The notes beneath the pieces were generated by a model that saw only the letters and a program-made list of their open reading frames with translations, had not been told where the DNA came from and did no database searches. A program made the translations under genes and the position numbers. This document shows positions 1-64,000 of a stretch of DNA of 64,000 nt, piece by piece (the stretch's first letter is position 1; each line of letters opens with the position of its first letter). The stretch lies in contig NZ_AUNE01000038.1 in assembly GCF_000447755.1 (NCBI RefSeq), positions 1 to 64,000 on the forward strand, given 5' to 3'. The DNA is from Bacteriovorax sp. BSW11_IV (GTDB lineage Bacteria; Bdellovibrionota; Bacteriovoracia; Bacteriovoracales; Bacteriovoracaceae).

Positions 1-83
1 ACATTTTAACAACATCAACTTTAGTACTGTGATTTAGTTACGCCGAATTCCTCATCTTAAACTTCAAGGATTCTTTCTCATCT

Positions 84-103
84 TTTATCACCGAAGTGAT
101 AAA
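84..103 (-). other. UUCG-capped hairpin downstream of tRNA-Ala
   Basis: Perfect 8-bp inverted repeat (TTTATCAC / GTGATAAA) around a 4-base loop. On the minus strand the loop reads TTCG closed by C-G, the very stable tetraloop type. It lies just downstream of the tRNA-Ala and the boxA-like element. No T-run follows directly, so a processing or spacer stem is more likely than a terminator. Confidence 0.5.
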
Positions 104-120
104 CTTTAACTTTCTATTAA

Positions 121-134
121 ATTGTAAAAGAGCA
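121..134 (-). promoter_or_regulatory. boxA-like antitermination element
   Basis: The minus strand reads TGCTCTTTTACAAT, close to the rRNA boxA consensus TGCTCTTTAACAA bound by NusB/S10. It lies 19 bases beyond the 3' end of the tRNA-Ala and points out of the window. BoxA in this position is typical of the spacer before a 23S rRNA gene. The rRNA gene itself is outside the window, so this remains inference. Confidence 0.5.
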
Positions 135-152
135 GAACAATATTCACTCAAG

Positions 153-228
153 TGGTGGAGATGACAGGAGTCGAACCTGCGACCCTCTGCGTGCAAAGCA
201 GATGCTCTCCCAACTGAGCTACACCCCC
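153..228 (-). tRNA. tRNA-Ala (anticodon TGC)
   Basis: On the minus strand a full cloverleaf can be read. There is a 7-bp acceptor stem with G-T wobbles, a D-loop with GTAGCTCAGTTGGGAGAGC, and an anticodon stem TCTGC/GCAGA around the loop TTTGCAC (anticodon TGC, alanine). The T-arm is GCAGGTTCGACTCCTGT, and CCA is encoded at the 3' end (153-155). tRNA-Ala(TGC) is the usual spacer tRNA of rRNA operons. Here it has its own promoter and no tRNA-Ile or 16S gene upstream. Confidence 0.97.
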
Positions 229-281
229 ACAGTTAATTTCTCAACCGTTTCGTAAGTGCGTTTCGTTCTGAGGTGACGCTG

Positions 282-310
282 AATTTAAGGCACCCTAGTT
301 AAAGTGTCAA
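282..310 (-). promoter_or_regulatory. Strong sigma-70 promoter of tRNA-Ala
   Basis: Minus strand: a perfect -35 TTGACA (310-305), a 17-base spacer and a -10 TAAATT (287-282), giving a start near 275, about 45 bases before the tRNA. Upstream of the -35 lie four phased A-tracts that could act as UP element and curved DNA. Confidence 0.8.
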
Positions 311-322
311 CACTATTTTCAC

Positions 323-361
323 TTTTTTTTTATTTTTTTTGATTTTTTTTACATTTTTTTT
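323..361. repeat. Four phased T8-9 tracts (curved DNA / UP element)
   Basis: On the plus strand there is a T9 run at 323-331 and T8 runs at 333-340, 343-350 and 354-361. Spacing is about 10-11 bases, one helical turn, the arrangement known to bend DNA. The block sits directly upstream of the -35 of the tRNA promoter on the minus strand, where it reads as A-tracts. Confidence 0.7.
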
Positions 362-453
362 CAAAATGATATTAATTATTTATACATTATTATCTTAAGA
401 TAATGCTTAGTATAAGCTACAGCTTAAAAAAGCCCCTTTTTTGAGGATTACAC

Positions 454-1029
454 ATGAAAAAGACCGCGTTTTTCACCATGCTCTTTCTAAGTTGCCAGCT
501 CACTTCGTGCTTTTTTCAAGAAAACATTAGTAATAAAGACAAAAAAAGTGCTGAAAATGAGAATAATTCTCTTTTATTAGTAGATGAGACCGGTACTTCT
601 ACTATTTCTGCCGTTATTAAGACTGTTCATGGAAATATAACGATCAAATTTTTTCCAAAAGATGCTCCCGTTAATGTAGAGCGCTTTCTAGAGCTTATTC
701 AAAATGGCTTTTACGATGGTTTACTATTCCATAGAGTAGAAAAGAACTTCGTTATTCAAAGTGGTGATCCTACCAATACAGGTAACGGTGGTAGTGGAAG
801 AAAACTACCTGCAGAGTTTAACTCTCATATACACACACTTGGCACTGTAGGAATGGCACGTTTTCCCAATGATATTAATAGTGCTGATTCGCAATTCTAC
901 ATTTCTTTAAGTGAAAGTCCTGAATTAGATGGCAAGTATACTATTATAGGTAAAGTAACCAAAGGCCTTGAGATACTTCATAAAATTAATAAGGGTGATA
1001 AAATTATTAGTCTTATTCTACTTAAGTAA
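454..1029 (+). CDS. Cyclophilin-type peptidyl-prolyl isomerase lipoprotein
   Basis: 191 aa. Residues 1-19 form a lipoprotein signal with lipobox LTSC, so the protein should be lipid-anchored in the envelope at Cys19. After a short polar linker, residues about 53-190 are a compact bacterial cyclophilin domain. It contains FHRVEKNFVIQSGDP (the FHR and Q-GDP active-site elements), GMAR, SADSQFYI and the LDGKYTIIGKV stretch. Cyclophilins catalyse proline cis-trans isomerisation, here probably for periplasmic or outer membrane protein folding. The start has an SD (GAGGA) about 6 bases upstream. The gene stands alone, divergent from the tRNA. Confidence 0.93.
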   Translation: MKKTAFFTMLFLSCQLTSCFFQENISNKDKKSAENENNSLLLVDETGTSTISAVIKTVHGNITIKFFPKDAPVNVERFLELIQNGFYDGLLFHRVEKNFVIQSGDPTNTGNGGSGRKLPAEFNSHIHTLGTVGMARFPNDINSADSQFYISLSESPELDGKYTIIGKVTKGLEILHKINKGDKIISLILLK

Positions 1030-1109
1030 TCCATTCTTGGAGCACATTCTCTTATAAAACATTCACATTAACTTCCAGTATTCATATGATCTTCTTAATC
1101 GGAGGTTGT

Positions 1110-1661
1110 ATGAATTTCTTTTTCCTTTTCTTTTTTTTATTAAACCAATCATACGCTATAAGCTTTAGTAATGGAGATACTTTCACTTCACATAAGTTGA
1201 GGGGTTCGATTACTATATTATGCAAAGACAATGATCACTCTATGATTAAGAATACTTTTAACTGTGAAGACGAACAGTTGTTTCCCTCTTCATTTGATTA
1301 TTTTGTTGATGATTTTTTAGACGCTGATTTATTAACCATTTCATATAGAGATCATCACGGTGATGAAAGGGATATGAGTCTTTTTTATGATCCGTCTAAC
1401 TATAGAAGCGCAAGTAAAGTTAATCTCTGGGCAAATTATTCTAAACATCCTCCACTCCTACACTATGGAGAAAACTTACTAAGTATTAAGGCAATGAAAA
1501 AGGGTCTTACTGTTAGAAGGCAGAATTTTTCTGTTTTTGTGGAGAAGGGTTCTAATAAAACTTGTAATAATATCTCCCTTTTCACCCTAGATACAAATGA
1601 GTGTTCAAATAAGAATATGGCCTGTTCCTTATATTTTAGTAGTGAAATTTCCTGCAATTAA
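1110..1661 (+). CDS. Exported protein of unknown function
   Basis: 183 aa from the ATG at 1110, chosen because GGAGG (1101-1105) lies at proper distance. The upstream in-frame ATG at 1086 would add eight residues without an SD. Residues 1-16 (MNFFFLFFFLLNQSYA) are a signal peptide, so the product is periplasmic or secreted. The mature part is polar, has six cysteines, four of them in the last 30 residues (disulfides plausible), and contains a HHGDERDMS stretch. I recognise no family. The stop codon touches the shared bidirectional terminator at 1661-1688. Confidence 0.8.
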   Translation: MNFFFLFFFLLNQSYAISFSNGDTFTSHKLRGSITILCKDNDHSMIKNTFNCEDEQLFPSSFDYFVDDFLDADLLTISYRDHHGDERDMSLFYDPSNYRSASKVNLWANYSKHPPLLHYGENLLSIKAMKKGLTVRRQNFSVFVEKGSNKTCNNISLFTLDTNECSNKNMACSLYFSSEISCN

Positions 1662-1688
1662 AAAAAGGCCCATTATCGGGCCTTTTTT
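1661..1688. terminator. Bidirectional intrinsic terminator
   Basis: AAAAAAGGCCC (1661-1671) pairs perfectly with GGGCCTTTTTT (1678-1688) around a 6-base loop. It serves the plus gene ending at 1661 and the minus gene ending at 1688. Both stop codons overlap the hairpin by one base. Confidence 0.92.
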
Positions 1689-4093
1689 TATTCTGTTATT
1701 TTGTTTCGATTTTTGAATATCGTATTTTTCAAATAATACTGCCTTAGTGAACAGTAATTCTCTCTCTGTCCTCTCTTTGATACATAGTTATATCTTCCAG
1801 AAACTTTCTTATGCTCTACATAGTCATTCCATGCTAATTTTGGACCGTTTTTATACTCTTGCAAAGTAACACCATTACATCTATCAAATATTTTACTTAA
1901 AAATTCTCTATTATTTTTCTGGTCACCAGCATAAGGAAGTAATCTAAAACATAAGTTTGCGAGTACATTTTCGGTCATTTTTGCTTTTTCTAACGTCTTA
2001 TAGATTTGATCTGCAAAAGTTTCAAAGAATATGTCAGTCGTCTCTACTGTAATACCAAGGGAAGTTTCAAATCCAGTCTCAACGACTTCTAGAGGTAAAT
2101 CTCCTTCTTTTCCATAGGTAGATACAAGCGAGTGTACAAGATCAGATCTTGTCGCATAAAGTATATCTTTTATTCTCTCGGAAAATTTATCATCAGAAAC
2201 CATCGCTTCCACTTCATAACTCACAAATGATCGAACTTTTCCAAAAAAGAAATCAACTCCTCTATCGTTCAGTTTTAGAATTTTACTTATACATATTGAT
2301 ACTTTTAAAGCTCTTTCATCTATTTCATAATCAATATCTGGCAAAGTTAAATCTGATTTTTCTTCTGTCGTTCTACACAATTCGGGCCATTGGTCGTTAG
2401 CAATATCCCTGTGAGCAAGAGCACTTTTTAATAAATAAAGAATCGTATCGTTTATTGCCTTTGTATTTTGAACATCTTTAATTCGATCAAAGTAAGCGTT
2501 AAAAATAGTTGGTATCCCACTCTCACATTCTTCAGGATCTTTTACACATGCAATTTCTGTCAAATATGATGAAACTCGTTCGGCGTTCTTAGAAATCATT
2601 TTCAAAGAATTGTATGCATTAGTTTTACCTATACTTCCAGTATCCCTTCTTGCCCCGGCCAATACTTGAAATGGATCTGCTGAAATAGTCTTTGCTCTCA
2701 TAAGATTAACTTCATCAAGTGTCACTTCAACAATTCTCAAAGCATTTGATGTAAATTGAATCCAGTTTTCATCTGAAAAAGTTAATCCACTTGATCTTAC
2801 ATAAGTTCTAAAACTATCACAGGGTGTTCCATCTGAATTACAACTTGGTACATTAGTTATTGCTGGATTGAAAATTTGATAGGCCAACAAACTCATAGAT
2901 CTCTTTTCAAAAATTGGATTCTCAACCTTGCTTTCACAACTAGATCCATAACAACCAGATGAACCAGTTGATTCAGTTGATGGACTAAGTGTTGGCTCTT
3001 TTAAGATATTTGCAAGTCCAACAATACCACCTGCAATAACTTCTGTTTTTTCCACAGTTGTTGTGGCAGTGGAAATCAACTGCCTTCTCATATTTTCATA
3101 AGTTTTAATATGATCTTTAATTTTAGTGAGCAGTACCCATTGATCAAAAGGCTTTGAACGCCTTTGCATCTCCCCCTCATCTGAAATCGGACTTCCCGCA
3201 TGGATTTCAGTTAACCAACGTCTTAATTCGACCATATGTTTAGAAATAAGATCAATACCTTCAAATCGATGAATATCTTTACCAAATTCTTCTTTATAAG
3301 TGTCGATTAGGTCCAATGTATCTGCAGCATCACAATATTGATTCGAAAGAGCTTCCGAAACACATCGAACAGCCGTAGGCATTTGAATATCACTTAAATT
3401 TTCTAAAAGTTTATTGTGCTTGAAATTAGCAATGAATTGTCCGATTGAATTTACTAATACGCCTCCAGTTGCCAAAGCAATTGCTGTCCCTGGATCAGTG
3501 AAAGAACTCGCGGCCATTAGCCCATTACTAATTAATGAAGATATATTTGAAGTTTGCTTATCAAAACATTGTGGACTTTCTGCCCATGACTGTAAAAAAC
3601 CGTTCACACTAGTTAAAAACTGTGATGTTCCTAGACCAAAATCTTTAGATAAATAGTTAAAACGAGCAATTTCAGATTCAAGCCCTATAATTTCAGATTG
3701 TGAATTAAAAATGGCCTCTTCCAAATATTCTCTCTCTGTTTCAGAGAGACCCGGCATATTCATAGCAATTACTTGCTTTCTTACCTGTTGTTCTAGCTTT
3801 AATTTATCACCACGAATATTTCTATAAATTTCATAATTTGAATAAGTTTCATGAAAAGGACCAAAAACTCCTGAAAAATCACTACCTGAGTAACAACTTG
3901 AATTCTTTTTTATGTCTTCAACAACTGAAATAAGTTTCTGAACATTAATTAATGACCCCCTAACTGCTGAAGTAACAGTCTGTGGACATTGAGAAGAATA
4001 GGCATTTAATAAAATTTGGGCCGGCGACAAAGCGGCTAATGTAGAAAAAGAACCCAAAAAGAGTGCCAATGAAATCCATTTCATAATTTTCAT
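1688..4093 (-). CDS. Large exported protein of unknown function
   Basis: 801 aa with an N-terminal signal peptide (MKIMKWISLALFLGSFSTLAA), hence periplasmic or secreted. The mature protein is largely predicted helical, with a glycine/alanine-rich possible hydrophobic stretch around residues 190-215 (GLMAASSFTDPGTAIALATG). A Ser/Gly/Cys-rich linker lies near 370-390 (STGSSGCYGSSC). Roughly fifteen cysteines in the mature part suggest disulfides. No catalytic motif or known family is recognised. It is monocistronic, convergent with the upstream exported protein and divergent from another exported protein at 4344. Large orphan exported proteins are common in predatory Bdellovibrionota, but a role in predation would be speculation. 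Confidence 0.8.
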   Translation of the reverse strand: MKIMKWISLALFLGSFSTLAALSPAQILLNAYSSQCPQTVTSAVRGSLINVQKLISVVEDIKKNSSCYSGSDFSGVFGPFHETYSNYEIYRNIRGDKLKLEQQVRKQVIAMNMPGLSETEREYLEEAIFNSQSEIIGLESEIARFNYLSKDFGLGTSQFLTSVNGFLQSWAESPQCFDKQTSNISSLISNGLMAASSFTDPGTAIALATGGVLVNSIGQFIANFKHNKLLENLSDIQMPTAVRCVSEALSNQYCDAADTLDLIDTYKEEFGKDIHRFEGIDLISKHMVELRRWLTEIHAGSPISDEGEMQRRSKPFDQWVLLTKIKDHIKTYENMRRQLISTATTTVEKTEVIAGGIVGLANILKEPTLSPSTESTGSSGCYGSSCESKVENPIFEKRSMSLLAYQIFNPAITNVPSCNSDGTPCDSFRTYVRSSGLTFSDENWIQFTSNALRIVEVTLDEVNLMRAKTISADPFQVLAGARRDTGSIGKTNAYNSLKMISKNAERVSSYLTEIACVKDPEECESGIPTIFNAYFDRIKDVQNTKAINDTILYLLKSALAHRDIANDQWPELCRTTEEKSDLTLPDIDYEIDERALKVSICISKILKLNDRGVDFFFGKVRSFVSYEVEAMVSDDKFSERIKDILYATRSDLVHSLVSTYGKEGDLPLEVVETGFETSLGITVETTDIFFETFADQIYKTLEKAKMTENVLANLCFRLLPYAGDQKNNREFLSKIFDRCNGVTLQEYKNGPKLAWNDYVEHKKVSGRYNYVSKRGQRENYCSLRQYYLKNTIFKNRNKITE

Positions 4094-4293
4094 CCTGATT
4101 TTTTATAAAATTGTAAGAAATTCTCCAAAGTAATGGCAAATTTTGGACTATTGACTAAATATTTAAAATTGCGTGAAAAATTAAAATAAAAGAAAAAAGT
4201 TCTGAATATTAACTATAAAGCGTCAATCATTTGCAAGTATGTACAATCAGTGAACATCGAATTGCTGTAAATCCCCAAAAATCGACATTCTTT

Positions 4294-4310
4294 TTGGCCA
4301 TAATCTTGCT
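4294..4310 (+). promoter_or_regulatory. Candidate sigma-54 promoter
   Basis: TTGGCCATAATCTTGCT. The GG at 4296-4297 and GC at 4308-4309 have the exact -24/-12 spacing, and the -12 TTGC is perfect. The -24 half deviates (TTGGCC for TTGGCAC). It lies 34 bases before the ATG at 4344. The match resembles the two better sites at 41,190 and 41,593. Confidence 0.55.
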
Positions 4311-4343
4311 CCATAAGAATTAAAAAACTTCATTGGATTAATT

Positions 4344-4706
4344 ATGGTTAAAAAAAGACTTCTTCTCATTTCTTCCTTTATTTTAATTCAGCAAACATTT
4401 GCCTGGAGCTACACGCCCGAGAATATTTCACAAGCAAAGACAAGTGAAAATGGAATTACTTTAGTTGCGAAATTTCAAAATTTAAAAGAAAAGTCTGTCG
4501 AAGCAAGAAGTTGTGCAATCACAGATGAATTTCTAGAAAAACATCGAATTAATAAGATTGAACTACTTAGTGCAATTTCAAGATCTGAACTTGATATCAT
4601 ATGTACAAAGAATACAAATAGTCCTGATATTAGTGAAAAAGACTTAGCAATTTCAATTCAGGCCCATATCCAAGAAAAGAAACAGAAGAAATTCTTCTTC
4701 GATTAA
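4344..4706 (+). CDS. Small exported protein of unknown function
   Basis: 120 aa. Residues 1-20 (MVKKRLLLISSFILIQQTFA) are a signal peptide. The mature part of about 100 residues is polar and lysine-rich, with two cysteines (in RSCAITDE and DIICTKN) that could form one disulfide. No known domain is seen. No strong SD precedes the ATG. A candidate sigma-54 promoter (4294-4310) lies just upstream, as for the small exported peptides near 41 kb. The gene ends at a perfect bidirectional terminator. Confidence 0.8.
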   Translation: MVKKRLLLISSFILIQQTFAWSYTPENISQAKTSENGITLVAKFQNLKEKSVEARSCAITDEFLEKHRINKIELLSAISRSELDIICTKNTNSPDISEKDLAISIQAHIQEKKQKKFFFD

Positions 4707-4710
4707 CAAA

Positions 4711-4736
4711 AAAAAAGACCCTTTCGGGTCTTTTTT
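4711..4736. terminator. Bidirectional intrinsic terminator
   Basis: AAAAAAGACCC (4711-4721), loop TTTC, GGGTCTTTTTT (4726-4736): an 11-bp perfect stem with U-runs on both strands. It ends the plus gene at 4706 and the minus-strand cytochrome oxidase operon, whose last stop codon (4735-4737) lies inside it. Confidence 0.93.
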
Positions 4737-4902
4737 ATTTTCCATCTCTTTTGTCGTCTTTAATGTAGATAAAAGTTTTAAGAAGGATTAGAGCTACAAC
4801 CAGAAATCCGATAATCCACCAAGTTTCGAAATGAAACTGGCCATCTTTTATCGGCACAGTCTTCTCAGATACAATTGAAGAAGTTTTTGATTCGTTTTCC
4901 AT
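4735..4902 (-). CDS. Small single-span membrane protein ending the cox operon
   Basis: 55 aa, starting MENESKTSSIVSEK. A hydrophilic N-terminus of about 28 residues is followed by one transmembrane segment (WWIIGFLVVALILLKTFIYI) and a charged tail KDDKRDGK. The SD AAGGATG lies upstream of the ATG at 4902. It is 26 bases downstream of the subunit IV gene and is the last gene before the terminator, so it is probably a small accessory or assembly subunit of the oxidase. No family is recognised. Confidence 0.7.
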   Translation of the reverse strand: MENESKTSSIVSEKTVPIKDGQFHFETWWIIGFLVVALILLKTFIYIKDDKRDGK

Positions 4903-4928
4903 AATAACATCCTTGTTACAAACAAATT

Positions 4929-5216
4929 CTATCTAAACATGCTCTCGATTACAAGTACTGCTGCATACAAAAATGCCGAACATGGAATTGCCGCAACAAA
5001 CTTTAACCACTTTGTTTCTTCATTTAAGTGCATATAAAAATAAGCAACTAAAAATGCTTTTCCAAGCGCAAGGAAAGTAAGTGAACTTCCTTTTTGGAAT
5101 TTTGTAAGACTCGCCATTCCAGGAATTACTACCTCAATAGCAGTAAGTGCAGCTAGAGCAACGAAAATAATCATATAAAGTTTAAAGTGGCTATGTGGCT
5201 TCGTTCCTTCTGACAT
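4929..5216 (-). CDS. coxD: Cytochrome c oxidase subunit IV (prokaryotic caa3-type)
   Basis: 95 aa with three hydrophobic segments (about residues 14-30, 44-62 and 70-92), as in the small prokaryotic subunit IV family. A His-rich N-terminus (HSHFKLY), FLALGKAFLVAYFYMHLN and KWLKFVAAIP match that family. It is the last conserved subunit of the operon after coxB, coxA and coxC, and lies 9 bases after the sco gene. Role: a peripheral membrane subunit that stabilises the oxidase. Confidence 0.85.
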   Translation of the reverse strand: MSEGTKPHSHFKLYMIIFVALAALTAIEVVIPGMASLTKFQKGSSLTFLALGKAFLVAYFYMHLNEETKWLKFVAAIPCSAFLYAAVLVIESMFR

Positions 5217-5225
5217 ATATACTCC

Positions 5226-5915
5226 TTAAAAATTTTCTGTTGAGTTAACTAACAAACCAACGTCAATCATCATTTTATTAACGCTGTCTTTGTCTGAATT
5301 ATAGTACCCACGAATAAATCCATCGCGATCAACTAATACAAACTTTTCACTGTGGGCGATGTCCATCATTGTAACTTCTTCTCCGTCCACAAGTCCCTTC
5401 ACTGGCATCTTTTCACCCATAGGAACATTGAATCCATTAACAATTGTTTTATTCAAGTCTTCGAATCCACCTGTTAAAAAATTCCAGATGTATGGATTAG
5501 CATTATGTTTACGTGAATATTTAAACAATTCTTCAGGGCTATCGTTCTCTGGATCTACAGTGAAAGAAACTAGAGCAATCTTATTTCCAAGGCCTCTTAC
5601 TCTTTTTTGAATTTTTTCCATTTCCTGAGTTAGTCTTAAACAAGACGAAGGACAGTTTGTGAAAATAAAGTTCGCAATATAAGTTCTTCCCTTAAGTTCC
5701 TCAGTTCCAAATGGTTTTTTGAATTCATTTGTAAAACTATACACAGGAATTTGAGAAATTTTTGGCAATGGAGCAGGTAGCTCTCTCGTAATTGATCTAT
5801 ATATTGGATAAGAAAAGTTCGCGATTACAAAAAGAAGCCAGAAAAGCTTGCTAGTCACAAGCTTTTCTACTTTTGAATTATTTCTTTTGAATCCTAAACT
5901 TTTTGTCTCTTCCAT
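5226..5915 (-). CDS. SCO1/SenC copper chaperone
   Basis: 229 aa, anchored by one membrane segment near residues 26-41 (FWLLFVIANFSYPIYR), with a thioredoxin-fold domain facing the periplasm. The copper-binding CPSSC motif and the distal His (AHSEKFVLVDRDG) are present, as is FTVDPENDSPEEL. SCO proteins deliver copper to, or reduce, the CuA site of subunit II. That fits its place inside the cox operon, two bases after the cytochrome c gene. Confidence 0.95.
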   Translation of the reverse strand: MEETKSLGFKRNNSKVEKLVTSKLFWLLFVIANFSYPIYRSITRELPAPLPKISQIPVYSFTNEFKKPFGTEELKGRTYIANFIFTNCPSSCLRLTQEMEKIQKRVRGLGNKIALVSFTVDPENDSPEELFKYSRKHNANPYIWNFLTGGFEDLNKTIVNGFNVPMGEKMPVKGLVDGEEVTMMDIAHSEKFVLVDRDGFIRGYYNSDKDSVNKMMIDVGLLVNSTENF

Positions 5916-5917
5916 AA

Positions 5918-6805
5918 TTATTTAGAAATTGAATCCATTAATGCCTTTCTTGCAGGCGTGTTTTTAAGATCCATTAGATACTTCACGTAGTGAGCAACTG
6001 CCCATACGTCTTCATCAGAAATTGTATCTTTCCAGCTTGGCATTGCAGTTCCACCAACACCAGCATTAAGTCTGATATAAAGATCTTGAACTGTTGTTGC
6101 TGAACGAACAAAGTCCCAAGTAAATTCAGGTGGCATTGACTTAAATCCCCACTCTGTTTCTTGCATTTTGATCTTGTACATATCTGGATCGAAATCTGTA
6201 ACTTTCTCACCGTTTACTTTAAGGTTGATGTCACTAAATTCTTTGTGACCAACATAAGCTCTGTGACAAGACTGACAGTTTGCAACCGCGTGATAAACTT
6301 CTTTACCTCTTTGGATAGCACTTGATTCGTGAGCTGGGCCATATGGATCTTTTGTAACAACAATCGCAGTTCCTAGCTTCTTATCCTTACCTTCCCAAAC
6401 AGCTGGTGCGAAAGTTTTGATATATTGAACAACTGCAAACATTTGATCGTGTGTAAGGTCCCAAGGAAGCATTGCTGTTCCGTGTAGTCCTTCTTTAAGA
6501 ATTTTGTAGAAGTCTCCATCGTGTGGAAGTTCACCAGTTGGAACTTGACCAAACTTGAATACACCTTTTGTAAAATCTCTTGGTGGCACTTGAAGACCTT
6601 TCGCCGCAACACCATGTCCATCACCGTTTACACCGTGACATGCCATACAGTATTCCGTATAGATTGACTTCCCTTTGTTTAGTGCAGCTTTTGGCGCATA
6701 CACTCCACCAGCAAAAACTTTATCCTCTAAAAAGTGTTTCTCACCACATCCCACAAGAGATGCTAAAACACTGAATCCAATTAGAAGCTTAAATGCTTTT
6801 CTCAT
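5918..6805 (-). CDS. Diheme cytochrome c lipoprotein
   Basis: 295 aa from the ATG at 6805 (SD GAGGA at 6811-6815). An upstream extension would overlap coxC and break the signal peptide. Residues 1-20 are a lipoprotein signal (SLVGC), so it is membrane-tethered. There are two CXXCH heme sites, CMACH and CQSCH. C-terminal MPSWKDTISDEDVWAV is typical of class I cytochrome c, with a Met ligand. It lies between coxC and sco and probably feeds electrons to the CuA of subunit II, which itself lacks a fused cytochrome c domain. The first domain has AMLPWDLTHDQM as its Met-side segment. Confidence 0.9.
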   Translation of the reverse strand: MRKAFKLLIGFSVLASLVGCGEKHFLEDKVFAGGVYAPKAALNKGKSIYTEYCMACHGVNGDGHGVAAKGLQVPPRDFTKGVFKFGQVPTGELPHDGDFYKILKEGLHGTAMLPWDLTHDQMFAVVQYIKTFAPAVWEGKDKKLGTAIVVTKDPYGPAHESSAIQRGKEVYHAVANCQSCHRAYVGHKEFSDINLKVNGEKVTDFDPDMYKIKMQETEWGFKSMPPEFTWDFVRSATTVQDLYIRLNAGVGGTAMPSWKDTISDEDVWAVAHYVKYLMDLKNTPARKALMDSISK

Positions 6806-6816
6806 AGCTATCCTCA

Positions 6817-7398
6817 TTATAAAACAAACATCACAACATACATTAAAAGCCAAACGATGCCTAAAAAGTGCCAGAACTTACTCACATTACTTACTGTAGT
6901 AATGTATTTGTCATAGTTCTTAGAAACCATCGCTGGAATCAAAAATAACAACGAAATCAAACCTGCAACGATGTGGGCCGCGTGAATCCAAGTTAGAGAA
7001 TACATTAATGATGGGAAAACCCCACCTTCAACGAAAATTCCCATGTCTTTCATTGAGCTCCAAAGTCTGAATTGAACACCCATGAAGGCGCATCCAAGAA
7101 CAACTGTGCCAATAAAAGGCAGAAGAAGATTTTCATATTTCTTCTGCTCGAAGAATTCCTCAAACTTCCAAAGGGCCAAACTGCTTAGAGCGATAATAAA
7201 TGTACTTACCGTTGGTAAGAACAATGGCACTCTTTGCATTCCCATTGGTGGCCACTCGTCGGCCGTTACGCGATAAATCGCATAACCTAAAAGTAAAGTT
7301 GCAAAAAGCATTGAAAAAGAAACGAGAAGAAAGATCATCCCAATTGATGATGTGATCTTTCTACCTTCAACGCTTGCGATTTCTGTTCTTGCAACCAT
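6817..7398 (-). CDS. coxC: Cytochrome c oxidase subunit III
   Basis: 193 aa, five transmembrane segments, the short bacterial type without the two extra N-terminal helices. Typical pieces are GMIFLLVSFSMLFATLLLGY near the start and YSLTWIHAAHIVAGL, with WHFLGIVWLLMYVVMFVL at the C-terminus. It lies 8 bases downstream of coxA. A second, different subunit III is encoded at 16058-16693. Confidence 0.93.
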   Translation of the reverse strand: MVARTEIASVEGRKITSSIGMIFLLVSFSMLFATLLLGYAIYRVTADEWPPMGMQRVPLFLPTVSTFIIALSSLALWKFEEFFEQKKYENLLLPFIGTVVLGCAFMGVQFRLWSSMKDMGIFVEGGVFPSLMYSLTWIHAAHIVAGLISLLFLIPAMVSKNYDKYITTVSNVSKFWHFLGIVWLLMYVVMFVL

Positions 7399-7406
7399 TT
7401 TTTACC

Positions 7407-9134
7407 TTACGCCAGTTCTTCAGTTTGATATTGGAAATCTCTTGAACCAGTTAGATTTGGGTTACCAAACTCGTGTGGTCCGCATTTAACAACAGGGATT
7501 TCCTTAAAGTTATAGTTCGGTGCTGGAGATGGAATAGTCCATTCAAGTGTTCCAACTTCCCAAGGGTTGTCAGAAGCTTTTTCTTTCTTAAAGAAAACAG
7601 CGTGAACAAAGTTAATTACAAAAATAATTTGAGATAGACCCATTACAATTGCTGACCAAGTAATAAATGTATTAATTGGAATCATCTTTTGCATGAAATC
7701 GTAAACAAATGGGTTGTATAGACGTCTGTGCATACCTGCGTACCCTACAATCATCATACCCATGAAAATTCCGTTCAGACCTAGCATTGTGATCCAAAAG
7801 TGAACTTTTGCCCAAAACTCGTTCATCATAGTTCCAAACATTTTTGGCATCCAGAAGTAACAAGCAGCAAATCCACCAAGAAGAACTGATGCGGCCATAG
7901 TGTAGTGGAAGTGACCAACTACAAAGTATGTATCGTGTAGGTAAAGGTCAGTTGTAACTGTACCTAAGTAAAGACCTGTAAGACCACCAAGACCAAATAC
8001 GAATACTACCCCAAGAGAGAAAAGCATTGGTGAATGGAATCTGATAGATCCTTTCCAAATAGTCCCTAACCAGTTAGCAAAGAAAATTGCAGATGGGATA
8101 GAGATAGTCATTGTTAGAGTCATAAATGATTGAGTCAGAAGTGGAGACATCTGAGTCGTAAACATATGGTGACCGTAAACAATTGTTGAAAGAATTGTAA
8201 TTGAAGTCATTGAAAGAGCTGTTGCTTTCGCTCCAAATGCTGGCTTTCTTGCAAAGAATGAAAGAAGGTCAGATACAATACCCCAAGCTGGAAGAATTAG
8301 GATGTAAACTTCAGGGTGACCGAAAATCCAAAATACGTGTTGGAATAAGATCGGGTCCCCTGTCCCAGAAGTTGCAGCAGCACCAGCTAGGAAGAAAGTT
8401 GTTCCGAAAACTCTATCAAAGATAAGAAGTAGTACACCAGCTCCAAGAACTGGAAGGAAAATAGCATTAAGAATTGCTGTTAGACCTAGACCCCAAACAG
8501 ATAGTGGCATATCGAAATATCCCATCCCCGGAGCTCTAAGAACAATAATTGTCGTAATGTAGTTAATTGCACCCATTGTTGACGAAACCCCAAGGACAAA
8601 AATGGCCATGGCCCAAAGAGTTTGTCCAACACCTGGAGATCCAATTAGTGTTGAAAGAGTTGGATAAGATGTCCATCCACCTGCAGCGGCACCTAGAGGA
8701 GTGAATAGTCCAGCAAGAAGTAAAATCGCTGAAACAAACGCAATCCAAAAAGATAGCATATTAAGTAGAGGGAAAACCATGTCTCTTGCCCCAATCATTA
8801 AAGGAATGAGGAAGTTACCAAACGCTCCGATAAGAATTGGAGTGATTGCATAGAAGATCATGATCGTACCGTGCATTGTAAATAGCATGGCGTATGTATC
8901 TGGTGGAACTACTCCTCCCGTTTCTGGGAACATTAGTTTACCAATTAAAGGAAAAGCAACTCCAGGGAATGCTAGTGTCCAACGAATCATGAGTGCCATG
9001 ATTCCACCAACACCTAGGAAGAAGATTCCGTACCATAAAAACTGCTTACCAATGACTTTGTGATCGAATGAAAAAATATACTTCGACAAAAAAGTCTTCG
9101 GCGCTTCGTGAATGTGTTGTTCAAAAAATGCCAT
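7407..9134 (-). CDS. coxA: Cytochrome c oxidase subunit I
   Basis: 575 aa, about 12 transmembrane helices. It holds heme a, heme a3 and CuB, the site of oxygen reduction and proton pumping. Heme and CuB ligands are visible: GHPEVYILILP (CuB His, crosslinked Tyr and the D-channel Glu), YGHHMFTT (the two CuB His) and VVGHFHYTM (the heme His pair). D-channel residues are present (GNFLIPLMIGARDMVFPLLN). The helix VIII segment reads ISIPSAIFFANW where the usual form is IAVPTGIKVFSW, so the K-channel Lys is Phe and the Thr is Ser. SD AAGGAGAT precedes the ATG. Confidence 0.96.
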   Translation of the reverse strand: MAFFEQHIHEAPKTFLSKYIFSFDHKVIGKQFLWYGIFFLGVGGIMALMIRWTLAFPGVAFPLIGKLMFPETGGVVPPDTYAMLFTMHGTIMIFYAITPILIGAFGNFLIPLMIGARDMVFPLLNMLSFWIAFVSAILLLAGLFTPLGAAAGGWTSYPTLSTLIGSPGVGQTLWAMAIFVLGVSSTMGAINYITTIIVLRAPGMGYFDMPLSVWGLGLTAILNAIFLPVLGAGVLLLIFDRVFGTTFFLAGAAATSGTGDPILFQHVFWIFGHPEVYILILPAWGIVSDLLSFFARKPAFGAKATALSMTSITILSTIVYGHHMFTTQMSPLLTQSFMTLTMTISIPSAIFFANWLGTIWKGSIRFHSPMLFSLGVVFVFGLGGLTGLYLGTVTTDLYLHDTYFVVGHFHYTMAASVLLGGFAACYFWMPKMFGTMMNEFWAKVHFWITMLGLNGIFMGMMIVGYAGMHRRLYNPFVYDFMQKMIPINTFITWSAIVMGLSQIIFVINFVHAVFFKKEKASDNPWEVGTLEWTIPSPAPNYNFKEIPVVKCGPHEFGNPNLTGSRDFQYQTEELA

Positions 9135-9173
9135 TTTCTTATATCTCCTTAAAGAGTTCTAATTACTTTTAAA

Positions 9174-9983
9174 TTACCAGTCCCAACGCCAGCCCCAGAA
9201 AAGTTCTGGATTTTCTGGATCATTTACTGATAATGCTTTCTCTTCAGCTTCATCCATCCAACGCTTGAAATCTTCTTCAGAGTAAGTTGTAAGGTGAGCT
9301 TTCATTCTGTAGTGATATGTTCCACACATTTCAGCACAAGCAATATCCCAATCCCCAGCTTTTGTAGGTTGGAACCAAAGTCTTGTTAAACGTCCAGGAA
9401 TCGCATCAACTTTTCTTCTCGCATTCGGAAAATAAAGTGAGTGGATAACGTCTTTAGAAAGAATTTGGAAAAGAACTTTTCTCCCAACTGGAAGGCGTAG
9501 ATCATTTAGATAAACTACGTCGTCTTCAGTATTGAAAACCCCGTCTTTACCTGCATAACGAAAGTTCCATGCCCATTGTTGCGCAAGAACTTCTACCTTA
9601 AGTGGATTCTCATCCTCTTTTGGCCAGTTAGCAAAAACGCCAATGTAATCATTGTTCGACATTCTTGTAATGTTCATATCGATACCAATAAATACCGATA
9701 GACCAATAATTGTCGCAACAATTACGTGAATCTTTTTGTTCCCGTAAGTGTAGTGCGCTTTCGGATGTCTTTTTGCTGAATAGAAAAAAGAAAAACCAAA
9801 TAGCCCTGCACATACAAGCGCAAAGAAGAAAATGTTCAGGTAAGTCGTGTAGGCAAATAGCCAATCGATCAAGTGACCATGAACAGAAATATCTTCAGGA
9901 GGCGTCATGCGTTCCCAAAGACTCATTGATTTTGTTGCAGTATCAACAGCTGCAGCAGAAAGTAACGGCATAAAAAAACTCAT
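9174..9983 (-). CDS. coxB: Cytochrome c oxidase subunit II
   Basis: 269 aa. Two transmembrane hairpins lie near residues 45-68 and 88-105, followed by a periplasmic cupredoxin domain. The CuA site is complete: a His in SKDVIHSLYFPNARRKVD and the cluster CAEMCGTYHYRMKAH (Cys, Glu, Cys, His, Met). It accepts electrons from cytochrome c. There is no C-terminal fused heme c domain. It is the first gene of the cox operon (coxB-coxA-coxC-cyt c-sco-coxD-small protein). Confidence 0.95.
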   Translation of the reverse strand: MSFFMPLLSAAAVDTATKSMSLWERMTPPEDISVHGHLIDWLFAYTTYLNIFFFALVCAGLFGFSFFYSAKRHPKAHYTYGNKKIHVIVATIIGLSVFIGIDMNITRMSNNDYIGVFANWPKEDENPLKVEVLAQQWAWNFRYAGKDGVFNTEDDVVYLNDLRLPVGRKVLFQILSKDVIHSLYFPNARRKVDAIPGRLTRLWFQPTKAGDWDIACAEMCGTYHYRMKAHLTTYSEEDFKRWMDEAEEKALSVNDPENPELFWGWRWDW

Positions 9984-10099
9984 AAACTTTTCCCTTCAAA
10001 AATCATGAAGTCATTATAAAAACATATGTCATATTAAAATCTGTTCTATTCTATATTTTTTTGGACGTTTTTTCTACGCTTTAAAGCTCGAAATCGAAC

Positions 10100-11905
10100 C
10101 TATCTGAAGAAAATCATGGAACCTAGCAATAAAGGTAAATAAATTATCGACGCCCAAAAATAATTTCTTGCCCAATCTTTTTGCGATGCTTCATCAGATT
10201 TAAAGAAGCCAACAAACGAAAGTGCAACAAAAGCTAAATTTAAAATAAAACTAAACCAAGCAAAAACTTTTGTATTAAGCCCATTAACATAAGGCATAAT
10301 CGCTACAATTGCGAGAACAACTGTAAAGGCCGCAATACCAATCTTCGTTGGACCCATTCCATTTTGGTTTGGATAAACTTTAATGCTCGCCGCACCATAA
10401 TCCTGTGAATGATAAATTGAAATGGCCAGGAAGTGCGGAAGTTGCCACACGAAAAGAATTGCAAAAAGTACCCAGGCCATCACATCCATCTCACCCATAA
10501 CAAGCGTCCAACCTAAAACAGGAGGGATTGCGCCAGGAATGGCCCCAACATAGACGGCCGTTGGGCTTTTTTGCTTCAATGGCGTGTAAGCATATAAATA
10601 TAGAACTGCAGCGATCGCAGCAAGGTACGAAGTCACAGGGTTGATATAGAAATAAATGAGTGGCAAAGAAATAATCAGGCAGACCCAACCATAAACGAGG
10701 GCCACGATTGGCTTCATTCTGCCAGCTGGAAGTGGTCGGTCCTTTGTCCTCTCCATCTTCGCATCAACATCTTTTTCGATGTAGCAATTCAAAATGGCCG
10801 CGCCCATTACAACAAGTTGCACCAAAAAGAACGATAAAATGGCCTTAAAAAAACCGATTGGTTTAGGAGCGAGTAAAATTCCTACCCCAACAGTAACCAT
10901 TACAAGTCCTGCAAGCTTTGGCTTTGTCAGCATCACAAGATCAGACCAAAGTGTATGAAGTCCACTTGGGAACATCTTTGATTCAAGATCTTCAAGCATT
11001 TTATTAATTGTCCAAAGTTTGAATAAAGCAATAATGGCCGCTGCAAAGTGAAGACTTACAAAAATATCTCTGTTTTCAAATTGAAGTAATTTTTTGGCAG
11101 TAAAGGCCAATACAGACAAAAGAACCAAAGTTAGCGACGTGCTTCTCATTAAACTTTGTGCAAACGAACTATTCAAGGCCTTACGACATAATACTACGAC
11201 ATTGGTACTAAAATAGAACGAGATCAGGATTGTCAAAATTCCTAAAAAGCGATGGGCCATATTCAACTGCCCTTCATTAATTGGAGGCCAAAATGAAAAT
11301 TGCCCGAGTCCCTGAACGACACAAAGGTGAACATCTTCAACGCCGAGGCCACAAACTTTTCCTGCTCCTGATTTTTGAACAAGAAGTCCAAGCATTGCTT
11401 GGATGAAAACTAGAGCAAAGCAAAACAAGATACCATTACGAGTATTTGCTTTATAACCTTTTTTAAATTTTTCAATTAGCTCTTGAGCAATGTCAGTTTC
11501 TGTTAAAAGTGATTTTAGATTTACCAACGAGCAAATATAGAAAATAGAAAGAGCAAAGTGGCAAATTGAAACAAGTGTAGGCAACTTATAGATCGCACTA
11601 ACAGCTCCTAGGCCGCCTTCTGTAATGATTATAAAAAAAGGAATAAGCGCTTTTTTCTTCAATACAGTGTCTGTTGTACTTTTTCTGATCGAGAAAGTTA
11701 CGATAATCGTAAAAATGAAGGCCACCAGTCCGAGGATTCTGTGAAAAGTTGGCAGCATGCCTTCAACTGTGAATGATGTCTCATAACACACTGGCCATGA
11801 AGGACAATTAAGTCCAGCACCCGTTTGTTGCAATAGACCTCCGGCCGCCATTAATAGGAAGCCGATGAGGATGAGAATATTTATAAATAAAATATTTTTT
11901 TTCAT
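10100..11905 (-). CDS. Heme A synthase / heme O synthase fusion (CtaA-CtaB)
   Basis: 601 aa, two membrane enzymes in one chain. Residues 1 to about 300 are CtaA/COX15-like with eight helices. The four heme-binding His are present (in FHRILGL, ICHFALS, AHRFLGI and SLHFAAA), as are the Cys pairs GLNCPSWPVC and GKVCGLGVEDVHLC. Residues about 315-601 are CtaB (protoheme IX farnesyltransferase, UbiA fold) with NCYIEKDVDAKMERTKDRPL and HSQDYGAASIKVYPNQ. CtaB farnesylates heme B to heme O and CtaA oxidises heme O to heme A, so the fusion joins consecutive steps. It lies next to coxB, with a second CtaA upstream. Confidence 0.93.
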   Translation of the reverse strand: MKKNILFINILILIGFLLMAAGGLLQQTGAGLNCPSWPVCYETSFTVEGMLPTFHRILGLVAFIFTIIVTFSIRKSTTDTVLKKKALIPFFIIITEGGLGAVSAIYKLPTLVSICHFALSIFYICSLVNLKSLLTETDIAQELIEKFKKGYKANTRNGILFCFALVFIQAMLGLLVQKSGAGKVCGLGVEDVHLCVVQGLGQFSFWPPINEGQLNMAHRFLGILTILISFYFSTNVVVLCRKALNSSFAQSLMRSTSLTLVLLSVLAFTAKKLLQFENRDIFVSLHFAAAIIALFKLWTINKMLEDLESKMFPSGLHTLWSDLVMLTKPKLAGLVMVTVGVGILLAPKPIGFFKAILSFFLVQLVVMGAAILNCYIEKDVDAKMERTKDRPLPAGRMKPIVALVYGWVCLIISLPLIYFYINPVTSYLAAIAAVLYLYAYTPLKQKSPTAVYVGAIPGAIPPVLGWTLVMGEMDVMAWVLFAILFVWQLPHFLAISIYHSQDYGAASIKVYPNQNGMGPTKIGIAAFTVVLAIVAIMPYVNGLNTKVFAWFSFILNLAFVALSFVGFFKSDEASQKDWARNYFWASIIYLPLLLGSMIFFR

Positions 11906-11978
11906 TATTTTCTTGAATACATAGTATGGCCTGTCTTATACCCAAGAGGTCATGCTTGTGCAAGAAAAGGCGTACTTT

Positions 11979-12962
11979 TTATGCTCTGTTGTTCTTCTTT
12001 GGAGCGAGTAAATTTATGTCGCAAAAACAAGTATACTGGAAGCCCATTAACATTACCGCTGCCACTAAATGCACTGGCTGCATCGAGCGCGGAAAGTGGA
12101 AATATACGAGCGAAATCCCCGCAATTAACGACAATAAAACAGAAAAAATCATTCCTAAGTTATGAAATCGTAGTCTTGGATTAACGCCACTCATCAAAAA
12201 AAGTTTATAAGAAAAGAAACCTTGAATCAGTACTAATAAGATTGAATACGATCTGTGAATATAAAAGACTGGGCCTAGAGTTGAAAGCCAGGCCTCTCTC
12301 TCCCCTTCCAGTAATCCTTTTGCAACATGATCAACCGCCTCTCGAACTTGGGTCCCAAGAACAACTTGGATCATTGTCAGAACCATTACAACAATTGAAA
12401 GTCTTCTTAAAAGAGTAAAATCCGATTGTGACAGAGTCTTTGTGACAACTTCTTCTTCCAGTAGATATTTCTTTTTTTGTAGAAGTATAAAAACAATCAC
12501 GATGGCCATTACCATGTGAAGGGTTATGATCACTGGTTTTAAATGTGTTGAAACAACGACTGCACCAAGCCAACCTTGGAAAATGACGGCAATCAAATTA
12601 AATTGCGCAAGCCAGAAAATTCGCTTATCTGATTTTCTATAAGAAAATGCTAAAACGGATAGGATGAGAATAAAAAATCCTGTTAGCATTCCAAATAATC
12701 TATTTAAATATTCAGTCCATGTTTTAACGACATTGAAATCAGCAATCTCTTTGCCTTTAATAGCAAATTGCATCTTATAATCCGTTGGTAACTGACTAAT
12801 ATCTGTTGGGGGGACAATCTTACCAAAACAAGTTGGCCAATCAGGACACCCTAGTCCAGAACCAGTGCTGCGCACGATGCCACCGATTAAAATTAAGATA
12901 TAAACAGTTATAAGAACAATGTTAATGAAGCTTTTAAAATTACGTTTACTGACAAATGCCAT
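11979..12962 (-). CDS. ctaA: Heme A synthase (CtaA/COX15 family), second copy
   Basis: 327 aa from the ATG at 12962, which has AAGGTGAG seven bases upstream. A longer reading needs a TTG with no good SD. Eight transmembrane segments, with the Cys pair GLGCPDWPTC in the first loop. His residues appear in ITLHMVMA, YIHRSYSI and QPVHLVAA. The first-helix-pair position that is usually ExxH reads TEYLNRLFG, so His is replaced by Asn. It may still be active, since I recall other COX15 subgroups with Asn here, or it may pair with the CtaA domain of the fusion. It lies 73 bases upstream of the fusion gene in the same direction. Confidence 0.88.
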   Translation of the reverse strand: MAFVSKRNFKSFINIVLITVYILILIGGIVRSTGSGLGCPDWPTCFGKIVPPTDISQLPTDYKMQFAIKGKEIADFNVVKTWTEYLNRLFGMLTGFFILILSVLAFSYRKSDKRIFWLAQFNLIAVIFQGWLGAVVVSTHLKPVIITLHMVMAIVIVFILLQKKKYLLEEEVVTKTLSQSDFTLLRRLSIVVMVLTMIQVVLGTQVREAVDHVAKGLLEGEREAWLSTLGPVFYIHRSYSILLVLIQGFFSYKLFLMSGVNPRLRFHNLGMIFSVLLSLIAGISLVYFHFPRSMQPVHLVAAVMLMGFQYTCFCDINLLAPKKNNRA

Positions 12963-13052
12963 GGAAAAACTCACCTTGGAAGATTGAGGAACCTCTTTCA
13001 AATACAGTAGAATAACTAAAAAAGTCAAAAGAACAAAAGGATGGTTTTGATC

Positions 13053-14147
13053 ATGAACCGAAATATTGGCCCAACATATTATAGCGACTACTTACATCTG
13101 AATAAACTTCTTGATAGCCAACATGCTAAATCAAAAGAAGTTGGCCATGAGGCCCATGATGAAATGCTTTTTATTGTTGTTCACCAAGTATACGAACTTT
13201 GGTTTAAGCAAATCATCCATGAACTAAAATCAATTAGAGAGACTTTCAGTCTTCCTTCAATTGCTGAGAAAGAACTTTCAAAATGTGTTTTTCGTCTTGA
13301 AAGAATAAAAAAAATTCAAGGCCTTCTGTTAAATCAACTTGAAGTTATGGAGACGATGACTCCAATGGATTTTTTAGAATTTAGAGATCTGCTAGTTCCA
13401 GCTTCTGGATTTCAAAGCGTTCAGTTTCGAACAATTGAAATTATGATGGGATTAAAAACCACAGATCGTATCGATGTCGATCGTGAATTCTTTACTGGTA
13501 GACTAAATGACGAAGACAAAGAAGTTATCAATGAAGTTGAAAAACATGAGTCGCTACTTGTTTTAGTTCAGAATTGGCTAGAGAGAATGCCTTTTACAAA
13601 ATTCGAAGGTTTCGACTTTTGGAATTCATATCGTGATGCTGTTGAAGGAATGTTTAAAAGAGATGAAGAAATCATTTCAGGAAATATAGCTTCTCTAACA
13701 GATAGGGCGAGAGAAATTCAATTAGAAAATCTTAAGGCCACAAAAGAAACTTTCAACTCACTTTTAGACGAAGATGCTCATAATAAACTCATTGAACTTA
13801 AGAAAAGAAAGCTCTCAAGAACTGCAACTTTAAATGCTCTTTTCATTCTCATGTATCGTGAGGAACCGATTCTACATCTTCCTTATGTATTTCTTAGAAA
13901 CCTAATGGACATAGATGAGAACTTTACAACATGGCGCTATCGTCACTCCATCATGGCCCATCGAATGCTAGGAACAAAGATTGGAACGGGAGGAAGCTCT
14001 GGTCACGTTTATTTAAAAAGAGCGGCCGATAATAATCGTGTATATAATGATCTTTTTGATCTTTCGACATTTATTATTCCAAAATCTGAGATGCCAAAAC
14101 TGCCTGTGCAACTAACTGATCATTTAGGTTTTCATTTTAGAGGTTAA
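13053..14147 (+). CDS. kynA: Tryptophan 2,3-dioxygenase
   Basis: 364 aa from the ATG at 13053 (AGG about 10 bases upstream). An ATG at 13041 is also in frame. It is a heme enzyme that opens the indole ring of L-tryptophan to N-formylkynurenine. Family signatures are YYSDYLHLNKLLDSQ, HDEMLFIVVHQVYELWFKQI, FRDLLVPASGFQSVQFR, the heme-ligand region YRHSIMAHRMLGTKIGTGG and GSSGHVYL. Length is longer than short bacterial forms (about 280) and closer to animal TDO. It forms an operon with the kynureninase-like gene, which starts two bases after its stop. Confidence 0.96.
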   Translation: MNRNIGPTYYSDYLHLNKLLDSQHAKSKEVGHEAHDEMLFIVVHQVYELWFKQIIHELKSIRETFSLPSIAEKELSKCVFRLERIKKIQGLLLNQLEVMETMTPMDFLEFRDLLVPASGFQSVQFRTIEIMMGLKTTDRIDVDREFFTGRLNDEDKEVINEVEKHESLLVLVQNWLERMPFTKFEGFDFWNSYRDAVEGMFKRDEEIISGNIASLTDRAREIQLENLKATKETFNSLLDEDAHNKLIELKKRKLSRTATLNALFILMYREEPILHLPYVFLRNLMDIDENFTTWRYRHSIMAHRMLGTKIGTGGSSGHVYLKRAADNNRVYNDLFDLSTFIIPKSEMPKLPVQLTDHLGFHFRG

Positions 14148-14148
14148 A

Positions 14149-15297
14149 ATGTTCAAGAAGTATTATTCAAGATTTCTAGAAGCAAATAAGGGCAAACTTC
14201 ATATGGCCTGTCACAGTCACCACTATTGGCCAGACTGTACAAGAGAAGCAACGCTAGAGTATTGGGATGATACTGCAAAATATGTGGATGAAAAATGGGG
14301 GCATATATTTTCGAATGTTATCCCCAAAGCGCAGAGACTTATTGCTAAAAATTTGAATATTGTAAATCCCTCGAGGATTGCGTTTGCTCCAAACACACAC
14401 GAGTTGGCCTTTCGTCTTTTGAGTGCTCTTGATTTAAGAAATGAAATCTCAATTCTAACAACTGATAGTGAATATCATTCATTCGAAAGACAAATTCAAA
14501 GACTAAGCGAGTGGGAAAACATTAAAGTAAAAAAAATTCCAGTTCTCCCTATCGAAACTTTTGAAGAGCGTTTTTTAGCTGAACAAGAACATACTTACGA
14601 TCTCGTCTTCTTTAGCCATGTTTTCTTTAACAGTGGACTAGCAGTTAAAGGATTTAAGAATATCGTTAATGCTTTTTACAAAAAGAGTATTGTGGCCGTA
14701 GATGGTTACCATGGCTTCATGGCCATTCCAACAGATCTCAGTGATATCGAAAATAAATGCTTCTATATTGCTGGTTCATATAAATATGCTCAAGGTGGAG
14801 AAGGCTGCTGTTTCATGTCATGCCCAGACAATGACTTAAGACCAATGCAAACTGGCTGGTTTGCAGAAATGGATAATTTAGAAAATAAAACTGAAGGACA
14901 AAACGTTACCTACTCTTCAAGTGGATTCAAATTTGCTGGAGCAACAATGGATTTCACTGCGATGTATAGATTAAACGCGACCCTAGGACTGTTTGACCTT
15001 GAGCATATTTCAACTTCAGCTATTCATAAGCATATTCAAAAAATTCAATCAAATTTCCTTAAAGAACTTCCTGAGCATGGTCTCGTAAGCAAGAATTCAT
15101 TGCTTATAAATGAAGCCGATTACCATGGGCATTTCTTTACATTTCAAATAGGTGATCCCGTAAAGACTAAAGAACTCTATAATCAATTATCAAAAATTGG
15201 TATTCAGACAGATTTTAGAAATGATCGACTCAGATTTGGTTTTGGGATGTACCATGATGAAAGCTTAGATTTCTCTTTTTTGAAAAATCTTAATTAA
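14149..15297 (+). CDS. Kynureninase-like PLP enzyme (class V aminotransferase fold)
   Basis: 382 aa. The fold-type I PLP signature is GSYKYAQGGEG, with the presumed Schiff-base Lys. VAVDGYHGFMAIP (the Asp-x-x-His type PLP-pyridine site) and GWFAEMDN...YSSSGFKFAGATMDF resemble kynureninase. Its start lies just after the kynA stop, so the two are translationally linked. That supports cleavage of kynurenine to anthranilate and alanine. No formamidase for N-formylkynurenine is visible in the window. A different class V lyase activity cannot be excluded from sequence alone. Confidence 0.78.
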   Translation: MFKKYYSRFLEANKGKLHMACHSHHYWPDCTREATLEYWDDTAKYVDEKWGHIFSNVIPKAQRLIAKNLNIVNPSRIAFAPNTHELAFRLLSALDLRNEISILTTDSEYHSFERQIQRLSEWENIKVKKIPVLPIETFEERFLAEQEHTYDLVFFSHVFFNSGLAVKGFKNIVNAFYKKSIVAVDGYHGFMAIPTDLSDIENKCFYIAGSYKYAQGGEGCCFMSCPDNDLRPMQTGWFAEMDNLENKTEGQNVTYSSSGFKFAGATMDFTAMYRLNATLGLFDLEHISTSAIHKHIQKIQSNFLKELPEHGLVSKNSLLINEADYHGHFFTFQIGDPVKTKELYNQLSKIGIQTDFRNDRLRFGFGMYHDESLDFSFLKNLN

Positions 15298-15832
15298 AGA
15301 TTTTTAAGAAGAAGAAAATGGCCACTCCAGTAATTGAAACATAAATCCAAATTGGAAAAGTGAACTTTGCAATTTTCTTGTGAGATTTAAAATTCCCTCT
15401 AAGTCCGTGCCATAAAGTAGCAAATATCATGGGAACCATTACTGTGCTCAAAACAATATGAGTAATAAGAATGAAAAAATAGATTGGCCTAACTAGTCCT
15501 TCACCCAAAAATTTCGTATCACCATGGTAGTGGTGATAAATAATATAGCTAATAAGAAAACAAGCTGATGTTGCAGTGGCACCCAACATTGAGGCGATAT
15601 GCTTAGACTTCTTCCCATTCTTAATAAACCAGTAGCCAACAATCAGTAAAATTGTTGTTAGAGTATTAAGAGCTGCATTCAGAGCAGGTAGATAAGAGAT
15701 CATTACATGGTCTGAACTACGACCTTCATTCACATAAATTAACCAAAATAAAAAAGCGATAACCAGTGTGCTTACAACACCAATTACCGCATAGGCCTTT
15801 TTATCTACTGAGTTAATTTCGCTTGAGCTCAT
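15290..15832 (-). CDS. DUF420 membrane protein (possible oxidase assembly factor)
   Basis: 180 aa, five hydrophobic segments (about 17-36, 48-68, 84-102, 119-144 and 157-177). Conserved-looking His residues occur in YIIYHHYHGD, THIVLSTVM and LWHGLRGNFKSHKKIA. This matches DUF420, a family that includes CtaM of Firmicutes, needed for heme A oxidase assembly. It overlaps the end of the kynureninase-like gene by 8 bases (convergent). Its start overlaps the stop of the preceding small gene (TAATG), so it belongs to the bc/multiheme operon. Confidence 0.82.
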   Translation of the reverse strand: MSSSEINSVDKKAYAVIGVVSTLVIAFLFWLIYVNEGRSSDHVMISYLPALNAALNTLTTILLIVGYWFIKNGKKSKHIASMLGATATSACFLISYIIYHHYHGDTKFLGEGLVRPIYFFILITHIVLSTVMVPMIFATLWHGLRGNFKSHKKIAKFTFPIWIYVSITGVAIFFFLKIFN

Positions 15833-16050
15833 TACGCTTTTGGTTCAGTTATTTGATTCAAATTTCTATTCTTATAGATCGTTCTATAAAGAAGATAGAA
15901 AGGAATATAGATAAGTGCGATGAAAATCATTAAAGAATAAACAAGGAACTTATCTTTTGGATTTTGAAGAGAACCTGCGCATGCAGGACAGGCCATAACC
16001 TCTCCCGCAAACACAATAAATAAGAAAAAAATTGAAATTAAGTACTTCAT
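15832..16050 (-). CDS. Small Cys-containing membrane protein in respiratory operon
   Basis: 72 aa. Residues 1-20 are a signal peptide (FLFIVFAGEVMA). Then comes CPACAGS, a CXXC at the very start of the mature chain. A transmembrane segment follows (FLVYSLMIFIALIYIPFYLLY) with a basic C-terminal tail. The periplasmic CXXC could bind copper or act as a redox pair during oxidase assembly, but no family is recognised. It is coupled to the DUF420 gene by a TAATG overlap and lies 7 bases after the second subunit III gene. Confidence 0.78.
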   Translation of the reverse strand: MKYLISIFFLFIVFAGEVMACPACAGSLQNPKDKFLVYSLMIFIALIYIPFYLLYRTIYKNRNLNQITEPKA

Positions 16051-16057
16051 CTTTTTA

Positions 16058-16693
16058 TTACAGTAGGTAGATAAATGTGAAAACTAGAATCCAAACAAGG
16101 TCAACAAAGTGCCAGAATAGTCCAGCAATTTCTAACTGTCCGTAATCACCTTTATCAAATCGTCCATCAAGAGCTTGCTTATACATATAACAAAGGTAAA
16201 GAACACCAGATAGTACGTGGAGTCCGTGAAACCCTGTAATAGAGAAGAAAGTTGATGAAAATAGGTTATTTCCATGAGCATAGGTACTAAAAGTCATACC
16301 CATAGCATCCATCAAGTGATAGTACTCGTACGCTTGAATACCAAGGAAGATCGCTCCACCTACGATAGTTGCAAGCAACCAGTTTAGCATTTCCTGTCTT
16401 GCTCTTCTTTTACATGCATCAATAGACATAACCATAGATACTGAAGAACAGATAAGAATAAAAGTCATAATCCCTGAAAGGTGTACACCACCTAGCGCTT
16501 CAACTGGATTTGGCCAATCTTTAGTGGCACGTAAAACAGCATAAGCAATAAGGAACCCAGAAAAAGACATAGCATCCGTTCCTAAGAACAACCACATCCC
16601 AACTTTACCTGGGGAAGCTTTTCCAAACTGAGGATCGTTTGGATATGAGATTAGCCCATCGTGAACTTTAACTTCGTGAGTAGCGTGACCCAT
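16058..16693 (-). CDS. Second cytochrome oxidase subunit III-like protein
   Basis: 211 aa, five transmembrane helices. The subunit III pattern is KVGMWLFLGTDAMSFSGFLIAY, then SITGFHGLHVLSGVLYL, with FWHFVDLVWILVFTFIYLL at the C-terminus. It is divergent in sequence from the coxC at 6817-7398. No subunit I lies beside it. It is placed directly after the eight-heme cytochrome c gene, so it may join the bc complex to the oxidase or serve an oxidase encoded elsewhere. SD AGGAGAT precedes the ATG. Confidence 0.9.
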   Translation of the reverse strand: MGHATHEVKVHDGLISYPNDPQFGKASPGKVGMWLFLGTDAMSFSGFLIAYAVLRATKDWPNPVEALGGVHLSGIMTFILICSSVSMVMSIDACKRRARQEMLNWLLATIVGGAIFLGIQAYEYYHLMDAMGMTFSTYAHGNNLFSSTFFSITGFHGLHVLSGVLYLCYMYKQALDGRFDKGDYGQLEIAGLFWHFVDLVWILVFTFIYLL

Positions 16694-16721
16694 TTCTATC
16701 TCCTATAAGGAAACCCAGAGA

Positions 16722-19547
16722 CTATTTTTTAGTCTCTGGAGAATATTTATCTTCACCAATTTCCAGAAGGTACTTAGTAAGTGCATTGATTTGCTTCTCA
16801 GCATCTCCACCAAATACTTCTGTATCTGTACTTTCACCATTTTCCCAGAAAGATGGCATTACTGTTCCTGGAAGAATTTTTTGTGGATCATGTAACCACT
16901 TCTTAATCCAGCTTGCTCTTAGTCTTCTCTTCGCAAAGTGAAGATTTGGTGCAGTTGGATCTTCTTTGTTAAATCCAGTAGTGTGACAAGAAGCACAGTC
17001 TAAACTCTTAAATAGTTTTACTGCCCCTTCTCTTTCACCAGGTAACCATTTAACTGTCTCATAGTTTTCTTCGAAAGTTTCTTGTCCAGCTTTTGCTTGG
17101 AACATAGCTACAATCTTATTTCTTTCATCATTTGAAAGAACAAATGATGGCATTCTTACGTTCAACCATGGTCTGATCTTATAAACATTGTTTAAGAAGA
17201 AGTGGAACCAATCAGCTTGAACTCTATGTCCTTCACCAACAAGTCTTGGTGGCGCTTCATTGATATCATCTGGATACATATTAACGATGTCTCCGAACAT
17301 TCCATCAATTTGGTGACAACCAACACAGTTGAATTTTTGTACAACTTTCATACCTTCTGCAACAACAGCTTCTCTAGCATCAAGTCTCTTAACACCTGAT
17401 AGAGGAACTTTATCTGCAACCTGTCCAAGTAGAGCTGTCGTAATTGTCTCAGCTTCTTTTTCAGACATATCGAAGTTAGGCATTCTTAGTAAATCTTTGA
17501 ATGGCTTATCTACACCGTTATCCCATCTTCTAGGATTGATAAGGTGAGCTTTAATCCAACCATCTCTTGATTTTTCTACATCGTACTCGTGAGAGAAACC
17601 AAATTGAGTAAGTGGTTTAGAACCAACTTTTGTAAGTTCTGGACCAATTGGAGCTCTACCATCAAATCCTTCAATCGAGTGACATGAGTAACATCCGTAC
17701 TTACCAACAGATCTGTAACCAAGCTCTAGAGTTCTTTCTCTATCGCTCATGCTAGCAAGCTTCTTCTTAGCAACTTCTTCAGTATCAAACGCAGAGAAGT
17801 ACTCAACAAGTAGTTCATCTCTAAGTTCTTTGCTCATATCTTCAAACTTTAAAGATTCGAACTTCTTATTTTTCATGCTCATTAAGTAAGCAGTGATGTC
17901 ATTAGCTTCTCTGTCTGTTAGACGGAAAGAAGGCATAATTGTATCTTCTTGGTAGTGAGATGGTTTCTTTAACCAAGACACTAGCCAATCTGCATCTACT
18001 TTAGACCCAATTCCAGTAAGGAATGGACCTGCGTGAGCATTAACTTTCTTAGATTCAGGAGCAAAATCATCTACTCCGTGACATGCCATACATCCTACAG
18101 ACTTAACTAGCTCTTTTCCTTTTTCAGAATTACCACCAGAGTACTTCATGAAAGGCTTGTAAGGCTTAGACTTATCGTAAATGAATTCTGCAATAGCATT
18201 AACTTCTGCAATATTCTTTTTAATAAATTCATCTTTCTTCGTATTGTTCATTTGCATGAAGAAAGAAGGCATTTTTGCATGCTTATTAAATGACTTCGGA
18301 TCCCATACCCAGTTTTTAAAGAATTCTTTATCAACTTTCGCTGCAATTTTCTCTAAACTTGGACCTGGTTTACGCTTATGCTCCCACCCTTCGATTTTGT
18401 GACAAGCATAACATCCAAACTTTTCAATATTTCTTCTACCTTCATTAAGAGCTGTTGCTCCAGGAAGATATTGAGTTTCAGTGTGACACTTAACACAACC
18501 GGCTTCAGAATGTTGCTTCTTGAACATTTCGATAGGCACTTTGTGTGGAGCATGCCAGTGATATTTCTGAATCCACTCAGCTTTTTGCTCTTCATTCTGA
18601 GGAATGTGAGCCGCTGAATTGAAATTAGTTACTCTATGACCTTCACCACCGTGACAAGTTGTACAACCAAATTTCTTCATCGGGTGAGTTGAATTTGCCC
18701 CAACCATCATATCAAGCTTCGGGTGAGTCTTGTGTGGATTCGGTTGATCTTCGTAACCTTCTTGATCAATAAAAGTGTGACAAGTAATACATCTATCAAC
18801 CTTTGGAACGTGTTGGAAGTATCTATCATCAGTAATATTTTCAAGTACGATTTGGTGAATCTTCACTGTTGGATCTAAGAAATCAACAAAAGGAGCGTTT
18901 CTTAATGCAAAAAGTGGATTAAGAGCAAGCTTCGACTCCGCCTTCTGCAATAGATCAAGCTTCATAGTAATACCAGTAAGTTCTTTTTCTAATGTAGTAA
19001 GGTCAGATTTCTCAGCAGCAATTGCTTTGTTTTTTGTTTTTTCCTGAGCCTGAAGGGCCTTCATTCTGTCTTTCGATTCAGCGAATAGCCTTTTTTCTTC
19101 TCTTAGCTTCTTAAATAGGTCGCCTGCATTTGCTTTATGGTGAGAATGTGCGTTCTCCCACTTGAAAGTAAGTGCAGCAACTTGAGAGTTAAGACGACCA
19201 TTGATAATCGTCTCTTCTTTAATATGCTTAAGAATTTGCTCTAATTCGTCAGTGATCTGATCAATTGTTTCTTTTTTAGAAGCAACGTTAGCTTTCGCTT
19301 CTTCAATTTTCTTTTCTAGATCAGCAACCTTATCTTTATCGATAGTTTTTTCTTCTTCCGCTACTTGTCCAGCAAGTTTAGATTTTTTAATCTTCATTGC
19401 TTCTACTTGGATAGCTTTCCATGGACGGATATAGTCATCCAAGAAAACCCATACAACCGTAATTAATAGCGCAACTGAGAAGAAGGCAAATACCTTGTTC
19501 AGTTTATCCATGTTAAAGGCCATTCCTGGCTCATTCTTTTTACTCAT
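16722..19547 (-). CDS. Membrane-anchored eight-heme cytochrome c with coiled coil
   Basis: 941 aa from the ATG at 19547 (a TTG two codons upstream is possible). Residues about 19-40 are a membrane anchor and 50-215 a charged coiled coil. Eight CXXCH motifs follow near residues 253, 295, 351, 379, 486, 619, 741 and 851 (CITCH, CTTCH, CVKCH, CYACH, CMACH, CYSCH, CVGCH, CASCH). The last five are each followed by an MPSF or MPNF segment, the Met-ligand signature of class I cytochrome c. This implies a triheme N-part plus five tandem monoheme domains. It sits directly after the two cytochrome b genes, where cytochrome c1 would be. Confidence 0.93.
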   Translation of the reverse strand: MSKKNEPGMAFNMDKLNKVFAFFSVALLITVVWVFLDDYIRPWKAIQVEAMKIKKSKLAGQVAEEEKTIDKDKVADLEKKIEEAKANVASKKETIDQITDELEQILKHIKEETIINGRLNSQVAALTFKWENAHSHHKANAGDLFKKLREEKRLFAESKDRMKALQAQEKTKNKAIAAEKSDLTTLEKELTGITMKLDLLQKAESKLALNPLFALRNAPFVDFLDPTVKIHQIVLENITDDRYFQHVPKVDRCITCHTFIDQEGYEDQPNPHKTHPKLDMMVGANSTHPMKKFGCTTCHGGEGHRVTNFNSAAHIPQNEEQKAEWIQKYHWHAPHKVPIEMFKKQHSEAGCVKCHTETQYLPGATALNEGRRNIEKFGCYACHKIEGWEHKRKPGPSLEKIAAKVDKEFFKNWVWDPKSFNKHAKMPSFFMQMNNTKKDEFIKKNIAEVNAIAEFIYDKSKPYKPFMKYSGGNSEKGKELVKSVGCMACHGVDDFAPESKKVNAHAGPFLTGIGSKVDADWLVSWLKKPSHYQEDTIMPSFRLTDREANDITAYLMSMKNKKFESLKFEDMSKELRDELLVEYFSAFDTEEVAKKKLASMSDRERTLELGYRSVGKYGCYSCHSIEGFDGRAPIGPELTKVGSKPLTQFGFSHEYDVEKSRDGWIKAHLINPRRWDNGVDKPFKDLLRMPNFDMSEKEAETITTALLGQVADKVPLSGVKRLDAREAVVAEGMKVVQKFNCVGCHQIDGMFGDIVNMYPDDINEAPPRLVGEGHRVQADWFHFFLNNVYKIRPWLNVRMPSFVLSNDERNKIVAMFQAKAGQETFEENYETVKWLPGEREGAVKLFKSLDCASCHTTGFNKEDPTAPNLHFAKRRLRASWIKKWLHDPQKILPGTVMPSFWENGESTDTEVFGGDAEKQINALTKYLLEIGEDKYSPETKK

Positions 19548-19574
19548 CGTCAAAAACCCTTTCTTTGTTCTCGG

Positions 19575-20651
19575 TTAGAGACTCAATTCCAATTCAGGAA
19601 GTGCAATAATGTACTTTAAGCTAAACAACCATCTAAGAACCATCTTAATTGGTAGTGAAGTCATTCCTAGTAGAAGGAAAATAAAGATGTAGTATCTTAC
19701 TTTCCCCATATCACCGATTAACTTCTTCCCCCACTTAGTAGTGGCAGAAAGAGGTGGAAGAACAACAACATATACAGCTGTTAAGATAATTCCTAAGAAC
19801 TCTCTTACGATCATATTGTGTGGCATTGGCATATTTAACCATTTTACCCACACAAACTCTGATAAGTTGACGTTATATTCGGCAACAACTTTGTGGAAAT
19901 CCCAGAACTCAAACGGACCGTAGAATGTCCAGTTTGGACCTCTTAGGAATGTACCTACGATAATTAGGTAGATCCACAGAACTAGCCAACCGAACATGAA
20001 AAACCACATTGCCATTTTTCTCTCAGCAATAGTGAAGTATCCGTTACCTTTTGGATTTGTATCAATGTATGGAACTGCTAAAAGTCCAACAACGATTAGA
20101 CCAGGAAGAACAACCCCTGCCATCCAAGGGTCAAAGTATACAAGCATTTCTTGTAGACCTAGGAAGTACCAAGGAGCTTTCGCTGGGTTTGGCGCCCAAG
20201 TTGGGTTAGCAGGTTCTTCAAGTGGAGCTTTAAAAATAATGGCCCAAACAACTAAGAAGATAGTTGTTCCGATCATACACATAAGCTCTACGTATACTAG
20301 GTTTGGCCATGTCCAAACTTTTTCTCTATTTTCAGGAGTAGCTTCAATTGGAGTTAGACCTTGTTCAAGTCTTTCGTCGTTTTGAGCACATCTATAAAGA
20401 GAGTACCAAGTTAACCATGCGATCAACACGATAATAATGTTGATAGGAATGTTGTCTGGCCAAAGAATAATGGCCACGAAGTTTGGATCCGTACAAAACC
20501 AAACTACGACTGGTAATAAAACTGCAAGTGAAATGTAAGCAAACTTCTTTGTCCCAACAATTCTATAATATCTCATCATTAGATAGTACAGAAGCGTTAC
20601 CACAGGGAACGATCTAATTGGGTCTGCCATCCAGTTAATAAATTCTTTCAT
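19575..20651 (-). CDS. Cytochrome b, C-terminal part (subunit IV-like)
   Basis: 358 aa, about eight hydrophobic segments. PNPAKAPWYFLGLQEMLVYF carries the Qo-site motif in the APWY form instead of PEWY, as in many split-b complexes of deltaproteobacteria and Gram-positives. DPWMAGVVLPGLIV and VPYIDTNPKGNGY follow. The chain has extra N- and C-terminal membrane segments compared with the 160-aa subunit IV of b6f. It forms the quinol oxidation site with the N-terminal cytochrome b encoded 31 bases upstream. Confidence 0.93.
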   Translation of the reverse strand: MKEFINWMADPIRSFPVVTLLYYLMMRYYRIVGTKKFAYISLAVLLPVVVWFCTDPNFVAIILWPDNIPINIIIVLIAWLTWYSLYRCAQNDERLEQGLTPIEATPENREKVWTWPNLVYVELMCMIGTTIFLVVWAIIFKAPLEEPANPTWAPNPAKAPWYFLGLQEMLVYFDPWMAGVVLPGLIVVGLLAVPYIDTNPKGNGYFTIAERKMAMWFFMFGWLVLWIYLIIVGTFLRGPNWTFYGPFEFWDFHKVVAEYNVNLSEFVWVKWLNMPMPHNMIVREFLGIILTAVYVVVLPPLSATTKWGKKLIGDMGKVRYYIFIFLLLGMTSLPIKMVLRWLFSLKYIIALPELELSL

Positions 20652-20682
20652 TAATATAATCCTTAAAAAATTATCCTAATTC

Positions 20683-21465
20683 TTATAGTGGTGCCGAGAT
20701 ACCACCGTCTTTTCTTACGCGCCAGAAGTGAACAGCAATTAGCGTTCCAACTACAAGCGGAATGAAAACACAGTGAAGAATGTAAAATCTAAGTAGCGCT
20801 GGCTCACCAACAAAACGTCCTGCTAGAAGCTGGAAGCGCACGTCGTTTTTATCCGATACCATTACGAAGTCACCGATTTGAGCTAGCGCCGCTCCTGGAC
20901 CACCGTGCCCAAGGAATGGAGTAGCTTTTGCCATGTTCGAACCAACTGTAATCGCCCAAATAGCAAGCTGATCCCATGGAAGAAGATAACCAGTGAATGA
21001 AAGAAGAAGTGTAAGTACTAAAAGAATAACACCAACACCCCAGTTGAATTCTCTAGGTGGTTTGTATGAACCTGTCATGAATACACGGAACATGTGTAGC
21101 CAAACAGTAATAACCATCGCGTGAGCACCCCATCTGTGAATCTCTCTCATAATACCGAGAGGCACGTGCTCTTTAAGTGCGATAATATCGTTGTAAGCAT
21201 ATTCAGCTGTTGGTCTGTAATAGAACATTAAAAGAAGACCAGTAACAGTTAGGGCAAGGAAGATAAAGAATGTTAATCCCCCCATACACCATGTGTATCC
21301 TAGCTGAACACCTGACTTTTTTAACTTAATTGGGTGTAAGTGTAAAAATACGTTACCCGCGATTACGGCTGCTCTATTACGTGCATTATTAGGTGGCCCG
21401 TGTCTGAAGATTGACTTCCAAACCTGGGTCTCACGAACTTTGTCAGCAAAACCTTTTCCAGACAT
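20683..21465 (-). CDS. petB: Cytochrome b, N-terminal part (b6-like, binds two hemes b)
   Basis: 260 aa, four core helices. Heme ligands appear as two His pairs: [14 protein letters not shown] and [12 protein letters not shown] in the second helix region and beyond, then [12 protein letters not shown] and [13 protein letters not shown] near the C-terminus. [16 protein letters not shown] is the conserved Qo-side stretch. It is a split cytochrome b, completed by the next gene. SD GAAGGA precedes the ATG. A short tandem repeat lies just upstream (21497-21524). Confidence 0.95.
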
Positions 21466-21496
21466 TTTTTCTTCCTTCTCTATTTATATCAAAATT

Positions 21497-21524
21497 AATT
21501 CAACTCAATTCAACTCAATTCAAC
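21497..21524. repeat. 10-bp tandem repeat between Rieske and cytochrome b genes
   Basis: The unit AATTCAACTC is repeated 2.8 times in perfect register in the 65-base gap before the petB-like gene. On the transcribed minus strand it reads GAGTTGAATT. It lies about 30-60 bases upstream of the ATG. Confidence 0.8.
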
Positions 21525-21530
21525 TTTAGA

Positions 21531-22034
21531 TTAAACGCCAATGTATGAATCTGGGTGATCCCACTGACCCATCTCGTATCTGAAGATCTTCGTCTTATCT
21601 ACAACGATCTTTCCGTCAGAATTTAACGAGATTTTGTATCTCTCTAATGGTCTTGGAGCTGGTCCCTCAAAGTTAATACCACTCATGTAGTAACCTGAAC
21701 CGTGACATGGACACTTAAACTTCAACTCGGCAGGTAACCAGTTAGGTACACAACCAAGGTGAGTACAGATATTTGAAAGGGCCACAAGCTTACCTTCTTG
21801 CTTAACCATCCAAACACCAAAACCATTTTTCCATCTCTCGTCTACACCGTTTTCATACTCCGTAGGAAAACCTGCAACGAAATCCATCTCTGGTTCGAAG
21901 TTAACGTTTGGATAAGTAAAGCGAAACGCTAAACTTCCAAGCCCCGCAAGCGCAGCTGTGAAAGCAACCCATCCTACTGTGATGAAACTAAAGAATTCTC
22001 TTCTGTTTAATTGTTGTCTGGTCTCTTCTGACAT
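21531..22034 (-). CDS. petA: Rieske iron-sulfur protein
   Basis: 167 aa from the ATG at 22034, with AGAGGA nine bases upstream. A TTG seven codons earlier is less likely. A twin-arginine-like N-terminus (NRREFFSF) is followed by one membrane anchor (VGWVAFTAALAGLGSLAF). The [2Fe-2S] ligands are in CTHLGCVPNW and CPCHGSGY. It transfers electrons from quinol at cytochrome b to the c-type hemes. It is the first redox gene of the bc operon. Confidence 0.95.
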   Translation of the reverse strand: MSEETRQQLNRREFFSFITVGWVAFTAALAGLGSLAFRFTYPNVNFEPEMDFVAGFPTEYENGVDERWKNGFGVWMVKQEGKLVALSNICTHLGCVPNWLPAELKFKCPCHGSGYYMSGINFEGPAPRPLERYKISLNSDGKIVVDKTKIFRYEMGQWDHPDSYIGV

Positions 22035-22072
22035 GACCTCAAATCCTCTTTTCAAAGAAATAAATTATTAAA

Positions 22073-22099
22073 GGAGTTGCATCCAAAGGATCCAACTCC
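22073..22099 (-). terminator. Possible terminator after HEAT protein gene
   Basis: GGAGTTG (22073-22079) pairs with CAACTCC (22093-22099), with an inner ATCC/GGAT pairing. On the minus strand it is followed by the U-rich TTTAATAATTTATTT. It lies between the HEAT gene and the Rieske gene, so it could be a partial terminator or a 5' leader hairpin. Confidence 0.5.
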
Positions 22100-22146
22100 A
22101 TTATTAAATATTTAAATATCCGTTGCCAAATTATCGGTTGAGTTTA

Positions 22147-23031
22147 TCACTTTTTCAACAAATTTAAAACTTCCTTGGCCTTAGATACAATCTTTACATC
22201 CTCATCGTTAACCGAGATTTCCCCGATTTTTTGAAGCAGTGCGCCCCACTCAACCTTTACAGCAGCGTTAATCACATTAAGCTTCAGCGCAGCAATTTGA
22301 TCAACTGTAAATAAAGGAGATTTCCCTGCTTCTTCAGATGGAACATATTTTAATCTTAACACCTCTTCCAATACTGGAAGGGCCTTGTCACTTCTAAAGT
22401 AAATTAGTGAAGTCGCTGCAGCAAACTTAATACCGCTACCCTCATTATTTAACAGGGCTTCAATCTGAGCTTGCGCTTCAACAACTCTATGAGTTCCCAG
22501 CGCCAAAACTGTCGCTTGAACAAGAGCGTGATCCTCATTATTTAGATATTCCATCAATTTCGACCAATCAAAAGTTTCAATGTGAGGAATATTTCCAATT
22601 GCTACGATTGAATGGAAAACAATATTTTTATCTGTTTCTGAGATCGAGTCTTTAAGTAAACTTAATGAAAGAGGAGTGCGCAGCGCACCAAGAGCAACAA
22701 CAACAAAATCTTTTGTTCTTGTATCAATAGTATTTCTGTAAACTGACTCTAAATTTTCTACTAACCATGGCACATCCTCTTCAGGAATTTTGCCTGCGCT
22801 GATCACTTTTGAAAGCTCAAGGGCCGCAACCCACTTATTTCCAAAAGTTTTCGACTGCATTTCTCGCACAAGATCCTTGTACGATTGATCAGTTGAAATC
22901 ATCTTTGTTACGCCAAAAATCACCAAAGCACCGATTAATACGATAGCTATAGGGACCACAAGACTTCCCACAAAAGAGTTTTCCATTATTTTCTTGTCGA
23001 TAGGACTCTGCTTATTCTCAGTCATAGGCAT
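22147..23031 (-). CDS. Membrane-anchored HEAT-repeat-like protein
   Basis: 294 aa from the ATG at 23031; another ATG lies two codons later and the SD is weak. A cytoplasmic N-terminus is followed by one transmembrane segment (about residues 24-44, FVGSLVVPIAIVLIGALVIF). Then come repeated helical pairs of HEAT type, e.g. WVAALELSKVI, FVVVALGALRTPLSLSLL, HALVQATVLALGTHR and KFAAATSLIYFRS. Such repeats bind partner proteins. Being the first gene ahead of the Rieske/cytochrome b operon, it may be an assembly or scaffold factor. The function is inferred only from position. Confidence 0.75.
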   Translation of the reverse strand: MPMTENKQSPIDKKIMENSFVGSLVVPIAIVLIGALVIFGVTKMISTDQSYKDLVREMQSKTFGNKWVAALELSKVISAGKIPEEDVPWLVENLESVYRNTIDTRTKDFVVVALGALRTPLSLSLLKDSISETDKNIVFHSIVAIGNIPHIETFDWSKLMEYLNNEDHALVQATVLALGTHRVVEAQAQIEALLNNEGSGIKFAAATSLIYFRSDKALPVLEEVLRLKYVPSEEAGKSPLFTVDQIAALKLNVINAAVKVEWGALLQKIGEISVNDEDVKIVSKAKEVLNLLKK

Positions 23032-23100
23032 CTCAATGCTTTTCAAAATTAAGGATCTGTTTTATATGAAGTGGTGTCAGATTTAACAAATCTACATTAC

Positions 23101-23125
23101 TATGACAATCCAATTAATTGTCATA
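23101..23125. promoter_or_regulatory. Candidate operator: 9-bp inverted repeat
   Basis: TATGACAAT (23101-23109), 7 bases, ATTGTCATA (23117-23125): perfect dyad in the divergent gap between the bc operon (start 23031) and the membrane protein at 23164. Spacing suits a dimeric regulator. No T-run follows, so it is not a terminator. The cognate regulator is unknown. Confidence 0.5.
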
Positions 23126-23163
23126 AATTCCAATGGAAACTGATTTAAACAAAGAGTGATTAT

Positions 23164-23709
23164 ATGGCGTATTTACTTCGTGGACTTATTTTACTTATGG
23201 TAGCAGGTGTTCTACTCACTGCAGGACTAGCGATTGGCTTTATCCACCTTCCTTTGAACCATATTCAGGTGGCCATTCCAACGTTCATTTATACAATTTT
23301 CGCACAGGCCTTCGTCATGTTTTATTTCATTGGCGTATCGCGTCTGGTCAACAATATTCACCTCATTCTTCACTCTGAAAAAAATCTTCACGAATTATTT
23401 GAGGCTCCTCCTGCGGATCTTGCTCCTTATACTAAGAAAGTTGAAAGATTTGTTCACGAAGCAGATCTTGCAAAACGCCAAACGATTCCATGGACAATGC
23501 TGATGCTAATTCTTGGAATGATTGCCTTTTTATTAGGTGGTGCCCACGATACAAATCTGGTTCAAAAAACAACTCACTCTGGTGTTGTTTATGGATTTAT
23601 TGCGGCCATGCTTATTGGTTTTTTTAGACAGTGGTGGTTTCTTGGGAAGGCCCACATTCTCTTAAGAAAAGTTAAAGGCCTTTTTGAAATTCCAGACGGA
23701 AGTATGTAG
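23164..23709 (+). CDS. Four-helix membrane protein of unknown function
   Basis: 181 aa with transmembrane segments near residues 5-27, 36-58, 102-122 and 138-156. A hydrophilic stretch (about 65-100) contains FVHEADLAKRQTIPW. His, Trp and Asp residues near membrane borders (GGAHDTNLVQKTTHSG, RQWWFLGKAH) are notable. No family is recognised. It is divergent from the bc operon and shares the gap with a palindromic operator candidate, so co-regulation with respiration is possible. Confidence 0.75.
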   Translation: MAYLLRGLILLMVAGVLLTAGLAIGFIHLPLNHIQVAIPTFIYTIFAQAFVMFYFIGVSRLVNNIHLILHSEKNLHELFEAPPADLAPYTKKVERFVHEADLAKRQTIPWTMLMLILGMIAFLLGGAHDTNLVQKTTHSGVVYGFIAAMLIGFFRQWWFLGKAHILLRKVKGLFEIPDGSM

Positions 23710-23714
23710 ATCAA

Positions 23715-25025
23715 CTACATCCTCTTGATCCAAATAAATACCTTGTTTTTTCCTGGAGGATTACGTCCAGCAGTTGTTCTACTTTCATAGATAATTGCTT
23801 CGTTTACTTCCATTACCTGGGCCATAAATTCTTTAAGATAGGTACGTGGAACATATAGATTGTAATAAAGACCGCCAGGAACATCGAGACCAGGTTTAAC
23901 ATTATCAACTTGAGTAACACCGTACTTATCAAGAAGTTGTGAGATTTTGACCTTGGCTAAATCGGCATCCGAGCTTCTCATCATTACACGGTAAACTTTA
24001 GTATTTCCGTAACTCGTATCACGATAACCGGCCTTATCCTCTTCATAAGCAGATTGCTCAAGATCAGCGGCATTAATATCTTTGGGTAAAGAATCCCATG
24101 AAGTCAAAACAACTTCCGATTCAACATCTTGCCTTTCTTGTTCTTCTAAACTTTCCCCAAGTTGATTCCCGAAATTCTCAACGTTTTCAATATCAGAGAT
24201 ATCTAATTTGAAATCTTTAGAAACTTCATCTTCATCTGCGGCCTTGAAGGATAAAGTTTTATCTAGCCACTTAAATTGGGGTTCATAAATACTGATTTTA
24301 TCCGCGAGATAATCCTCATACCAATGGTTGATGTGAGTAACACCCCAAATAATCGCAACTGTAGCAATCAAAAGGATGATGGCCTCTTGAAGAATCTTTA
24401 CTTTATTTGAGAATTTTTCTTTTCTCTTTATCAACTTTAAATCTTGGCTTTCACTTGAAAAATCTTTTTTTAATTTTTCTAAAAATCTCATCCAATCTTC
24501 ATAAAGTGTAACTTCTAAAGATGGCATAATCTCTTCGACATAGGCCGAGATATCATAATTTTCAAATGTGACTGAATTTAAAATTGTCGCAAATCTAACA
24601 TCAAGATTTTCACTTCCAAGGTTCCCAACTTGAAAAATTTCGCTGAAAAACTCTTCTTTATGGGGTGCAATATCTACAAAGTAATTTCTTAATATAACTG
24701 CAATGTGCGAAGGTGAAAGCTTTGATAGTTTTGAGAGTTCATAAATAGATAGACCCTTCTCAATAAAACAAAAGCAAATGAATCTTTCTTTGAGCCAGTT
24801 GAACCATGAAATCAATGGTCCAACTTTTAAAGATTCTCTCGCATAATTAAAACGATCAATAATTTGATCTAAGGTCAAATTAGCAGAAAAAAAGACAGAC
24901 CAAAACTCTTCAAACTGAGCTTTATAACGTCCTTGCCATGTGACACTTTCAATATTGAGCTTTAGCCAACGCCTAAAGTCCTGAAAGTCTCCATCGCCAA
25001 AAATTAATTCCATCTTTTTTTCCAT
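23715..25025 (-). CDS. Unknown protein: HTH-like N-part, one membrane span
   Basis: 436 aa (or 432 from the ATG at 25013, which has a GGA seven bases upstream). The N-terminal region of about 200 residues contains a helix-turn-helix-like segment (IYELSKLSKLSPSHIAVILR). A membrane span lies near residues 213-233 (ILQEAIILLIATVAIIWGVT). The C-terminal part of about 200 residues has an acidic linker, then a folded domain (YRVMMRSSDADLAKVKISQL ... FIWIKRM). The layout recalls one-component membrane regulators, but no family is recognised. It lies 9 bases after the thiolase gene, same strand. Confidence 0.7.
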   Translation of the reverse strand: MEKKMELIFGDGDFQDFRRWLKLNIESVTWQGRYKAQFEEFWSVFFSANLTLDQIIDRFNYARESLKVGPLISWFNWLKERFICFCFIEKGLSIYELSKLSKLSPSHIAVILRNYFVDIAPHKEEFFSEIFQVGNLGSENLDVRFATILNSVTFENYDISAYVEEIMPSLEVTLYEDWMRFLEKLKKDFSSESQDLKLIKRKEKFSNKVKILQEAIILLIATVAIIWGVTHINHWYEDYLADKISIYEPQFKWLDKTLSFKAADEDEVSKDFKLDISDIENVENFGNQLGESLEEQERQDVESEVVLTSWDSLPKDINAADLEQSAYEEDKAGYRDTSYGNTKVYRVMMRSSDADLAKVKISQLLDKYGVTQVDNVKPGLDVPGGLYYNLYVPRTYLKEFMAQVMEVNEAIIYESRTTAGRNPPGKNKVFIWIKRM

Positions 25026-25034
25026 CTACTGACT

Positions 25035-26216
25035 TTAGCAAGATTTCAACAAGAGCGCTATCCCTTGTCCGCCTCCAATACATGCAGAAGCAACACCATA
25101 ATTTAATTTATGATGCTTAAGTTGTCTTGCAAGAGTTAGAGAAATTCTTGTACCAGATGCAGCAAGTGGATGTCCTAGTGCAATCGCCCCACCCCAAATA
25201 TTAATTTTATCAGCAGGAAGATCCAGATCCTTCATACAAGATAATGTCTGACCAGCAAAAGCTTCATTAATCTCAACTAAATCCATTTTAGAAAGTGTCA
25301 TATTATTTCTTTCTAATAGTTCTTTAATGGCCGGAGATGGTCCAATACCCATAATCTTTGGATCCACTCCAACAACATGTCCATCAACAATTTCAGCGAT
25401 AGGTGTAACATTATTTTTTTGACAAAATTCTTCAGAGGCAACAAGCACAACTGCTGCACCATCAACAATTCCTGATGCAGAACCCGGAGTAACAACTCCA
25501 TTTTCTACAAAAGAAGCACGAAGTTTTGCCATAGAATCAACGCTTGCATCCTCTCTTAAATGTTCATCATTAGAGCAGATAGATTTCTTTAATTGAATCG
25601 ATGCAATCTCGCCTTGAAGTAAATTATCTTTATAAGCTTTTAATGCTTTTGCATGTGACTCGTATGAATAGACATCGCAAGACTCACGAGTTACAGAGAA
25701 TTGTTTTGACAAATTTTCAGCTGTAATACCCATTGGAGTGCCAGCAAATTTATCTGTAAGCGCATCTAAAAGCATATCTACACTTTTTAAACTTCCATAC
25801 TTCGTTCCAAATCTCCCACCATAAGTTAGGTGTGGAGTCATAGACATATTCTCAGTTCCACCGGCAAGAACAAGTTCAGCTTCACCAAGTTTAATAAGTC
25901 TTGTCGCATCTAAAATTGATTGAATACCTGAGCCACATAGTCTGTTAACTACAAGTCCTGGTGTTTTTTCCTGACATCCTAGTTTTAAAGCAAGGTGTCT
26001 TCCGCCATACATGGCATCAGTTGAAGAAGTTATTACATTACCCAGAATTACCTGATCAATTTTATCTGGATTGATTTTTGTTTCCTCAAGGAGGGCCTTT
26101 CCCGCATAAACAGCTAAATCTACAGGAGTAATATCTGCTAAAGAGCCTCCAAACTTTCCAAATGGAGTTCTCTTTCCTGCGACTAAATATACTTTCTTAC
26201 CATGATTTAAGGACAT
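25035..26216 (-). CDS. Acetyl-CoA C-acyltransferase (thiolase)
   Basis: 393 aa, usual thiolase length. The nucleophilic Cys is in VVNRLCGSGIQSI, the catalytic His in GHPLAASGTRI, and the second Cys in CIGGGQG near the C-terminus. NEAFAGQTL is also present. It condenses two acetyl-CoA or cleaves 3-ketoacyl-CoA; the substrate range cannot be told from sequence. SD GGGAGGA precedes the ATG. It is divergent from the coiled-coil gene at 26304. Confidence 0.95.
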   Translation of the reverse strand: MSLNHGKKVYLVAGKRTPFGKFGGSLADITPVDLAVYAGKALLEETKINPDKIDQVILGNVITSSTDAMYGGRHLALKLGCQEKTPGLVVNRLCGSGIQSILDATRLIKLGEAELVLAGGTENMSMTPHLTYGGRFGTKYGSLKSVDMLLDALTDKFAGTPMGITAENLSKQFSVTRESCDVYSYESHAKALKAYKDNLLQGEIASIQLKKSICSNDEHLREDASVDSMAKLRASFVENGVVTPGSASGIVDGAAVVLVASEEFCQKNNVTPIAEIVDGHVVGVDPKIMGIGPSPAIKELLERNNMTLSKMDLVEINEAFAGQTLSCMKDLDLPADKINIWGGAIALGHPLAASGTRISLTLARQLKHHKLNYGVASACIGGGQGIALLLKSC

Positions 26217-26303
26217 ATTTTCCTCCCTTGAGGGCCATCGTTATTCTTCTCTACAATATATTAGGACGCTTCTTTATTTGAAGCAAACATTTGGAATAAG
26301 TTT

Positions 26304-26723
26304 ATGTCAGAAATAGCACAAATCAGAGCAGCGAAATATCAGGAAAGCGAAAACAAGCGCTACGATCTTGAACTACGTAAACTAAGAAAGACTCACCAAT
26401 CAGAATACGCTCAAGAAGTAAAAAAGCACGACAAAACAATGGATAGACTTGGTAAAGACTTTTCAACAGAAGTAACCAATCTTGAAAGTGAACTTGAGCA
26501 AAGACTCGTAGAAATTCGAGAGAAACAAAAAGATACACTTGTTACAGAAAAAAGAAGACTACAAGAAGAAATCGATAATCTAAAAAAATCGCATCAAGAC
26601 AGAGTTTCTGAACTTAAAGAAAGTCAGGACAATCAAATTGAAGAGATGCTTTCATCTCATAAGAACACTCTAGACAACGCCCAAGAAAAGTTTAAACGCG
26701 AAAAAATGAAACTTGAGAGCTAA
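26304..26723 (+). CDS. Coiled-coil protein
   Basis: 139 aa, almost wholly charged (Lys, Glu, Gln, Asp, Arg) with heptad-like spacing of hydrophobics from about residue 10 to the end. There is no signal peptide and no globular domain. It lies 18 bases upstream of a FliG-like gene in the same direction, so the two probably form a unit. A role at the flagellar base or in cell structure is a guess. Confidence 0.75.
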   Translation: MSEIAQIRAAKYQESENKRYDLELRKLRKTHQSEYAQEVKKHDKTMDRLGKDFSTEVTNLESELEQRLVEIREKQKDTLVTEKRRLQEEIDNLKKSHQDRVSELKESQDNQIEEMLSSHKNTLDNAQEKFKREKMKLES

Positions 26724-26741
26724 ATCTAGTTAGGGGAATAA

Positions 26742-27164
26742 ATGGAAAACCAAGGATCAATTTTTATCAATGGCAAGGCCCAGATTATCGAGATGCTTCA
26801 GTATATGACTGAAGAGGAAAAGATGAAACTTGTTAAGAACATTTATCATCGCAATCCGCAACTTGCTAATGAACTTTTTGAAAAGAGCTTAAAATTCGAA
26901 AGTATTTCAAGCCTTTCAAATGATGATATTCAAAGAGTACTTGGATATACTAACCCACAAGTTCTTGGAATGGCCCTAAGAGGCGTACCACAGAGTCTTC
27001 AAAGAAGACTACTTTCACTAGCTCAAAGACCATATGCGGAGACTGCATATAATGTTATGGTTTCTGCTCAAAACTATTCGGCCAAAGATGTGCAAAGGGC
27101 CCAAGAAAGAATTGTTGCCACTCTTATTAGTCTTTCAAAGAAAAACGTAATCAAACTTCAATAA
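26742..27164 (+). CDS. Short FliG-like protein
   Basis: 140 aa. The region from about residue 55 to 138 resembles the C-terminal part of the flagellar switch protein FliG: NDDIQRVLGYTNPQVLGMAL, RGVPQSLQRRLLS, and the DVQRAQERIVATLISLSKK tail (FliG pattern V-x-x-A-x-x-x-I-v). Only part of the three-domain, 330-aa FliG is present, so this is not the normal switch subunit. It may bind the motor, or be a relative with another partner. SD AGGGGAA precedes the ATG. It ends at a perfect bidirectional terminator. Confidence 0.65.
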   Translation: MENQGSIFINGKAQIIEMLQYMTEEEKMKLVKNIYHRNPQLANELFEKSLKFESISSLSNDDIQRVLGYTNPQVLGMALRGVPQSLQRRLLSLAQRPYAETAYNVMVSAQNYSAKDVQRAQERIVATLISLSKKNVIKLQ

Positions 27165-27190
27165 AAAAGGCCTCTCTAGAGGCCTTTTTT
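27163..27190. terminator. Bidirectional intrinsic terminator
   Basis: AAAAAAGGCCTC (27163-27174), loop TCTA, GAGGCCTTTTTT (27179-27190): a 12-bp perfect stem. It ends the FliG-like gene (stop 27162-27164) and the minus-strand operon, whose last stop codon lies in and beside the loop (27176-27178). Confidence 0.95.
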
Positions 27191-27649
27191 CTTTTTATAT
27201 TCTTCTAACGATTTTTTAATCTTCACTTCCTCATCTTGCCCGAAACCAAAGCCTTGTTCAAGATCATCAGAAATCCTATGAGCACGTAATATATCCATTG
27301 TATTTTCTAAACGACCGCTCATTAATGATATAAGATCATTCATCCATTCAGGACATGTTTTCATAGCACCTTTAAGATCGTTTCTCTTAATCATAAAAGC
27401 ATTTGTTTCTTCAACTGCAACGGCCGATTCTTTTCTTGATGAATCGGAAAAGAATGATTCCAATCCAATAAACTCTTTATCTTTTAGTCTCGCAATCGCT
27501 ACTAAGCGACCAGCATCTTCTTTTATCAGCTTAACGATACCCGATTTAATTAGATAAACGTAATTTGAAGGTTCTCCTTCAACATATAAAACCTGGCCTT
27601 TTTTAAACTTTATAGGCTTTGGCCCTTCATTATTTAAGAAATCGTTCAT
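27176..27649 (-). CDS. Cyclic-nucleotide-binding-domain protein
   Basis: 157 aa. Residues about 15-110 form a cNMP-binding beta-barrel: FKKGQVLYVEGEPSNYVYLI and GIVKLI. The phosphate-binding cassette region (GLESFFSDSSRKESAVAVEE) departs from the classic GE..RAA form, so ligand binding is uncertain. The remaining 45 residues are charged helix and do not show a CRP-type HTH. It overlaps the Ppx/GppA gene by 20 bases. The C-terminal codons (KKKGL) lie in the terminator hairpin. Confidence 0.85.
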   Translation of the reverse strand: MNDFLNNEGPKPIKFKKGQVLYVEGEPSNYVYLIKSGIVKLIKEDAGRLVAIARLKDKEFIGLESFFSDSSRKESAVAVEETNAFMIKRNDLKGAMKTCPEWMNDLISLMSGRLENTMDILRAHRISDDLEQGFGFGQDEEVKIKKSLEEYKKKKGL

Positions 27650-28538
27650 CTATTTCTCCAGAAACGGCCGTTCCGTAACGTAGACCGTATGTACTCATAA
27701 TTAACTTTTTAACTCCAAGACCTTTAACAAATAAGCTAGCACTTGCTTCTCCACCATTCATAACCTTTGCTCTTTTTCCCAAAAACGGAAATTCTTCAAG
27801 AATTTCCTGAGCATTACGGCCGATATATTTATGAATGAAATTTTCAAATTCTGCTGTTGTTAATTCTAAATTATTAACAACACTTGGGTCAAAAACTTTT
27901 AAACCTTTAAACATGGCACCAATTGAAGTCATGCAACCTGCAACACAAACAAGTTCATCTGTTTTGTACTGAGCTTTGATATCTTCACTAAAAGGGAGAT
28001 TTGTCTTCTCTTCAAAAATTCCCTCGCTAAGCCACTCTTGTGCGCGAACAGCACCAATTGGAATACTAATTGATTTTTTTATTTCAAAGGGAGTGTGCTT
28101 TACTTTAATAAACTCAGTTGAAGCACCACCAATGTCCATAATGACGTATTCTTCAGATTTTGCCCCAAGACTAGCGCCCTTGGCCGTGTAATATGCTTCC
28201 CCTTCACCAGAAATTATTTTAATTTCAAAGCCAATTTCATTTTTAATTTTTTTAAAGAACTCTTTGGCATTTTTAGCGACACGTGAAGCTTCAGTTGCAG
28301 TAACAAGGCAATCTTGCGCTCTAAGATTATGTTTGTTTAAAATATCTTTATACTCATTAAGAGCAATAAGAGTATCTGCCATTGATTCTTTGTGAAAAAC
28401 ACCTGTTTTATCAAGCTCTCTTCCAAGACTTGTAATATGAGAACAATCCTCCAATTCTCTAAAGGAAGAATCGCTCTCATAATCTAAAACAAGAAGTAGA
28501 ACACTATTTGAACCAATATCAATACTTGCTCTTAACAT
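27630..28538 (-). CDS. Ppx/GppA-family phosphatase
   Basis: 302 aa, the size of the two-domain actin-like core without the HD-like C-terminal domain of E. coli Ppx (513 aa). Motifs: RASIDIGSNSVLLLVLD (phosphate 1), DIGGASTEFI (phosphate 2) and EAYYTAKG. The family hydrolyses polyphosphate or pppGpp. It lies one base after mtnA and overlaps the cNMP-binding gene, so translation is coupled. Confidence 0.92.
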   Translation of the reverse strand: MLRASIDIGSNSVLLLVLDYESDSSFRELEDCSHITSLGRELDKTGVFHKESMADTLIALNEYKDILNKHNLRAQDCLVTATEASRVAKNAKEFFKKIKNEIGFEIKIISGEGEAYYTAKGASLGAKSEEYVIMDIGGASTEFIKVKHTPFEIKKSISIPIGAVRAQEWLSEGIFEEKTNLPFSEDIKAQYKTDELVCVAGCMTSIGAMFKGLKVFDPSVVNNLELTTAEFENFIHKYIGRNAQEILEEFPFLGKRAKVMNGGEASASLFVKGLGVKKLIMSTYGLRYGTAVSGEIDERFLK

Positions 28539-28539
28539 T

Positions 28540-29592
28540 TTACTTTCCTACAACTTTAGAAACATTTTCAGGAAGAACTGGCTTTATTAAACCATTCTCA
28601 CAAAAAATTCCTGTAATAGTTTTATGGTCTGTAACATCAAAACTAGGATTTAGAGCTCTTGATTTTTCTGGAGCAACACGTATTCCTCTAAATTCTAAGA
28701 TTTCTAATTCATCTCTCATTTCAATAGGAATTTCGTTACCCGTTTTCATATTTAGATCGAATGAAGTTATTGGAGCTACGATATAAAAAGGAACATTATA
28801 GTGATTCGCAACAATACTAAGTGTTGAAGTACCAACTTTATTTGCAGTATCTCCATTTGCTACGATTCTATCTGCACCTGCAAAAATAGCATCCACACCC
28901 TTTTCTTTTAGAAGATATGAACTTGCTCCCTCTACAGTAACTTGATGTGGAATTCCTTCTTTAGATAACTCATAGGCCGTTAATCTAATCCCTTGCATGT
29001 ATGGTCTAGTCTCAGATGCAAAAACATGCTTGATTTTACCTTTCTTATGAAGATAGCTAATTACTCCAAGAGCTGTTCCCATTGGTCCACAAGCAAGGTA
29101 TCCAGTATTACAAATCGTCATTAAGGTATAAGGGCCTTCATGACCTGTTGAACGCTTTAATTCTTCTTCTGCAAGTTGGGCCATTTTATAATTTTTATTA
29201 TGTAACTCTTCCATCTGTAGGTGAGCATGTTTCTCTAAAATTTCTTTTAAACCTTTCAAAGAGCCATGTTCATTAAAATATTTTTTCGCCTTATCAACAC
29301 AAACATTTAATTCAAATTCTAAATTAACAGCAGTTGGGCGTGATGAATTAATATAGTTAGAAACTTCAATAAACTTTTCTAGATTTATATCATTTTGAAG
29401 GGCAATCACCTGTCCCCAAATTCCAGTAAAACCTATTAGAGGCGCCCCTCTAACAACCATATCTTTAATGGCATCAAAAACTCCTTGAACAGAATCAACT
29501 TCAATTACAATCTCTTCAAGTGGTAACTTTCTTTGGTCTAAAAGATATAGTTTTTCATTTTTCCAAACTAATGGCTTCAATATTTCTGTCAT
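28540..29592 (-). CDS. mtnA: Methylthioribose-1-phosphate isomerase
   Basis: 350 aa, eIF2B-alpha-like fold. Catalytic Cys in ICNTGYLACGPMGTA and Asp in FAGADRIVANGDTANKVGT; RGAPLIGFTG is also typical. It converts methylthioribose-1-phosphate to the ribulose form in methionine salvage. Its ATG overlaps the stop of the AsmA-like gene by 4 bases (ATGA). No other salvage gene is seen in the window. Confidence 0.95.
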   Translation of the reverse strand: MTEILKPLVWKNEKLYLLDQRKLPLEEIVIEVDSVQGVFDAIKDMVVRGAPLIGFTGIWGQVIALQNDINLEKFIEVSNYINSSRPTAVNLEFELNVCVDKAKKYFNEHGSLKGLKEILEKHAHLQMEELHNKNYKMAQLAEEELKRSTGHEGPYTLMTICNTGYLACGPMGTALGVISYLHKKGKIKHVFASETRPYMQGIRLTAYELSKEGIPHQVTVEGASSYLLKEKGVDAIFAGADRIVANGDTANKVGTSTLSIVANHYNVPFYIVAPITSFDLNMKTGNEIPIEMRDELEILEFRGIRVAPEKSRALNPSFDVTDHKTITGIFCENGLIKPVLPENVSKVVGK

Positions 29593-31799
29593 TCAAATAA
29601 TCCTTTCAAAAGCTTTTTGGCGTCTTCTTTAGACTTACCCTTTAAAAATTTATCTATTTGTTTATTAATTATTTTTTTACTTTGTGCCTTTACGGCCTTT
29701 TTCCCCATTTTTTTTACTGTGTAATCATAATTTGGTAATAATGAAAATCCTTTCCCTTCAATCCTCACAGGAATAGTTTTCATTCCAAAATCTTTTTCAA
29801 TTGTTTTCGATAATTTTCCAGAGCGATCTCGTAATTCAAATTGTAAATAACTACCCTTTTCAACTAAGCTAATTTCACCTTTTCCTGATAAATCAGCTAC
29901 TTTCTTACCAATGACAGATTTAAGTCCGATTAATTTAATTCTTTCATCATTGAGGTCATAATTGCTCGAGATCGAATCGATATGGGGAGCACTTTCCAGC
30001 TTAAATTCTTTATCAATAAAAGGAGCTAAGGCCGGAATATTTTTTACATATTGAGTTAAATATTTTCCCCCATCAAAACCGGCAACACCAAAACTTTGAG
30101 CGGCCATCTTTCCTTTTGCTTTATAAGAAATTTTTGAATTTATTTCAAATTCGCCTTTAGAATCAAAATCTACTAGACCTGTCGCTTCCTTGAAGTCATC
30201 GAATGAATATAATCCATTGAATGCGGAAAGGTTTAGACGATTAATATTTACGGAAAAATCACCTTTTATATGATTCCCAAAAACTGCAAGAAATTGTCCC
30301 TTTAAAATTCCATCGCCAATATTTAGATTCATATCAGTAAGTTTCATACTTTTATTTGTAACAATTAAATCTAAATTCCCATTAACAGGAGCTTGACCAA
30401 TCATACAATTTTGGAAAGTTGCAGAAAGGACCATCGGTAAGATAAATAAAGAATCTTTCTCTTTTGCTTTTTCCTCTGATTCTTTTTTTAATATCTCTTC
30501 ACTACTTGCGCTCTTCGTTCTAATTTTCTCAATGTATTTAACGTTTTGAAAATGAACAGCTACATCTATTGGTGCCAGCTTTTTAATATCAAAATCAAGA
30601 GGGTCAAATTTTAATGAAAAATCTGAATCAATCTGACCATCAAAAGCATTTGTCACAACATGAATTTGTGCTTTCTCTTTAGTCCAACTAAATTCTACGG
30701 CACTTTTTGATTTGATTTTATTTCTTATGATTACGAGATCAGGACCTAATCTCCCCTTAAGATCAGGAATCACTTTATTTTCATCTAGAGCTAAAGAGCC
30801 TTCCAAGTTTAAAACGGCCTTTGAATAATCAATCTCATTTAAATGATCTTTTACTGTTAGATCTCTTAGAATTGAAGGTAAATGTAGTGAAAATTTCACA
30901 TCATTAAAACTAGTTCTCTTTTTTTCAATTATTACGGTTGTTGAAAAAAGGCTATCATCCCCTATTGTTCCCTTCACCGTGGTATTTATAGTTTTATCAC
31001 TTGTAATTTTTAACTTAGCTTCTGCACTTATGTTTGGAATATTTCCAATTTTTGAAAAAGATATATTTGTAAGTTGATTGTTTAGAGTTAATTGTATCTC
31101 TTTTTCTTTAATGAGATGTGATACATCGAGCTCTCCAATAATCATGGCATTTAATGAAACACTATCCTTTTTCTCAAAGGCCGTTATAACTTCGAATGAG
31201 GCAATTCTCGAAAAGCCGAGATCGTTTACTTTGACCTTATCAACTTTTAAAAGTGTTTCTTCTTTATCTTTAACATACTTCACAACTGCATTGTAGACAC
31301 CTACATCAACAAGAAAAGTAGCAAATGGACCAAATTCTAGACCAATATCTTCTTCTACATCCTGATTCTTCGAAGAAGATTTAGGGCCCTGTGCCTTTAT
31401 TTCAGAATTTTTTAAGGCGAGGGTCCAATTATTGATTTTGTTCACATCATGAACATTGATTTGGGGTTCTTCAATTCTAACAGTCGCCTTTCCTGTTCCA
31501 AGTAAGAATGGGATAAGAGCAATTTTTGCTTCCGCTTTAGAAAAATGAAGTAGTGGTGATTGATCTTTTTTCAATTTTAAATCAAGATCTAAAAAATCAA
31601 CTGTTATAGTTAATCCGAGAGAATAATCAACTTTTTTCAGTTGAACATTAGCTGAAGGAAATACTTCTTGAATTTTTTCAACTACAAGAGAATGTATTTT
31701 TTCAGGATTGAGCTTCTTGCTGGCATAGAATATCCCTCCAGCAGCAAGAAACGATAAAAGAACGAAGATTAATCCTAAAACTTTAAGTAACTTCCTCAT
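29589..31799 (-). CDS. AsmA-family envelope protein
   Basis: 736 aa. There is an N-terminal membrane anchor (LLKVLGLIFVLLSFLAAGGIFYA), then a long repeat-rich beta structure in the periplasm. It ends with AsmA-like segments (GQFLAVFGNHIKGDFSVNIN, KGKMAAQSFGV) and a Lys-rich tail. AsmA-like proteins are bridge-like proteins thought to move lipids to the outer membrane. It lies between uvrD and mtnA in one operon. Confidence 0.8.
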   Translation of the reverse strand: MRKLLKVLGLIFVLLSFLAAGGIFYASKKLNPEKIHSLVVEKIQEVFPSANVQLKKVDYSLGLTITVDFLDLDLKLKKDQSPLLHFSKAEAKIALIPFLLGTGKATVRIEEPQINVHDVNKINNWTLALKNSEIKAQGPKSSSKNQDVEEDIGLEFGPFATFLVDVGVYNAVVKYVKDKEETLLKVDKVKVNDLGFSRIASFEVITAFEKKDSVSLNAMIIGELDVSHLIKEKEIQLTLNNQLTNISFSKIGNIPNISAEAKLKITSDKTINTTVKGTIGDDSLFSTTVIIEKKRTSFNDVKFSLHLPSILRDLTVKDHLNEIDYSKAVLNLEGSLALDENKVIPDLKGRLGPDLVIIRNKIKSKSAVEFSWTKEKAQIHVVTNAFDGQIDSDFSLKFDPLDFDIKKLAPIDVAVHFQNVKYIEKIRTKSASSEEILKKESEEKAKEKDSLFILPMVLSATFQNCMIGQAPVNGNLDLIVTNKSMKLTDMNLNIGDGILKGQFLAVFGNHIKGDFSVNINRLNLSAFNGLYSFDDFKEATGLVDFDSKGEFEINSKISYKAKGKMAAQSFGVAGFDGGKYLTQYVKNIPALAPFIDKEFKLESAPHIDSISSNYDLNDERIKLIGLKSVIGKKVADLSGKGEISLVEKGSYLQFELRDRSGKLSKTIEKDFGMKTIPVRIEGKGFSLLPNYDYTVKKMGKKAVKAQSKKIINKQIDKFLKGKSKEDAKKLLKGLFE

Positions 31800-31820
31800 G
31801 AAGCCCTCTCTTATATATTC

Positions 31821-34061
31821 TTAAAGAAGCGTTAGTGGAGCAAATTTCACCATAAATTTCTTCTTCGCTCCATCAGAAAACTTGATAACAACTTTTTCAT
31901 CATTCCCAAGACCTTCTGTTTCTAAGATTATACCTTGACCATAAAGGCCATGGGCAACTTTGGTCCCCTTAGGGAATTTAGGCTTTGGCATATCTGAAGG
32001 AGTAGACTGAACTTGATATACAGGTTCATCATCGTAATGACCTTCTTGGGAATAGTCGTCTTCCCACTCTCTTTCAAAAGTTCTTCCTCTTGCAGATGTG
32101 GCACCGTTTGGTTTTCTCCAAAGATAGTATTTATCAGGTATTTCATTAATAAAGCGACTTGGCCCGTTAAATTTTAACTGACCAAATAACATTCGCCCTT
32201 GAGCAAACATAATATAAAGTCTCTTCATCGCTCGAGTCATTGCAACATAGAAAAGTCTACGCTCTTCTTCTATTCCATTTTCTCCATCTTCGAGACTTCT
32301 AAAGCTTGGAAATACATTTTCCTCTGCTCCGGCCAGGAATACATAATAAAATTCCAGACCTTTTGCTCCGTGAATCGTCATCAATGAGATTTCACCGCTG
32401 TTTGAATCGGCTTCTTCTATATTTGAATCCAGAGTTATTGTTTCTAAAAAGCCAGTTAAAGATGGATTTTTTGTCGTTTCTTCGTATTGCTTAATAGCGT
32501 TAGTTAATTCTTCAAGGTTTTCAATTCTCGCTTGAGCTTCATATCTTTCAGAACTCGATTTTAAGAAATCATAATAACCTGATTCATGAAGAACCTTCTC
32601 ATACAGAACACTAGGAGATACTTCCTGAGTTTCGAGAACTTTGACTTCGTTAATTAAAGTCGCAAATTGAGAAAGTGACGATTTCACCTTCGCACTCATT
32701 TTTAAATGAGAATATTCTTCCACGTTATCAACAATTCCAGAGATGACTTCCCACAAAGAAGCGTTATTTCGAACAGCTTCTTCTTCGAGCTTTCTTAAAC
32801 TTGTTGCCCCGATTCCGCGAGTCGGTACATTAATAATTCTACTCAGAGCGAGAGAGTCCTTACCATTTACGATTAAACGTAAGTATGAAAGAAGATCTTT
32901 AATCTCTTTTCTATCGTAGAACTTTACTCCACCTACAACACGGTAAGGAAGATTTGCTCTTCTTAGATAATCTTCAATAATACGAGATTGAGAATTTGTT
33001 CTATAAAAAACAGCAATCTCACGACAAGGAACTTTATTTTTAATTAATTCTGAAACTTGATTTGCAATAAATTCAGCTTCATCTTTATCGCTGTGGCATT
33101 CGATGATTTCGATAGACTCCCCTTCTGGGTTGTCTGTCCACATGCTTTTTCCTTTTCGCTGTGTGTTTCTTGAAATTACACAAGAAGCTGCTTCAATAAT
33201 ATTTTTAGAAGATCTGTAGTTCTGTTCAAGCTTTAGTAACGTTGCGCTTTTAAAAGTTTTCTCAAAATCTAAGATATTCCTAATATCAGCACCACGCCAT
33301 GAATAGATCGATTGATCTTCATCACCAACAACACAAATATTGTGGTGAGTTTCGCTAAGCATTTTAATTAAATCAAATTGAGCCCTGTTAGTATCCTGAT
33401 ACTCATCGACTAAAATATATTTAAATCTTTCTTGATAACGCTTTAATACGTCAGGATATTTTTCAAATAATTGGATTACACCTGTAATTAAACCACCAAA
33501 GTCTGTAGCGTTGGCCTTATGTAGTTCAGCTTCATACTCTGTATAATAACCAAAAAATGGGTCACCTTTGTCAACTTCGTACTCTAGATTCTCCTCGTCA
33601 CGCCCGGGATAGTGACCGTGATTTTTTAAATCGTCGATGTAGTAAAGAATTTCAAATGGATTAATTTCTTTTGTACTAATACCTCTTCGAGCAAGTAAAG
33701 TTTTAGCGATGGCCTTTGACTCTGAAGTATCATAGATCGTAAAGTTACGACTTAGTCCTAAATAATTTGCTTCGCTTCGTAGTACTCTTGCACAAAAAGC
33801 GTGAAACGTAGTGACTTGCAAAGCACCGATGTCACTTTGAACAAGGGTAGAAACCCTCTCTCTCATTTCTTTTGCGGCCTTATTTGAAAATGTAAGTGCA
33901 AGTACTTGATATGGACTAATATGAAGCTCTTCCAAAAGATAAGAAATTCTTGTTACAAGTGTTCTTGTCTTTCCCGATCCTGCACCAGCTAGAATCATTA
34001 CAGGCCCTTCCGTATTTAGAACGGCCTGTTTTTGAGCTTCATTTAATCCATTTATATTCAT
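31821..34061 (-). CDS. UvrD/PcrA-type DNA helicase
   Basis: 746 aa, superfamily 1A helicase with all motifs: AGAGSGKTRTLVTR (I), FSNKAAKEMRERV (Ia), VDEYQDTNRAQFDLI (II), GDEDQSIYSWRGADI (III), QNYRSS (IV), MTIHGAKGLEF (V) and EERRLFYVAMTRA (VI). The C-terminal 50 residues form the small Tudor-like domain seen in PcrA (GTKVAHGLYGQGIIL). It unwinds DNA 3'-5' in repair and in clearing RNA polymerase or RecA. It starts 3 bases after the glmS stop. Confidence 0.96.
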   Translation of the reverse strand: MNINGLNEAQKQAVLNTEGPVMILAGAGSGKTRTLVTRISYLLEELHISPYQVLALTFSNKAAKEMRERVSTLVQSDIGALQVTTFHAFCARVLRSEANYLGLSRNFTIYDTSESKAIAKTLLARRGISTKEINPFEILYYIDDLKNHGHYPGRDEENLEYEVDKGDPFFGYYTEYEAELHKANATDFGGLITGVIQLFEKYPDVLKRYQERFKYILVDEYQDTNRAQFDLIKMLSETHHNICVVGDEDQSIYSWRGADIRNILDFEKTFKSATLLKLEQNYRSSKNIIEAASCVISRNTQRKGKSMWTDNPEGESIEIIECHSDKDEAEFIANQVSELIKNKVPCREIAVFYRTNSQSRIIEDYLRRANLPYRVVGGVKFYDRKEIKDLLSYLRLIVNGKDSLALSRIINVPTRGIGATSLRKLEEEAVRNNASLWEVISGIVDNVEEYSHLKMSAKVKSSLSQFATLINEVKVLETQEVSPSVLYEKVLHESGYYDFLKSSSERYEAQARIENLEELTNAIKQYEETTKNPSLTGFLETITLDSNIEEADSNSGEISLMTIHGAKGLEFYYVFLAGAEENVFPSFRSLEDGENGIEEERRLFYVAMTRAMKRLYIMFAQGRMLFGQLKFNGPSRFINEIPDKYYLWRKPNGATSARGRTFEREWEDDYSQEGHYDDEPVYQVQSTPSDMPKPKFPKGTKVAHGLYGQGIILETEGLGNDEKVVIKFSDGAKKKFMVKFAPLTLL

Positions 34062-34064
34062 TGA

Positions 34065-35888
34065 TTACTCTACAGTTACTGACTTCGCTAAGTTTCTAGG
34101 TTTATCGATATCCGTACCTTTAAACTTGGCCATATAGTATGAAAGAAGTTGATTTACTACGTTCACATATAAAGGTGAAAGTTCATCTAGTCCTTCAAAA
34201 TCTAGAGGAATGTAATAATCACTTAATTCCTCGGCTTCTTTATTTCCTCTTGGACCTATCGTTACGATAACACCCTTTCTCGCTTTAATTTCTTGAACGT
34301 TTGAAAGGGCCTTCTCGAATAACTCAGGACCAACAATTGCAATATTTACTTTTTGCTCGTCGATCAAAGCAATTGGACCGTGCTTTAATTCTCCAGCAGC
34401 ATATCCTTCAGCATGAACGTACGCGATTTCTTTTAGCTTTAAAGCTCCTTCTAGAGCGACGGGGAAATAAACCCCTCTTCCAGTAAAAAAGAAACCTTCA
34501 TAGTTATAAATTGATTCAGCAACTTCTTTGATCTCCTCAGAGCGAGCAAGAAGCTCATCAACTCTTTGAGCGAGAAGAGCAAATTTCTTAGTCATTTCAA
34601 CTTTAAATGATTCATTTTGAAATTCTTCATTTAACGAAGCACTAAAAATTCTTCCTGTTAGAACTTGTTGAGTAAAGGCCTTTGTACTTGCAACACCAAT
34701 CTCAACACCTGCTCTAATTAAAAGATTTTCAGTACAGTCGCGAAAAAGAGTTGAGCCTTCAACATTAACAAGTGACAGAGTTTTCAACCCAGCTTCTTTG
34801 CAAAGAGCTTGAGCTGCTAATGTATCTGCTGTTTCACCAGATTGACTGATGAACAATCCCAGTTCATTTGGCTTGATAAGTGGTTCTCTATATCGGAATT
34901 CGCTTGCTAACTCAGGTGAACAAGAAATTTTATTAAATTTTTCTAGATAATCCCTAACCACAAGACCTGCATAGTAAGCTGTCCCGCATGCTGTAATATG
35001 AACTTTAGAAAAATCCATTTGTCTCGCTTTCTCTAGAGAATCACGACCTTCACCTTGAAAGTAAAATTGAGTAAGAGAGCGAATTAGCTCTGGTTGCTCA
35101 TGAATTTCTTTAAGCATGAAATGCTCAAAATCCCCTTTATCAGCAGGATCATGAACCATGTCTTGCTTTTTAGAAAGGTAGCGTTTTGATTTTTCTTTAT
35201 CTAGTTCATAGAAGTTTAGAAGATTTGTATTTCCTACACTCAAGTGACAAAGAACTTTGTCTTCAGGGAAATAGATTTTATCAACCATTCCAGCAAGAGC
35301 ATAAGGGTCAGATGACACAAGGACTTCTGAACTTACTGTGTTAATCCCACATACTAGTGGCGCTCCGCTTTTAATTGCAAAGATTTCGCCTGTTTTTCCA
35401 TTTAGAATAACAAATGCCGAGTGACCTTTTACAATTTTATATGTAGCGATGATTGCATCGATTAGTTCAAAACCATTTTCAACATGATCAACAACTAGGG
35501 CCAAAAATACTTCAGAGTCTGTTTTTGAATTAAACTCATAACCTTTTTTCAAAAGACCATCACGAAGCTCACTAGCATTTTCAATAATACCATTGTGCAC
35601 GAGTGATAATTCATTTTTTGAGTGAGGGTGAGAGTTCGTATCGTTAACCTCTCCGTGTGTGGCCCAACGAGTGTGACCAATACAAGAGCGGGCCGATATA
35701 TTTTGTTCTTCTAGAATTTTTTGTAAATTTTCAATCTTTCCAGTTTTTTTAAATACTTTTAAATGATTCGTTTCATCAACAAAGCTAACGCCTGCTGAAT
35801 CATATCCGCGGTATTCAAGTCTTTTCAATCCTTCAATAACAGATTCAACAGAATTTTGAGGACCAAGATGGCCAACAATTCCACACAT
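34065..35888 (-). CDS. glmS: Glucosamine-6-phosphate synthase
   Basis: 607 aa from the ATG at 35888, chosen because the catalytic Cys must follow Met (MCGIVGHLG) and AGGA lies 7 bases upstream. Residues 1-230 are the Ntn glutaminase (HTRWATHG, HNGIIENA). Residues about 280-607 are two SIS isomerase domains (SQSGETADT, STKAFTQQ, HAEGYAAGELKHGP), with the C-terminal KPRNLAKSVTVE. It makes glucosamine-6-phosphate for peptidoglycan and LPS. It lies next to glmU, the later step. Confidence 0.98.
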   Translation of the reverse strand: MCGIVGHLGPQNSVESVIEGLKRLEYRGYDSAGVSFVDETNHLKVFKKTGKIENLQKILEEQNISARSCIGHTRWATHGEVNDTNSHPHSKNELSLVHNGIIENASELRDGLLKKGYEFNSKTDSEVFLALVVDHVENGFELIDAIIATYKIVKGHSAFVILNGKTGEIFAIKSGAPLVCGINTVSSEVLVSSDPYALAGMVDKIYFPEDKVLCHLSVGNTNLLNFYELDKEKSKRYLSKKQDMVHDPADKGDFEHFMLKEIHEQPELIRSLTQFYFQGEGRDSLEKARQMDFSKVHITACGTAYYAGLVVRDYLEKFNKISCSPELASEFRYREPLIKPNELGLFISQSGETADTLAAQALCKEAGLKTLSLVNVEGSTLFRDCTENLLIRAGVEIGVASTKAFTQQVLTGRIFSASLNEEFQNESFKVEMTKKFALLAQRVDELLARSEEIKEVAESIYNYEGFFFTGRGVYFPVALEGALKLKEIAYVHAEGYAAGELKHGPIALIDEQKVNIAIVGPELFEKALSNVQEIKARKGVIVTIGPRGNKEAEELSDYYIPLDFEGLDELSPLYVNVVNQLLSYYMAKFKGTDIDKPRNLAKSVTVE

Positions 35889-35991
35889 AACGACTTCCTT
35901 GCTACGCACAATGCGAATAGTATTAGACTATCAAAAATAGCACTATTACTAAGGAATTCCAAGTTTGTGGAATGAGTCAAAAAACAAAAAA

Positions 35992-36007
35992 GGGTCCCGA
36001 AGGACCC
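35992..36007 (-). terminator. Terminator of glmU
   Basis: GGGTCC (35992-35997), loop, GGACCC (36002-36007). On the minus strand the loop is TTCG closed by C-G, and it is followed by TTTTTTG. It lies just downstream of the glmU stop at 36021 and separates glmU from glmS. Confidence 0.9.
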
Positions 36008-36020
36008 ACACTTTTAAATA

Positions 36021-37415
36021 TTATTTCTTTTTGATGAAACGATGGGCCATACCATCTTTTGTCACTTGCTTAGTGCGCGAGATGGCAAAGGCTCCATTGG
36101 CCATAGAGTGGGTCACTGTAGTTCCACTGGCCACAAAACAATCTTCACCAATTTCCACGGGAGCAATTGTTTGAGAATCAGAACCAATAAATGATCCTTT
36201 ACCTATTTTAGTTACGTGCTTATTGGCCCCATCGTAGTTACATGTAATGAAACCACAACCGATATTTACCTCATCACCAATAAAAGCATCTCCCACATAG
36301 CTTAAATGAGAGACCTTAACCCCTTTTTCAAGCTTAGATTTTTTAATCTCTACAAAGTTTCCAATCTTAGACTCTTCACCAATATCTGCTCCTGGACGCA
36401 AATGCGCAAAAGGACCGATACTTGCTTTACCATGAACAACGGCACCATCTAAATATGAGTAAGCCTTAATATGGGCACCATCCAAAATTTGAGAATTTTT
36501 GATTACTGCACCTTGCTCAATTTTAACGTTTTCCCCAATTTTCGAAGTTGCATCGATGGAAACGTTGGCCTCAATTATTGTTCCTTTCCCAATTTCAGTT
36601 GTTTCAATATTGATTAGAGAAGGATTCTTAAGGATAACACCATTTTCTAACATTAACTTTTTTGCGATACCTTTTCTGAATAATTCCTCGGCCACCGAAA
36701 GTTGGAATAAATCATTCACACCGAGAAAGCATGATTTATCTTCGAAACAAACGGCTTCAACAGCGTAATTCTCTTTGAAAAGATCTGTTAAATAAAACTC
36801 ACTCGCCTTATTATTTGATCCTATATCATAAATATTTTCGAGAACAAATTTCGTTTTTAAGATATAGACACCAGAATTAACTTCATTAATTTTTAAAATT
36901 TCTTCACTACCATCTTTCTGTTCAACGATGTTAAAACCCTTTTCTTTACGAACGATACGTCCATACCCAAACGGATTTTCTTCTTTGAAGGTTGCTGCTA
37001 CTGCGTCCAAATTTTTAGTTTTTATTACGTCCATTAGTTTTGATAGGACATCCACACTTAACAGAGGAGTATCTGCGCAAAGCACGATTGTATATTCTGT
37101 GCTTTTCGAATTTTCCGTTTTGTCGAAATATGTTTTTAAAGCATCTGCCGTACCAAGTTGCTTTTCTTGAAATGCAAAAGATATTTTTTTCTCTGGATAA
37201 CCACTTTGAATATAACTTTCTAACAATTCTCTTTTATGGCCTGTAACTAGAGTTACGCTTGCACTTTTTGAATTGTTAAAATATCCCCACACTGGAGAAA
37301 GAGCATAATCAATTAATTTTTTGCCCATAAATGGAGCTAATGGTTTTGGAACATCTAGTTTAAGTCTTGTTCCCATTCCTGCGGCAAGAACTACCACCCC
37401 ATATTCTAGTGACAT
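36021..37415 (-). CDS. glmU: Bifunctional GlmU (acetyltransferase / uridylyltransferase)
   Basis: 464 aa. The N-terminal nucleotidyltransferase domain has LAAGMGTRLKLDVPKPL and the sugar-binding EKQLGTADALKT. The C-terminal half is a left-handed beta helix of hexapeptide repeats with active-site residues in HLRPGADIGEESKIGNFVEIKKS, HLSYVGDAFIGDEVNIG and CNYDGANKH. It acetylates glucosamine-1-phosphate and couples it to UTP, giving UDP-GlcNAc. SD AAAGGAA precedes the ATG. It ends with its own terminator ahead of glmS. Confidence 0.97.
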   Translation of the reverse strand: MSLEYGVVVLAAGMGTRLKLDVPKPLAPFMGKKLIDYALSPVWGYFNNSKSASVTLVTGHKRELLESYIQSGYPEKKISFAFQEKQLGTADALKTYFDKTENSKSTEYTIVLCADTPLLSVDVLSKLMDVIKTKNLDAVAATFKEENPFGYGRIVRKEKGFNIVEQKDGSEEILKINEVNSGVYILKTKFVLENIYDIGSNNKASEFYLTDLFKENYAVEAVCFEDKSCFLGVNDLFQLSVAEELFRKGIAKKLMLENGVILKNPSLINIETTEIGKGTIIEANVSIDATSKIGENVKIEQGAVIKNSQILDGAHIKAYSYLDGAVVHGKASIGPFAHLRPGADIGEESKIGNFVEIKKSKLEKGVKVSHLSYVGDAFIGDEVNIGCGFITCNYDGANKHVTKIGKGSFIGSDSQTIAPVEIGEDCFVASGTTVTHSMANGAFAISRTKQVTKDGMAHRFIKKK

Positions 37416-37650
37416 AGCTTTTCCTTTCGTTTTAATGACCGTGCTTTTTAGTCCAATTTTTCAAACAGCGTCTACAAGGGAATATAATACAAATAAAAGG
37501 AAGGATTTGCGAACGAAAACCAATTTTGTCAGTTTAATATCTTAAAAAAACTTCAATAATTATGACAAAAAGTTTAAAGACTTCGCTTTTTTTCCCGATT
37601 GGTACTACTGAATGCAGTTGTGATTGCAATGCCATTAGTGGAGGAAAAAT

Positions 37651-40095
37651 ATGGTGACTAACTATGAGGGCGACAACATTGAATTCAAAGACAAGCTACC
37701 CCTCTTACCTATAAGAGATCTCGTTGTCTACCCATTCATGATCCTCCCTTTATTCGTCGGAAGGGACTCCTCGATCAAAGCCGTTGAACACGCTTTAAAT
37801 AATTCTGAAAGACTAATCCTTTTAGCTTCGCAAAAAGATATTGTTGCAGAAACTCCAGCGCCATCTGAAATATATGAGCTTGGAACAGTTGCTATGATTA
37901 TGAGAATGAGAAAACTTCCTGATGGTCGTATTAAGATTCTCGTTCAAGGTCTTTCTAAAGCACGCATTATGAGCTTCGAACAAACTGAGCCATTCTTTAT
38001 TACTAAGATTCAAAAAGTAGAAGATGTTGCTTGTACAGAAGACATGGTTGCCGTTAATGCTTTAATGAGAAATATTAAAGAGCAACTTGAAAAGGTTATC
38101 ACGTTAGGAAAAGTTCTTTCTCCTGACATCCTAATGGTATTAGAAGATATCCAAGATCCAGGAAGACTGGCCGATCTTGTGGCTTCAAACCTTAACCTCC
38201 ACGTTGGTGAAGCACAAATCATCCTAGAAATTCTTGATCCTGTTGAGAGACTACACAAAATTAGTGAAATCCTCTCTAGAGAACTTGAAATCCTAGCTAT
38301 GCAACAAAAGATTAGAAGTGTTGCAAAAGATGAAATCAATAGAAATCAAAAAGAGTATTTCCTTAGAGAGCAAATCAAAGCTATCAAAAGTGAACTTGGC
38401 GAAAACGCCGCTCCAGAACCAGAAGATGAGATCTCTGAATTTAGAGAAAAAATTCTTAAATCTGGAATGCCTGATGAAGCCGAAAAAGAAGCTCTTAAGC
38501 AACTGCTTAGGCTTGAGAAGATGCATCCAGATAGTTCAGAATCAACAATCACAAGAACTTATCTTGAGTGGTTGACTGATCTTCCATGGAGCAGAAGCTC
38601 TGAAGAACACTACGATCTAGATGCAGCTCTTGAAATTTTAGATGAAGATCACTTTGATCTTAAGCAAATCAAAGAAAGAATCCTTGAATTCCTAGCGGTC
38701 AGAAGACTTAAAGGAAAAGATATGAAAGGGCCAATCCTTTGTTTCTCCGGTCCTCCAGGTGTTGGTAAAACATCTCTTGGAAAATCAATTGCTAAGGCCA
38801 CGGGTAGAGAGTTCGTAAGAATTGCTCTAGGTGGTGTGAAAGATGAAGCAGAAATGCGTGGTCACAGAAGAACTTACGTTGGTTCAATGCCTGGTAGATT
38901 CATTCAAGCTCTTAAGCAGGCCGGGACGAATAACCCAGTAATCATGCTAGACGAGGTTGATAAATTAGGTGGAGACTATAAAGGTGATCCATCAAGTGCT
39001 CTACTAGAAATTCTAGACCCTGAACAAAATAAAACTTTTAGAGATCATTATCTAAACGTAGACTTTGATCTTTCTAACTGTATGTTCATTGCGACTTCTA
39101 ACGTTCTTGAAAATATTCCAGGACCTCTTAGAGACAGAATGGAAGTCATTAATCTTTCAGGATACTCGCAAGAAGAAAAACTACAGATTTCGAAGAAATA
39201 CCTTATCCCTAAGCAAATGGATGAAAACGGTATTACAGATGAACATGTAAAATTTGAAGATGAAGGTATTGCAAGCGTAATTAAGCAATACACGTCAGAA
39301 GCTGGACTTCGTAACCTTGAGAGAAGAATCGGTGCACTTTGTAGAAAAGTGGCCATGAAAATCGCAAAAGGTGAAGTTGGTAAAACTCACATTATTGGTG
39401 ACACTGTAGAAAAATTCTTAGGGCCACCTCTATATACTCAAGAAGATCACCAAGATCGCGACGAAGTCGGTGTATGTACAGGACTCGCGTGGACAGCTCA
39501 TGGTGGAGAAATTCTTTACATCGAATCAACTATGATGAGAGGTAAAGGTCTCACGATGACAGGTCAACTTGGCGAAGTCATGAGAGAATCTGCACAGACA
39601 GCGATCGGTTATATCAGATCACGTGCAGCTTATCTTGGAATTGACGACGAATTATTTGAGAAAAATGAAGTGCATATCCACCTTCCAGCAGGAGCAATTC
39701 CTAAGGATGGACCAAGCGCAGGTATCACTTTAGCGACGACTCTTGTCTCTTTATTTACAGGAACACCTGTTAGTAAAGACGTTGCGATGACTGGAGAAAT
39801 TACTCTAACAGGAAAAGTACTTCCAATCGGTGGTTTAAAAGAGAAGGCCCTAGCTGCAATGAGAATGAATATTGGAACTGTAATCATCCCATGGAAAAAC
39901 AAGAAAGACCTTGTTGATATCCCAGAAGAATACAGAGAAAAAATCAACTTCGTTCCAGTAAAAACGATTGATGAAGTTCTTGATATCGCTCTAATCGATT
40001 GGGCAGAGAAAAAGAAACTTTTCAGAAAGAAAGTTGGATCTCCAAATGCTGTTCCAAAAGAAAAAGATTCAGACCTACCTCCGGTAGCTGCATAA
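37651..40095 (+). CDS. lon: Lon protease
   Basis: 814 aa. N-terminal substrate-binding domain (LPLLPIRDLVVYPFMILPLF), then the AAA+ module with GPPGVGKTSLGKSIAKA (Walker A) and VIMLDEVDKLGGD (Walker B). The C-terminal serine-lysine protease domain has the catalytic Ser in PKDGPSAGITLA and Lys in GGLKEKALAA. It degrades misfolded and regulatory proteins. SD GGAGG precedes the ATG. The 235-base gap to glmU holds both promoters, with no clear heat-shock sigma site. It is monocistronic with a strong terminator. Confidence 0.98.
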   Translation: MVTNYEGDNIEFKDKLPLLPIRDLVVYPFMILPLFVGRDSSIKAVEHALNNSERLILLASQKDIVAETPAPSEIYELGTVAMIMRMRKLPDGRIKILVQGLSKARIMSFEQTEPFFITKIQKVEDVACTEDMVAVNALMRNIKEQLEKVITLGKVLSPDILMVLEDIQDPGRLADLVASNLNLHVGEAQIILEILDPVERLHKISEILSRELEILAMQQKIRSVAKDEINRNQKEYFLREQIKAIKSELGENAAPEPEDEISEFREKILKSGMPDEAEKEALKQLLRLEKMHPDSSESTITRTYLEWLTDLPWSRSSEEHYDLDAALEILDEDHFDLKQIKERILEFLAVRRLKGKDMKGPILCFSGPPGVGKTSLGKSIAKATGREFVRIALGGVKDEAEMRGHRRTYVGSMPGRFIQALKQAGTNNPVIMLDEVDKLGGDYKGDPSSALLEILDPEQNKTFRDHYLNVDFDLSNCMFIATSNVLENIPGPLRDRMEVINLSGYSQEEKLQISKKYLIPKQMDENGITDEHVKFEDEGIASVIKQYTSEAGLRNLERRIGALCRKVAMKIAKGEVGKTHIIGDTVEKFLGPPLYTQEDHQDRDEVGVCTGLAWTAHGGEILYIESTMMRGKGLTMTGQLGEVMRESAQTAIGYIRSRAAYLGIDDELFEKNEVHIHLPAGAIPKDGPSAGITLATTLVSLFTGTPVSKDVAMTGEITLTGKVLPIGGLKEKALAAMRMNIGTVIIPWKNKKDLVDIPEEYREKINFVPVKTIDEVLDIALIDWAEKKKLFRKKVGSPNAVPKEKDSDLPPVAA

Positions 40096-40100
40096 TAAAA

Positions 40101-40127
40101 AGCCCCGCCAGTCGGGGCTTTTTTTTT
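40101..40127 (+). terminator. Terminator of lon
   Basis: AGCCCCG (40101-40107), loop CCAGT, CGGGGCT (40113-40119), followed by T8. A GC-rich 7-bp stem five bases after the lon stop, preceded by an A-run. Confidence 0.95.
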
Positions 40128-40207
40128 CAACAAGTGGCACTTTTTAACTTCTTTAAAAATCTCAAACATTGTTTAGAATTTAAACATACAAATTATTTGG
40201 GATTTTT

Positions 40208-40606
40208 ATGGCCGAGCAAAGAAATCAGAATTTTAAAGTATTAGTAGTCGACGATTCGGACTTTTCTAGGAAGACCACTGTGGAAATTCTAGAAAGGCAC
40301 GGTTTTAATGTTGTAGGAAACGCCAGTAGTGCTGAAAAAGGTCTTCTTCTTGCGCAAAGTACTAGAGCAAATCTCTATATAGTTGATGTCGTCATGCCTA
40401 AAGTGAGTGGTATAGAGTTCGCCAAAAGATTGATGGAATTGAGAACTGGTGTATATATTATCATGACTTCTTCTCTCGATATGGAAAGTGTTGTGATTGA
40501 ATCAATTTCTAATGGGGCCATTGATTTTTTAACGAAGCCATTTACAGAAGAAACACTGATTAATTCGGTTGAAAAAATTGAAAGAGAATTCGACAGGGAT
40601 AAGTAA
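40208..40606 (+). CDS. CheY-like single-domain response regulator
   Basis: 132 aa, a receiver domain only. Acidic pocket DDSDFSRK, phosphoacceptor Asp in LYIVDVVMPKVSG, Thr/Ser in MTSS, and Lys in DFLTKPF. No output domain, so it acts by protein-protein contact (motor or kinase relay). Its stop overlaps the start of the next gene (TAATG), which suggests coupled expression with a small membrane protein. Confidence 0.95.
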   Translation: MAEQRNQNFKVLVVDDSDFSRKTTVEILERHGFNVVGNASSAEKGLLLAQSTRANLYIVDVVMPKVSGIEFAKRLMELRTGVYIIMTSSLDMESVVIESISNGAIDFLTKPFTEETLINSVEKIEREFDRDK

Positions 40607-40941
40607 TGTTTTTATTTAAATTTATATTTAACTTTTCTTTGAGCTTTATTCTTCTGTCTATTCCAGTCAAGAATAAGCCCGTTTTCTCACATATTTATGA
40701 TGTAACGAAACCCTACACTCAAAAAATCATTACTTTTAGTGAAGAAACATTCAACACTATTTATGTTGATGTTTCGGCCGTAATGAAAAAAAGCTATTCA
40801 AACTCAAGTCCAGAATCTTTAGAAGAAGATTCCCTTAGCCTAAGTGCATCAGCTTCTGATGAGATAGATTCTCATGCTGAGAGCTACACAGACGAAGAGA
40901 AAGAGGCCTTAAAGAAGATCTTTGAATCACAAGGCCTCTAA
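40606..40941 (+). CDS. Small membrane-anchored acidic protein
   Basis: 111 aa. The N-terminal hydrophobic segment (residues 1-20, FKFIFNFSLSFILLSIPV) is an anchor or signal. A Ser/Glu/Asp-rich stretch follows (PESLEEDSLSLSASASDEID), then a short helix DEEKEALKKIFESQGL. No family is recognised. It is coupled to the CheY-like gene and convergent with the small exported peptide gene at 40952. Confidence 0.7.
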   Translation: MFLFKFIFNFSLSFILLSIPVKNKPVFSHIYDVTKPYTQKIITFSEETFNTIYVDVSAVMKKSYSNSSPESLEEDSLSLSASASDEIDSHAESYTDEEKEALKKIFESQGL

Positions 40942-40951
40942 GCCATCAAAT

Positions 40952-41149
40952 TTAATCCCTAACTTCTGAAGAACTCTTAGCCTCAGTCTTAGGCTTAACA
41001 GCGTCTGGTGAGCTATTTTTAGCTTCAGAAGATGCTACTCTTGAATCTAGGTTTGCCATTGTTCTAGCGCAATCATCTGTTGCCATTTCACCAACAGCTA
41101 GAGTTGAAAAAGAAGATACGATAGCTAGAGTTAAGATAAGTTTTTTCAT
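40952..41149 (-). CDS. Small exported single-Cys peptide (family member 1)
   Basis: 65 aa. Residues 1-20 are a signal peptide (ILTLAIVSSFSTLAVGEMA). The mature peptide of about 45 residues starts with ATDDCARTMANLD, the only Cys, followed by a Ser/Lys/Glu-rich disordered tail ending SSEVRD. A very strong SD (GGGGAGGACC) precedes the ATG. The near-consensus sigma-54 promoter at 41190-41207 gives a leader of about 30 bases. It resembles the 63-aa product of 41358-41549 in layout and in the C-terminal ending (EVRD / EARD). Function unknown. Confidence 0.8.
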   Translation of the reverse strand: MKKLILTLAIVSSFSTLAVGEMATDDCARTMANLDSRVASSEAKNSSPDAVKPKTEAKSSSEVRD

Positions 41150-41189
41150 TTGGTCCTCCCCAATTTTCTTATTTCTATACCAATACTAT

Positions 41190-41207
41190 AAGCATGATAT
41201 GTGCCAA
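41190..41207 (-). promoter_or_regulatory. Sigma-54 promoter of exported peptide 1
   Basis: Minus strand TTGGCACATATCATGCTT. GG at 41205-41204 and GC at 41193-41192 have exact -24/-12 spacing, with a perfect TGGCAC. It is 41 bases before the ATG at 41149. Confidence 0.8.
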
Positions 41208-41291
41208 ATTTTGTTTTGTGATTTCAGTGATTTAAAAAGAAGGGATTGTATAAATTGCAAACAATGTCGATAAATTAGACGAAAAATAATC

Positions 41292-41340
41292 GGAAGAACA
41301 CCATTCACATATTGGGGGGGGAAGGTAATGGTGTTCTTCC
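41292..41340 (-). terminator. 13-bp hairpin with C8 loop in the 3' UTR of peptide 2
   Basis: GGAAGAACACCAT (41292-41304) pairs perfectly with ATGGTGTTCTTCC (41328-41340). The 23-base loop contains G8 on the plus strand (41314-41321), read as CCTTCCCCCCCC in the minus-strand mRNA. After the stem the minus strand has GATTATTTTTCG, a weak U-run, so it can end transcription of the peptide 2 gene. A second C7 run (41350-41356) lies right after that gene's stop. Confidence 0.7.
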
Positions 41341-41357
41341 AACTATATAGGGGGGGA

Positions 41358-41549
41358 TTAATCTCTGGCTTCACCAGCAGATTTAACGTTTTTCACTTCT
41401 TGTCTAACTTCAACTTTTTCAGTTGGCTTAGATGAGCGAACAGAAGCTTGATCGATTCTTGAACACTCTTCAGTTGTAATTTGTCCAACTTCACCAGCAA
41501 AAGAAACAGTTCCTAATAATAGTCCTAAAATAATTGTTACCTTTTTCAT
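41358..41549 (-). CDS. Small exported single-Cys peptide (family member 2)
   Basis: 63 aa. The signal peptide is MKKVTIILGLLLGTVSFAG. The mature part begins EVGQITTEECSRIDQASVR with one Cys, then a Lys/Glu/Val-rich tail ending KSAGEARD. It shares the layout of peptide 1 (acidic pair then Cys near the mature N-terminus, Arg-Asp end). A strong SD (GGGAGG) precedes the ATG. The sigma-54 promoter at 41593-41609 lies 46 bases upstream. The 3' UTR carries C-runs and a long hairpin. Function unknown. Confidence 0.8.
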   Translation of the reverse strand: MKKVTIILGLLLGTVSFAGEVGQITTEECSRIDQASVRSSKPTEKVEVRQEVKNVKSAGEARD

Positions 41550-41592
41550 AATTGCCTCCCAAGCAGTTATTCATTTGTTATGCATTTATATA

Positions 41593-41609
41593 TGCGAACA
41601 ACGTGCCAA
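41593..41609 (-). promoter_or_regulatory. Sigma-54 promoter of exported peptide 2
   Basis: Minus strand TTTGGCACGTTGTTCGCAT. The -24 TTGGCACG is perfect. GG (41607-41606) and GC (41595-41594) have exact spacing; the -12 half is TCGC instead of TTGC. Start near 41583, giving a leader of about 33 bases. Confidence 0.82.
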
Positions 41610-41672
41610 AACTATTTGTTGCAGTTACAACGACTTAGCGACAAGGACTATATAGGTGATTGTTTAGTAGAC

Positions 41673-41684
41673 AGTCATATGACT
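41673..41684. promoter_or_regulatory. Possible enhancer-binding-protein site
   Basis: AGTCATATGACT, a perfect 12-bp palindrome about 65-80 bases upstream of the sigma-54 promoter of peptide 2. That is the distance at which activators of sigma-54 RNA polymerase bind. No copy was noticed near the other two sigma-54 sites. Confidence 0.35.
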
Positions 41685-41697
41685 AAAATTTGAACAA

Positions 41698-41732
41698 AAA
41701 AAGGCCACCTTGAAAGGTGGCCTTAATATAAA
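41698..41732 (-). terminator. Terminator of peptide 3 gene
   Basis: AAGGCCACCTT and AAGGTGGCCTT form an 11-bp stem with a tiny loop. On the minus strand it is followed by TTTTTTG. It ends the gene at 41754-41990 ahead of the peptide 2 promoter. Confidence 0.92.
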
Positions 41733-41753
41733 AACACTAAATGAGATTAGATT

Positions 41754-41990
41754 TTAGTTGCCTGAACCTTGAGTTCCTGGACGACCAGCGGCATCTTGAA
41801 CACTAGTATCAGAAGAGCCTTGTTGTGGATTTGGAACAGATTTTCCACCTGCTCTAAGCGTATCCATTACAGCTTCACAAGTTTCATCTACAGCACCGCC
41901 AGCTGTAACTCCAGAAGAGTTATCGGCATGAGTATTACCAATAAGTGTAAACATTCCAATGAAGAGAGAAAGTGCAATTGCTTTTTTCAT
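41754..41990 (-). CDS. Small exported single-Cys peptide (related, member 3)
   Basis: 78 aa from the ATG at 41990, with SD TGAGG at 41996-42000 and a signal peptide starting exactly there (MKKAIALSLFIGMFTLIGNTHA). The mature part has one Cys in GGAVDETCEAVMD, like the DDC/EEC of peptides 1 and 2. A Gly/Ser/Pro/Gln-rich tail ends GTQGSGN. No sigma-54 site is seen; TATAAT lies about 20 bases before the ATG. It lies downstream of the RHS gene, behind that gene's terminator. Confidence 0.75.
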   Translation of the reverse strand: MKKAIALSLFIGMFTLIGNTHADNSSGVTAGGAVDETCEAVMDTLRAGGKSVPNPQQGSSDTSVQDAAGRPGTQGSGN

Positions 41991-42060
41991 AAATACCTCA
42001 CATTTCCTATTATAATCGAGTTTCCAGTTTTTCAAAATTTGGGCCTTTTGGGCCAAAACA

Positions 42061-42080
42061 GTGGCAATATTAATTGCCAC
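42061..42080 (-). terminator. Terminator of the RHS/YD gene
   Basis: GTGGCAAT (42061-42068) pairs with ATTGCCAC (42073-42080). On the minus strand it is followed by TGTTTTGG. It touches the RHS stop codon (42080-42082). A second short GGCC repeat follows. Confidence 0.65.
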
Positions 42081-43702
42081 TACATATTTAAGCTAACCCC
42101 AGCAGGCTTAACAATCGATAGAAGTGATTGGAATGCCTTAGTTACTTGAAGTGCCATCTTATGTCCTGCCTTAGACTCGACTTTTTTAATCTCTCCATAA
42201 TTATCGTAAGCTACGTTAATTTTACCAACTTGATCCATTGCGATCTCAACAGGCTTTCCAAGAGCATTGTACTTGAATGACAGTGTTCTCTTAGACTTCG
42301 AAGCCATGTCCTGATCTACCATCTTCTGAATACGACCTTTTGAATCGTAAATTAGAAGAACAGCTTTTTCCTTATTGAATGCTTTTTTAAGGTTACCTGT
42401 TTTGTCATACTCAAAGTTTGTCCAACCTTTGTTATCTACGACTCTTGTAATCTTGTTAAACTTGTCATGGTAAGCAAGTTCAACGTAATCACCGCGAGAA
42501 GAAGACTTCTTAGTTAATAAACCTTTGCTGTTATATTCAAAAGTTGTAACTTCTTTTCCTCTCGTAATTTTAAGTGGAAGAGAACAACATTCAGAATAAA
42601 TTGTTTCAGTTTTAAGACCATTAATGTCAGTTAAGATTCTGTAAGTATAGTGTGAACCATCTGGTTTCGTTTTAATTTCATACTCATAACGATTAGAAAC
42701 CTCTCTTCCACCTGGTGACTTTTTCCCTACAACTGTCCAGTAATGAAATTCTGGATTCTTAGGATTTGAACCATAGTCATAAGAAGTAATCTCACCATTT
42801 TTTTCTTTAACAGAAGCTACGAACTGAGTCTTTGGAGTATAAGCGATATCCATTGAAGAACCATCTTTATAACCAATCTTGATCATATTGTGATTTGTAT
42901 CGTATGAATACTTGAACACGTTTCCAGCAACGTCAGTTGATTCAGTTAAATCATCACCATTGTACTTATATAGTGTTTTCTTTCCACCTGTAGAGCTGAT
43001 TGACTTAACTTTTCCGTCTTCGTACCAGTCAAAGAAAAGTTGCTTACCTTGAGAATCTTTGATTGATTTAAGCTTTCCACCTTTCCAATCTAGATTAACA
43101 ATGTATCCGTTCTTATCTTTGATTTCTGTAAGATTTCCATCTTCATCAAATAGTTGCGACTTTCCGTCGTTATATGCTCTTTTGAAACCGTTTTTAACTT
43201 TTTCTACAGTTTGAAGACCTCTAACGTTAGAATAAAGCATTGTTCCTGCAGCAATTTCAGACTTCACTTTATATCTCTTAGCATAAGCTTGTCTTAGGTC
43301 TGCATCGTTAGTTAGTTTTTCAACTAGCTTGTCAGCAACGTTTTGGGCCAGAGAAGTTTTCTTTCTCATTGCCTCAACAATTTTCTGAGCTGCTCTTTTT
43401 GGATCTACGGCCTCTTTAGGAGTAAATCTTGTTAAAGCTCCTGCACCATACTCATGTACGACAACTGAACCATCAGCTGATACCGTTAGAGATGTCTCAT
43501 AATCAGAACCCCAACCAAATCCAAACCAACCTTTTTCAGTTGATTTCGAGTTATACGTTCTTGAGATCTCTAAATCATGACCGCCACCCGGTACGATAAT
43601 ATCTGAATACGAAATGAAAAAGTTTCCGTTTTTCAGGTTCACACCAGCAAGCGCCGTAAGTGGCATTAAAAGTAGAAGCAGTAATTTTGTTAAAAACTTC
43701 AT
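42080..43702 (-). CDS. Exported RHS/YD-repeat protein
   Basis: 540 aa. Signal peptide MKFLTKLLLLLLMPLTALAG. Next is an RHS N-terminal segment (NGNFFISYSDIIVPGGGHDL, RTYNSKSTEKGWFGFGWGSD). From about residue 195 onward there are YD-type repeats (LFDEDGNLTEIKDKNGYIVN, YKYNGDDLTESTDVAGNVFK, FEYDKTGNLKKAF, FKYNALGKPVEIAMD). It lacks a variable toxin-like C-terminus and the DPxG core-associated region, so it looks like a shell or adhesive protein, not a polymorphic toxin. It lies 80 bases downstream of the Tad platform gene on the same strand. Confidence 0.85.
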   Translation of the reverse strand: MKFLTKLLLLLLMPLTALAGVNLKNGNFFISYSDIIVPGGGHDLEISRTYNSKSTEKGWFGFGWGSDYETSLTVSADGSVVVHEYGAGALTRFTPKEAVDPKRAAQKIVEAMRKKTSLAQNVADKLVEKLTNDADLRQAYAKRYKVKSEIAAGTMLYSNVRGLQTVEKVKNGFKRAYNDGKSQLFDEDGNLTEIKDKNGYIVNLDWKGGKLKSIKDSQGKQLFFDWYEDGKVKSISSTGGKKTLYKYNGDDLTESTDVAGNVFKYSYDTNHNMIKIGYKDGSSMDIAYTPKTQFVASVKEKNGEITSYDYGSNPKNPEFHYWTVVGKKSPGGREVSNRYEYEIKTKPDGSHYTYRILTDINGLKTETIYSECCSLPLKITRGKEVTTFEYNSKGLLTKKSSSRGDYVELAYHDKFNKITRVVDNKGWTNFEYDKTGNLKKAFNKEKAVLLIYDSKGRIQKMVDQDMASKSKRTLSFKYNALGKPVEIAMDQVGKINVAYDNYGEIKKVESKAGHKMALQVTKAFQSLLSIVKPAGVSLNM

Positions 43703-43783
43703 TGTCTAATCCTTATTTCCAACACAGAGTTCATCTTCTCTAGTTTCTGTTCGGTAATTATAAAAAAACACTTTAGGAATATA

Positions 43784-44674
43784 TTAAATTTTAATCTTCA
43801 CAATCTTCATAATTACGGTAAGTCCCGCTATTGTTAGGAGTAAAGCACCGATCATTATTATAATACCAAGTGGCTTTTCAAACATCCTTTCCATAGATCG
43901 CGGGTCCGAAAAGTAATAAATAATACCTATTGCAAACGGCATCGATGCAATTGTAAACCCTTGAAATTTCCCTTGTGCCGTATAGGTATCAACCTTCTGC
44001 TGTAAACGAACACGCTCTCGAATTACATCAACAATAGTGTCAAAAACTTCAGCAAGGTTACCCCCTGTCTCCCTCAAGATATTAACACTCGATACAAACA
44101 TATCGTTATCTTCTGTCGGCACTCTTTTGGCGAGGTTTTCAAAGCACTCTTCTAATGGCACACCAATTCTATTTTGTTGTAAAATCAGATTATATTCTTG
44201 AGATATGGGTGCTGGCATCTCATCTACAACCATCCCTACCGCCTGTGGTAGTGATAAACCGGCCCTAATTCCGTTCGAAAGAAGGGTCATGGCATCGACC
44301 ATTTGTGCGGCATATTTTTTAATTCTTTTCTCAACTAAATAATCCATAAAAGGCTTAGGAATTTTAAAGCCTAGAAATGTCATAATTAGGCCCATGATTA
44401 GACCAAGAATCCACTTTCCAATAGCTCCAAACAAAAGAATAGTGATTGCACCCGAACCAACAGATAGGGCCAACAGAGCATAAGTGATTTTATTTGGATC
44501 AATCTCAATGAATAACAACTCTAGTTTTTCGAGAATATACGTTCTCGTTCCAAGCGTTTGCCTTTCAATGAATTCAAAAATATTTACTGCATACTTAAAA
44601 CTGAATGCAAAAATCATGATCCCAACGAGACCAATCATACCTTTTTGTCCTAACAATTCTAAAAATACAGACAT
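43784..44674 (-). CDS. Tad pilus inner-membrane platform protein (TadB/TadC type)
   Basis: 296 aa, T2SSF domain. Membrane segments lie near residues 10-28, 62-80, 85-105, 240-258 and 268-290. The cytoplasmic part has ALTLLSNGIRAGLSL-type helices (AMTLLSNGIRAGLSLPQAVG, NILRETGGNLAEVFDTI). It works with the TadA ATPase to assemble the pilus. Usual Tad loci have two such proteins (TadB and TadC), and only one is found here. It lies 7 bases after the ATPase fusion gene. Confidence 0.9.
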   Translation of the reverse strand: MSVFLELLGQKGMIGLVGIMIFAFSFKYAVNIFEFIERQTLGTRTYILEKLELLFIEIDPNKITYALLALSVGSGAITILLFGAIGKWILGLIMGLIMTFLGFKIPKPFMDYLVEKRIKKYAAQMVDAMTLLSNGIRAGLSLPQAVGMVVDEMPAPISQEYNLILQQNRIGVPLEECFENLAKRVPTEDNDMFVSSVNILRETGGNLAEVFDTIVDVIRERVRLQQKVDTYTAQGKFQGFTIASMPFAIGIIYYFSDPRSMERMFEKPLGIIIMIGALLLTIAGLTVIMKIVKIKI

Positions 44675-44681
44675 CTCTTAC

Positions 44682-46913
44682 CTACTTCTTAATCGGCTTT
44701 TTAGGTGGTACCTTTCCGCCTGGCGCTGGTCCACCTGGTCTTGGAGCCCCTTGATTTCCAGGGCCCGACTGTGGAGTTTGTGCAACAGGCGCCGAAGGCG
44801 TATTACTAAATAGCCCACGAGGAATGTTGTAACCTTTCTTTTCGAGGATCTCGATGAATTTAGGAATGAAACCACTCGCTTGAAATTCACCGATAATCTT
44901 CCCGTTTTTATCCATGTCTTTTTGGTTGAAAGTATAAATATCCTGCAATGTAACGACATCACCTTGCATTCCACCAATTTCTGTAATGTGAGTGATCTTT
45001 CTCGATCCATCATCAAGACGTTTTTGCTGAATAATAATATGAACAGCAGCTGCAATCATTTCACGAATGGCCTTAGGAGTTAAACCAGCACCAGCATACT
45101 GAACAAGAGTCTCAATACGACCAATACACTCTCTAGGATTATTTGAGTGAACTGTTGTCATAGAGCCGTCGTGACCAGTTCCCATGGCCTGAAGCATATC
45201 AAGAGTTTCACCACCACGACACTCACCAACGACAATTCTATCTGGTCTCATCCTTAGGGTTTGTTTTACAAGACAGCGGATATCAATTTCCCCATCGCCT
45301 TCTAAAGATGGCGGACGTGTTTCTAATCGAACAATATGATCTTGAGGAAAGTTAAGCTCGGCAGAGTCTTCGCACGTAATGATACGTTCATTGGCCTGAA
45401 TGAAACCACCCAAGATATTTACAAGAGTCGTTTTACCGGAACCAGTACCACCACTTACGATAATATTTCTATGGGCCTCAACTGCAATTCTCATAAAGTC
45501 GGCCATATTCTGAGTTAGAGTACCAAATTTAACAAAATCTTTGTATGTCAGTCGGTGCTCTGGGAATTTTCTGATTGTAATTACACAACCATCAATTGCT
45601 GAAGGTGGGATAATAGCGTGTACACGTGATCCATCTTTAAGACGAGCATCTACATAAGGAGTTTTCTCATCAATACGACGACCAATTGGAGCAACAATTC
45701 TTTCAATTACGTTTAGAACTTGCCTATCATTTGTGAAGGTAATATCAGACTTTTTAATCTTACCACCATGTTCATAGTAGATTTTATTAGGTCCAACAAC
45801 CATGATCTCTGAACACTCTTTATCGGCCAGAAGATCTTCTAGTGGTCCAAGCCCTAGTGCTTCATCTAGAACTTCTTTTACAATTCTGTTCATATCTTCA
45901 CGACTTTTCAGAATTGACTTCGTATCTTCTTTACCAAGAATTTCTACGACTTTTTTCTTCGTTTGTTCACGTAAAATAACTTGCGCCTTAGGATCTGAAT
46001 CATCAGTTTTTTTAAGATCCATTTCATCAACAAGCGCTTTGTGAATTCTGGACTTTAAATCAGTCCAAACGTTTTTAGATTTTGGATCGACTGGACCACC
46101 AGACGCTCCTCCTCCAGAATCTGCCGCTTGCCCCATATCTTTGGGACGAGCAATCGCTTCTAGAGTTCTAAGAATATTCTTTTGTTGAATTTTACTTACA
46201 CACTCAATAACACCGCGAGAAAAAGCACTTCCTTTTGCAACAAGTACGGCAGGCTTTTTTTGGTTTAGAGCAAGGACACATGTTTGTTCGTCTTTTGGAA
46301 CTGCAGCAAAAACTGGTTTTCCGATCGTTTTCCCAATAACCTCAGTTGTAACAGGATGTCCCTTTTGATTTTGATTCACAATGACTTGAATCATATCTTT
46401 AGGAAAAAGCATCGTTACAAGATCTGAGTACATTCTCTTAGTCTGATTCAAAGCAAGAATATCTGGAGTCACAACCATAAAGATCATTGTAGAAAACTCT
46501 AATGCCTTTAGTGTTAATGGTGTCAGCTCAGATCCACCATCAATGATCGTTATAGGAAACAAACCAGTCGCGGCCTTAAGTGTTTTCCCCATTCCTTCTG
46601 AATCAATAGAGTCACTTTCATTAGGATCAGTTGGCATACTGATATAATTGACGCCACTTGGATGCGGAGTTATGAATTGAATAATACTTTTTGGATCAAT
46701 TGCTCCACCAAAAGAAGCAATATCGCGTACTGTTTTTTTAGGTTTGATACCTGTAATAAAGTTTTGATCCCCACTAGCTCGTTGATCAAAGTCCATAAAA
46801 AGAACTTTCATGCGTGCTTCTGTGGCATATGCAAAAGCTAAGTTGGCAGCAAATTGAGATTTCCCTTGTCCGCCCTTAGCTCCAATTACTGTGATAATGT
46901 GACCTTTGGCCAT
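44682..46913 (-). CDS. TadZ-TadA (CpaE-CpaF) fusion ATPase
   Basis: 743 aa. Residues 1 to about 245 are a ParA/MinD-like ATPase (TadZ/CpaE) with a deviant Walker A (GAKGGQGKSQFAANLAFAY). A linker of about 40 residues (SGGGASGGPVDPK) follows. Residues about 290-700 are the secretion ATPase TadA/CpaF, with Walker A GGTGSGKTTLVNILGG, the Asp/His boxes (CEDSAELNF) and Walker B region RPDRIVVGECRGGETLDML. A Pro/Gly-rich tail ends it. The fusion would tie pole localisation to pilus assembly. It overlaps the secretin stop by one base. Confidence 0.95.
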   Translation of the reverse strand: MAKGHIITVIGAKGGQGKSQFAANLAFAYATEARMKVLFMDFDQRASGDQNFITGIKPKKTVRDIASFGGAIDPKSIIQFITPHPSGVNYISMPTDPNESDSIDSEGMGKTLKAATGLFPITIIDGGSELTPLTLKALEFSTMIFMVVTPDILALNQTKRMYSDLVTMLFPKDMIQVIVNQNQKGHPVTTEVIGKTIGKPVFAAVPKDEQTCVLALNQKKPAVLVAKGSAFSRGVIECVSKIQQKNILRTLEAIARPKDMGQAADSGGGASGGPVDPKSKNVWTDLKSRIHKALVDEMDLKKTDDSDPKAQVILREQTKKKVVEILGKEDTKSILKSREDMNRIVKEVLDEALGLGPLEDLLADKECSEIMVVGPNKIYYEHGGKIKKSDITFTNDRQVLNVIERIVAPIGRRIDEKTPYVDARLKDGSRVHAIIPPSAIDGCVITIRKFPEHRLTYKDFVKFGTLTQNMADFMRIAVEAHRNIIVSGGTGSGKTTLVNILGGFIQANERIITCEDSAELNFPQDHIVRLETRPPSLEGDGEIDIRCLVKQTLRMRPDRIVVGECRGGETLDMLQAMGTGHDGSMTTVHSNNPRECIGRIETLVQYAGAGLTPKAIREMIAAAVHIIIQQKRLDDGSRKITHITEIGGMQGDVVTLQDIYTFNQKDMDKNGKIIGEFQASGFIPKFIEILEKKGYNIPRGLFSNTPSAPVAQTPQSGPGNQGAPRPGGPAPGGKVPPKKPIKK

Positions 46914-48397
46914 TATCTTGTTCTCCTTCTAAACTTTCTTTGTATTTCTTCAGTACCCTGTGAGGCCGACTGAATGATCTCAGGAGTGACGAAGACAACA
47001 AACTGACTTTTGGCAGTTGTATATCCTTTAGACCTGATGAAAGAGAGAAAGCCTGTACCATTTTCAACTTGATCAACACCATTAGGTGAATCTTTATCAT
47101 AAGAAGTTGTACTAGAACTTACGACAACTCCACCAACGACAGCTGATTCTTTAGATTTAACAACAACTGATGTACTAATATCGTTCGCAAATTTTTCTGG
47201 CGGATTACCTTGAGTCGAGCTGACCGAAATCCCTAGAGCAAGATCAATACTTTCCCCTGCTAGAATAGTTGGTGTCACGTTTAAATTAAATCCGGCCTCA
47301 ACACTTTCTGCTCTCGTAAATTCTTGAGTTCCTACACCAAAAGTTTTTGTCGAACTTTTCTTCAGAGTTCCTCTTGTTTGGTTTTTAGTAACGATAATCC
47401 CAGATTGGATAACTCTTGCATATCCAGCGGCCTTGGCTGATGACAACTTCGGAAATAGGTTTGAAATCGTTCCAGTAAGTGTCCCATCAGATTTTGTAGT
47501 CACACCACCATCCGTTGTTTTACCGAAACTAACACTTCCACCACCGTCACTTAGAGTTGGAGTCCATTTGAAACCAAAAAGCTTATTGTATGATTTTGTT
47601 AATTCTACAAATTGAGCTGTAATTTTAATCAATTTTGGCGGCGGCTGTGGCTGACTTTTTTCATTAACAACAATAAAGTTATTTATAATCGCCTTCTGAC
47701 TCGAAGTTTGGACCGCATCTTTTCTTCTGGCCAAACTTTCAATTCTGTCTGGGATATATGCAACAGCAATTTGCTCGGCACGAACTTTATCATTTGCATT
47801 TGTTACAATACCCTCTAACCAGTAGGCACCATTAACAACTCTTACAGTTACATCTCTCATGGCACTTTTTTGAATTTCTTCCTGCATTTTTTTAGCAATA
47901 ACTCTTTGAGTTTGTGGTGAAAGCTCAACTAGTGATAGGACATCAGGATATTTTTCCAAGATAGTAACAACGCGTCCAATATCATTGGGAACAACTATGT
48001 TTCCACCAATGTAAACCAGATCACCTTTTACACCAATCTCAAGACCTTCAACGTCACCGAGGAAATCTTTAAGTTTTTGTACAACAGTAGACTGATCATT
48101 TGCCGTAATATTAATAAGATATTTTGCTTTAATATCACCAACTGTATTTCTAATTGTTAAAGAAGTCTTACCAGGCTTTCTTCCTTTAAAAGTAATCTCT
48201 CTTTTCTGAGGAATAAGCTGATAGTTTAGAATTGATTCATTACCAATTTGAACTTTCGTCGAAGGGGCAAAGTCTAATTTTTCAATGTGATCAATCCCCA
48301 AAACAATATCAACGATCTTCTCAGGAACCTCTTGAGCTTCCTGCGAGAAAGTATTTATTGTTATCAATGCTAGAATTACAAATAGGTATTTTTTCAT
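46913..48397 (-). CDS. Tad pilus secretin (CpaC/RcpA)
   Basis: 494 aa. Signal peptide MKKYLFVILALITINTFSQ. An N-terminal pilus-assembly domain follows (IVLGIDHIEKLDFAPSTKVQ ... ITFKGRKPGKTSLTIRNTVG), then BON-like modules, and a C-terminal secretin domain (VEAGFNLNVTPTILAGESID, ending FVVFVTPEII). It forms the outer-membrane pore. It lies 2 bases after CpaB. Confidence 0.93.
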   Translation of the reverse strand: MKKYLFVILALITINTFSQEAQEVPEKIVDIVLGIDHIEKLDFAPSTKVQIGNESILNYQLIPQKREITFKGRKPGKTSLTIRNTVGDIKAKYLINITANDQSTVVQKLKDFLGDVEGLEIGVKGDLVYIGGNIVVPNDIGRVVTILEKYPDVLSLVELSPQTQRVIAKKMQEEIQKSAMRDVTVRVVNGAYWLEGIVTNANDKVRAEQIAVAYIPDRIESLARRKDAVQTSSQKAIINNFIVVNEKSQPQPPPKLIKITAQFVELTKSYNKLFGFKWTPTLSDGGGSVSFGKTTDGGVTTKSDGTLTGTISNLFPKLSSAKAAGYARVIQSGIIVTKNQTRGTLKKSSTKTFGVGTQEFTRAESVEAGFNLNVTPTILAGESIDLALGISVSSTQGNPPEKFANDISTSVVVKSKESAVVGGVVVSSSTTSYDKDSPNGVDQVENGTGFLSFIRSKGYTTAKSQFVVFVTPEIIQSASQGTEEIQRKFRRRTR

Positions 48398-48399
48398 AT

Positions 48400-49206
48400 T
48401 TATTGCTTATATTTGTCAGAGAAAAATTGTTTTGCTTTAAGTGCAGCATCTTCTCCAAGAACATCATAAAGTCTTGTGTCACCAATATTTACTTTTTGCT
48501 TATCGTTTACGTTCCTTAAACTTAGAATTGGTTTGAATGACCCATAAGTTAATAGGAAAAAGACTTTTTGCACTTGAAATGGATCAAGCTCAAGCGTTAC
48601 AGTGTTGTAACTTGAATATGTATTTAAATGCATTTTCTTAATTACTGTTGGTGTTTCAACACCAATGATAGGTAGGTTATTCGATACACTCATACCAGTA
48701 GAAAGAACGCGAACGTCTTGTAAAATTGTCTTTGCCGCCTGCTTATCTTTTTGCCCTGATGAATAATCAAGAGCTGCAATTACATCGACTCTATCACCTG
48801 GCTTAATAAGCTTACTTACGGCCTGTTGATCATTTAAACTAATCGCAATCGCTCTTTTCCCAACTGAAACTTCTCGAGAAAGACCCGTTTTCTCACCAGG
48901 AAAAGTTAATCTCGGTTTTGTAATTTGTTCACCTTTCAAAATCGGAACTGTCGCAACCGTATTTTCAACTTCTCTCATTGTTTTAAAGTGTCCGGGCGCT
49001 AAAAAGTTTTGCGGAACGTTTTTAACTGTAACTTTTGAATCATCAATAAGCTCAAACTCTTTAATATCTGTTTTTGCAACGACAACTGAACTCATTGTTC
49101 CATAGAGTTTTGTAAAATGTGTTTTTTGATCTTCTACGTATGTATAAACCATGAACATGGCAAATAACGAAATAACCAAAGCTAATGTGAATGAACGTGT
49201 ATTCAT
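48400..49206 (-). CDS. Tad pilus assembly protein CpaB/RcpC
   Basis: 268 aa. N-terminal membrane anchor (FTLALVISLFAMFMVYTYV), then an SAF domain (VVVAKTDIKEFELIDDSKVT, GEQITKPRLT) and the CpaB C-terminal region (KRAIAISLNDQQAVSKLIKP, GDRVDVIAAL). It is a periplasmic partner of the secretin. First of the cpaB-cpaC-tadZA-tadB run, separated by 79 bases from the prepilin genes. Confidence 0.93.
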   Translation of the reverse strand: MNTRSFTLALVISLFAMFMVYTYVEDQKTHFTKLYGTMSSVVVAKTDIKEFELIDDSKVTVKNVPQNFLAPGHFKTMREVENTVATVPILKGEQITKPRLTFPGEKTGLSREVSVGKRAIAISLNDQQAVSKLIKPGDRVDVIAALDYSSGQKDKQAAKTILQDVRVLSTGMSVSNNLPIIGVETPTVIKKMHLNTYSSYNTVTLELDPFQVQKVFFLLTYGSFKPILSLRNVNDKQKVNIGDTRLYDVLGEDAALKAKQFFSDKYKQ

Positions 49207-49285
49207 AGGGCCTCTTTACCTAAATCCTCGTTTTAATTAAATTTTAACATCTAAGGATTTCTAAAGAAGGCGGCAATAAATGCTC

Positions 49286-49807
49286 TTACTTGATGATGCA
49301 GCTCCCAAAGCCTCTTTGGAAGTAGCTTCGAGTATAAATATTGTTATCTATTTTATAGGTTTCTCCACACAGGCCATAGAAAGTAAATACTCTAACAAAG
49401 TCTGTGATGACCTCTACATTTTGATCCTCACATTCTTCTTGAGGTATTTGAGCACCAGGAATTCTATTATATTTATAACAAGAGCCCCCGTATTGATCAT
49501 TACCGGAGCCCGCACTTTTGAATGCACCATAGCCGACAACAAAAACAGCTGACTGAGTTGCTCCAGCTTGAGTGTAAATTCTTAAATCCTCTGCTGTTGG
49601 AAATGTTGAATTACTTAACAGTAGATTTGTATAAGCATAACCCCGAGTTGCTTTTTGTTGATTAATAGATGCATTAATCGCATTACCCGAGTTAATAAGT
49701 ACTGTTACGAGATACATTAATAGAGGTAAAAAAATAATGAACTCAAATAGAGCTTGACCACTTTCCTTTGGATTTAAATCATCTCTACGCTCTCTCATTG
49801 CTAGCAT
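49286..49807 (-). CDS. TadE-like pseudopilin 1
   Basis: 173 aa (170 if the ATG at 49798 is used, which has GGA eight bases upstream). Class III prepilin leader: NPKESGQALFEFIIFLPLLM (cleavage after Gly, Glu at +5). One membrane helix (FIIFLPLLMYLVTVLINSG) and a C-terminal periplasmic domain with several Cys follow. It resembles TadE/TadF minor pilins. It overlaps the preceding prepilin gene by 7 bases. Confidence 0.85.
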   Translation of the reverse strand: MLAMRERRDDLNPKESGQALFEFIIFLPLLMYLVTVLINSGNAINASINQQKATRGYAYTNLLLSNSTFPTAEDLRIYTQAGATQSAVFVVGYGAFKSAGSGNDQYGGSCYKYNRIPGAQIPQEECEDQNVEVITDFVRVFTFYGLCGETYKIDNNIYTRSYFQRGFGSCIIK

Positions 49808-50370
49808 CCGTTATCAAAGAATGTGGCATGGGTTTCACAAGATCCGATGACACTAGTTATTGCACTACAAACTTGGGTCAGACACTCAAAACGACTTGGC
49901 TCCCTACCAAGAAAAGATTCTGAAACTAGATTCATCTCTTTTCCTGCACCGATAAGCATTGGAGAAGGAAATCGTTGTGTAAAATTAACGACAGTACCTA
50001 CATAATATTTTTTCCCTACTGTCTGGGGATCATTAACTGAGATTTTGTCATCAATACCAGGAATAAAAAGACCAACTCTATAACTCAAGAAAGTTTTCTT
50101 TGCTTCATTAAATGCAATTGCATCTGTTCCAATTGGATTTGATAAATTATCGTCAAACACGAGATATGTGCGACTGGCCATATAGTTGGCATAATGAACA
50201 AGGTAGCCATTGGTATAGGAAAGAGACAATCTTACAAATAAGAAAATAAATCCAGCTGCAAAAATAAATGTCGTTAGAAATTCAATCGTCGATTGCCCAG
50301 CTTCACTAATCTGGGTATGTTTTGATCGGTGTAAAGAATCTCTTTTCGCCGCTTTCAAGATCATATGTAT
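49801..50370 (-). CDS. TadE-like pseudopilin 2
   Basis: 189 aa from the ATG at 50370, chosen for GGAG just upstream. It overlaps the preceding prepilin gene by 65 bases, unusually long. Prepilin leader SEAGQSTIEFLTTFIFAAGF, then one helix. The C-terminal domain has four Cys (FECLTQVCSAITSVIGSCET and the final NGC). No in-frame ATG, GTG or TTG is found downstream of the overlap before the prepilin leader. Confidence 0.82.
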   Translation of the reverse strand: MHMILKAAKRDSLHRSKHTQISEAGQSTIEFLTTFIFAAGFIFLFVRLSLSYTNGYLVHYANYMASRTYLVFDDNLSNPIGTDAIAFNEAKKTFLSYRVGLFIPGIDDKISVNDPQTVGKKYYVGTVVNFTQRFPSPMLIGAGKEMNLVSESFLGREPSRFECLTQVCSAITSVIGSCETHATFFDNGC

Positions 50371-50611
50371 CATGCGCTCCTGCATAGCCATTAACATTTA
50401 AGTTAACCCCATCAACTCCATGACGGTAAGAATATTCAACTTTCCTTCTTAGTATATCAAAAACCTGAGAATTTGGTCCAAATAGTTTCAAGAAGGGCTG
50501 ACTTCTAAATATAGTCATTCCTAAGGTAACAAGAACTGAGAGTAATAAAATATACTCTACGGTACTTTGTCCTGCCTGTTTTTTTCTTAAATCAGATTTA
50601 GTTCTTTGCAT
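50306..50611 (-). CDS. Flp/TadE-like pseudopilin 3
   Basis: 101 aa from the ATG at 50611 (a TTG five codons earlier is also open). Leader RKKQAGQSTVEYILLLSVLV (Gly then Gln-Ser-Thr-Val-Glu), one helix, then a polar C-terminal domain with FFTPIKTYPD. It overlaps both the prepilin peptidase gene upstream and the next pseudopilin gene downstream. Confidence 0.82.
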   Translation of the reverse strand: MQRTKSDLRKKQAGQSTVEYILLLSVLVTLGMTIFRSQPFLKLFGPNSQVFDILRRKVEYSYRHGVDGVNLNVNGYAGAHDTYDLESGEKRFFTPIKTYPD

Positions 50612-51090
50612 CCAAATACTATCCAAGCTAACAACACTAATGGAGTATAAGGAAATTTTTTTCCAAACACACCTGCAATTATTTTCTTCTCTTTTATACC
50701 CAAGTAAACCAAAATTTTTTCTCTATTTAAAATAATATTTTTAATGGCGAGGGTTCCACCTACAATTACTGTTATCCAAGTTAAATAGTATAAAAACTCA
50801 ATCTGTTGGCGCTCACTTAATATGAGTAAAAAGCTAGAAATGAACTTTACGTCCCCTGCACCAGCAACGTTAAATACAAAAAGAATAAACCCTACTGTTA
50901 CAAAACAAACTGGTATGACTAAGGCCTTCCAATCAAATATTCCATTCATGGCATTATATGAAGTGATTAATCCAAAAATTAAAATGTGGAATACACTCCA
51001 GATATTTGCGACTTTACGAACCTTCAAATCAACATAGGACACTATTAAAAGTTCAATAATCATGAATATGAACAGAGTTGTAAAAATCAT
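50587..51090 (-). CDS. Prepilin peptidase (TadV/CpaA)
   Basis: 167 aa, about six membrane helices. Short A24-family peptidase: the first catalytic Asp is in VSYVDLKVRKVAN and the second in the GxGD motif (VAGAGDVKFISS). It cleaves Flp and TadE-type leaders after Gly. It shares one base with the preceding prepilin gene. Confidence 0.92.
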   Translation of the reverse strand: MIFTTLFIFMIIELLIVSYVDLKVRKVANIWSVFHILIFGLITSYNAMNGIFDWKALVIPVCFVTVGFILFVFNVAGAGDVKFISSFLLILSERQQIEFLYYLTWITVIVGGTLAIKNIILNREKILVYLGIKEKKIIAGVFGKKFPYTPLVLLAWIVFGCKELNLI

Positions 51091-51296
51091 TAGAACCTTT
51101 TATTGATGTAACCATTATGAAAACAGTTACGATTACAGGCTCCAACAGATAGCTGCTGAGTTAATTGATAGGCCAGTCCGCCAATATATGTCCCAAATGA
51201 AGTACTGATGATCTTAACCATATTCACTGAAATGACGGCTAAAAATCCAAAGATAATAAGATATTCAATGAGGGCCTGCCCCTTTTGCTTTTTCAT
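51090..51296 (-). CDS. Flp-like prepilin 2
   Basis: 68 aa. Leader MKKQKGQALIEYLIIFGFLA (Gly-Gln cleavage, Glu at +5), one helix, and a short C-terminus with two Cys (VGACNRNCFHNGYINKRF). No SD is seen before the ATG. It may depend on transcription past the attenuator-like hairpin between it and the first Flp gene. Confidence 0.8.
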   Translation of the reverse strand: MKKQKGQALIEYLIIFGFLAVISVNMVKIISTSFGTYIGGLAYQLTQQLSVGACNRNCFHNGYINKRF

Positions 51297-51334
51297 GGAT
51301 TAATTTTAATTGAATATCAAATAAACGACAAAGA

Positions 51335-51353
51335 GAAGGAATCTTATTCCCTC
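51335..51353 (-). other. Hairpin between Flp gene and the rest of the locus
   Basis: GAAGGAAT (51335-51342) pairs with ATTCCCTC (51346-51353) with one mismatch. It lies in the 106-base gap after the first Flp gene. On the minus strand it is followed by a pyrimidine-rich TTCTCTTTG. It could reduce read-through or protect the pilin mRNA 3' end. Confidence 0.4.
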
Positions 51354-51402
51354 CCTAAGCTATAGAAATGTGAGTTCGAAAAACTTAAGATACAAATTGA
51401 TC

Positions 51403-51594
51403 TTAGATTTCGTCGAACCCACTCATGATTTCTTCATTAGCTTTACCAAAAATACCTTCAGTCAATTTCGTTAACTGACCTTCAGCACTTTTCTTAAATC
51501 TGAAAACGATCAATGCAACTACGGCCACTAACAGAATATACTCTGTTGAGGTCTGTCCATCTTCGTTTCTGAGAAATTCTTTAAACTTCTCCAT
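51403..51594 (-). CDS. Flp-type major pilin
   Basis: 63 aa from the ATG at 51594 (SD GAGGAG five bases upstream). A cytoplasmic leader of about 13 residues ends NEDG, followed by QTSTEYILLVAVVALIVF, the classic Flp motif with Glu at +5, then a polar C-terminus. As first gene, with strong SD and promoter, it is probably the abundant pilus subunit. Confidence 0.92.
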   Translation of the reverse strand: MEKFKEFLRNEDGQTSTEYILLVAVVALIVFRFKKSAEGQLTKLTEGIFGKANEEIMSGFDEI

Positions 51595-51802
51595 ATTCAC
51601 TCCTCTTAAGAACTACTAGTCTTATCGTAAACCCCTCCAAAAAAGTTGAGGATTTTTTTAACTAAGAAGCTCTCTTAACAATTATTATAACGCAAGAGGC
51701 AATAAAATCAGTGTTTTTGTTGAAAAATAACTTATTTTCGCCATAACCTATAGAAATGACAGGTCCATTACAGATTTGATAGTCGGCCAATTTAAAAAGC
51801 TG

Positions 51803-51808
51803 TATAAT
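51803..51808 (+). promoter_or_regulatory. -10 element of the 6S RNA promoter
   Basis: Perfect TATAAT, 3-8 bases upstream of the start of the 6S RNA. No good -35 at 17 bases; a TTGATA lies 21 bases upstream. Confidence 0.65.
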
Positions 51809-51810
51809 GT

Positions 51811-51997
51811 GAATTGGGTCCGGTAGTTGGCAAATACGAGTTTCGCCCTACAAATAGTTTATTCGGAGCGGTCCCTGATTACGGTGAGCAAGCTCATAAT
51901 TCATGTATTGAGTTCAGTGAGAAGCCTAAAGTAATTAACAACTGCTGCCACCTGTCATATGACGGGCGGAACCGAAAGATCACCTACTGGACCCGTC
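51811..51997 (+). ncRNA. ssrS: 6S RNA (SsrS), RNA polymerase regulator
   Basis: About 185 bases, the usual 6S size. The ends close: GGGTCCGGTAG (51816-51826) pairs with CTACTGGACCC (51984-51994). The interior matches 6S landmarks: a GGTGAGCAAGCTC hairpin and GAGAAGCCTAAAG, close to the E. coli GAGAAGCCTTAAA segment, then an ACTGC stretch. 6S RNA mimics an open promoter and binds sigma-70 RNA polymerase in slow growth. It lies divergent from the Flp pilin gene. Exact ends are estimated from structure and the TATAAT upstream. Confidence 0.87.
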
Positions 51998-52026
51998 ATA
52001 AACCTTCGTGATCACTAACCCTGTTA

Positions 52027-52055
52027 TTGACAGTCAAATGCTGAAGCTTCATTAT
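52027..52055 (+). promoter_or_regulatory. Sigma-70 promoter for candidate leaderless gene
   Basis: Perfect -35 TTGACA (52027-52032), 17-base spacer, -10 CATTAT (52050-52055). The expected start is near 52062, at the ATG of the gene at 52063. Confidence 0.65.
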
Positions 52056-52062
52056 TAAGTTT

Positions 52063-52590
52063 ATGGAAAACTTTATTTCACCTGAACATATCTCGACAAA
52101 ATGGATTGAAAACCTGGCCCTTGAAGAACTCAACATGGAAGAGTCAGGAATTATCAGTTTCAACAATCATCTCAATCCAGCATTTTTGCTAGAAGAATCG
52201 TCAATTGATTTCATGAATCAATTGAGAGATCGTTTTGAAATCTACGTTTCGAGATTTAATGAATACCGTGGTGTTCAAAATGGTGGCATTAAAATTTTTA
52301 AAATTTCAAATACAGTGAATGACTTTATGCTCTTTAGAAATTCACTACGCCTAATATTTGCTCGCAAGGCCCACGACCTTATTACTATTGGCTTTCTTGC
52401 TAATGGGAAAGATCTCTTTTCTGCTAGACTATCACATGAAGAAGATCATGGAGCCCCTAGTCTACACGAAATCAGAGCACACGTTGGTCCATTTAATAAA
52501 ATCACTTGGAGATTTGCTGGTGAGATTGTTGATGTGGATGCACTAGTTCGTCATTACCTAACAGAGTTCATCAAAAACTCTGCTAGATAA
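52063..52590 (+). CDS. Protein of unknown function, probably leaderless mRNA
   Basis: 175 aa, cytoplasmic by its lack of signal or membrane segments. Mixed alpha/beta, with GGIKIFKISNTVNDFMLFRN and HEIRAHVGPFNKITWRFAGE as the most structured-looking parts. No family is recognised. No SD precedes the ATG, and the promoter predicts transcription starting at the start codon. It overlaps the 3' end of the convergent reductase-like gene by 8 bases. Confidence 0.8.
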   Translation: MENFISPEHISTKWIENLALEELNMEESGIISFNNHLNPAFLLEESSIDFMNQLRDRFEIYVSRFNEYRGVQNGGIKIFKISNTVNDFMLFRNSLRLIFARKAHDLITIGFLANGKDLFSARLSHEEDHGAPSLHEIRAHVGPFNKITWRFAGEIVDVDALVRHYLTEFIKNSAR

Positions 52591-53578
52591 AATTGACTCC
52601 ATCACTTTTTTTCTGACCTGAGGCAGTCTTTTTGACACCTTTAAATCGGCCAAAAGAATATTGAATTGATTCTTCAATTGTAGGCATTTTAATATTTAAA
52701 AACCCTTCAATATTGGAAACATCCATATCATAGTAGAAGTTCTCCGCGACGTGAGTAGCGGCCTGACTTGCAAGAATTGGAAAGGTCCACTTACCCTTAT
52801 CAATAAATGTAGGATTATCAGAAAAGGTCTCCGCATACTTTTTAGCAAAAGAATACATAGACATCTGATCTGTAGAGGATATTTGAAATAATCTATTTTT
52901 TACTTCTTTTTCAAAACAAATTTTTAGAATCATTGCAAGATAGTAAACATCCAAAAATCCTGTGTTCACATAATCATCTAGCATCACGTGGTCTTTTTTA
53001 TTTAATCCTCTTTGGATGAGTTCAAACCAAGTATGTCGCTTTGGTGTAATTGAGCGCCCATAGAGTTTGCAACATCTAAAAAGAACATAGTTCAGTGATG
53101 TTTTTTGAACGTAGAATTCTGCAGATGCTTGAGTTTTACCATATGAAGTATTTGGGTCAGGTATATCCATCTCTAAATACTTCTTCTTCTCTCCTGAAAA
53201 AACAAAACCTGAAGAAATATAGCAAATTTGAGTTTTATAACGAGCGCAATAGTCTACAACATTAAAGAGTCCTGATGTATTCAAGGCATCGGCCATATCT
53301 TCCCTTAGAGCACAATCAACAAGAGAAGACATCCCTACTGCGTATATAGCAATGTCTGGCTTAAACGCGAAAAGCACAAGCTGGACTTCATCTTTTTGAA
53401 GGACATCACAAGGAATGGTCAACACACCAGGTATGTGTACTGGCGTTTTGTTAAAGGTACCAATAATACGAAAGTCTTTTTTCAAAAACTCAGCAAGATT
53501 AGACCCAAGAAATGATGATATTCCAAAAATAAGTATTGTTTTTTTTCTTTTTGGAACAATTGTCGTTACATCGTTCAT
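52583..53578 (-). CDS. RmlD-like sugar nucleotide reductase/epimerase (SDR)
   Basis: 331 aa, extended short-chain dehydrogenase. The N-terminal Rossmann motif is IFGISSFLGSNLAEFL. The substrate region has SSGFVFSG and the catalytic Tyr-Lys in SYGKTQASAE. The sequence style is closest to dTDP-4-dehydrorhamnose reductase. It probably makes a surface or flagellin sugar. It lies just downstream of the two flagellin genes but behind a terminator. A Lys/Ser-rich tail (KKTASGQKKSDG) is unusual. Confidence 0.85.
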   Translation of the reverse strand: MNDVTTIVPKRKKTILIFGISSFLGSNLAEFLKKDFRIIGTFNKTPVHIPGVLTIPCDVLQKDEVQLVLFAFKPDIAIYAVGMSSLVDCALREDMADALNTSGLFNVVDYCARYKTQICYISSGFVFSGEKKKYLEMDIPDPNTSYGKTQASAEFYVQKTSLNYVLFRCCKLYGRSITPKRHTWFELIQRGLNKKDHVMLDDYVNTGFLDVYYLAMILKICFEKEVKNRLFQISSTDQMSMYSFAKKYAETFSDNPTFIDKGKWTFPILASQAATHVAENFYYDMDVSNIEGFLNIKMPTIEESIQYSFGRFKGVKKTASGQKKSDGVNFI

Positions 53579-53648
53579 TTGTCTATTTTAATGGTATTTG
53601 GAACTTTAGATAATGAGGAAGAATTTGCGTTTTTGCAAAATAAAGAAG

Positions 53649-53679
53649 GAGCTCTTGCCTCATTCAAGGCCAAGAGCTC
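53649..53679 (-). terminator. Terminator of flagellin gene 1
   Basis: GAGCTCTTG pairs with CAAGAGCTC, plus an inner CCT/AGG. On the minus strand it is followed by CTTCTTTATTTTG. It lies 14 bases past the flagellin stop. Confidence 0.88.
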
Positions 53680-53692
53680 AAAGAAAGACTAA

Positions 53693-54526
53693 TTATTTTA
53701 ATAAACTTAAAGCAATGTTTGGTGTCTGATTTGCTTGTCCAAGCACAGATGCACCAGCTTGCATCAAAATATTGTTCTTCGTCATTTCAGCTGACTCTGA
53801 AGCAACATCTACATCTCTAATTCGCGACTTCGCAGCACTTAAGTTTTCTTCACTTACACCTAGGTTGTTAACCGTAGATTGCATTCTGTTTTGAAGCGCA
53901 CCAAGGTTTGCCCTAACACCGTTGACCTGAACAAGGGCATCGTCAAGTTTCTTAAGTGAAGCTTGTGAGCCTTCTTTAGATCCGATAGTTTCGGCTGACA
54001 ATCCAAGTGAAGCAAGTGTTGCATCTGACCCTGTTCCATCGTACGACAATCTGTCGAGGATTGGATCATTGTTAATTCCAACTTGGAATTCCATGCGTCC
54101 ACTTGTCCCATCGAGAAGTTTGAGTCCGTTAAACTCACTTGATCTTGCGATTCGATCAATCTCCTCTTTGAGATTTTGAAACTCGATGTCTGCGAATCTT
54201 CTCTCGTCATTTCCAAGCGTGTCGTTGGCAGATTGAACAGAGAGCTCTCTAAGTCTGATAATGATGTTAGATATCTCACTCAATCCTCCTTCGGCCGTCT
54301 GGATAAGAGAAATTGCATCGTTCGCGTTTCTCTTGGCCTGTCCTAAACCTCTGATTTGTGCTCTTAAGTTTTCACTAATTGCTAAACCAGCGGCGTCGTC
54401 GCCTGCTCTCGTGATACGCTCACCACTTGAGAGCTTTCTTAAGTTATCGTTCAAATTTCTATTTGTTACACTTAACGTTCTTTGCGCAGATAGCGAAGAT
54501 ACGTTTGTATTTATTCTTAAACCCAT
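53693..54526 (-). CDS. Flagellin 1
   Basis: 277 aa, the conserved D0/D1 domains only, with little variable centre. N-terminal MGLRINTNVSSLSAQRTL and ERITRAGDDAAGLAISENLR; C-terminal DVASESAEMTKNNILMQAGA and SVLGQANQTP. It is exported by the flagellar type III system and polymerises into the filament. SD GGAGAT precedes the ATG. It follows a 265-base leader/intergenic region after flagellin 2 and is similar to it throughout. Confidence 0.97.
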   Translation of the reverse strand: MGLRINTNVSSLSAQRTLSVTNRNLNDNLRKLSSGERITRAGDDAAGLAISENLRAQIRGLGQAKRNANDAISLIQTAEGGLSEISNIIIRLRELSVQSANDTLGNDERRFADIEFQNLKEEIDRIARSSEFNGLKLLDGTSGRMEFQVGINNDPILDRLSYDGTGSDATLASLGLSAETIGSKEGSQASLKKLDDALVQVNGVRANLGALQNRMQSTVNNLGVSEENLSAAKSRIRDVDVASESAEMTKNNILMQAGASVLGQANQTPNIALSLLK

Positions 54527-54792
54527 GATTAATCTCCTTCAAACATCTCAAACCTCCTGTTTAGTGTCGAGAGCATCATGCTCTCCTATAATTGTTAATT
54601 TTTTATTTTCTACTTTAAGCTTTTTTAAATTTAACTAGTCTTTCTTTTCTTCTTCTTTTTTTGTATTTCGAGGCCGTCATCTACTTGCAGGATGGACGAC
54701 TGCCTTTCAGGAATTATCCTGTTGTACTAGTCATAATCACCTCAAAGCTTTACTAATTACTAAGTCAATTTAATCCTGTGGGGCTATCTCAA
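54527..54792 (-). other. 265-base intergenic region between flagellin genes
   Basis: There is no ORF worth calling. It holds a bulged hairpin around 54676-54703 (CATC/GATG core with GTCGT/ACGGC, loop CTGCAAGTA), an A/G-rich tract (54635-54661), and two short dyads. I see no convincing sigma-28 site. It may be a long 5' leader with post-transcriptional control. Confidence 0.5.
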
Positions 54793-55641
54793 TTATCCTT
54801 GAGAAGCCGCCTGGATTAGATTCAATGCACTCTTTGTACTTGTGTTTGCTTGTGACAACACTGAAGTACCAGCTTGCATTAGAATGTTTTGCTTAGTTAG
54901 TTCCGCTGTTTCAGCTGCTACGTCTGTGTCTCTAACACGAGAATTTGCTGCTGAGAGGTTCTCTACACTCGTTGCAATGTTGTTAATTGTTGACTGAAGT
55001 CTGTTCTGAAGAGCACCAAAGTCAGCTCTGATACCTGAAACAGAAACAATCGCTTGGTCAATTGAAGATAGAGAGTTCTGGGCAGAAATCTTATCAGCAA
55101 CTGAGGCAAGGTTTAGACCTAGGGCCGCTACGTTTACGTCTGCACTTGATGCATCGAAAGTTAGACGGTCACTTATAGGGTCATTTCTCGTTCCGATTTG
55201 GATATCAAATACCGCACCAGTACCATTTAATAGAGGTACTCTGTTGAACTCAGTTGAGTTAGCGATACGGTCGATCTCTGATGTTAACTGTTCAAATTCA
55301 ACGTTAAGGAATTTTCTTTCAGTTGCTCCGATAGTATCAGAAGCAGCTTGTACAGAAAGCTCTCTTAGACGAATTAAAATGTTTGATACTTCACCTAGGG
55401 CACCTTCAGCGATCTGAACTAGAGAGATACCGTCTTCAGCGTTTCTTTCCGCTTGGCCTAGACCTCTAATTTGAGCTTTAAGGTTTTCCGAGATTGCTAA
55501 ACCAGCAGCGTCATCCCCTGCACGGTTAATTCTTTGACCCGATGACAATTTCTCTAAAGATTTGTTCATCGATAGACGCGTCCCACTCAAATTCCTCTGA
55601 GCATTTAGCGACGCTACGTTTGTGTTAATACGAAGTCCCAT
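54793..55641 (-). CDS. Flagellin 2
   Basis: 282 aa from the ATG at 55641 (a GTG just upstream is less likely; SD AAGGAGG). D0/D1 signatures are MGLRINTNVASLNAQRNL, GQRINRAGDDAAGLAISENL at the N-terminus and DVAAETAELTKQNILMQAGT at the C-terminus. Upstream is a full sigma-28 promoter. Two flagellins in tandem suggest a filament built of more than one subunit. Confidence 0.97.
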   Translation of the reverse strand: MGLRINTNVASLNAQRNLSGTRLSMNKSLEKLSSGQRINRAGDDAAGLAISENLKAQIRGLGQAERNAEDGISLVQIAEGALGEVSNILIRLRELSVQAASDTIGATERKFLNVEFEQLTSEIDRIANSTEFNRVPLLNGTGAVFDIQIGTRNDPISDRLTFDASSADVNVAALGLNLASVADKISAQNSLSSIDQAIVSVSGIRADFGALQNRLQSTINNIATSVENLSAANSRVRDTDVAAETAELTKQNILMQAGTSVLSQANTSTKSALNLIQAASQG

Positions 55642-55734
55642 CACATCCTCCTTGATTGGGTCCAGTAAGAATCCTTCCTACTGAGAGACTTTTAAATTCT
55701 GTGAGTTCCGTCCCACAAAAAGTTCTCATGTTTC

Positions 55735-55761
55735 ATATCGACGGGCTGAAAAATAACTTTA
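55735..55761 (-). promoter_or_regulatory. Sigma-28 (FliA) promoter of flagellin 2
   Basis: Minus strand TAAAGTTA (55761-55754), 11 bases, GTCGATAT (55742-55735). This fits TAAAGTTT-N11-GCCGATAA with three mismatches. Start near 55727, giving a leader of about 85 bases. Confidence 0.82.
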
Positions 55762-55930
55762 GAAAAAATGTAAAAAAAATGAACATTTTTTTTGAAAAAA
55801 ACTTAAACACTAAAAACCATATAAATACAACAACTTAACCCACTAACCAGACTCAATCAGTCAGACATTTTTAAGAAATTTAGACAATATTTCTCACAAA
55901 AAAAGTCGAATATTGATTAAAATTTAAGCA

Positions 55931-56971
55931 ATGAAATCTAAATTAATGAATTTTTCTCATTCAAGTCTGGCCAAACATCCAGAGTACTATAAAGATACGC
56001 TTCGATTAATCGAAACTTCTCTTCACTATAATGATAAAAATCATTTCGAAATAGATTTCTATCCTCTAATGAATCCGAATAATTTTAGAAACAATCACAT
56101 TCTTATTAACAATGAAAAAAAAGTTATTGCACATATAGGCTTCAAAGAACGTGAACTCATAATAGAAAAGAAAACTTTCCCAGTCGTACTCGTTGGTGGC
56201 ATCTGTGTCGATGAATCACTTAGAGGGCAAGGTCTTTTTAAAGTTTTTTTTGAAGAATGTTTACAAAGCTATATTGAAAAAAATGCACTTATTCTTTTAT
56301 GGTCAGATCAAAGTATTCTCTATGAGAAGTTTGGCTTCTATCAAGCTGGTAGCATTAATCAAATGGGAAATAATATATTTGATTTTAAATCAGCTCCAGA
56401 ATTCATTGCAAAAGGATCTCTTGATGACAAAGAAACTTTTGATGAAGTTAAATCGATTTATAAAGCTGGCATACAAGATAAATGTCTATGCTTAGTGAGA
56501 AGCGAATCTCACTGGAATGAAATACATGAAATAAAATCTACAGAGCTCTACTTAATTAAAAGAGCACAAATCACTGAAGGGTATTTCTTTAAAGATAAGG
56601 GAGAAGACTTAAGTGGGATCATTCATGAAATTGCTTTTAGAGACAATGCTGAATACTATCTAGATCGATTAAAAGAATATCAGATATGGATTCCAGAACA
56701 TAAGTACAACAAGTATCCAGGTATTAAAAATCTTTATACGTGCTTTATGAAAATTGGTTCTCACGAACTATTTAAAGATCTTATCTTCTCTTATACGAAT
56801 GAAGCCATCGAAATACTGAAAATAGAGCAAAACAAAGTTACATTTTCATTTGAAGGTGGAACGCTTGAACTTAGCACTGCGAATTTTATTCAAGTGGTTT
56901 TTGGTCCAGGAAGAGCACAGGAGCTTTCTAAACTACGCCCCCTTTTTATCGGAGGCGTTGATAGTATTTAG
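55931..56971 (+). CDS. GNAT-family acetyltransferase-like protein
   Basis: 346 aa. Residues about 50-150 show a GNAT fold with the acetyl-CoA loop in VVLVGGICVDESLRGQGLFK (the R-G-Q-G of motif A), followed by SILYEKFGFYQAG (motif B). The C-terminal 190 residues are unassigned and may be a second degenerate GNAT or a substrate domain. No SD is seen; a TAAAAT lies 8 bases before the ATG. It overlaps the UbiB-like gene end by 4 bases (convergent). Confidence 0.82.
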   Translation: MKSKLMNFSHSSLAKHPEYYKDTLRLIETSLHYNDKNHFEIDFYPLMNPNNFRNNHILINNEKKVIAHIGFKERELIIEKKTFPVVLVGGICVDESLRGQGLFKVFFEECLQSYIEKNALILLWSDQSILYEKFGFYQAGSINQMGNNIFDFKSAPEFIAKGSLDDKETFDEVKSIYKAGIQDKCLCLVRSESHWNEIHEIKSTELYLIKRAQITEGYFFKDKGEDLSGIIHEIAFRDNAEYYLDRLKEYQIWIPEHKYNKYPGIKNLYTCFMKIGSHELFKDLIFSYTNEAIEILKIEQNKVTFSFEGGTLELSTANFIQVVFGPGRAQELSKLRPLFIGGVDSI

Positions 56972-58695
56972 TTCTTACGAACGATTCGCCAAGAGTTTAA
57001 AATAATTACAACAGCAATCCCCCAAAACAACCACGATACGGTTGGTATTGAAGACAATGAAGTTATCTGTTCATTTCTAATGAGAAAAACACCAGATATA
57101 AAAACAATTCCACTCAATATAGAGTTGCCCAAAAAAATGAGCGAAGCACTAAGTGCTGAAAGCTGTTTCTCATGTCCCTTATGGATAATTTCAAAAGCGT
57201 AACCATTCTTTGACCATTCTTTTAAAAACCATCTCAAGTGCCTTGGCACAACTCTAGATGAAGAAATAATATCTCTTGCAGACCAAGCAGCATCTTCAAG
57301 TAGCTCTTCTTTTTTAAAGTTATTTTTTACAATATCGCCTATGTCTTTAGTAAAAAGATTAAATAGATCAATATCCATGTCCAATGACTTGCCAACACCA
57401 TCTAAAGTCATCAATGCTCGAAATACAATAAACCAATCTCTCGGGAGATAAATTCTGTGTGTTCGAAGAGTATCTGATAATGTTTTTAAAACTAAAGTGA
57501 AATCAGTTTGCTGAACAGTTAATCCGATAAATGGTGATAACGAATCCCTAACATCTTTAATCAACACTTCCACATCTGGAATTGCATCAAATTCAGCGAC
57601 ATCTAAAAATTCATACACCAAATTTTCAAAATCGTTACTAATAAGAGCATAAAGAATGGCCACAAAACTTAATCTACTTTTCTTGCTTAAAGTCCCCATT
57701 AGACCATAATCAATTAATCCAATCTTTCCATCTGGGAGATAAAAGAAATTTCCTCCGTGAAGATCTGCATGAAAAAAACCATCAAGTAGGAAAGTTTTTA
57801 TAATGATCCCAACACTGTTTTCAATTTTATGTTGGATATCTTGAATCTTTGTATTCACTTTTTCGGAATCGCTAAATGGAAAACCAGGCAAAAACTCCAT
57901 CACAAGAACATCTGTTGAACAATGCTGTCTAAATATCTTCGGAATATGAAATATTTTTTCTGTGTCATATTTCTCAATATTGATTGCGAATCTTTCACAG
58001 CTCATGGCCTCAATATTGAAGTTCAACTCATTTTGTAGTGATAACGAAAAGTCTTTTAGCACTCTTGATATTCCAAGATAGCGGATATCAGAGCTCGCCT
58101 TCTCTAATTGACTGGCAAGAAAGATTACAATTGATAAGTCAGTCTTAATATCTTTTTCGATCCCAGGTCTTTTAACCTTAACGACAACATCCTCGCCTGA
58201 ATGTAGCTTTGCCTTAAAAACAACACCAATTGAGGCCGTGCCAATTGCTTCTTTTTGTATTTCAGAAAAAACATCCTGCCACTTTTTCCCCAATGATTCA
58301 TTGAGAACTCCTTCAATTTCAGCAAAAGGAACTGGCTTAACTTTATCGCGAAGGATTTTCATCTCTTCTATAAATTCAGCAGGAAAAATATCTTCTCTAG
58401 AACTTAACAATTGTCCAAATTTAATAAAGGCCGGACCAAGTTCTTCAAAACATGAACGTAAACGTCTTCCAAGGTCTTGATAAAACTCATCACCTTCAGC
58501 CCTATGAATATGGTCTTCAATTAAAACGACGCCTTGTTTTTTTTCAGGGAGGTTGATTCCTGGGATTTTTGACACAGCAGTTCTAAGAACTAAACTATCA
58601 AATCCATTTCTCATAAACACTGAAACGATCTCTTTCAATCTTCCAACATTTCTAATTGTTTTTGTTAACTGCAAACCTGTACGCAATACGCCCAT
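56968..58695 (-). CDS. UbiB/ABC1-family atypical kinase-like protein
   Basis: 575 aa. Family motifs: AFIKFGQLLSSREDIFP (KxGQ), ASIGVVFKAKLHSGEDVVVK (Ala-rich nucleotide loop and Lys), FFHADLHGGNFF and KIGLIDYG. Two membrane helices are at the C-terminus (SASLIFLGNSILSGIVFISG, SWLFWGIAVVIILNSWR). UbiB proteins support quinone synthesis or lipid handling at the membrane. The KxGQ and DYG motifs are intact. Confidence 0.93.
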   Translation of the reverse strand: MGVLRTGLQLTKTIRNVGRLKEIVSVFMRNGFDSLVLRTAVSKIPGINLPEKKQGVVLIEDHIHRAEGDEFYQDLGRRLRSCFEELGPAFIKFGQLLSSREDIFPAEFIEEMKILRDKVKPVPFAEIEGVLNESLGKKWQDVFSEIQKEAIGTASIGVVFKAKLHSGEDVVVKVKRPGIEKDIKTDLSIVIFLASQLEKASSDIRYLGISRVLKDFSLSLQNELNFNIEAMSCERFAINIEKYDTEKIFHIPKIFRQHCSTDVLVMEFLPGFPFSDSEKVNTKIQDIQHKIENSVGIIIKTFLLDGFFHADLHGGNFFYLPDGKIGLIDYGLMGTLSKKSRLSFVAILYALISNDFENLVYEFLDVAEFDAIPDVEVLIKDVRDSLSPFIGLTVQQTDFTLVLKTLSDTLRTHRIYLPRDWFIVFRALMTLDGVGKSLDMDIDLFNLFTKDIGDIVKNNFKKEELLEDAAWSARDIISSSRVVPRHLRWFLKEWSKNGYAFEIIHKGHEKQLSALSASLIFLGNSILSGIVFISGVFLIRNEQITSLSSIPTVSWLFWGIAVVIILNSWRIVRKN

Positions 58696-58850
58696 AAGAA
58701 TTCCATTTTAAGACATTTCGGATAGTTATATTTTAGTTTGTGAACACCAAATAACAAGTGTGGTAATGTCGTTCCCCTCGATTATCTTATTCCCATAGTA
58801 AAAACGGGCCAAAAGTGGTAAATATAAGATTCAATCTTTCGGAGTTATTG

Positions 58851-59360
58851 TTGAGAAAATTTATTGGTTATTTATTTATCGCACTTCTACCTTTTACTAG
58901 TTTTGCTCAAGAAACTTGTAGTCGTGTCGCGATCGTTAATTACCAAGAAGTCTTAGTTGACACTAACTCGACTCAAAAAGGTGAAGGCCTACGCTTTCAT
59001 CTCGAGAAAGATGAAGTTGCTAAAAAATATCTTGATCAATATCAAGATGGAACTAAAACGCGATGGCAAAACGCTGCTCTTGGGACACTGGGAACAACAA
59101 TGCTCATCGGAGGCTTGGTTAACAAGAATGAAGGCTTTACTAAAAATTCTCTTGCCATTGGAGGTGTTGCTCTTATCGTAGTCAACTTTCTCATGGCAAA
59201 AACTTATGAAAGATCAAATGAGAAAAATTTGGCCCGCGCCATTGAGGAATACAATAAGAGAAATCTCCCAAGGATTTACTTTGGACCAGAGGTCGAAAAT
59301 CAAAGGAATTCAGATGGAGAGGGATATAAGTTCTTTTTAAATAAAGAATGGAGTTTTTAA
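58851..59360 (+). CDS. Exported protein of unknown function
   Basis: 169 aa from the TTG at 58851, chosen because GGAG (58841-58844) lies at proper distance and the chain then begins with a signal peptide (RKFIGYLFIALLPFTSFA). A GTG at 58815 is the alternative. The mature part has AIVNYQEVLVDTNSTQKGEG, then two hydrophobic helices (LGTLGTTMLIGGLVN, LAIGGVALIVVNFLMAK) and a charged C-terminus. It is probably envelope-located. The stop overlaps the next start (TAATG). Confidence 0.7.
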   Translation: MRKFIGYLFIALLPFTSFAQETCSRVAIVNYQEVLVDTNSTQKGEGLRFHLEKDEVAKKYLDQYQDGTKTRWQNAALGTLGTTMLIGGLVNKNEGFTKNSLAIGGVALIVVNFLMAKTYERSNEKNLARAIEEYNKRNLPRIYFGPEVENQRNSDGEGYKFFLNKEWSF

Positions 59361-59662
59361 TGACAACAGAGGCCAGCACAAAAGTCTTATGCTTTCACTG
59401 TAATAAGGAAACAGGTTATAGCGCAGGCGCAAAAGTTTTTAGAGGTGATGAATGTCCTCATTGCTCAAGCGCGATTCACTGCTGCAAGATGTGTACTTTT
59501 TATGATGTTTCAGCATATAACGAGTGCAAAGAGCCTAGTGCTGACAGAATAGTTGAAAAAGAGAAGTCAAACTTCTGCGACTATTTTGTTCTTAAGGGCG
59601 GTAATGAAGGAAATGATAAGGAAGACCTTCTTGCCAAAGCAAATGCCCTTTTTAAATTTTAA
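59360..59662 (+). CDS. Small cysteine-rich (zinc-ribbon-like) protein
   Basis: 100 aa. There are three CXXC-type pairs (CFHCNKE, CPHCSS, CCKMC) plus single Cys at YNECKEP and NFCDYF, enough for two metal sites. The C-terminal tail is acidic. SD GGAG precedes the ATG, which overlaps the preceding stop. It lies just ahead of greA. Metal-binding regulator or chaperone is a reasonable guess; no family is named. Confidence 0.75.
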   Translation: MTTEASTKVLCFHCNKETGYSAGAKVFRGDECPHCSSAIHCCKMCTFYDVSAYNECKEPSADRIVEKEKSNFCDYFVLKGGNEGNDKEDLLAKANALFKF

Positions 59663-59674
59663 TTGGAGTAAATA

Positions 59675-60154
59675 ATGAGTTTAAATGGAACACCGATAAC
59701 AAAAGAAGGATATGAGAAAGTTCAAAAAGAACTTGATCACCTAGTAAAAATTGTACGAGAAGAATTACGTATTACGATTTCTGAAGCTAGAGAGCTTGGA
59801 GATCTTAAAGAGAACGCTGAGTACCATGCAGCCAAGGAAAAACAAGGTATCGTAGAAGGTCGCATTGCCCAACTTCAAGGTATAGTTGCGAATTCAAAAG
59901 TTATAGATGTAAAATCAATTGATAGCGAAACTATCGTATTTGGTGCTACTGTTACTCTTTTAAATGTTGAAAAAGACGAAAGTGTGAAATATCAAATCGT
60001 TGGTGAGCATGAGTCTGACATGAATAAAGGAAGAATTTCTTTCAGTAGTCCGCTTGGAAAGGCTCTACTTGGTAAAGAAGAAGGTGACACTGTTATAGTG
60101 AAGGCCCCGAAAGGCGATATTGAATATGAGGTCGAAACGATCGAATTTATCTAA
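59675..60154 (+). CDS. greA: Transcription elongation factor GreA
   Basis: 159 aa, usual length. An N-terminal coiled coil carries the catalytic tip (ARELGDLKENAEYHAAKEKQ, with the Asp and Glu of the family). The C-terminal domain has RISFSSPLGKALLGKEEGDT. It rescues backtracked RNA polymerase by stimulating transcript cleavage. SD GGAG precedes the ATG. It overlaps the recG start by 29-35 bases. Confidence 0.97.
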   Translation: MSLNGTPITKEGYEKVQKELDHLVKIVREELRITISEARELGDLKENAEYHAAKEKQGIVEGRIAQLQGIVANSKVIDVKSIDSETIVFGATVTLLNVEKDESVKYQIVGEHESDMNKGRISFSSPLGKALLGKEEGDTVIVKAPKGDIEYEVETIEFI

Positions 60155-62255
60155 AGATTATAATTGGTATTCTCCCATTGATTCCTTACCTGGTATCAAT
60201 GGGGGAAAATCGTTAGAATCTCTTCAGGCCACAGGCCTTAATATCCTTGAAGATCTTCTCTGGCTCATCCCTCTTAAAATTCATAAAATTCCACTGGTTC
60301 AAAATTTTTCCACAGCGAAAGAAGGCGAATATTTTAGAGGGCAAGGGAAAGTAATATCTCTTCAATCAAGACCAAATTTTAAGGCGAAAGGCAAAGGTAG
60401 AGCACCTCTACTCAATGTGACGGCCATTATCAAGGATGATTTCTCAGACGGAATCATCACTCTCAAATGGTTTAATTGCTATCAATCAATATATGATAAA
60501 ATTAAAAAAATTGATTTGATTCAATTCATAGGTATCGTAACAGAGTTTCAAGGATCAAAACAAATTCTTAATCCTGAAATTTCTGAAAAAAATGTAGAGA
60601 ATGAAAATCAATCCCAGTCAGGTCTAAAAATTCAATACCCAACTGTAAATGGTGTTAATACTGCAAATATCAAAAAGATTATTGATAAGATCCCCCTTTT
60701 TTTATGGGATCAAATCGAAGAATCTCTTCCAACTCAATTACTTGAAGAGCGTAATTTACTCTCATTGAATGAAACCTTTAAGATCATTCATGCAAAAGTT
60801 GATGCCGATTCTTGGAGCGAAGAGAAATTTACTCGTGCCAAAGAAAGACTTATTTATGAAGAATTTTTTCTTGAACAAATAAAAATATCCATTCGAAAAA
60901 ATAAGATTACTGCGGCGAATGGGATAATTATCACGACGAATGATGATAACTATCAAAAGTATTGCAGTATATTTCCCTATGATCTGACGCCTGATCAAAA
61001 GAGTGCTCTTGATAATATTCGTAGCGATTTCACTTCAGGGAAACCTATGATGAGATTAATTCAAGGTGATGTAGGTTGTGGAAAGACTTCTGTCGCTTTA
61101 ATTAGCTCTTTAATGGTTATTAAAAATGGTCATCAAGTTGCTTTTATGTGCCCTACAGAGTCATTGGCACTACAGCACTTTAAAGAAGCTACTCATATAT
61201 TTAGTAACGAGAATTTTAAAATAGAATTAATCATTGGAAGTACTACTGAGGCACAAAAGAAAAAAATCAGAGAAGCACTTAAAGCTGGTGAAATTGATCT
61301 TATCATAGGGACTCATGCCTTAATTCAAGACAATATCGAATTTAAACACCTTGGCCTTTCAATTATTGATGAACAACATAAGTTTGGAGTAGATCAAAGG
61401 TTAAAATTGACTTCTAAAACAGCAGGCTCCCATAGTCTTATTATGACTGCGACACCTATTCCACGCTCACTGTGTCTTACACAATATGGCGATTTAGAAA
61501 TTTCTGTCATTAAAACAATGCCACAAGGTCGAAAAGGGTGCCAAACTCGCATTGTTACGCCACTTAATTTTGATAAGTTTTTATCATTCATGAAAACAAG
61601 ACTCGAGATGAAAGAGCAGGTTTATATAATAGTTCCTGCTATAAATGAATCTGTTGATCAAGAAATTCTTCACTTGGAAAAAGTCTATAATCGATTTAAA
61701 GATTTTTTTCCAGAATATAGAATTGCAGGCCTCCATGGTCAGCTTAAATCAGATGAGAAGGCCTCTATTTTACAAGATTTCAATGATCATAAAATTGATA
61801 TTCTAGTTGCGACAAGTGTTATCGAAGTTGGAATCAACGTTATTAATGCTACGATTATGGCCATAATGAATCCTGAAAGATTTGGATTATCATCGTTACA
61901 CCAAATGCGTGGTAGAGTTGGCAGAGGTGACAAGCCTGGATTTTGCTTTCTCGTTAACGACCGACAAATCAATGGCGAAACTCTAAACCGCCTCCAAGTT
62001 ATAGAGAAATATACAGATGGGTTCAAAATAGCAGAAGAAGACCTGAAAATTCGCGGTAGTGGCGACCTCTTTGGAACAAACCAATCAGGTATTCAGACAA
62101 GCAAAAAAATAGCAGATATAATCTACCACTCACAATACCTAGTGATGGCAAGAGAAGACTACCTCAAAATGGCCCATGAAAATTTGCTAACGCCTAAGAT
62201 TGAGCATCTCATAAAGAATTTCAGCGAAGATGTGAGGATTTTTTCCACTATTTAA
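60120..62255 (+). CDS. recG: ATP-dependent DNA helicase RecG
   Basis: 711 aa from TTG 60120 (SD AAAGG) or 709 from ATG 60126. The N-terminal wedge domain (residues about 50-180) is followed by helicase motifs QGDVGCGKTSVALISS (I), IIDEQHKFGVDQR (II, DEQH), MTATPIPRSL (III) and HQMRGRVGRGDKPG (VI). It regresses stalled replication forks and processes branched DNA. It overlaps greA, so translation is coupled. Confidence 0.97.
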   Translation: MNMRSKRSNLSKDYNWYSPIDSLPGINGGKSLESLQATGLNILEDLLWLIPLKIHKIPLVQNFSTAKEGEYFRGQGKVISLQSRPNFKAKGKGRAPLLNVTAIIKDDFSDGIITLKWFNCYQSIYDKIKKIDLIQFIGIVTEFQGSKQILNPEISEKNVENENQSQSGLKIQYPTVNGVNTANIKKIIDKIPLFLWDQIEESLPTQLLEERNLLSLNETFKIIHAKVDADSWSEEKFTRAKERLIYEEFFLEQIKISIRKNKITAANGIIITTNDDNYQKYCSIFPYDLTPDQKSALDNIRSDFTSGKPMMRLIQGDVGCGKTSVALISSLMVIKNGHQVAFMCPTESLALQHFKEATHIFSNENFKIELIIGSTTEAQKKKIREALKAGEIDLIIGTHALIQDNIEFKHLGLSIIDEQHKFGVDQRLKLTSKTAGSHSLIMTATPIPRSLCLTQYGDLEISVIKTMPQGRKGCQTRIVTPLNFDKFLSFMKTRLEMKEQVYIIVPAINESVDQEILHLEKVYNRFKDFFPEYRIAGLHGQLKSDEKASILQDFNDHKIDILVATSVIEVGINVINATIMAIMNPERFGLSSLHQMRGRVGRGDKPGFCFLVNDRQINGETLNRLQVIEKYTDGFKIAEEDLKIRGSGDLFGTNQSGIQTSKKIADIIYHSQYLVMAREDYLKMAHENLLTPKIEHLIKNFSEDVRIFSTI

Positions 62256-62271
62256 GTTTTTCAAATAGGCC

Positions 62272-62277
62272 TAAAAT
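62272..62277 (+). promoter_or_regulatory. -10 element placing start at the FHA gene ATG
   Basis: TAAAAT six bases before the ATG at 62284, with no SD. A transcript from here would be leaderless. The -35 region is poor. Confidence 0.35.
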
Positions 62278-62283
62278 ACCACT

Positions 62284-62721
62284 ATGATCACAATTAAAGT
62301 AATTCAAGGTCCAGACGAAAATAAAATCACTCAATTCCAGTTTGAGTTTGACTCAATAACCATTGGCTCAAAAAAACGTTGTGATATTTATCTCAAAGAT
62401 GTCGAAATTGGAAAACTCGTTTTAGAATTAGAAGTTGCCCCTAATGGTGTAATTATCAAAAACAATAATTCCGATTTCTTTTATTACGTAAATGGTAAAA
62501 AAATCTCTGGTTCGAAGCTACTTAAAAATGGTGATCATTTTAAGATCGGTGCCACTCAGATGATACTGGAATCTTTTCAAAAATCATGGTCGCAAGAAAG
62601 AGAAGACCTTGACGAATATTTGAGAGGGGTCTATTCAAAAGAGCCTAACTTTAAAAGACTCTACGAAATACTCGAAAGAGAAATTATTATTGCGACAGAA
62701 GGGACAAATGCTAAAGAATAA
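62284..62721 (+). CDS. FHA-domain protein
   Basis: 145 aa. Residues about 20-100 fit a forkhead-associated domain: FDSITIGSKKRCDIYLKDVE (GxxxxCDI in place of GR..), NNSDFFYYVNGKKISG and LLKNGDHFKIGATQMIL. The phosphothreonine-binding Arg of GR is Lys here (GSKKR). The C-terminal 45 residues are charged helix. It may read Ser/Thr phosphorylation. It overlaps the alpha/beta hydrolase start by 14 bases. Confidence 0.85.
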   Translation: MITIKVIQGPDENKITQFQFEFDSITIGSKKRCDIYLKDVEIGKLVLELEVAPNGVIIKNNNSDFFYYVNGKKISGSKLLKNGDHFKIGATQMILESFQKSWSQEREDLDEYLRGVYSKEPNFKRLYEILEREIIIATEGTNAKE

Positions 62722-63589
62722 TCATTCTCATTATCTCCAAACAGATATCCATACGCGAATCTTCTTTAGCACAAACTTCAAACTCTCTGAGTATGATAAT
62801 ACTAGGCCATTACTTGTCTTTAACTATGGACTCGTTTGCAGTAATTATCATTGGATGTATCAACTTCCTTTTTTTGAAGAGAGAAATTTTCAAATTTTAA
62901 TCCACGATTATCGTTGCCATTTCAACTCAACGACTAGTGATGGGCTTGATAGTTGTACTTTTGAAAATATGACTCGTGATCTACATTTTGTTCTCGAATC
63001 ATTCGGGGCCAGAAACATTCATATGCTTGGCCATAGTATGGGTGTTAATGTCACTTTAGAGTATGCCAAACTTCATCCAGAATATTTGAATTCAATTGTC
63101 GTAATTTCCGGAACAGTAATTCCACCACAAGACATAATGTTTGATTCCAATATTGTTGATATTGTTTCACCTTATATCAAAACAACTGCGGATCAATTTT
63201 CATCTTTATTCGAACAAATTTGGAAAAACTCATATAAAAATCCAATTGCGAGAAGGGCCATTTTAAATGGTGGTTTCAATCCAAAGAAAACGAATGATGA
63301 ATTTGTTCAAATTTATATGAAAAAAATCGGTGAGCTACCTAGTGATTTATTTTTTCATCTTTTAGATCACATGAAAGAGCACGATATTATCGCACATTTA
63401 GAATCAATCAAAACACCAACTCTCATTATCGGCGGAGATAAAGACAAAGTTATCCCGAATTATCTTCAAAAAATTCTTTATCACTATCTTGAAAACTCTG
63501 AACTTTATATTGTGAAGGATGGCTCTCACGTTCCTCAAGTTGATTTCCCGGAGAGCATTAATGAAAGAATTGAGCGTTTTATAGATTAA
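62708..63589 (+). CDS. Alpha/beta hydrolase
   Basis: 293 aa from the ATG at 62708 (SD AAGGG). Nucleophile elbow GHSMGVNVTLEY, the acid in IIGGDKDKVIPNY, and the His in DGSHVPQVDFPE. The oxyanion region is VFNYGLVCSNYHW. Substrate unknown: an esterase, lipase or C-C hydrolase type is possible. It overlaps the FHA gene and the convergent next gene by 4 bases. Confidence 0.9.
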   Translation: MLKNNHSHYLQTDIHTRIFFSTNFKLSEYDNTRPLLVFNYGLVCSNYHWMYQLPFFEERNFQILIHDYRCHFNSTTSDGLDSCTFENMTRDLHFVLESFGARNIHMLGHSMGVNVTLEYAKLHPEYLNSIVVISGTVIPPQDIMFDSNIVDIVSPYIKTTADQFSSLFEQIWKNSYKNPIARRAILNGGFNPKKTNDEFVQIYMKKIGELPSDLFFHLLDHMKEHDIIAHLESIKTPTLIIGGDKDKVIPNYLQKILYHYLENSELYIVKDGSHVPQVDFPESINERIERFID

Positions 63590-64000
63590 ACGCTCATTCC
63601 TTTATGCTTTAAAAGGTCTCTAAAGACTCTCTTCATTGCTGATAATCTTTGATTCTTTTTATATTCTAAGTGAGAGGCCTGCCCCTCTGTGTTCTGCTTG
63701 TGCGACTCAATGTCCACAACCTGAACTTCAAACGGGTAGAAAAAGCGAACATCTCTGGCAATTAGCCCAACATCCATTCCTAAAATCTTTTTAGATAATT
63801 CACTTTCAGTTTCATCTGCTTTTGCGATTTTTCTCAACTGCGCGAATTCTGTTAAAAAAGGATTTCTATATTTAATCAACTGTCTACATGTGAACTGAAT
63901 AGATAAATATTCTTTTGATGAATGCTGATTGCGTGAACTATCTTTTTGCCCTGGAACACAATCCAACAACTCGCGATTTAATGCCTGGACAAATCTTTCT
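63586..64000 (-). CDS. Unknown protein, 5' part outside the window
   Basis: 138 residues are visible, starting before the window edge (the frame is open to 64000: FVQALNRELLDCVPGQ). The sequence is charged with an alpha/beta feel: YLSIQFTCRQLIKYRNP, GLIARDVRFFYPFEVQVVDI. The C-terminus is basic. I do not recognise a family. It is convergent with the hydrolase and shares 4 bases with its end. Confidence 0.75.
   Translation of the reverse strand, partial: ERFVQALNRELLDCVPGQKDSSRNQHSSKEYLSIQFTCRQLIKYRNPFLTEFAQLRKIAKADETESELSKKILGMDVGLIARDVRFFYPFEVQVVDIESHKQNTEGQASHLEYKKNQRLSAMKRVFRDLLKHKGMSV

Follow-up and report, generated by a model that had tools for sequence, protein, structure and literature searches.

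The window, the whole stretch of 64,000 nucleotides of Bacteriovorax sp. BSW11_IV DNA that was analysed, carries on its minus strand a reading frame of 941 aa that starts with an ATG at 19547 and ends with a stop codon at 16722–16724, exactly where the initial annotation had placed a composite cytochrome c. The encoded protein begins with a single membrane helix, continues with a long, charged helical stretch and three His-rich CXXCH hemes, and ends in five class I cytochrome c domains in tandem (Table 1). Eight CXXCH motifs are present and every one of the 16 cysteines lies within them; in composition-preserving shuffles (n = 2000) the mean number of such motifs was 0.01 and the maximum was 2. 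MPSF or MPNF segments follow the last five hemes only, at the methionine positions listed in Table 1, and residues 13–39 form the single hydrophobic helix. The eight hemes, the Met-ligand segments and the membrane anchor thus stand as first described, as do the neighbours: a split cytochrome b upstream, a COX III gene downstream and another COX III gene at 6817–7398.

Table 1. Features of the octaheme gene and its neighbourhood (window positions; aa, amino acid residue; AF2, AlphaFold2).
Feature	Position	Strand	Basis
DUF420 protein	15290..15832	-	
COX III-like protein downstream (second subunit III)	16058..16693	-	
Octaheme c-type cytochrome, putative complex subunit, whole gene, 941 aa	16722..19547	-	
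Class I heme domain 5 (C851, M897)	16743..17042	-	
Class I heme domain 4 (C741, M799)	17094..17378	-	
Class I heme domain 3 (C619, M689)	17412..17738	-	
Class I heme domain 2 (C486, M538), SoxX/cytochrome c fold	17850..18140	-	
Class I heme domain 1 (C379, M426)	18162..18449	-	SoxX model TIGR04485
Triheme module, aa 213-366; CXXCH at aa 253, 295, 351; candidate distal ligands H275, H288, H314	18450..18911	-	Pfam Cytochrome_C7/c3
Predicted antiparallel helical hairpin, arms aa 71-135 and 141-205	18933..19337	-	AF2 pLDDT about 84-95, SerRS and Smc arm matches, indel pattern
Predicted hairpin tip, aa 136-140; main indel site among homologues	19128..19142	-	
Predicted linker helix, aa 42-68	19344..19424	-	AF2
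N-terminal membrane anchor helix, aa 13-39; overlaps conserved DDYxRPWKxxQ motif (aa 37-47)	19431..19511	-	
Cytochrome b C-terminal half/subunit IV, 358 aa; KAPWY at PEWY position	19575..20651	-	
Cytochrome b6-type N-terminal half, 260 aa; Cys60 at b6 Cys35 position (heme ci)	20683..21465	-	
Rieske iron-sulfur protein (CTHLGC...CPCHGS)	21531..22055	-	
Membrane-anchored HEAT-repeat protein, first gene of conserved cluster	22147..23046	-	

The five class I domains are homologous to one another with hhalign probabilities of 96.7–99.8%; on profile comparison they are true repeats, the tandem copies that had been proposed, and the triheme part shows weak profile similarity to them. Pfam and NCBIfam matches of the protein are to class I cytochrome c, SoxX and c7/c3 families, with the SoxX model TIGR04485 above its cut-off, and residues 463–560 match the SoxX/cytochrome c fold (Z 13.8, 1.8 Å). 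The invariant methionine in all five domains, the fold match and TIGR04485 agree in assigning these domains to class I cytochrome c/SoxX. When solved structures were searched with the protein sequence, the matches were to single cytochrome c domains only; the whole AlphaFold2 model gave no match at E below 0.001 in Foldseek, and its VIA-align rows concern mainly the hairpin and class I domain 2.

In 46 aligned homologues from at least four phyla, the eight CXXCH histidines, the five methionines and H275, H288 and H314 are invariant; in a set of 39 mixed sequences every CXXCH, the five methionines and exactly these three further histidines are likewise invariant. Sixteen invariant axial ligands for eight hemes point to three bis-His and five His/Met hemes, in line with the earlier description of the first three as His-rich nearby and lacking the Met-ligand segment. 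H275, H288 and H314 are, from their invariance, the obvious candidates for the distal ligands, although any pairing of a given histidine with a given heme is presumptive.

The octaheme gene is the last of a conserved five-gene cluster. In every homologous locus that extends far enough upstream (72/72), the subunit-IV gene lies directly before it, and the order Rieske–b6–subunit IV–octaheme is kept in all 65 loci with room for it. A HEAT-repeat gene usually opens the cluster, in several phyla and including some loci missed by the automatic search; its product, predicted to comprise one transmembrane helix and an alpha-solenoid, is possibly an unrecognised complex III subunit or assembly factor. 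Two traits of b6f-type (heme ci) complexes are present, namely cytochrome b and subunit IV encoded as two genes and the heme-ci cysteine, which is kept in 65 of 68 b6 homologues. The traits expected of a c subunit are also found: linkage to Rieske and cytochrome b genes, eight CXXCH motifs and one N-terminal transmembrane helix.

The genome itself encodes one cytochrome b of the b6-type kind and two heme-copper oxidases, and a gene of b6 size occurs in all 12 octaheme-positive genomes tested. Of 20 listed relatives that lack the octaheme gene, 14 have no cytochrome b. In two more, a split cytochrome b lies close to a contig end and its genes run towards that end, so that the octaheme gene was likely lost to an assembly break; a further two have a cytochrome b of 376–394 residues, and the last two have weak cytochrome b matches in frames of 864–888 residues. 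That the protein stands in the place of cytochrome c1 (or f), as the initial annotation had proposed for c1, is supported both by its position next to cytochrome b in every one of the 72 loci and by its occurrence, which among the tested relatives goes with that of a split cytochrome b of the b6 type.

A separate cytochrome c1, named at the outset as the finding that would speak against this assignment, was sought with PF02167, and no convincing one was found in the genome itself or in 10 relatives. The Pfam matches of the octaheme protein do not include PF02167. In the own genome the sole match above the cut-off is the heme-motif region of a diheme lipoprotein (5918–6853), which was rejected as cytochrome c1 since the PF02167 match spans 44 of 219 positions at 29.4 bits, whereas Cytochrome_CBB3 reaches 67.1 bits; in the 10 relatives nothing exceeded the cut-off. 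From gene linkage, co-occurrence with cytochrome b and the lack of a convincing cytochrome c1, the octaheme protein very probably serves as c-type subunit in a Rieske/cytochrome b complex of the b6f type (heme ci).

Between anchor and hemes, the AlphaFold2 model (single chain, no hemes, mean pLDDT 84, poor at residues 237–300) places the linker helix, the two arms and the tip at the borders given in Table 1. This region had been described as a 165-residue coiled coil. Its charge and heptad-like periodicity stand (period 3.52, equally strong in 1 of 2000 shuffles); the single long coil does not, as the model predicts an intramolecular antiparallel hairpin instead. In structural alignment, residues 86–175 match the seryl-tRNA synthetase arm, which is antiparallel, over 87 residues (2.3 Å), and residues 88–185 match an Smc coiled coil over 93 residues (2.9 Å); as middling scores are common for long helices, these matches support the shape only. 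Most indels in the helical region fall at residue 140, in the predicted tip, with a few at 70, 85–89, 114 and 209; the alignment predates the model, and the homologues are related, so the indels are non-independent events. The arms share 16% identity with distant homologues against 37–47% for the heme parts, yet contain as few indels as these, so that their length is kept and their sequence is not. At 1.5 Å per residue, an arm of 65 residues would measure roughly 10 nm, and the hairpin offers a clean case of a part in which length, not sequence, is conserved.

Our main reading, to which we give a probability of roughly 0.8, is that the octaheme protein is the c-type subunit on the positive side of a Rieske/cytochrome b complex (complex III) of the b6f type, which probably uses menaquinol, with a hairpin and a heme relay working as follows. 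In bc and b6f complexes a c-type heme at the positive side of the membrane receives one electron from the Rieske head, and heme attachment suggests that the octaheme hemes lie on this side. The single N-terminal helix would anchor the subunit next to cytochrome b; the chain would then pass through the predicted hairpin of about 10 nm and return to the bis-His triheme module, followed by the five His/Met class I hemes. Class I His/Met hemes are usually suitable in potential, and bis-His c7-type hemes lie lower, which suggests that electrons enter at one of the His/Met hemes and that the triheme module plays a side part. The Rieske centre would probably pass its electron to one His/Met heme, while the others may form a short relay with several exits at the membrane surface. 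This relay would reduce the cluster's own CuA oxidase, either directly or via the diheme lipoprotein, the likely exits being the CuA subunit and that lipoprotein. The bis-His hemes would probably provide a second port, or a side reservoir at lower potential.

The role of the hairpin would be architectural, with its length fixed, and it would most likely run along the complex or around it rather than form a stalk across the periplasm. More tentatively, an arm of about 10 nm with fixed length and free sequence could be a ruler or clamp in a distinct and widespread class of complex III, encircling cytochrome b and the Rieske protein, or reaching the oxidase, and so setting where the Rieske head and the eight-heme relay meet; we regard this as possible, with the odds somewhat against it.

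The oxidase genes bear on where the electrons may go. The window encodes a CuA subunit at 9174–9983, whose CAEMCGTYHYRM bears the CuA motif, and the diheme protein has a lipoprotein-type start and lies in the oxidase operon. CuA oxidase genes follow the octaheme gene in the window, and they do so as well in many loci of the Bacteriovorax group and in several of the Omnitrophota. The COX III and DUF420 genes directly beside the octaheme gene (DUF420 being the family of the oxidase maturation factor CtaM/YozB) form a pair found there in the Bacteriovorax group only, and oxidase genes adjoin the octaheme gene in some homologues, not all. Direct coupling of the octaheme protein to an oxidase is plausible from this gene order. 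The region also encodes, at 10100–11905 on the minus strand, a protein in which a CtaA-like (heme A synthase) domain is fused to a CtaB-like (UbiA family) one, beside a separate full CtaA at 11979–13028.

A stronger form of such coupling would make the octaheme protein a stable bridge in a complex III–IV supercomplex, its five class I domains docking on the CuA subunit with no soluble carrier and its hairpin holding the oxidase; this is a short-range form of the electron wire proposed at the outset. The bc genes, the COX III/DUF420 pair and the ctaA/ctaB–cox genes share one cluster in the window and in many Bacteriovorax-group loci, coxBA directly follows the octaheme gene in some Omnitrophota loci, and the actinobacterial bcc–aa3 supercomplexes with their diheme QcrC are a precedent. 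Against this, COX III/DUF420 directly adjoins in the Bacteriovorax group only, the oxidase operon has a diheme lipoprotein of its own and the hairpin sequence is not conserved, and we consider the stable bridge doubtful. The initial annotation had further suggested that the protein could span the periplasm as a wire, with the coiled coil as spacer or oligomerisation stalk. A parallel stalk of either kind would be in keeping with the heptad-like periodicity, the strong charge and weak matches to SMC and rootletin models, but the SMC coils that match in shape are antiparallel hairpins themselves, and the high-confidence predicted hairpin, with the homologue indels concentrated at its tip, makes these versions very improbable. 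Equally improbable is an independent periplasmic electron-transfer or metal-reducing cytochrome that is merely co-transcribed, as the c7/c3-like triheme part, the frequent use of multiheme cytochromes in extracellular electron transfer and the resemblance of the cytochrome b to Geobacter ExtP might suggest, given the complete linkage and co-occurrence with b6-type cytochrome b and the lack of any other candidate for the c1/f role beside it.

In a search across the order, 89 of 116 genomes gave a match, nearly always full-length; the others were fragments at contig ends and two distant seven-heme relatives. A profile search of the phylum added further families with homologues. A scan of named genomes, covering the best 80 of 546 relatives so that the phylum range is a lower bound, found full-length homologues, 34–38% identical, in records whose titles name Omnitrophota, Acidobacteria, candidate division FCPU426 and other Bdellovibrionota; such titles can be wrong for metagenome bins. 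No homologue was found in the plasmid collection. The openly accessible literature searched gave no description of an octaheme subunit for Bacteriovorax-group bacteria, Omnitrophota or Acidobacteriota, and the design of eight hemes plus hairpin, common to several phyla, has apparently never been studied on its own.

Of all parts of complex III, the c subunit is conserved least. Actinobacterial bcc complexes, like the complex proposed here, have a multiheme class I c subunit (QcrC) in the place of c1, with two hemes, neither triheme part nor hairpin, and an unsplit cytochrome b. Cytochrome b6f shares with the cluster the split cytochrome b, the heme-ci cysteine and a b6f-like Rieske protein, but here an octaheme class I/triheme subunit replaces monoheme cytochrome f, KAPWY replaces PEWY and the cluster has five genes including the HEAT-repeat protein. 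The nearest description is that of the Rieske/cytochrome b complex Kustd1480–1485 of the anammox bacterium Kuenenia stuttgartiensis, with a four-helix b6-type cytochrome b, a subunit-IV-like protein and heme cN (PMC12954380, doi 10.1002/prot.70084). There a hexa- or octaheme cytochrome c stands in place of cytochrome f, long helices of Kustd1485 wrap the complex, and the need for so many c hemes is described as not clear (PMC12954380). The octaheme protein agrees with Kustd1485, in a likeness by description only, in its multiple c hemes, long helices and b6-like partners. The Kuenenia complex has a putative NAD(P) oxidoreductase, whereas none was seen beside the octaheme gene, which adjoins CuA oxidase genes. 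For a Parcubacterium, a tetraheme protein next to a Rieske/cytochrome b pair has been put forward as a subunit of complex III (PMC5220378). Nitrospina has a split b6f-like operon, and the paper describing it remarks that c subunits in general usually carry one or two hemes and in some cases four (PMC3578206). For anammox Kuenenia, b6f-like complexes with multiheme c subunits are thus already published; new here are the wide spread, the CuA oxidase neighbours and the testable arm geometry. The pattern of eight hemes, all of its ligands fixed, recurs in Omnitrophota, Acidobacteriota, FCPU426 and the Bacteriovorax/Halobacteriovorax group (in the last beside CuA oxidase genes), and the purpose of many c hemes becomes testable outside slow-growing anammox cultures.

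A natural comparison for the role of the hairpin is offered by heptaheme relatives from the same bacterial family (L050, 8617–10440; L051, 8148–9998). Like the octaheme protein they have a membrane anchor, a triheme start, a class I tail and adjoining Rieske and cytochrome b genes; unlike it they have seven hemes and no hairpin. The cytochrome b beside them is unsplit and lacks the heme-ci cysteine, and L050 adjoins cbb3 oxidase genes.

Some further genes lie around these clusters. In two Bdellovibrionota loci (L118, 1866–4530; L112, 2911–4457) the series HEAT–Rieske–b6–subunit IV–octaheme directly follows complex I-like genes (NuoI-like ferredoxin, NuoD-like). Divergent from the HEAT-repeat gene of the window runs a gene for a 181-aa membrane protein (23164–23709, plus strand), which has no Pfam match and is kept in nearly all Bacteriovorax-group loci with room for it. 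The respiratory cluster is interrupted in its middle by genes on the opposite (plus) strand at 13041–15297, which encode a tryptophan 2,3-dioxygenase and a class V aminotransferase protein that may be a kynureninase.

Follow-up and report, generated by a model that had tools for sequence, protein, structure and literature searches.

The host-interaction (hit) locus of the predatory Bdellovibrio group ties the state of a pilus to whether a cell grows as a predator or independently of prey, and by what means it connects contact with prey to growth is a long-standing question. In the window, which is the whole 64,000-nucleotide stretch analysed here (contig NZ_AUNE01000038.1 of Bacteriovorax sp. 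BSW11_IV, positions 1 to 64,000), three very small genes for predicted exported peptides lie near Tad pilus genes, two of them behind candidate σ54 promoters, and the question is what these peptides are and whether they belong to such a locus. Comparison with relatives indicates that the hit locus gains an overlooked, conserved peptide arm with a predicted σ54 promoter and a common regulator site, which may add a component to the coupling of contact and growth.

The three ORFs, all on the minus strand, are listed with their surroundings in Table 1. Their coordinates and sequences bear out the preliminary description, in which each ORF encodes a signal peptide and a single Cys (in the contexts TDDC, TEEC, and DETC for peptides 1, 2, and 3, respectively), members 1 and 2 are preceded by near-consensus σ54 sites and strong Shine-Dalgarno sequences, and member 3 is without a σ54 promoter. 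Peptides 1 and 2 end in EVRD and EARD. The elements TTGGCACATATCATGCT and TTGGCACGTTGTTCGCA, which lie 41 and 43 nt from the respective ATG codons, have the -24/-12 arrangement (GG-N10-GC) near a start codon that is looked for in σ54-dependent genes. Peptide 3 starts approximately 90 nt after the YD gene and has a terminator at its end; peptides 2 and 1 come next, each encoded independently behind a σ54 site. The three had been described as a single class, which requires correction: member 3 belongs to the Tad-YD operon, where it occupies the bd0108 position. Poly-C runs 3' of peptide 2 (41292-41366) could pair with the G-rich Shine-Dalgarno sequence of peptide 1 (41150-41161).

Table 1. Peptide genes, predicted regulatory elements, and neighbouring genes in the window.
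Feature	Position	Strand	Remark
Single-domain response regulator	40208..40606	+	convergent neighbour; in many relatives up to HD100
Small membrane/exported ORF	40606..40941	+	coupled to response regulator
Peptide 1, 65 aa	40952..41149	-	exported, one Cys; σ54-class hit-locus peptide
Shine-Dalgarno GGGGAGG, peptide 1	41155..41161	-	read in sequence
Predicted σ54 promoter TTGGCACATATCATGCT, peptide 1	41191..41207	-	predicted start about 41180
Upstream dyad CGTCTAATTTATCGACA	41265..41281	-	likely bound by the activator of peptide 1; matches 11/14 consensus positions
Likely terminator, peptide 2	41292..41340	-	14-bp stem, then T-rich tail; read in sequence
Peptide 2, 63 aa	41358..41549	-	exported, one Cys; σ54-class hit-locus peptide
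Shine-Dalgarno GGGAGG, peptide 2	41555..41560	-	read in sequence
Predicted σ54 promoter TTGGCACGTTGTTCGCA, peptide 2	41593..41609	-	predicted start about 41582
Upstream dyad TGTTCAAATTTTAGTCA	41680..41696	-	likely bound by the activator of peptide 2; matches 11/14 consensus positions
Intrinsic terminator	41701..41724	-	3' of peptide 3
Peptide 3, 78 aa	41754..41990	-	exported, one Cys, without σ54 site; bd0108 positional equivalent
Exported Rhs/YD protein, 540 aa	42080..43702	-	DUF6531 and RHS repeats; Bd0109 homologue
TadB-type platform protein (T2SSF)	43784..44674	-	
CpaE/CpaF (TadZ-TadA) fusion ATPase	44682..46913	-	Tad pilus
Secretin, RcpA/CpaC type	46913..48397	-	
RcpC/CpaB	48400..49206	-	
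Prepilin peptidase, TadV type	50587..51090	-	

Gene order and homology identify the window locus as the Bdellovibrio hit locus in its Bacteriovorax-side form. The order beside the Tad genes is identical to that in Bdellovibrio bacteriovorus (Bd0109, Bd0108; PMC3818213, PMC4267844): in both, an exported Rhs/YD protein free of a toxin domain is followed, directly 3' and on the same strand, by a small exported polar operonic peptide, which in the window is member 3. The synteny TadB, YD protein, operonic peptide, σ54-preceded peptide(s), and convergent response regulator is common to the window, Halobacteriovorax marinus SJ (locus L130), and Bdellovibrio HD100 (L141). The small ORF that accompanies the response regulator is retained in many Bacteriovorax-side relatives, and HD100 has a similarly placed 86-aa ORF. 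The window YD protein is 34% identical to HD100 Bd0109 over the alignment, and a YD relative is present in most genomes of the phylum sample, adjacent to Tad genes where inspected. In HD100, the 101-aa ORF after the YD gene matches the curated Bd0108 model, NF053838, at 1.9e-29, whereas none of the three window peptides, member 3 included, matches this model, nor does the σ54 peptide of HD100. The locus differs from the published one by its extra class of single-Cys peptides with predicted σ54 promoters, which as proteins are absent from the papers found. In H. marinus SJ, the Bd0109 homologue BMS_0182 has two small signal-peptide neighbours that are dissimilar to Bd0108 (PMC4267844); these, BMS_0183 and BMS_0184, very probably correspond to the genes described here, and are given a single sentence in that paper as unrelated to Bd0108, with family, Cys, and promoter unremarked.

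The YD neighbour carries the RHS repeats of Rhs/YD cage proteins, and its predicted structure (mean pLDDT 86) matches Rhs cores. The modelled fold is that of T6SS Rhs cores and Tc toxin B/C cages; the window protein differs from these in being about half as long, in having a Sec signal, and in that no toxin or protease domain was recognized in it. The model agrees with the encapsulation idea of an earlier study, in which Bd0108 was disordered, bound Bd0109 weakly, with a Kd of 45 uM, and in vitro assembled into disulfide-linked oligomers (PMC4267844). Of 52 YD protein sequences, 47 contain a conserved pair of vicinal Cys (ECCxLP), which HD100 Bd0109 lacks. Within the Tad cluster, a CpaE-like ParA domain and a CpaF-type T2SSE ATPase are joined in one 743-aa protein (44682-46913).

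Approximately 50 distinct relatives keep the same order, with the YD gene, an operonic exported peptide without a σ54 site, and usually one or two σ54-preceded peptides. By a strict site test, at least one σ54-preceded peptide is found at 76 of 104 Tad-adjacent YD loci, and at 58 of 68 in the window's family; such a gene is present in 19 of 20 loci of the HD100 family. These tallies are counts and not rates, because sampling is uneven among families. Loci negative in the strict test include L119, L133, and L139, where the sites are slightly degenerate (L119 has a good dyad), and L132, where the peptide has been relocated into the operon. In one genus (L040, L042, L066, and L132), a σ54-class peptide without a σ54 site lies a few bases after the operonic peptide. 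Over all loci, 129 distinct σ54-class peptide genes were collected, 121 of them with exactly one Cys. This residue is present in 75 of 75 aligned peptides, one of which is a doubtful extra ORF in L056, and is the sole invariant residue of the aligned mature chains, in the surrounding pattern GE...(D/E)C....Q...R. Conservation of the ORF, of the Cys position, and of the upstream GG-N10-GC had been proposed as checks on the initial observation; all three hold among the relatives, which also share an upstream dyad.

Substitutions follow the reading frame. Among 20 independent pairs, pS is 0.42 and pN is 0.14 (pN/pS 0.32), with 208, 136, and 400 differences at the first, second, and third codon positions; HD100 and its near relative L180 differ by 12 synonymous changes and 1 non-synonymous change. 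The ratio and the codon-position pattern indicate that the peptide gene is selected as a protein. On these comparative grounds the three-peptide observation is confirmed as beyond chance, with ORFs that are real, coding, and conserved. Profile comparison of the mature Bacteriovorax-side and Bdellovibrio-side peptides detects no homology (hhalign E 0.47), so the equivalence of the two sides rests on position, architecture, promoter, and dyad.

The σ54 pattern has 7 matches in the window (at most two mismatches) against 5.1 expected, which is not significant by itself; since a match within the window is unconvincing, the case for the promoters rests on comparison among relatives. In 52 related loci there are 88 σ54-like sites, 75 of which lie just 5' of a short exported ORF, and the host genome (that of BSW11_IV) has 13 matches to the pattern and 0 to a reversed control. 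Both groups, Bacteriovorax-side and Bdellovibrio-side, share an upstream dyad with the consensus TGTCTMA-N3-TKAGACA; a match at 11 or more of its 14 positions is found in 104 of the 129 promoters, compared with 5.8 in shuffles. Dyad distances mostly cluster at approximately 49, 58, 67, 78, and 88 bp, a period of about 10 bp for which statistical support is overstated because the sequences are related; such phasing is expected of an enhancer-binding activator acting from one face of the DNA. In several Bdellovibrio genomes, HD100 included (L140-L143, L180-L192), the dyad precedes the -24 element by only some 15 bp, a spacing unusually close for an enhancer that could also be compatible with repression.

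The same dyad and σ54 arrangement is found 5' of other exported proteins and lipoproteins, and two more σ54-preceded exported genes of the host have a dyad at about 60 and 68 bp. The peptides therefore appear to belong to a wider predicted envelope regulon, and what was initially called a small regulon of secreted peptides has to be enlarged to take in larger exported proteins and lipoproteins. A σ54 regulon composed mostly of exported proteins is likewise described, in the available part of that source, where σ54 is presented as a controller of the bacterial exterior (PMC3162934); relative to the regulon treated there, the dyad and regulon seen here are lineage-specific. The shared arrangement, together with the location of most host σ54 sites of this pattern before exported proteins, would fit a reading in which the peptides are general products of envelope stress or remodelling that lie beside the hit locus by history and act on neither the YD protein nor the pilus. 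We consider this rather unlikely, given that placement after the YD gene and operonic peptide is conserved on both sides of the phylum, and that the HD100 transcript described below follows bd0108 genotype and not axenic growth alone, being low in HID2.

The Bdellovibrio counterpart connects the family to published genetics. Downstream of bd0108, HD100 encodes an exported peptide of 66 aa with one Cys (MKKIVQATIAMSLIASVAMANTGVSCKNNS...); the predicted σ54 site CTGGCACACGCGATGCA precedes it, with a predicted start at 96732. A small non-coding RNA has been reported at 96436-96822, with its gene at 96455-96716 (261 nt; PMC3818213). This is the same DNA: the 66-codon peptide ORF (96483-96683) lies within the sRNA gene, and the published RT-PCR primers map exactly (F 96555-96574, R 96633-96652), both inside the ORF. 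The published sRNA, described as non-coding, is most likely the mRNA of a σ54-type peptide, from a conserved protein-coding gene with a predicted σ54 promoter; the peptide was missed in the published genetics because the transcript was taken for a non-coding RNA. The sRNA level is raised in the bd0108 mutants HID13 and HID22 and in a bd0108 deletion, and is low in HD100 and in HID2, whose bd0108 is wild-type (PMC3818213); these data suggest feedback from Bd0108 onto the peptide gene. Its absence from the attack-phase sRNA list (PMC3627812) agrees with the low level in attack-phase HD100. In a non-exhaustive literature no later paper on the sRNA was found, and in the current annotation the ORF may already figure as a hypothetical protein. 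The epithet 'undescribed' in the preliminary description is thus right in part: no source was found on the peptide family or its σ54 promoters, but the hit locus, the HD100 transcript as a non-coding RNA, and the H. marinus SJ neighbours had already been mentioned.

A locus product that acts mainly as regulatory RNA, the published view for HD100, with an incidental or dual-function ORF, would accord with a short, monocistronic transcript whose level tracks bd0108 genotype (PMC3818213). Purifying selection at the codon level makes this improbable, as a regulatory non-coding RNA should have no conserved translated ORF; 129 genes retain signal peptide, Cys, and Shine-Dalgarno sequence, and Rfam gives no match in L141 (HD100) and only sub-threshold, chance-level matches in the window. 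We also give little credence to secreted pheromone-like signals sensed by kin or prey at contact, a role for which one could cite small, exported, polar products with fast-evolving tails, 1-3 copies per genome, an adjacent Tad pilus, and the noted quorum-like character of host-independent growth (PMC4267844). The adjoining genes include no recognized dedicated exporter, processing protease, or receptor. In a Gram-negative cell, moreover, a Sec signal by itself delivers to the periplasm. A role as tip adhesins or as minor components of the Tad pilus, for which the adjoining Tad genes might speak, is very improbable, as the peptides have a Sec signal whose cleavage site is of the AxA type, and their mature chain is hydrophilic where Flp/Tad pilins have a hydrophobic mature N-terminus, and the window peptides have no Flp/prepilin motif, transmembrane helix, or Pfam or NCBIfam match.

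Lipid modification of the lone Cys, an option raised at the outset, finds no support: a lipobox is present at the signal cleavage site of 1 of the 129 peptides, and the Cys is mostly 7-20 residues into the mature chain.

The reading we favour, and regard as probable, is that members 1 and 2 are σ54-promoted, exported, probably disordered single-Cys peptides, which give the hit locus an additional, inducible arm, that member 3 is the operonic peptide of the Bd0108 position, and that the products act as follows. The Tad operon would yield the Rhs/YD protein, as a cage-like shell at the cell wall, together with the Bd0108-type peptide. Upon a change in pilus, envelope, or Bd0108 status, an enhancer-binding activator at the TGTCTMA-N3-TKAGACA dyads would fire σ54 RNA polymerase, and the single-Cys peptides would then be produced and exported. 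Once exported, they may couple to the YD protein and the Bd0108-type peptide or else compete with them; an intermolecular disulfide would form through the single Cys, and pilus signalling would thereby be reset. In this role the peptides would probably bind the Rhs cage as disordered, thiol-linked ligands and report on the state of the pilus or the envelope.

Cys counts bear on the proposed bond. The operonic peptides of the Bd0108 position (L015-L127) have 1 to 9 mature Cys, and the number is odd in 52 of 57 in the window's family; an odd number leaves one Cys unpaired and the σ54 peptides have one, which favours an intermolecular disulfide on the Rhs cage, either between the two classes or within a dimer. 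This argument fails in HD100, because Bd0108 has two Cys paired internally (CXXC disulfide). The YD protein need not supply its vicinal Cys pair as a partner, since this pair is lost in L043, L054, L058, and L063, where the peptides retain their Cys; an obligate disulfide to this pair is thereby ruled out. A broader proposal, which we put forward only tentatively, is a phylum-wide thiol switch for predation, in which two disordered exported peptides would successively occupy an Rhs cage at the pilus, the first made with the pilus and the second induced through σ54 if the first is absent or engaged; intermolecular disulfides would then signal commitment to growth. The peptide family combines conservation on both main sides of the phylum with a predicted promoter class, a common upstream site, and a single mutable residue.

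The host genome carries rpoN, the gene for σ54, and so do 35 of the 36 phylum genomes checked; as the gene is nearly universal, its co-occurrence with the peptides is uninformative, and some families are without the peptide despite having rpoN. Among activator candidates, the host genome has 14 PF00158 matches, none of which was singled out, and a weak dyad before the PF00158 gene at C22 is a hint only. Thirteen host loci (L078-L090) have consensus σ54 sites followed by ATGAAR, 11 of them before proteins with a signal sequence, so that σ54 in the host lineage looks largely given to exported proteins. At four further host loci (L202, L204, L205, and L206), TGTCTAA-N3-TTAGACA precedes genes for exported proteins that are without a clear σ54 site.
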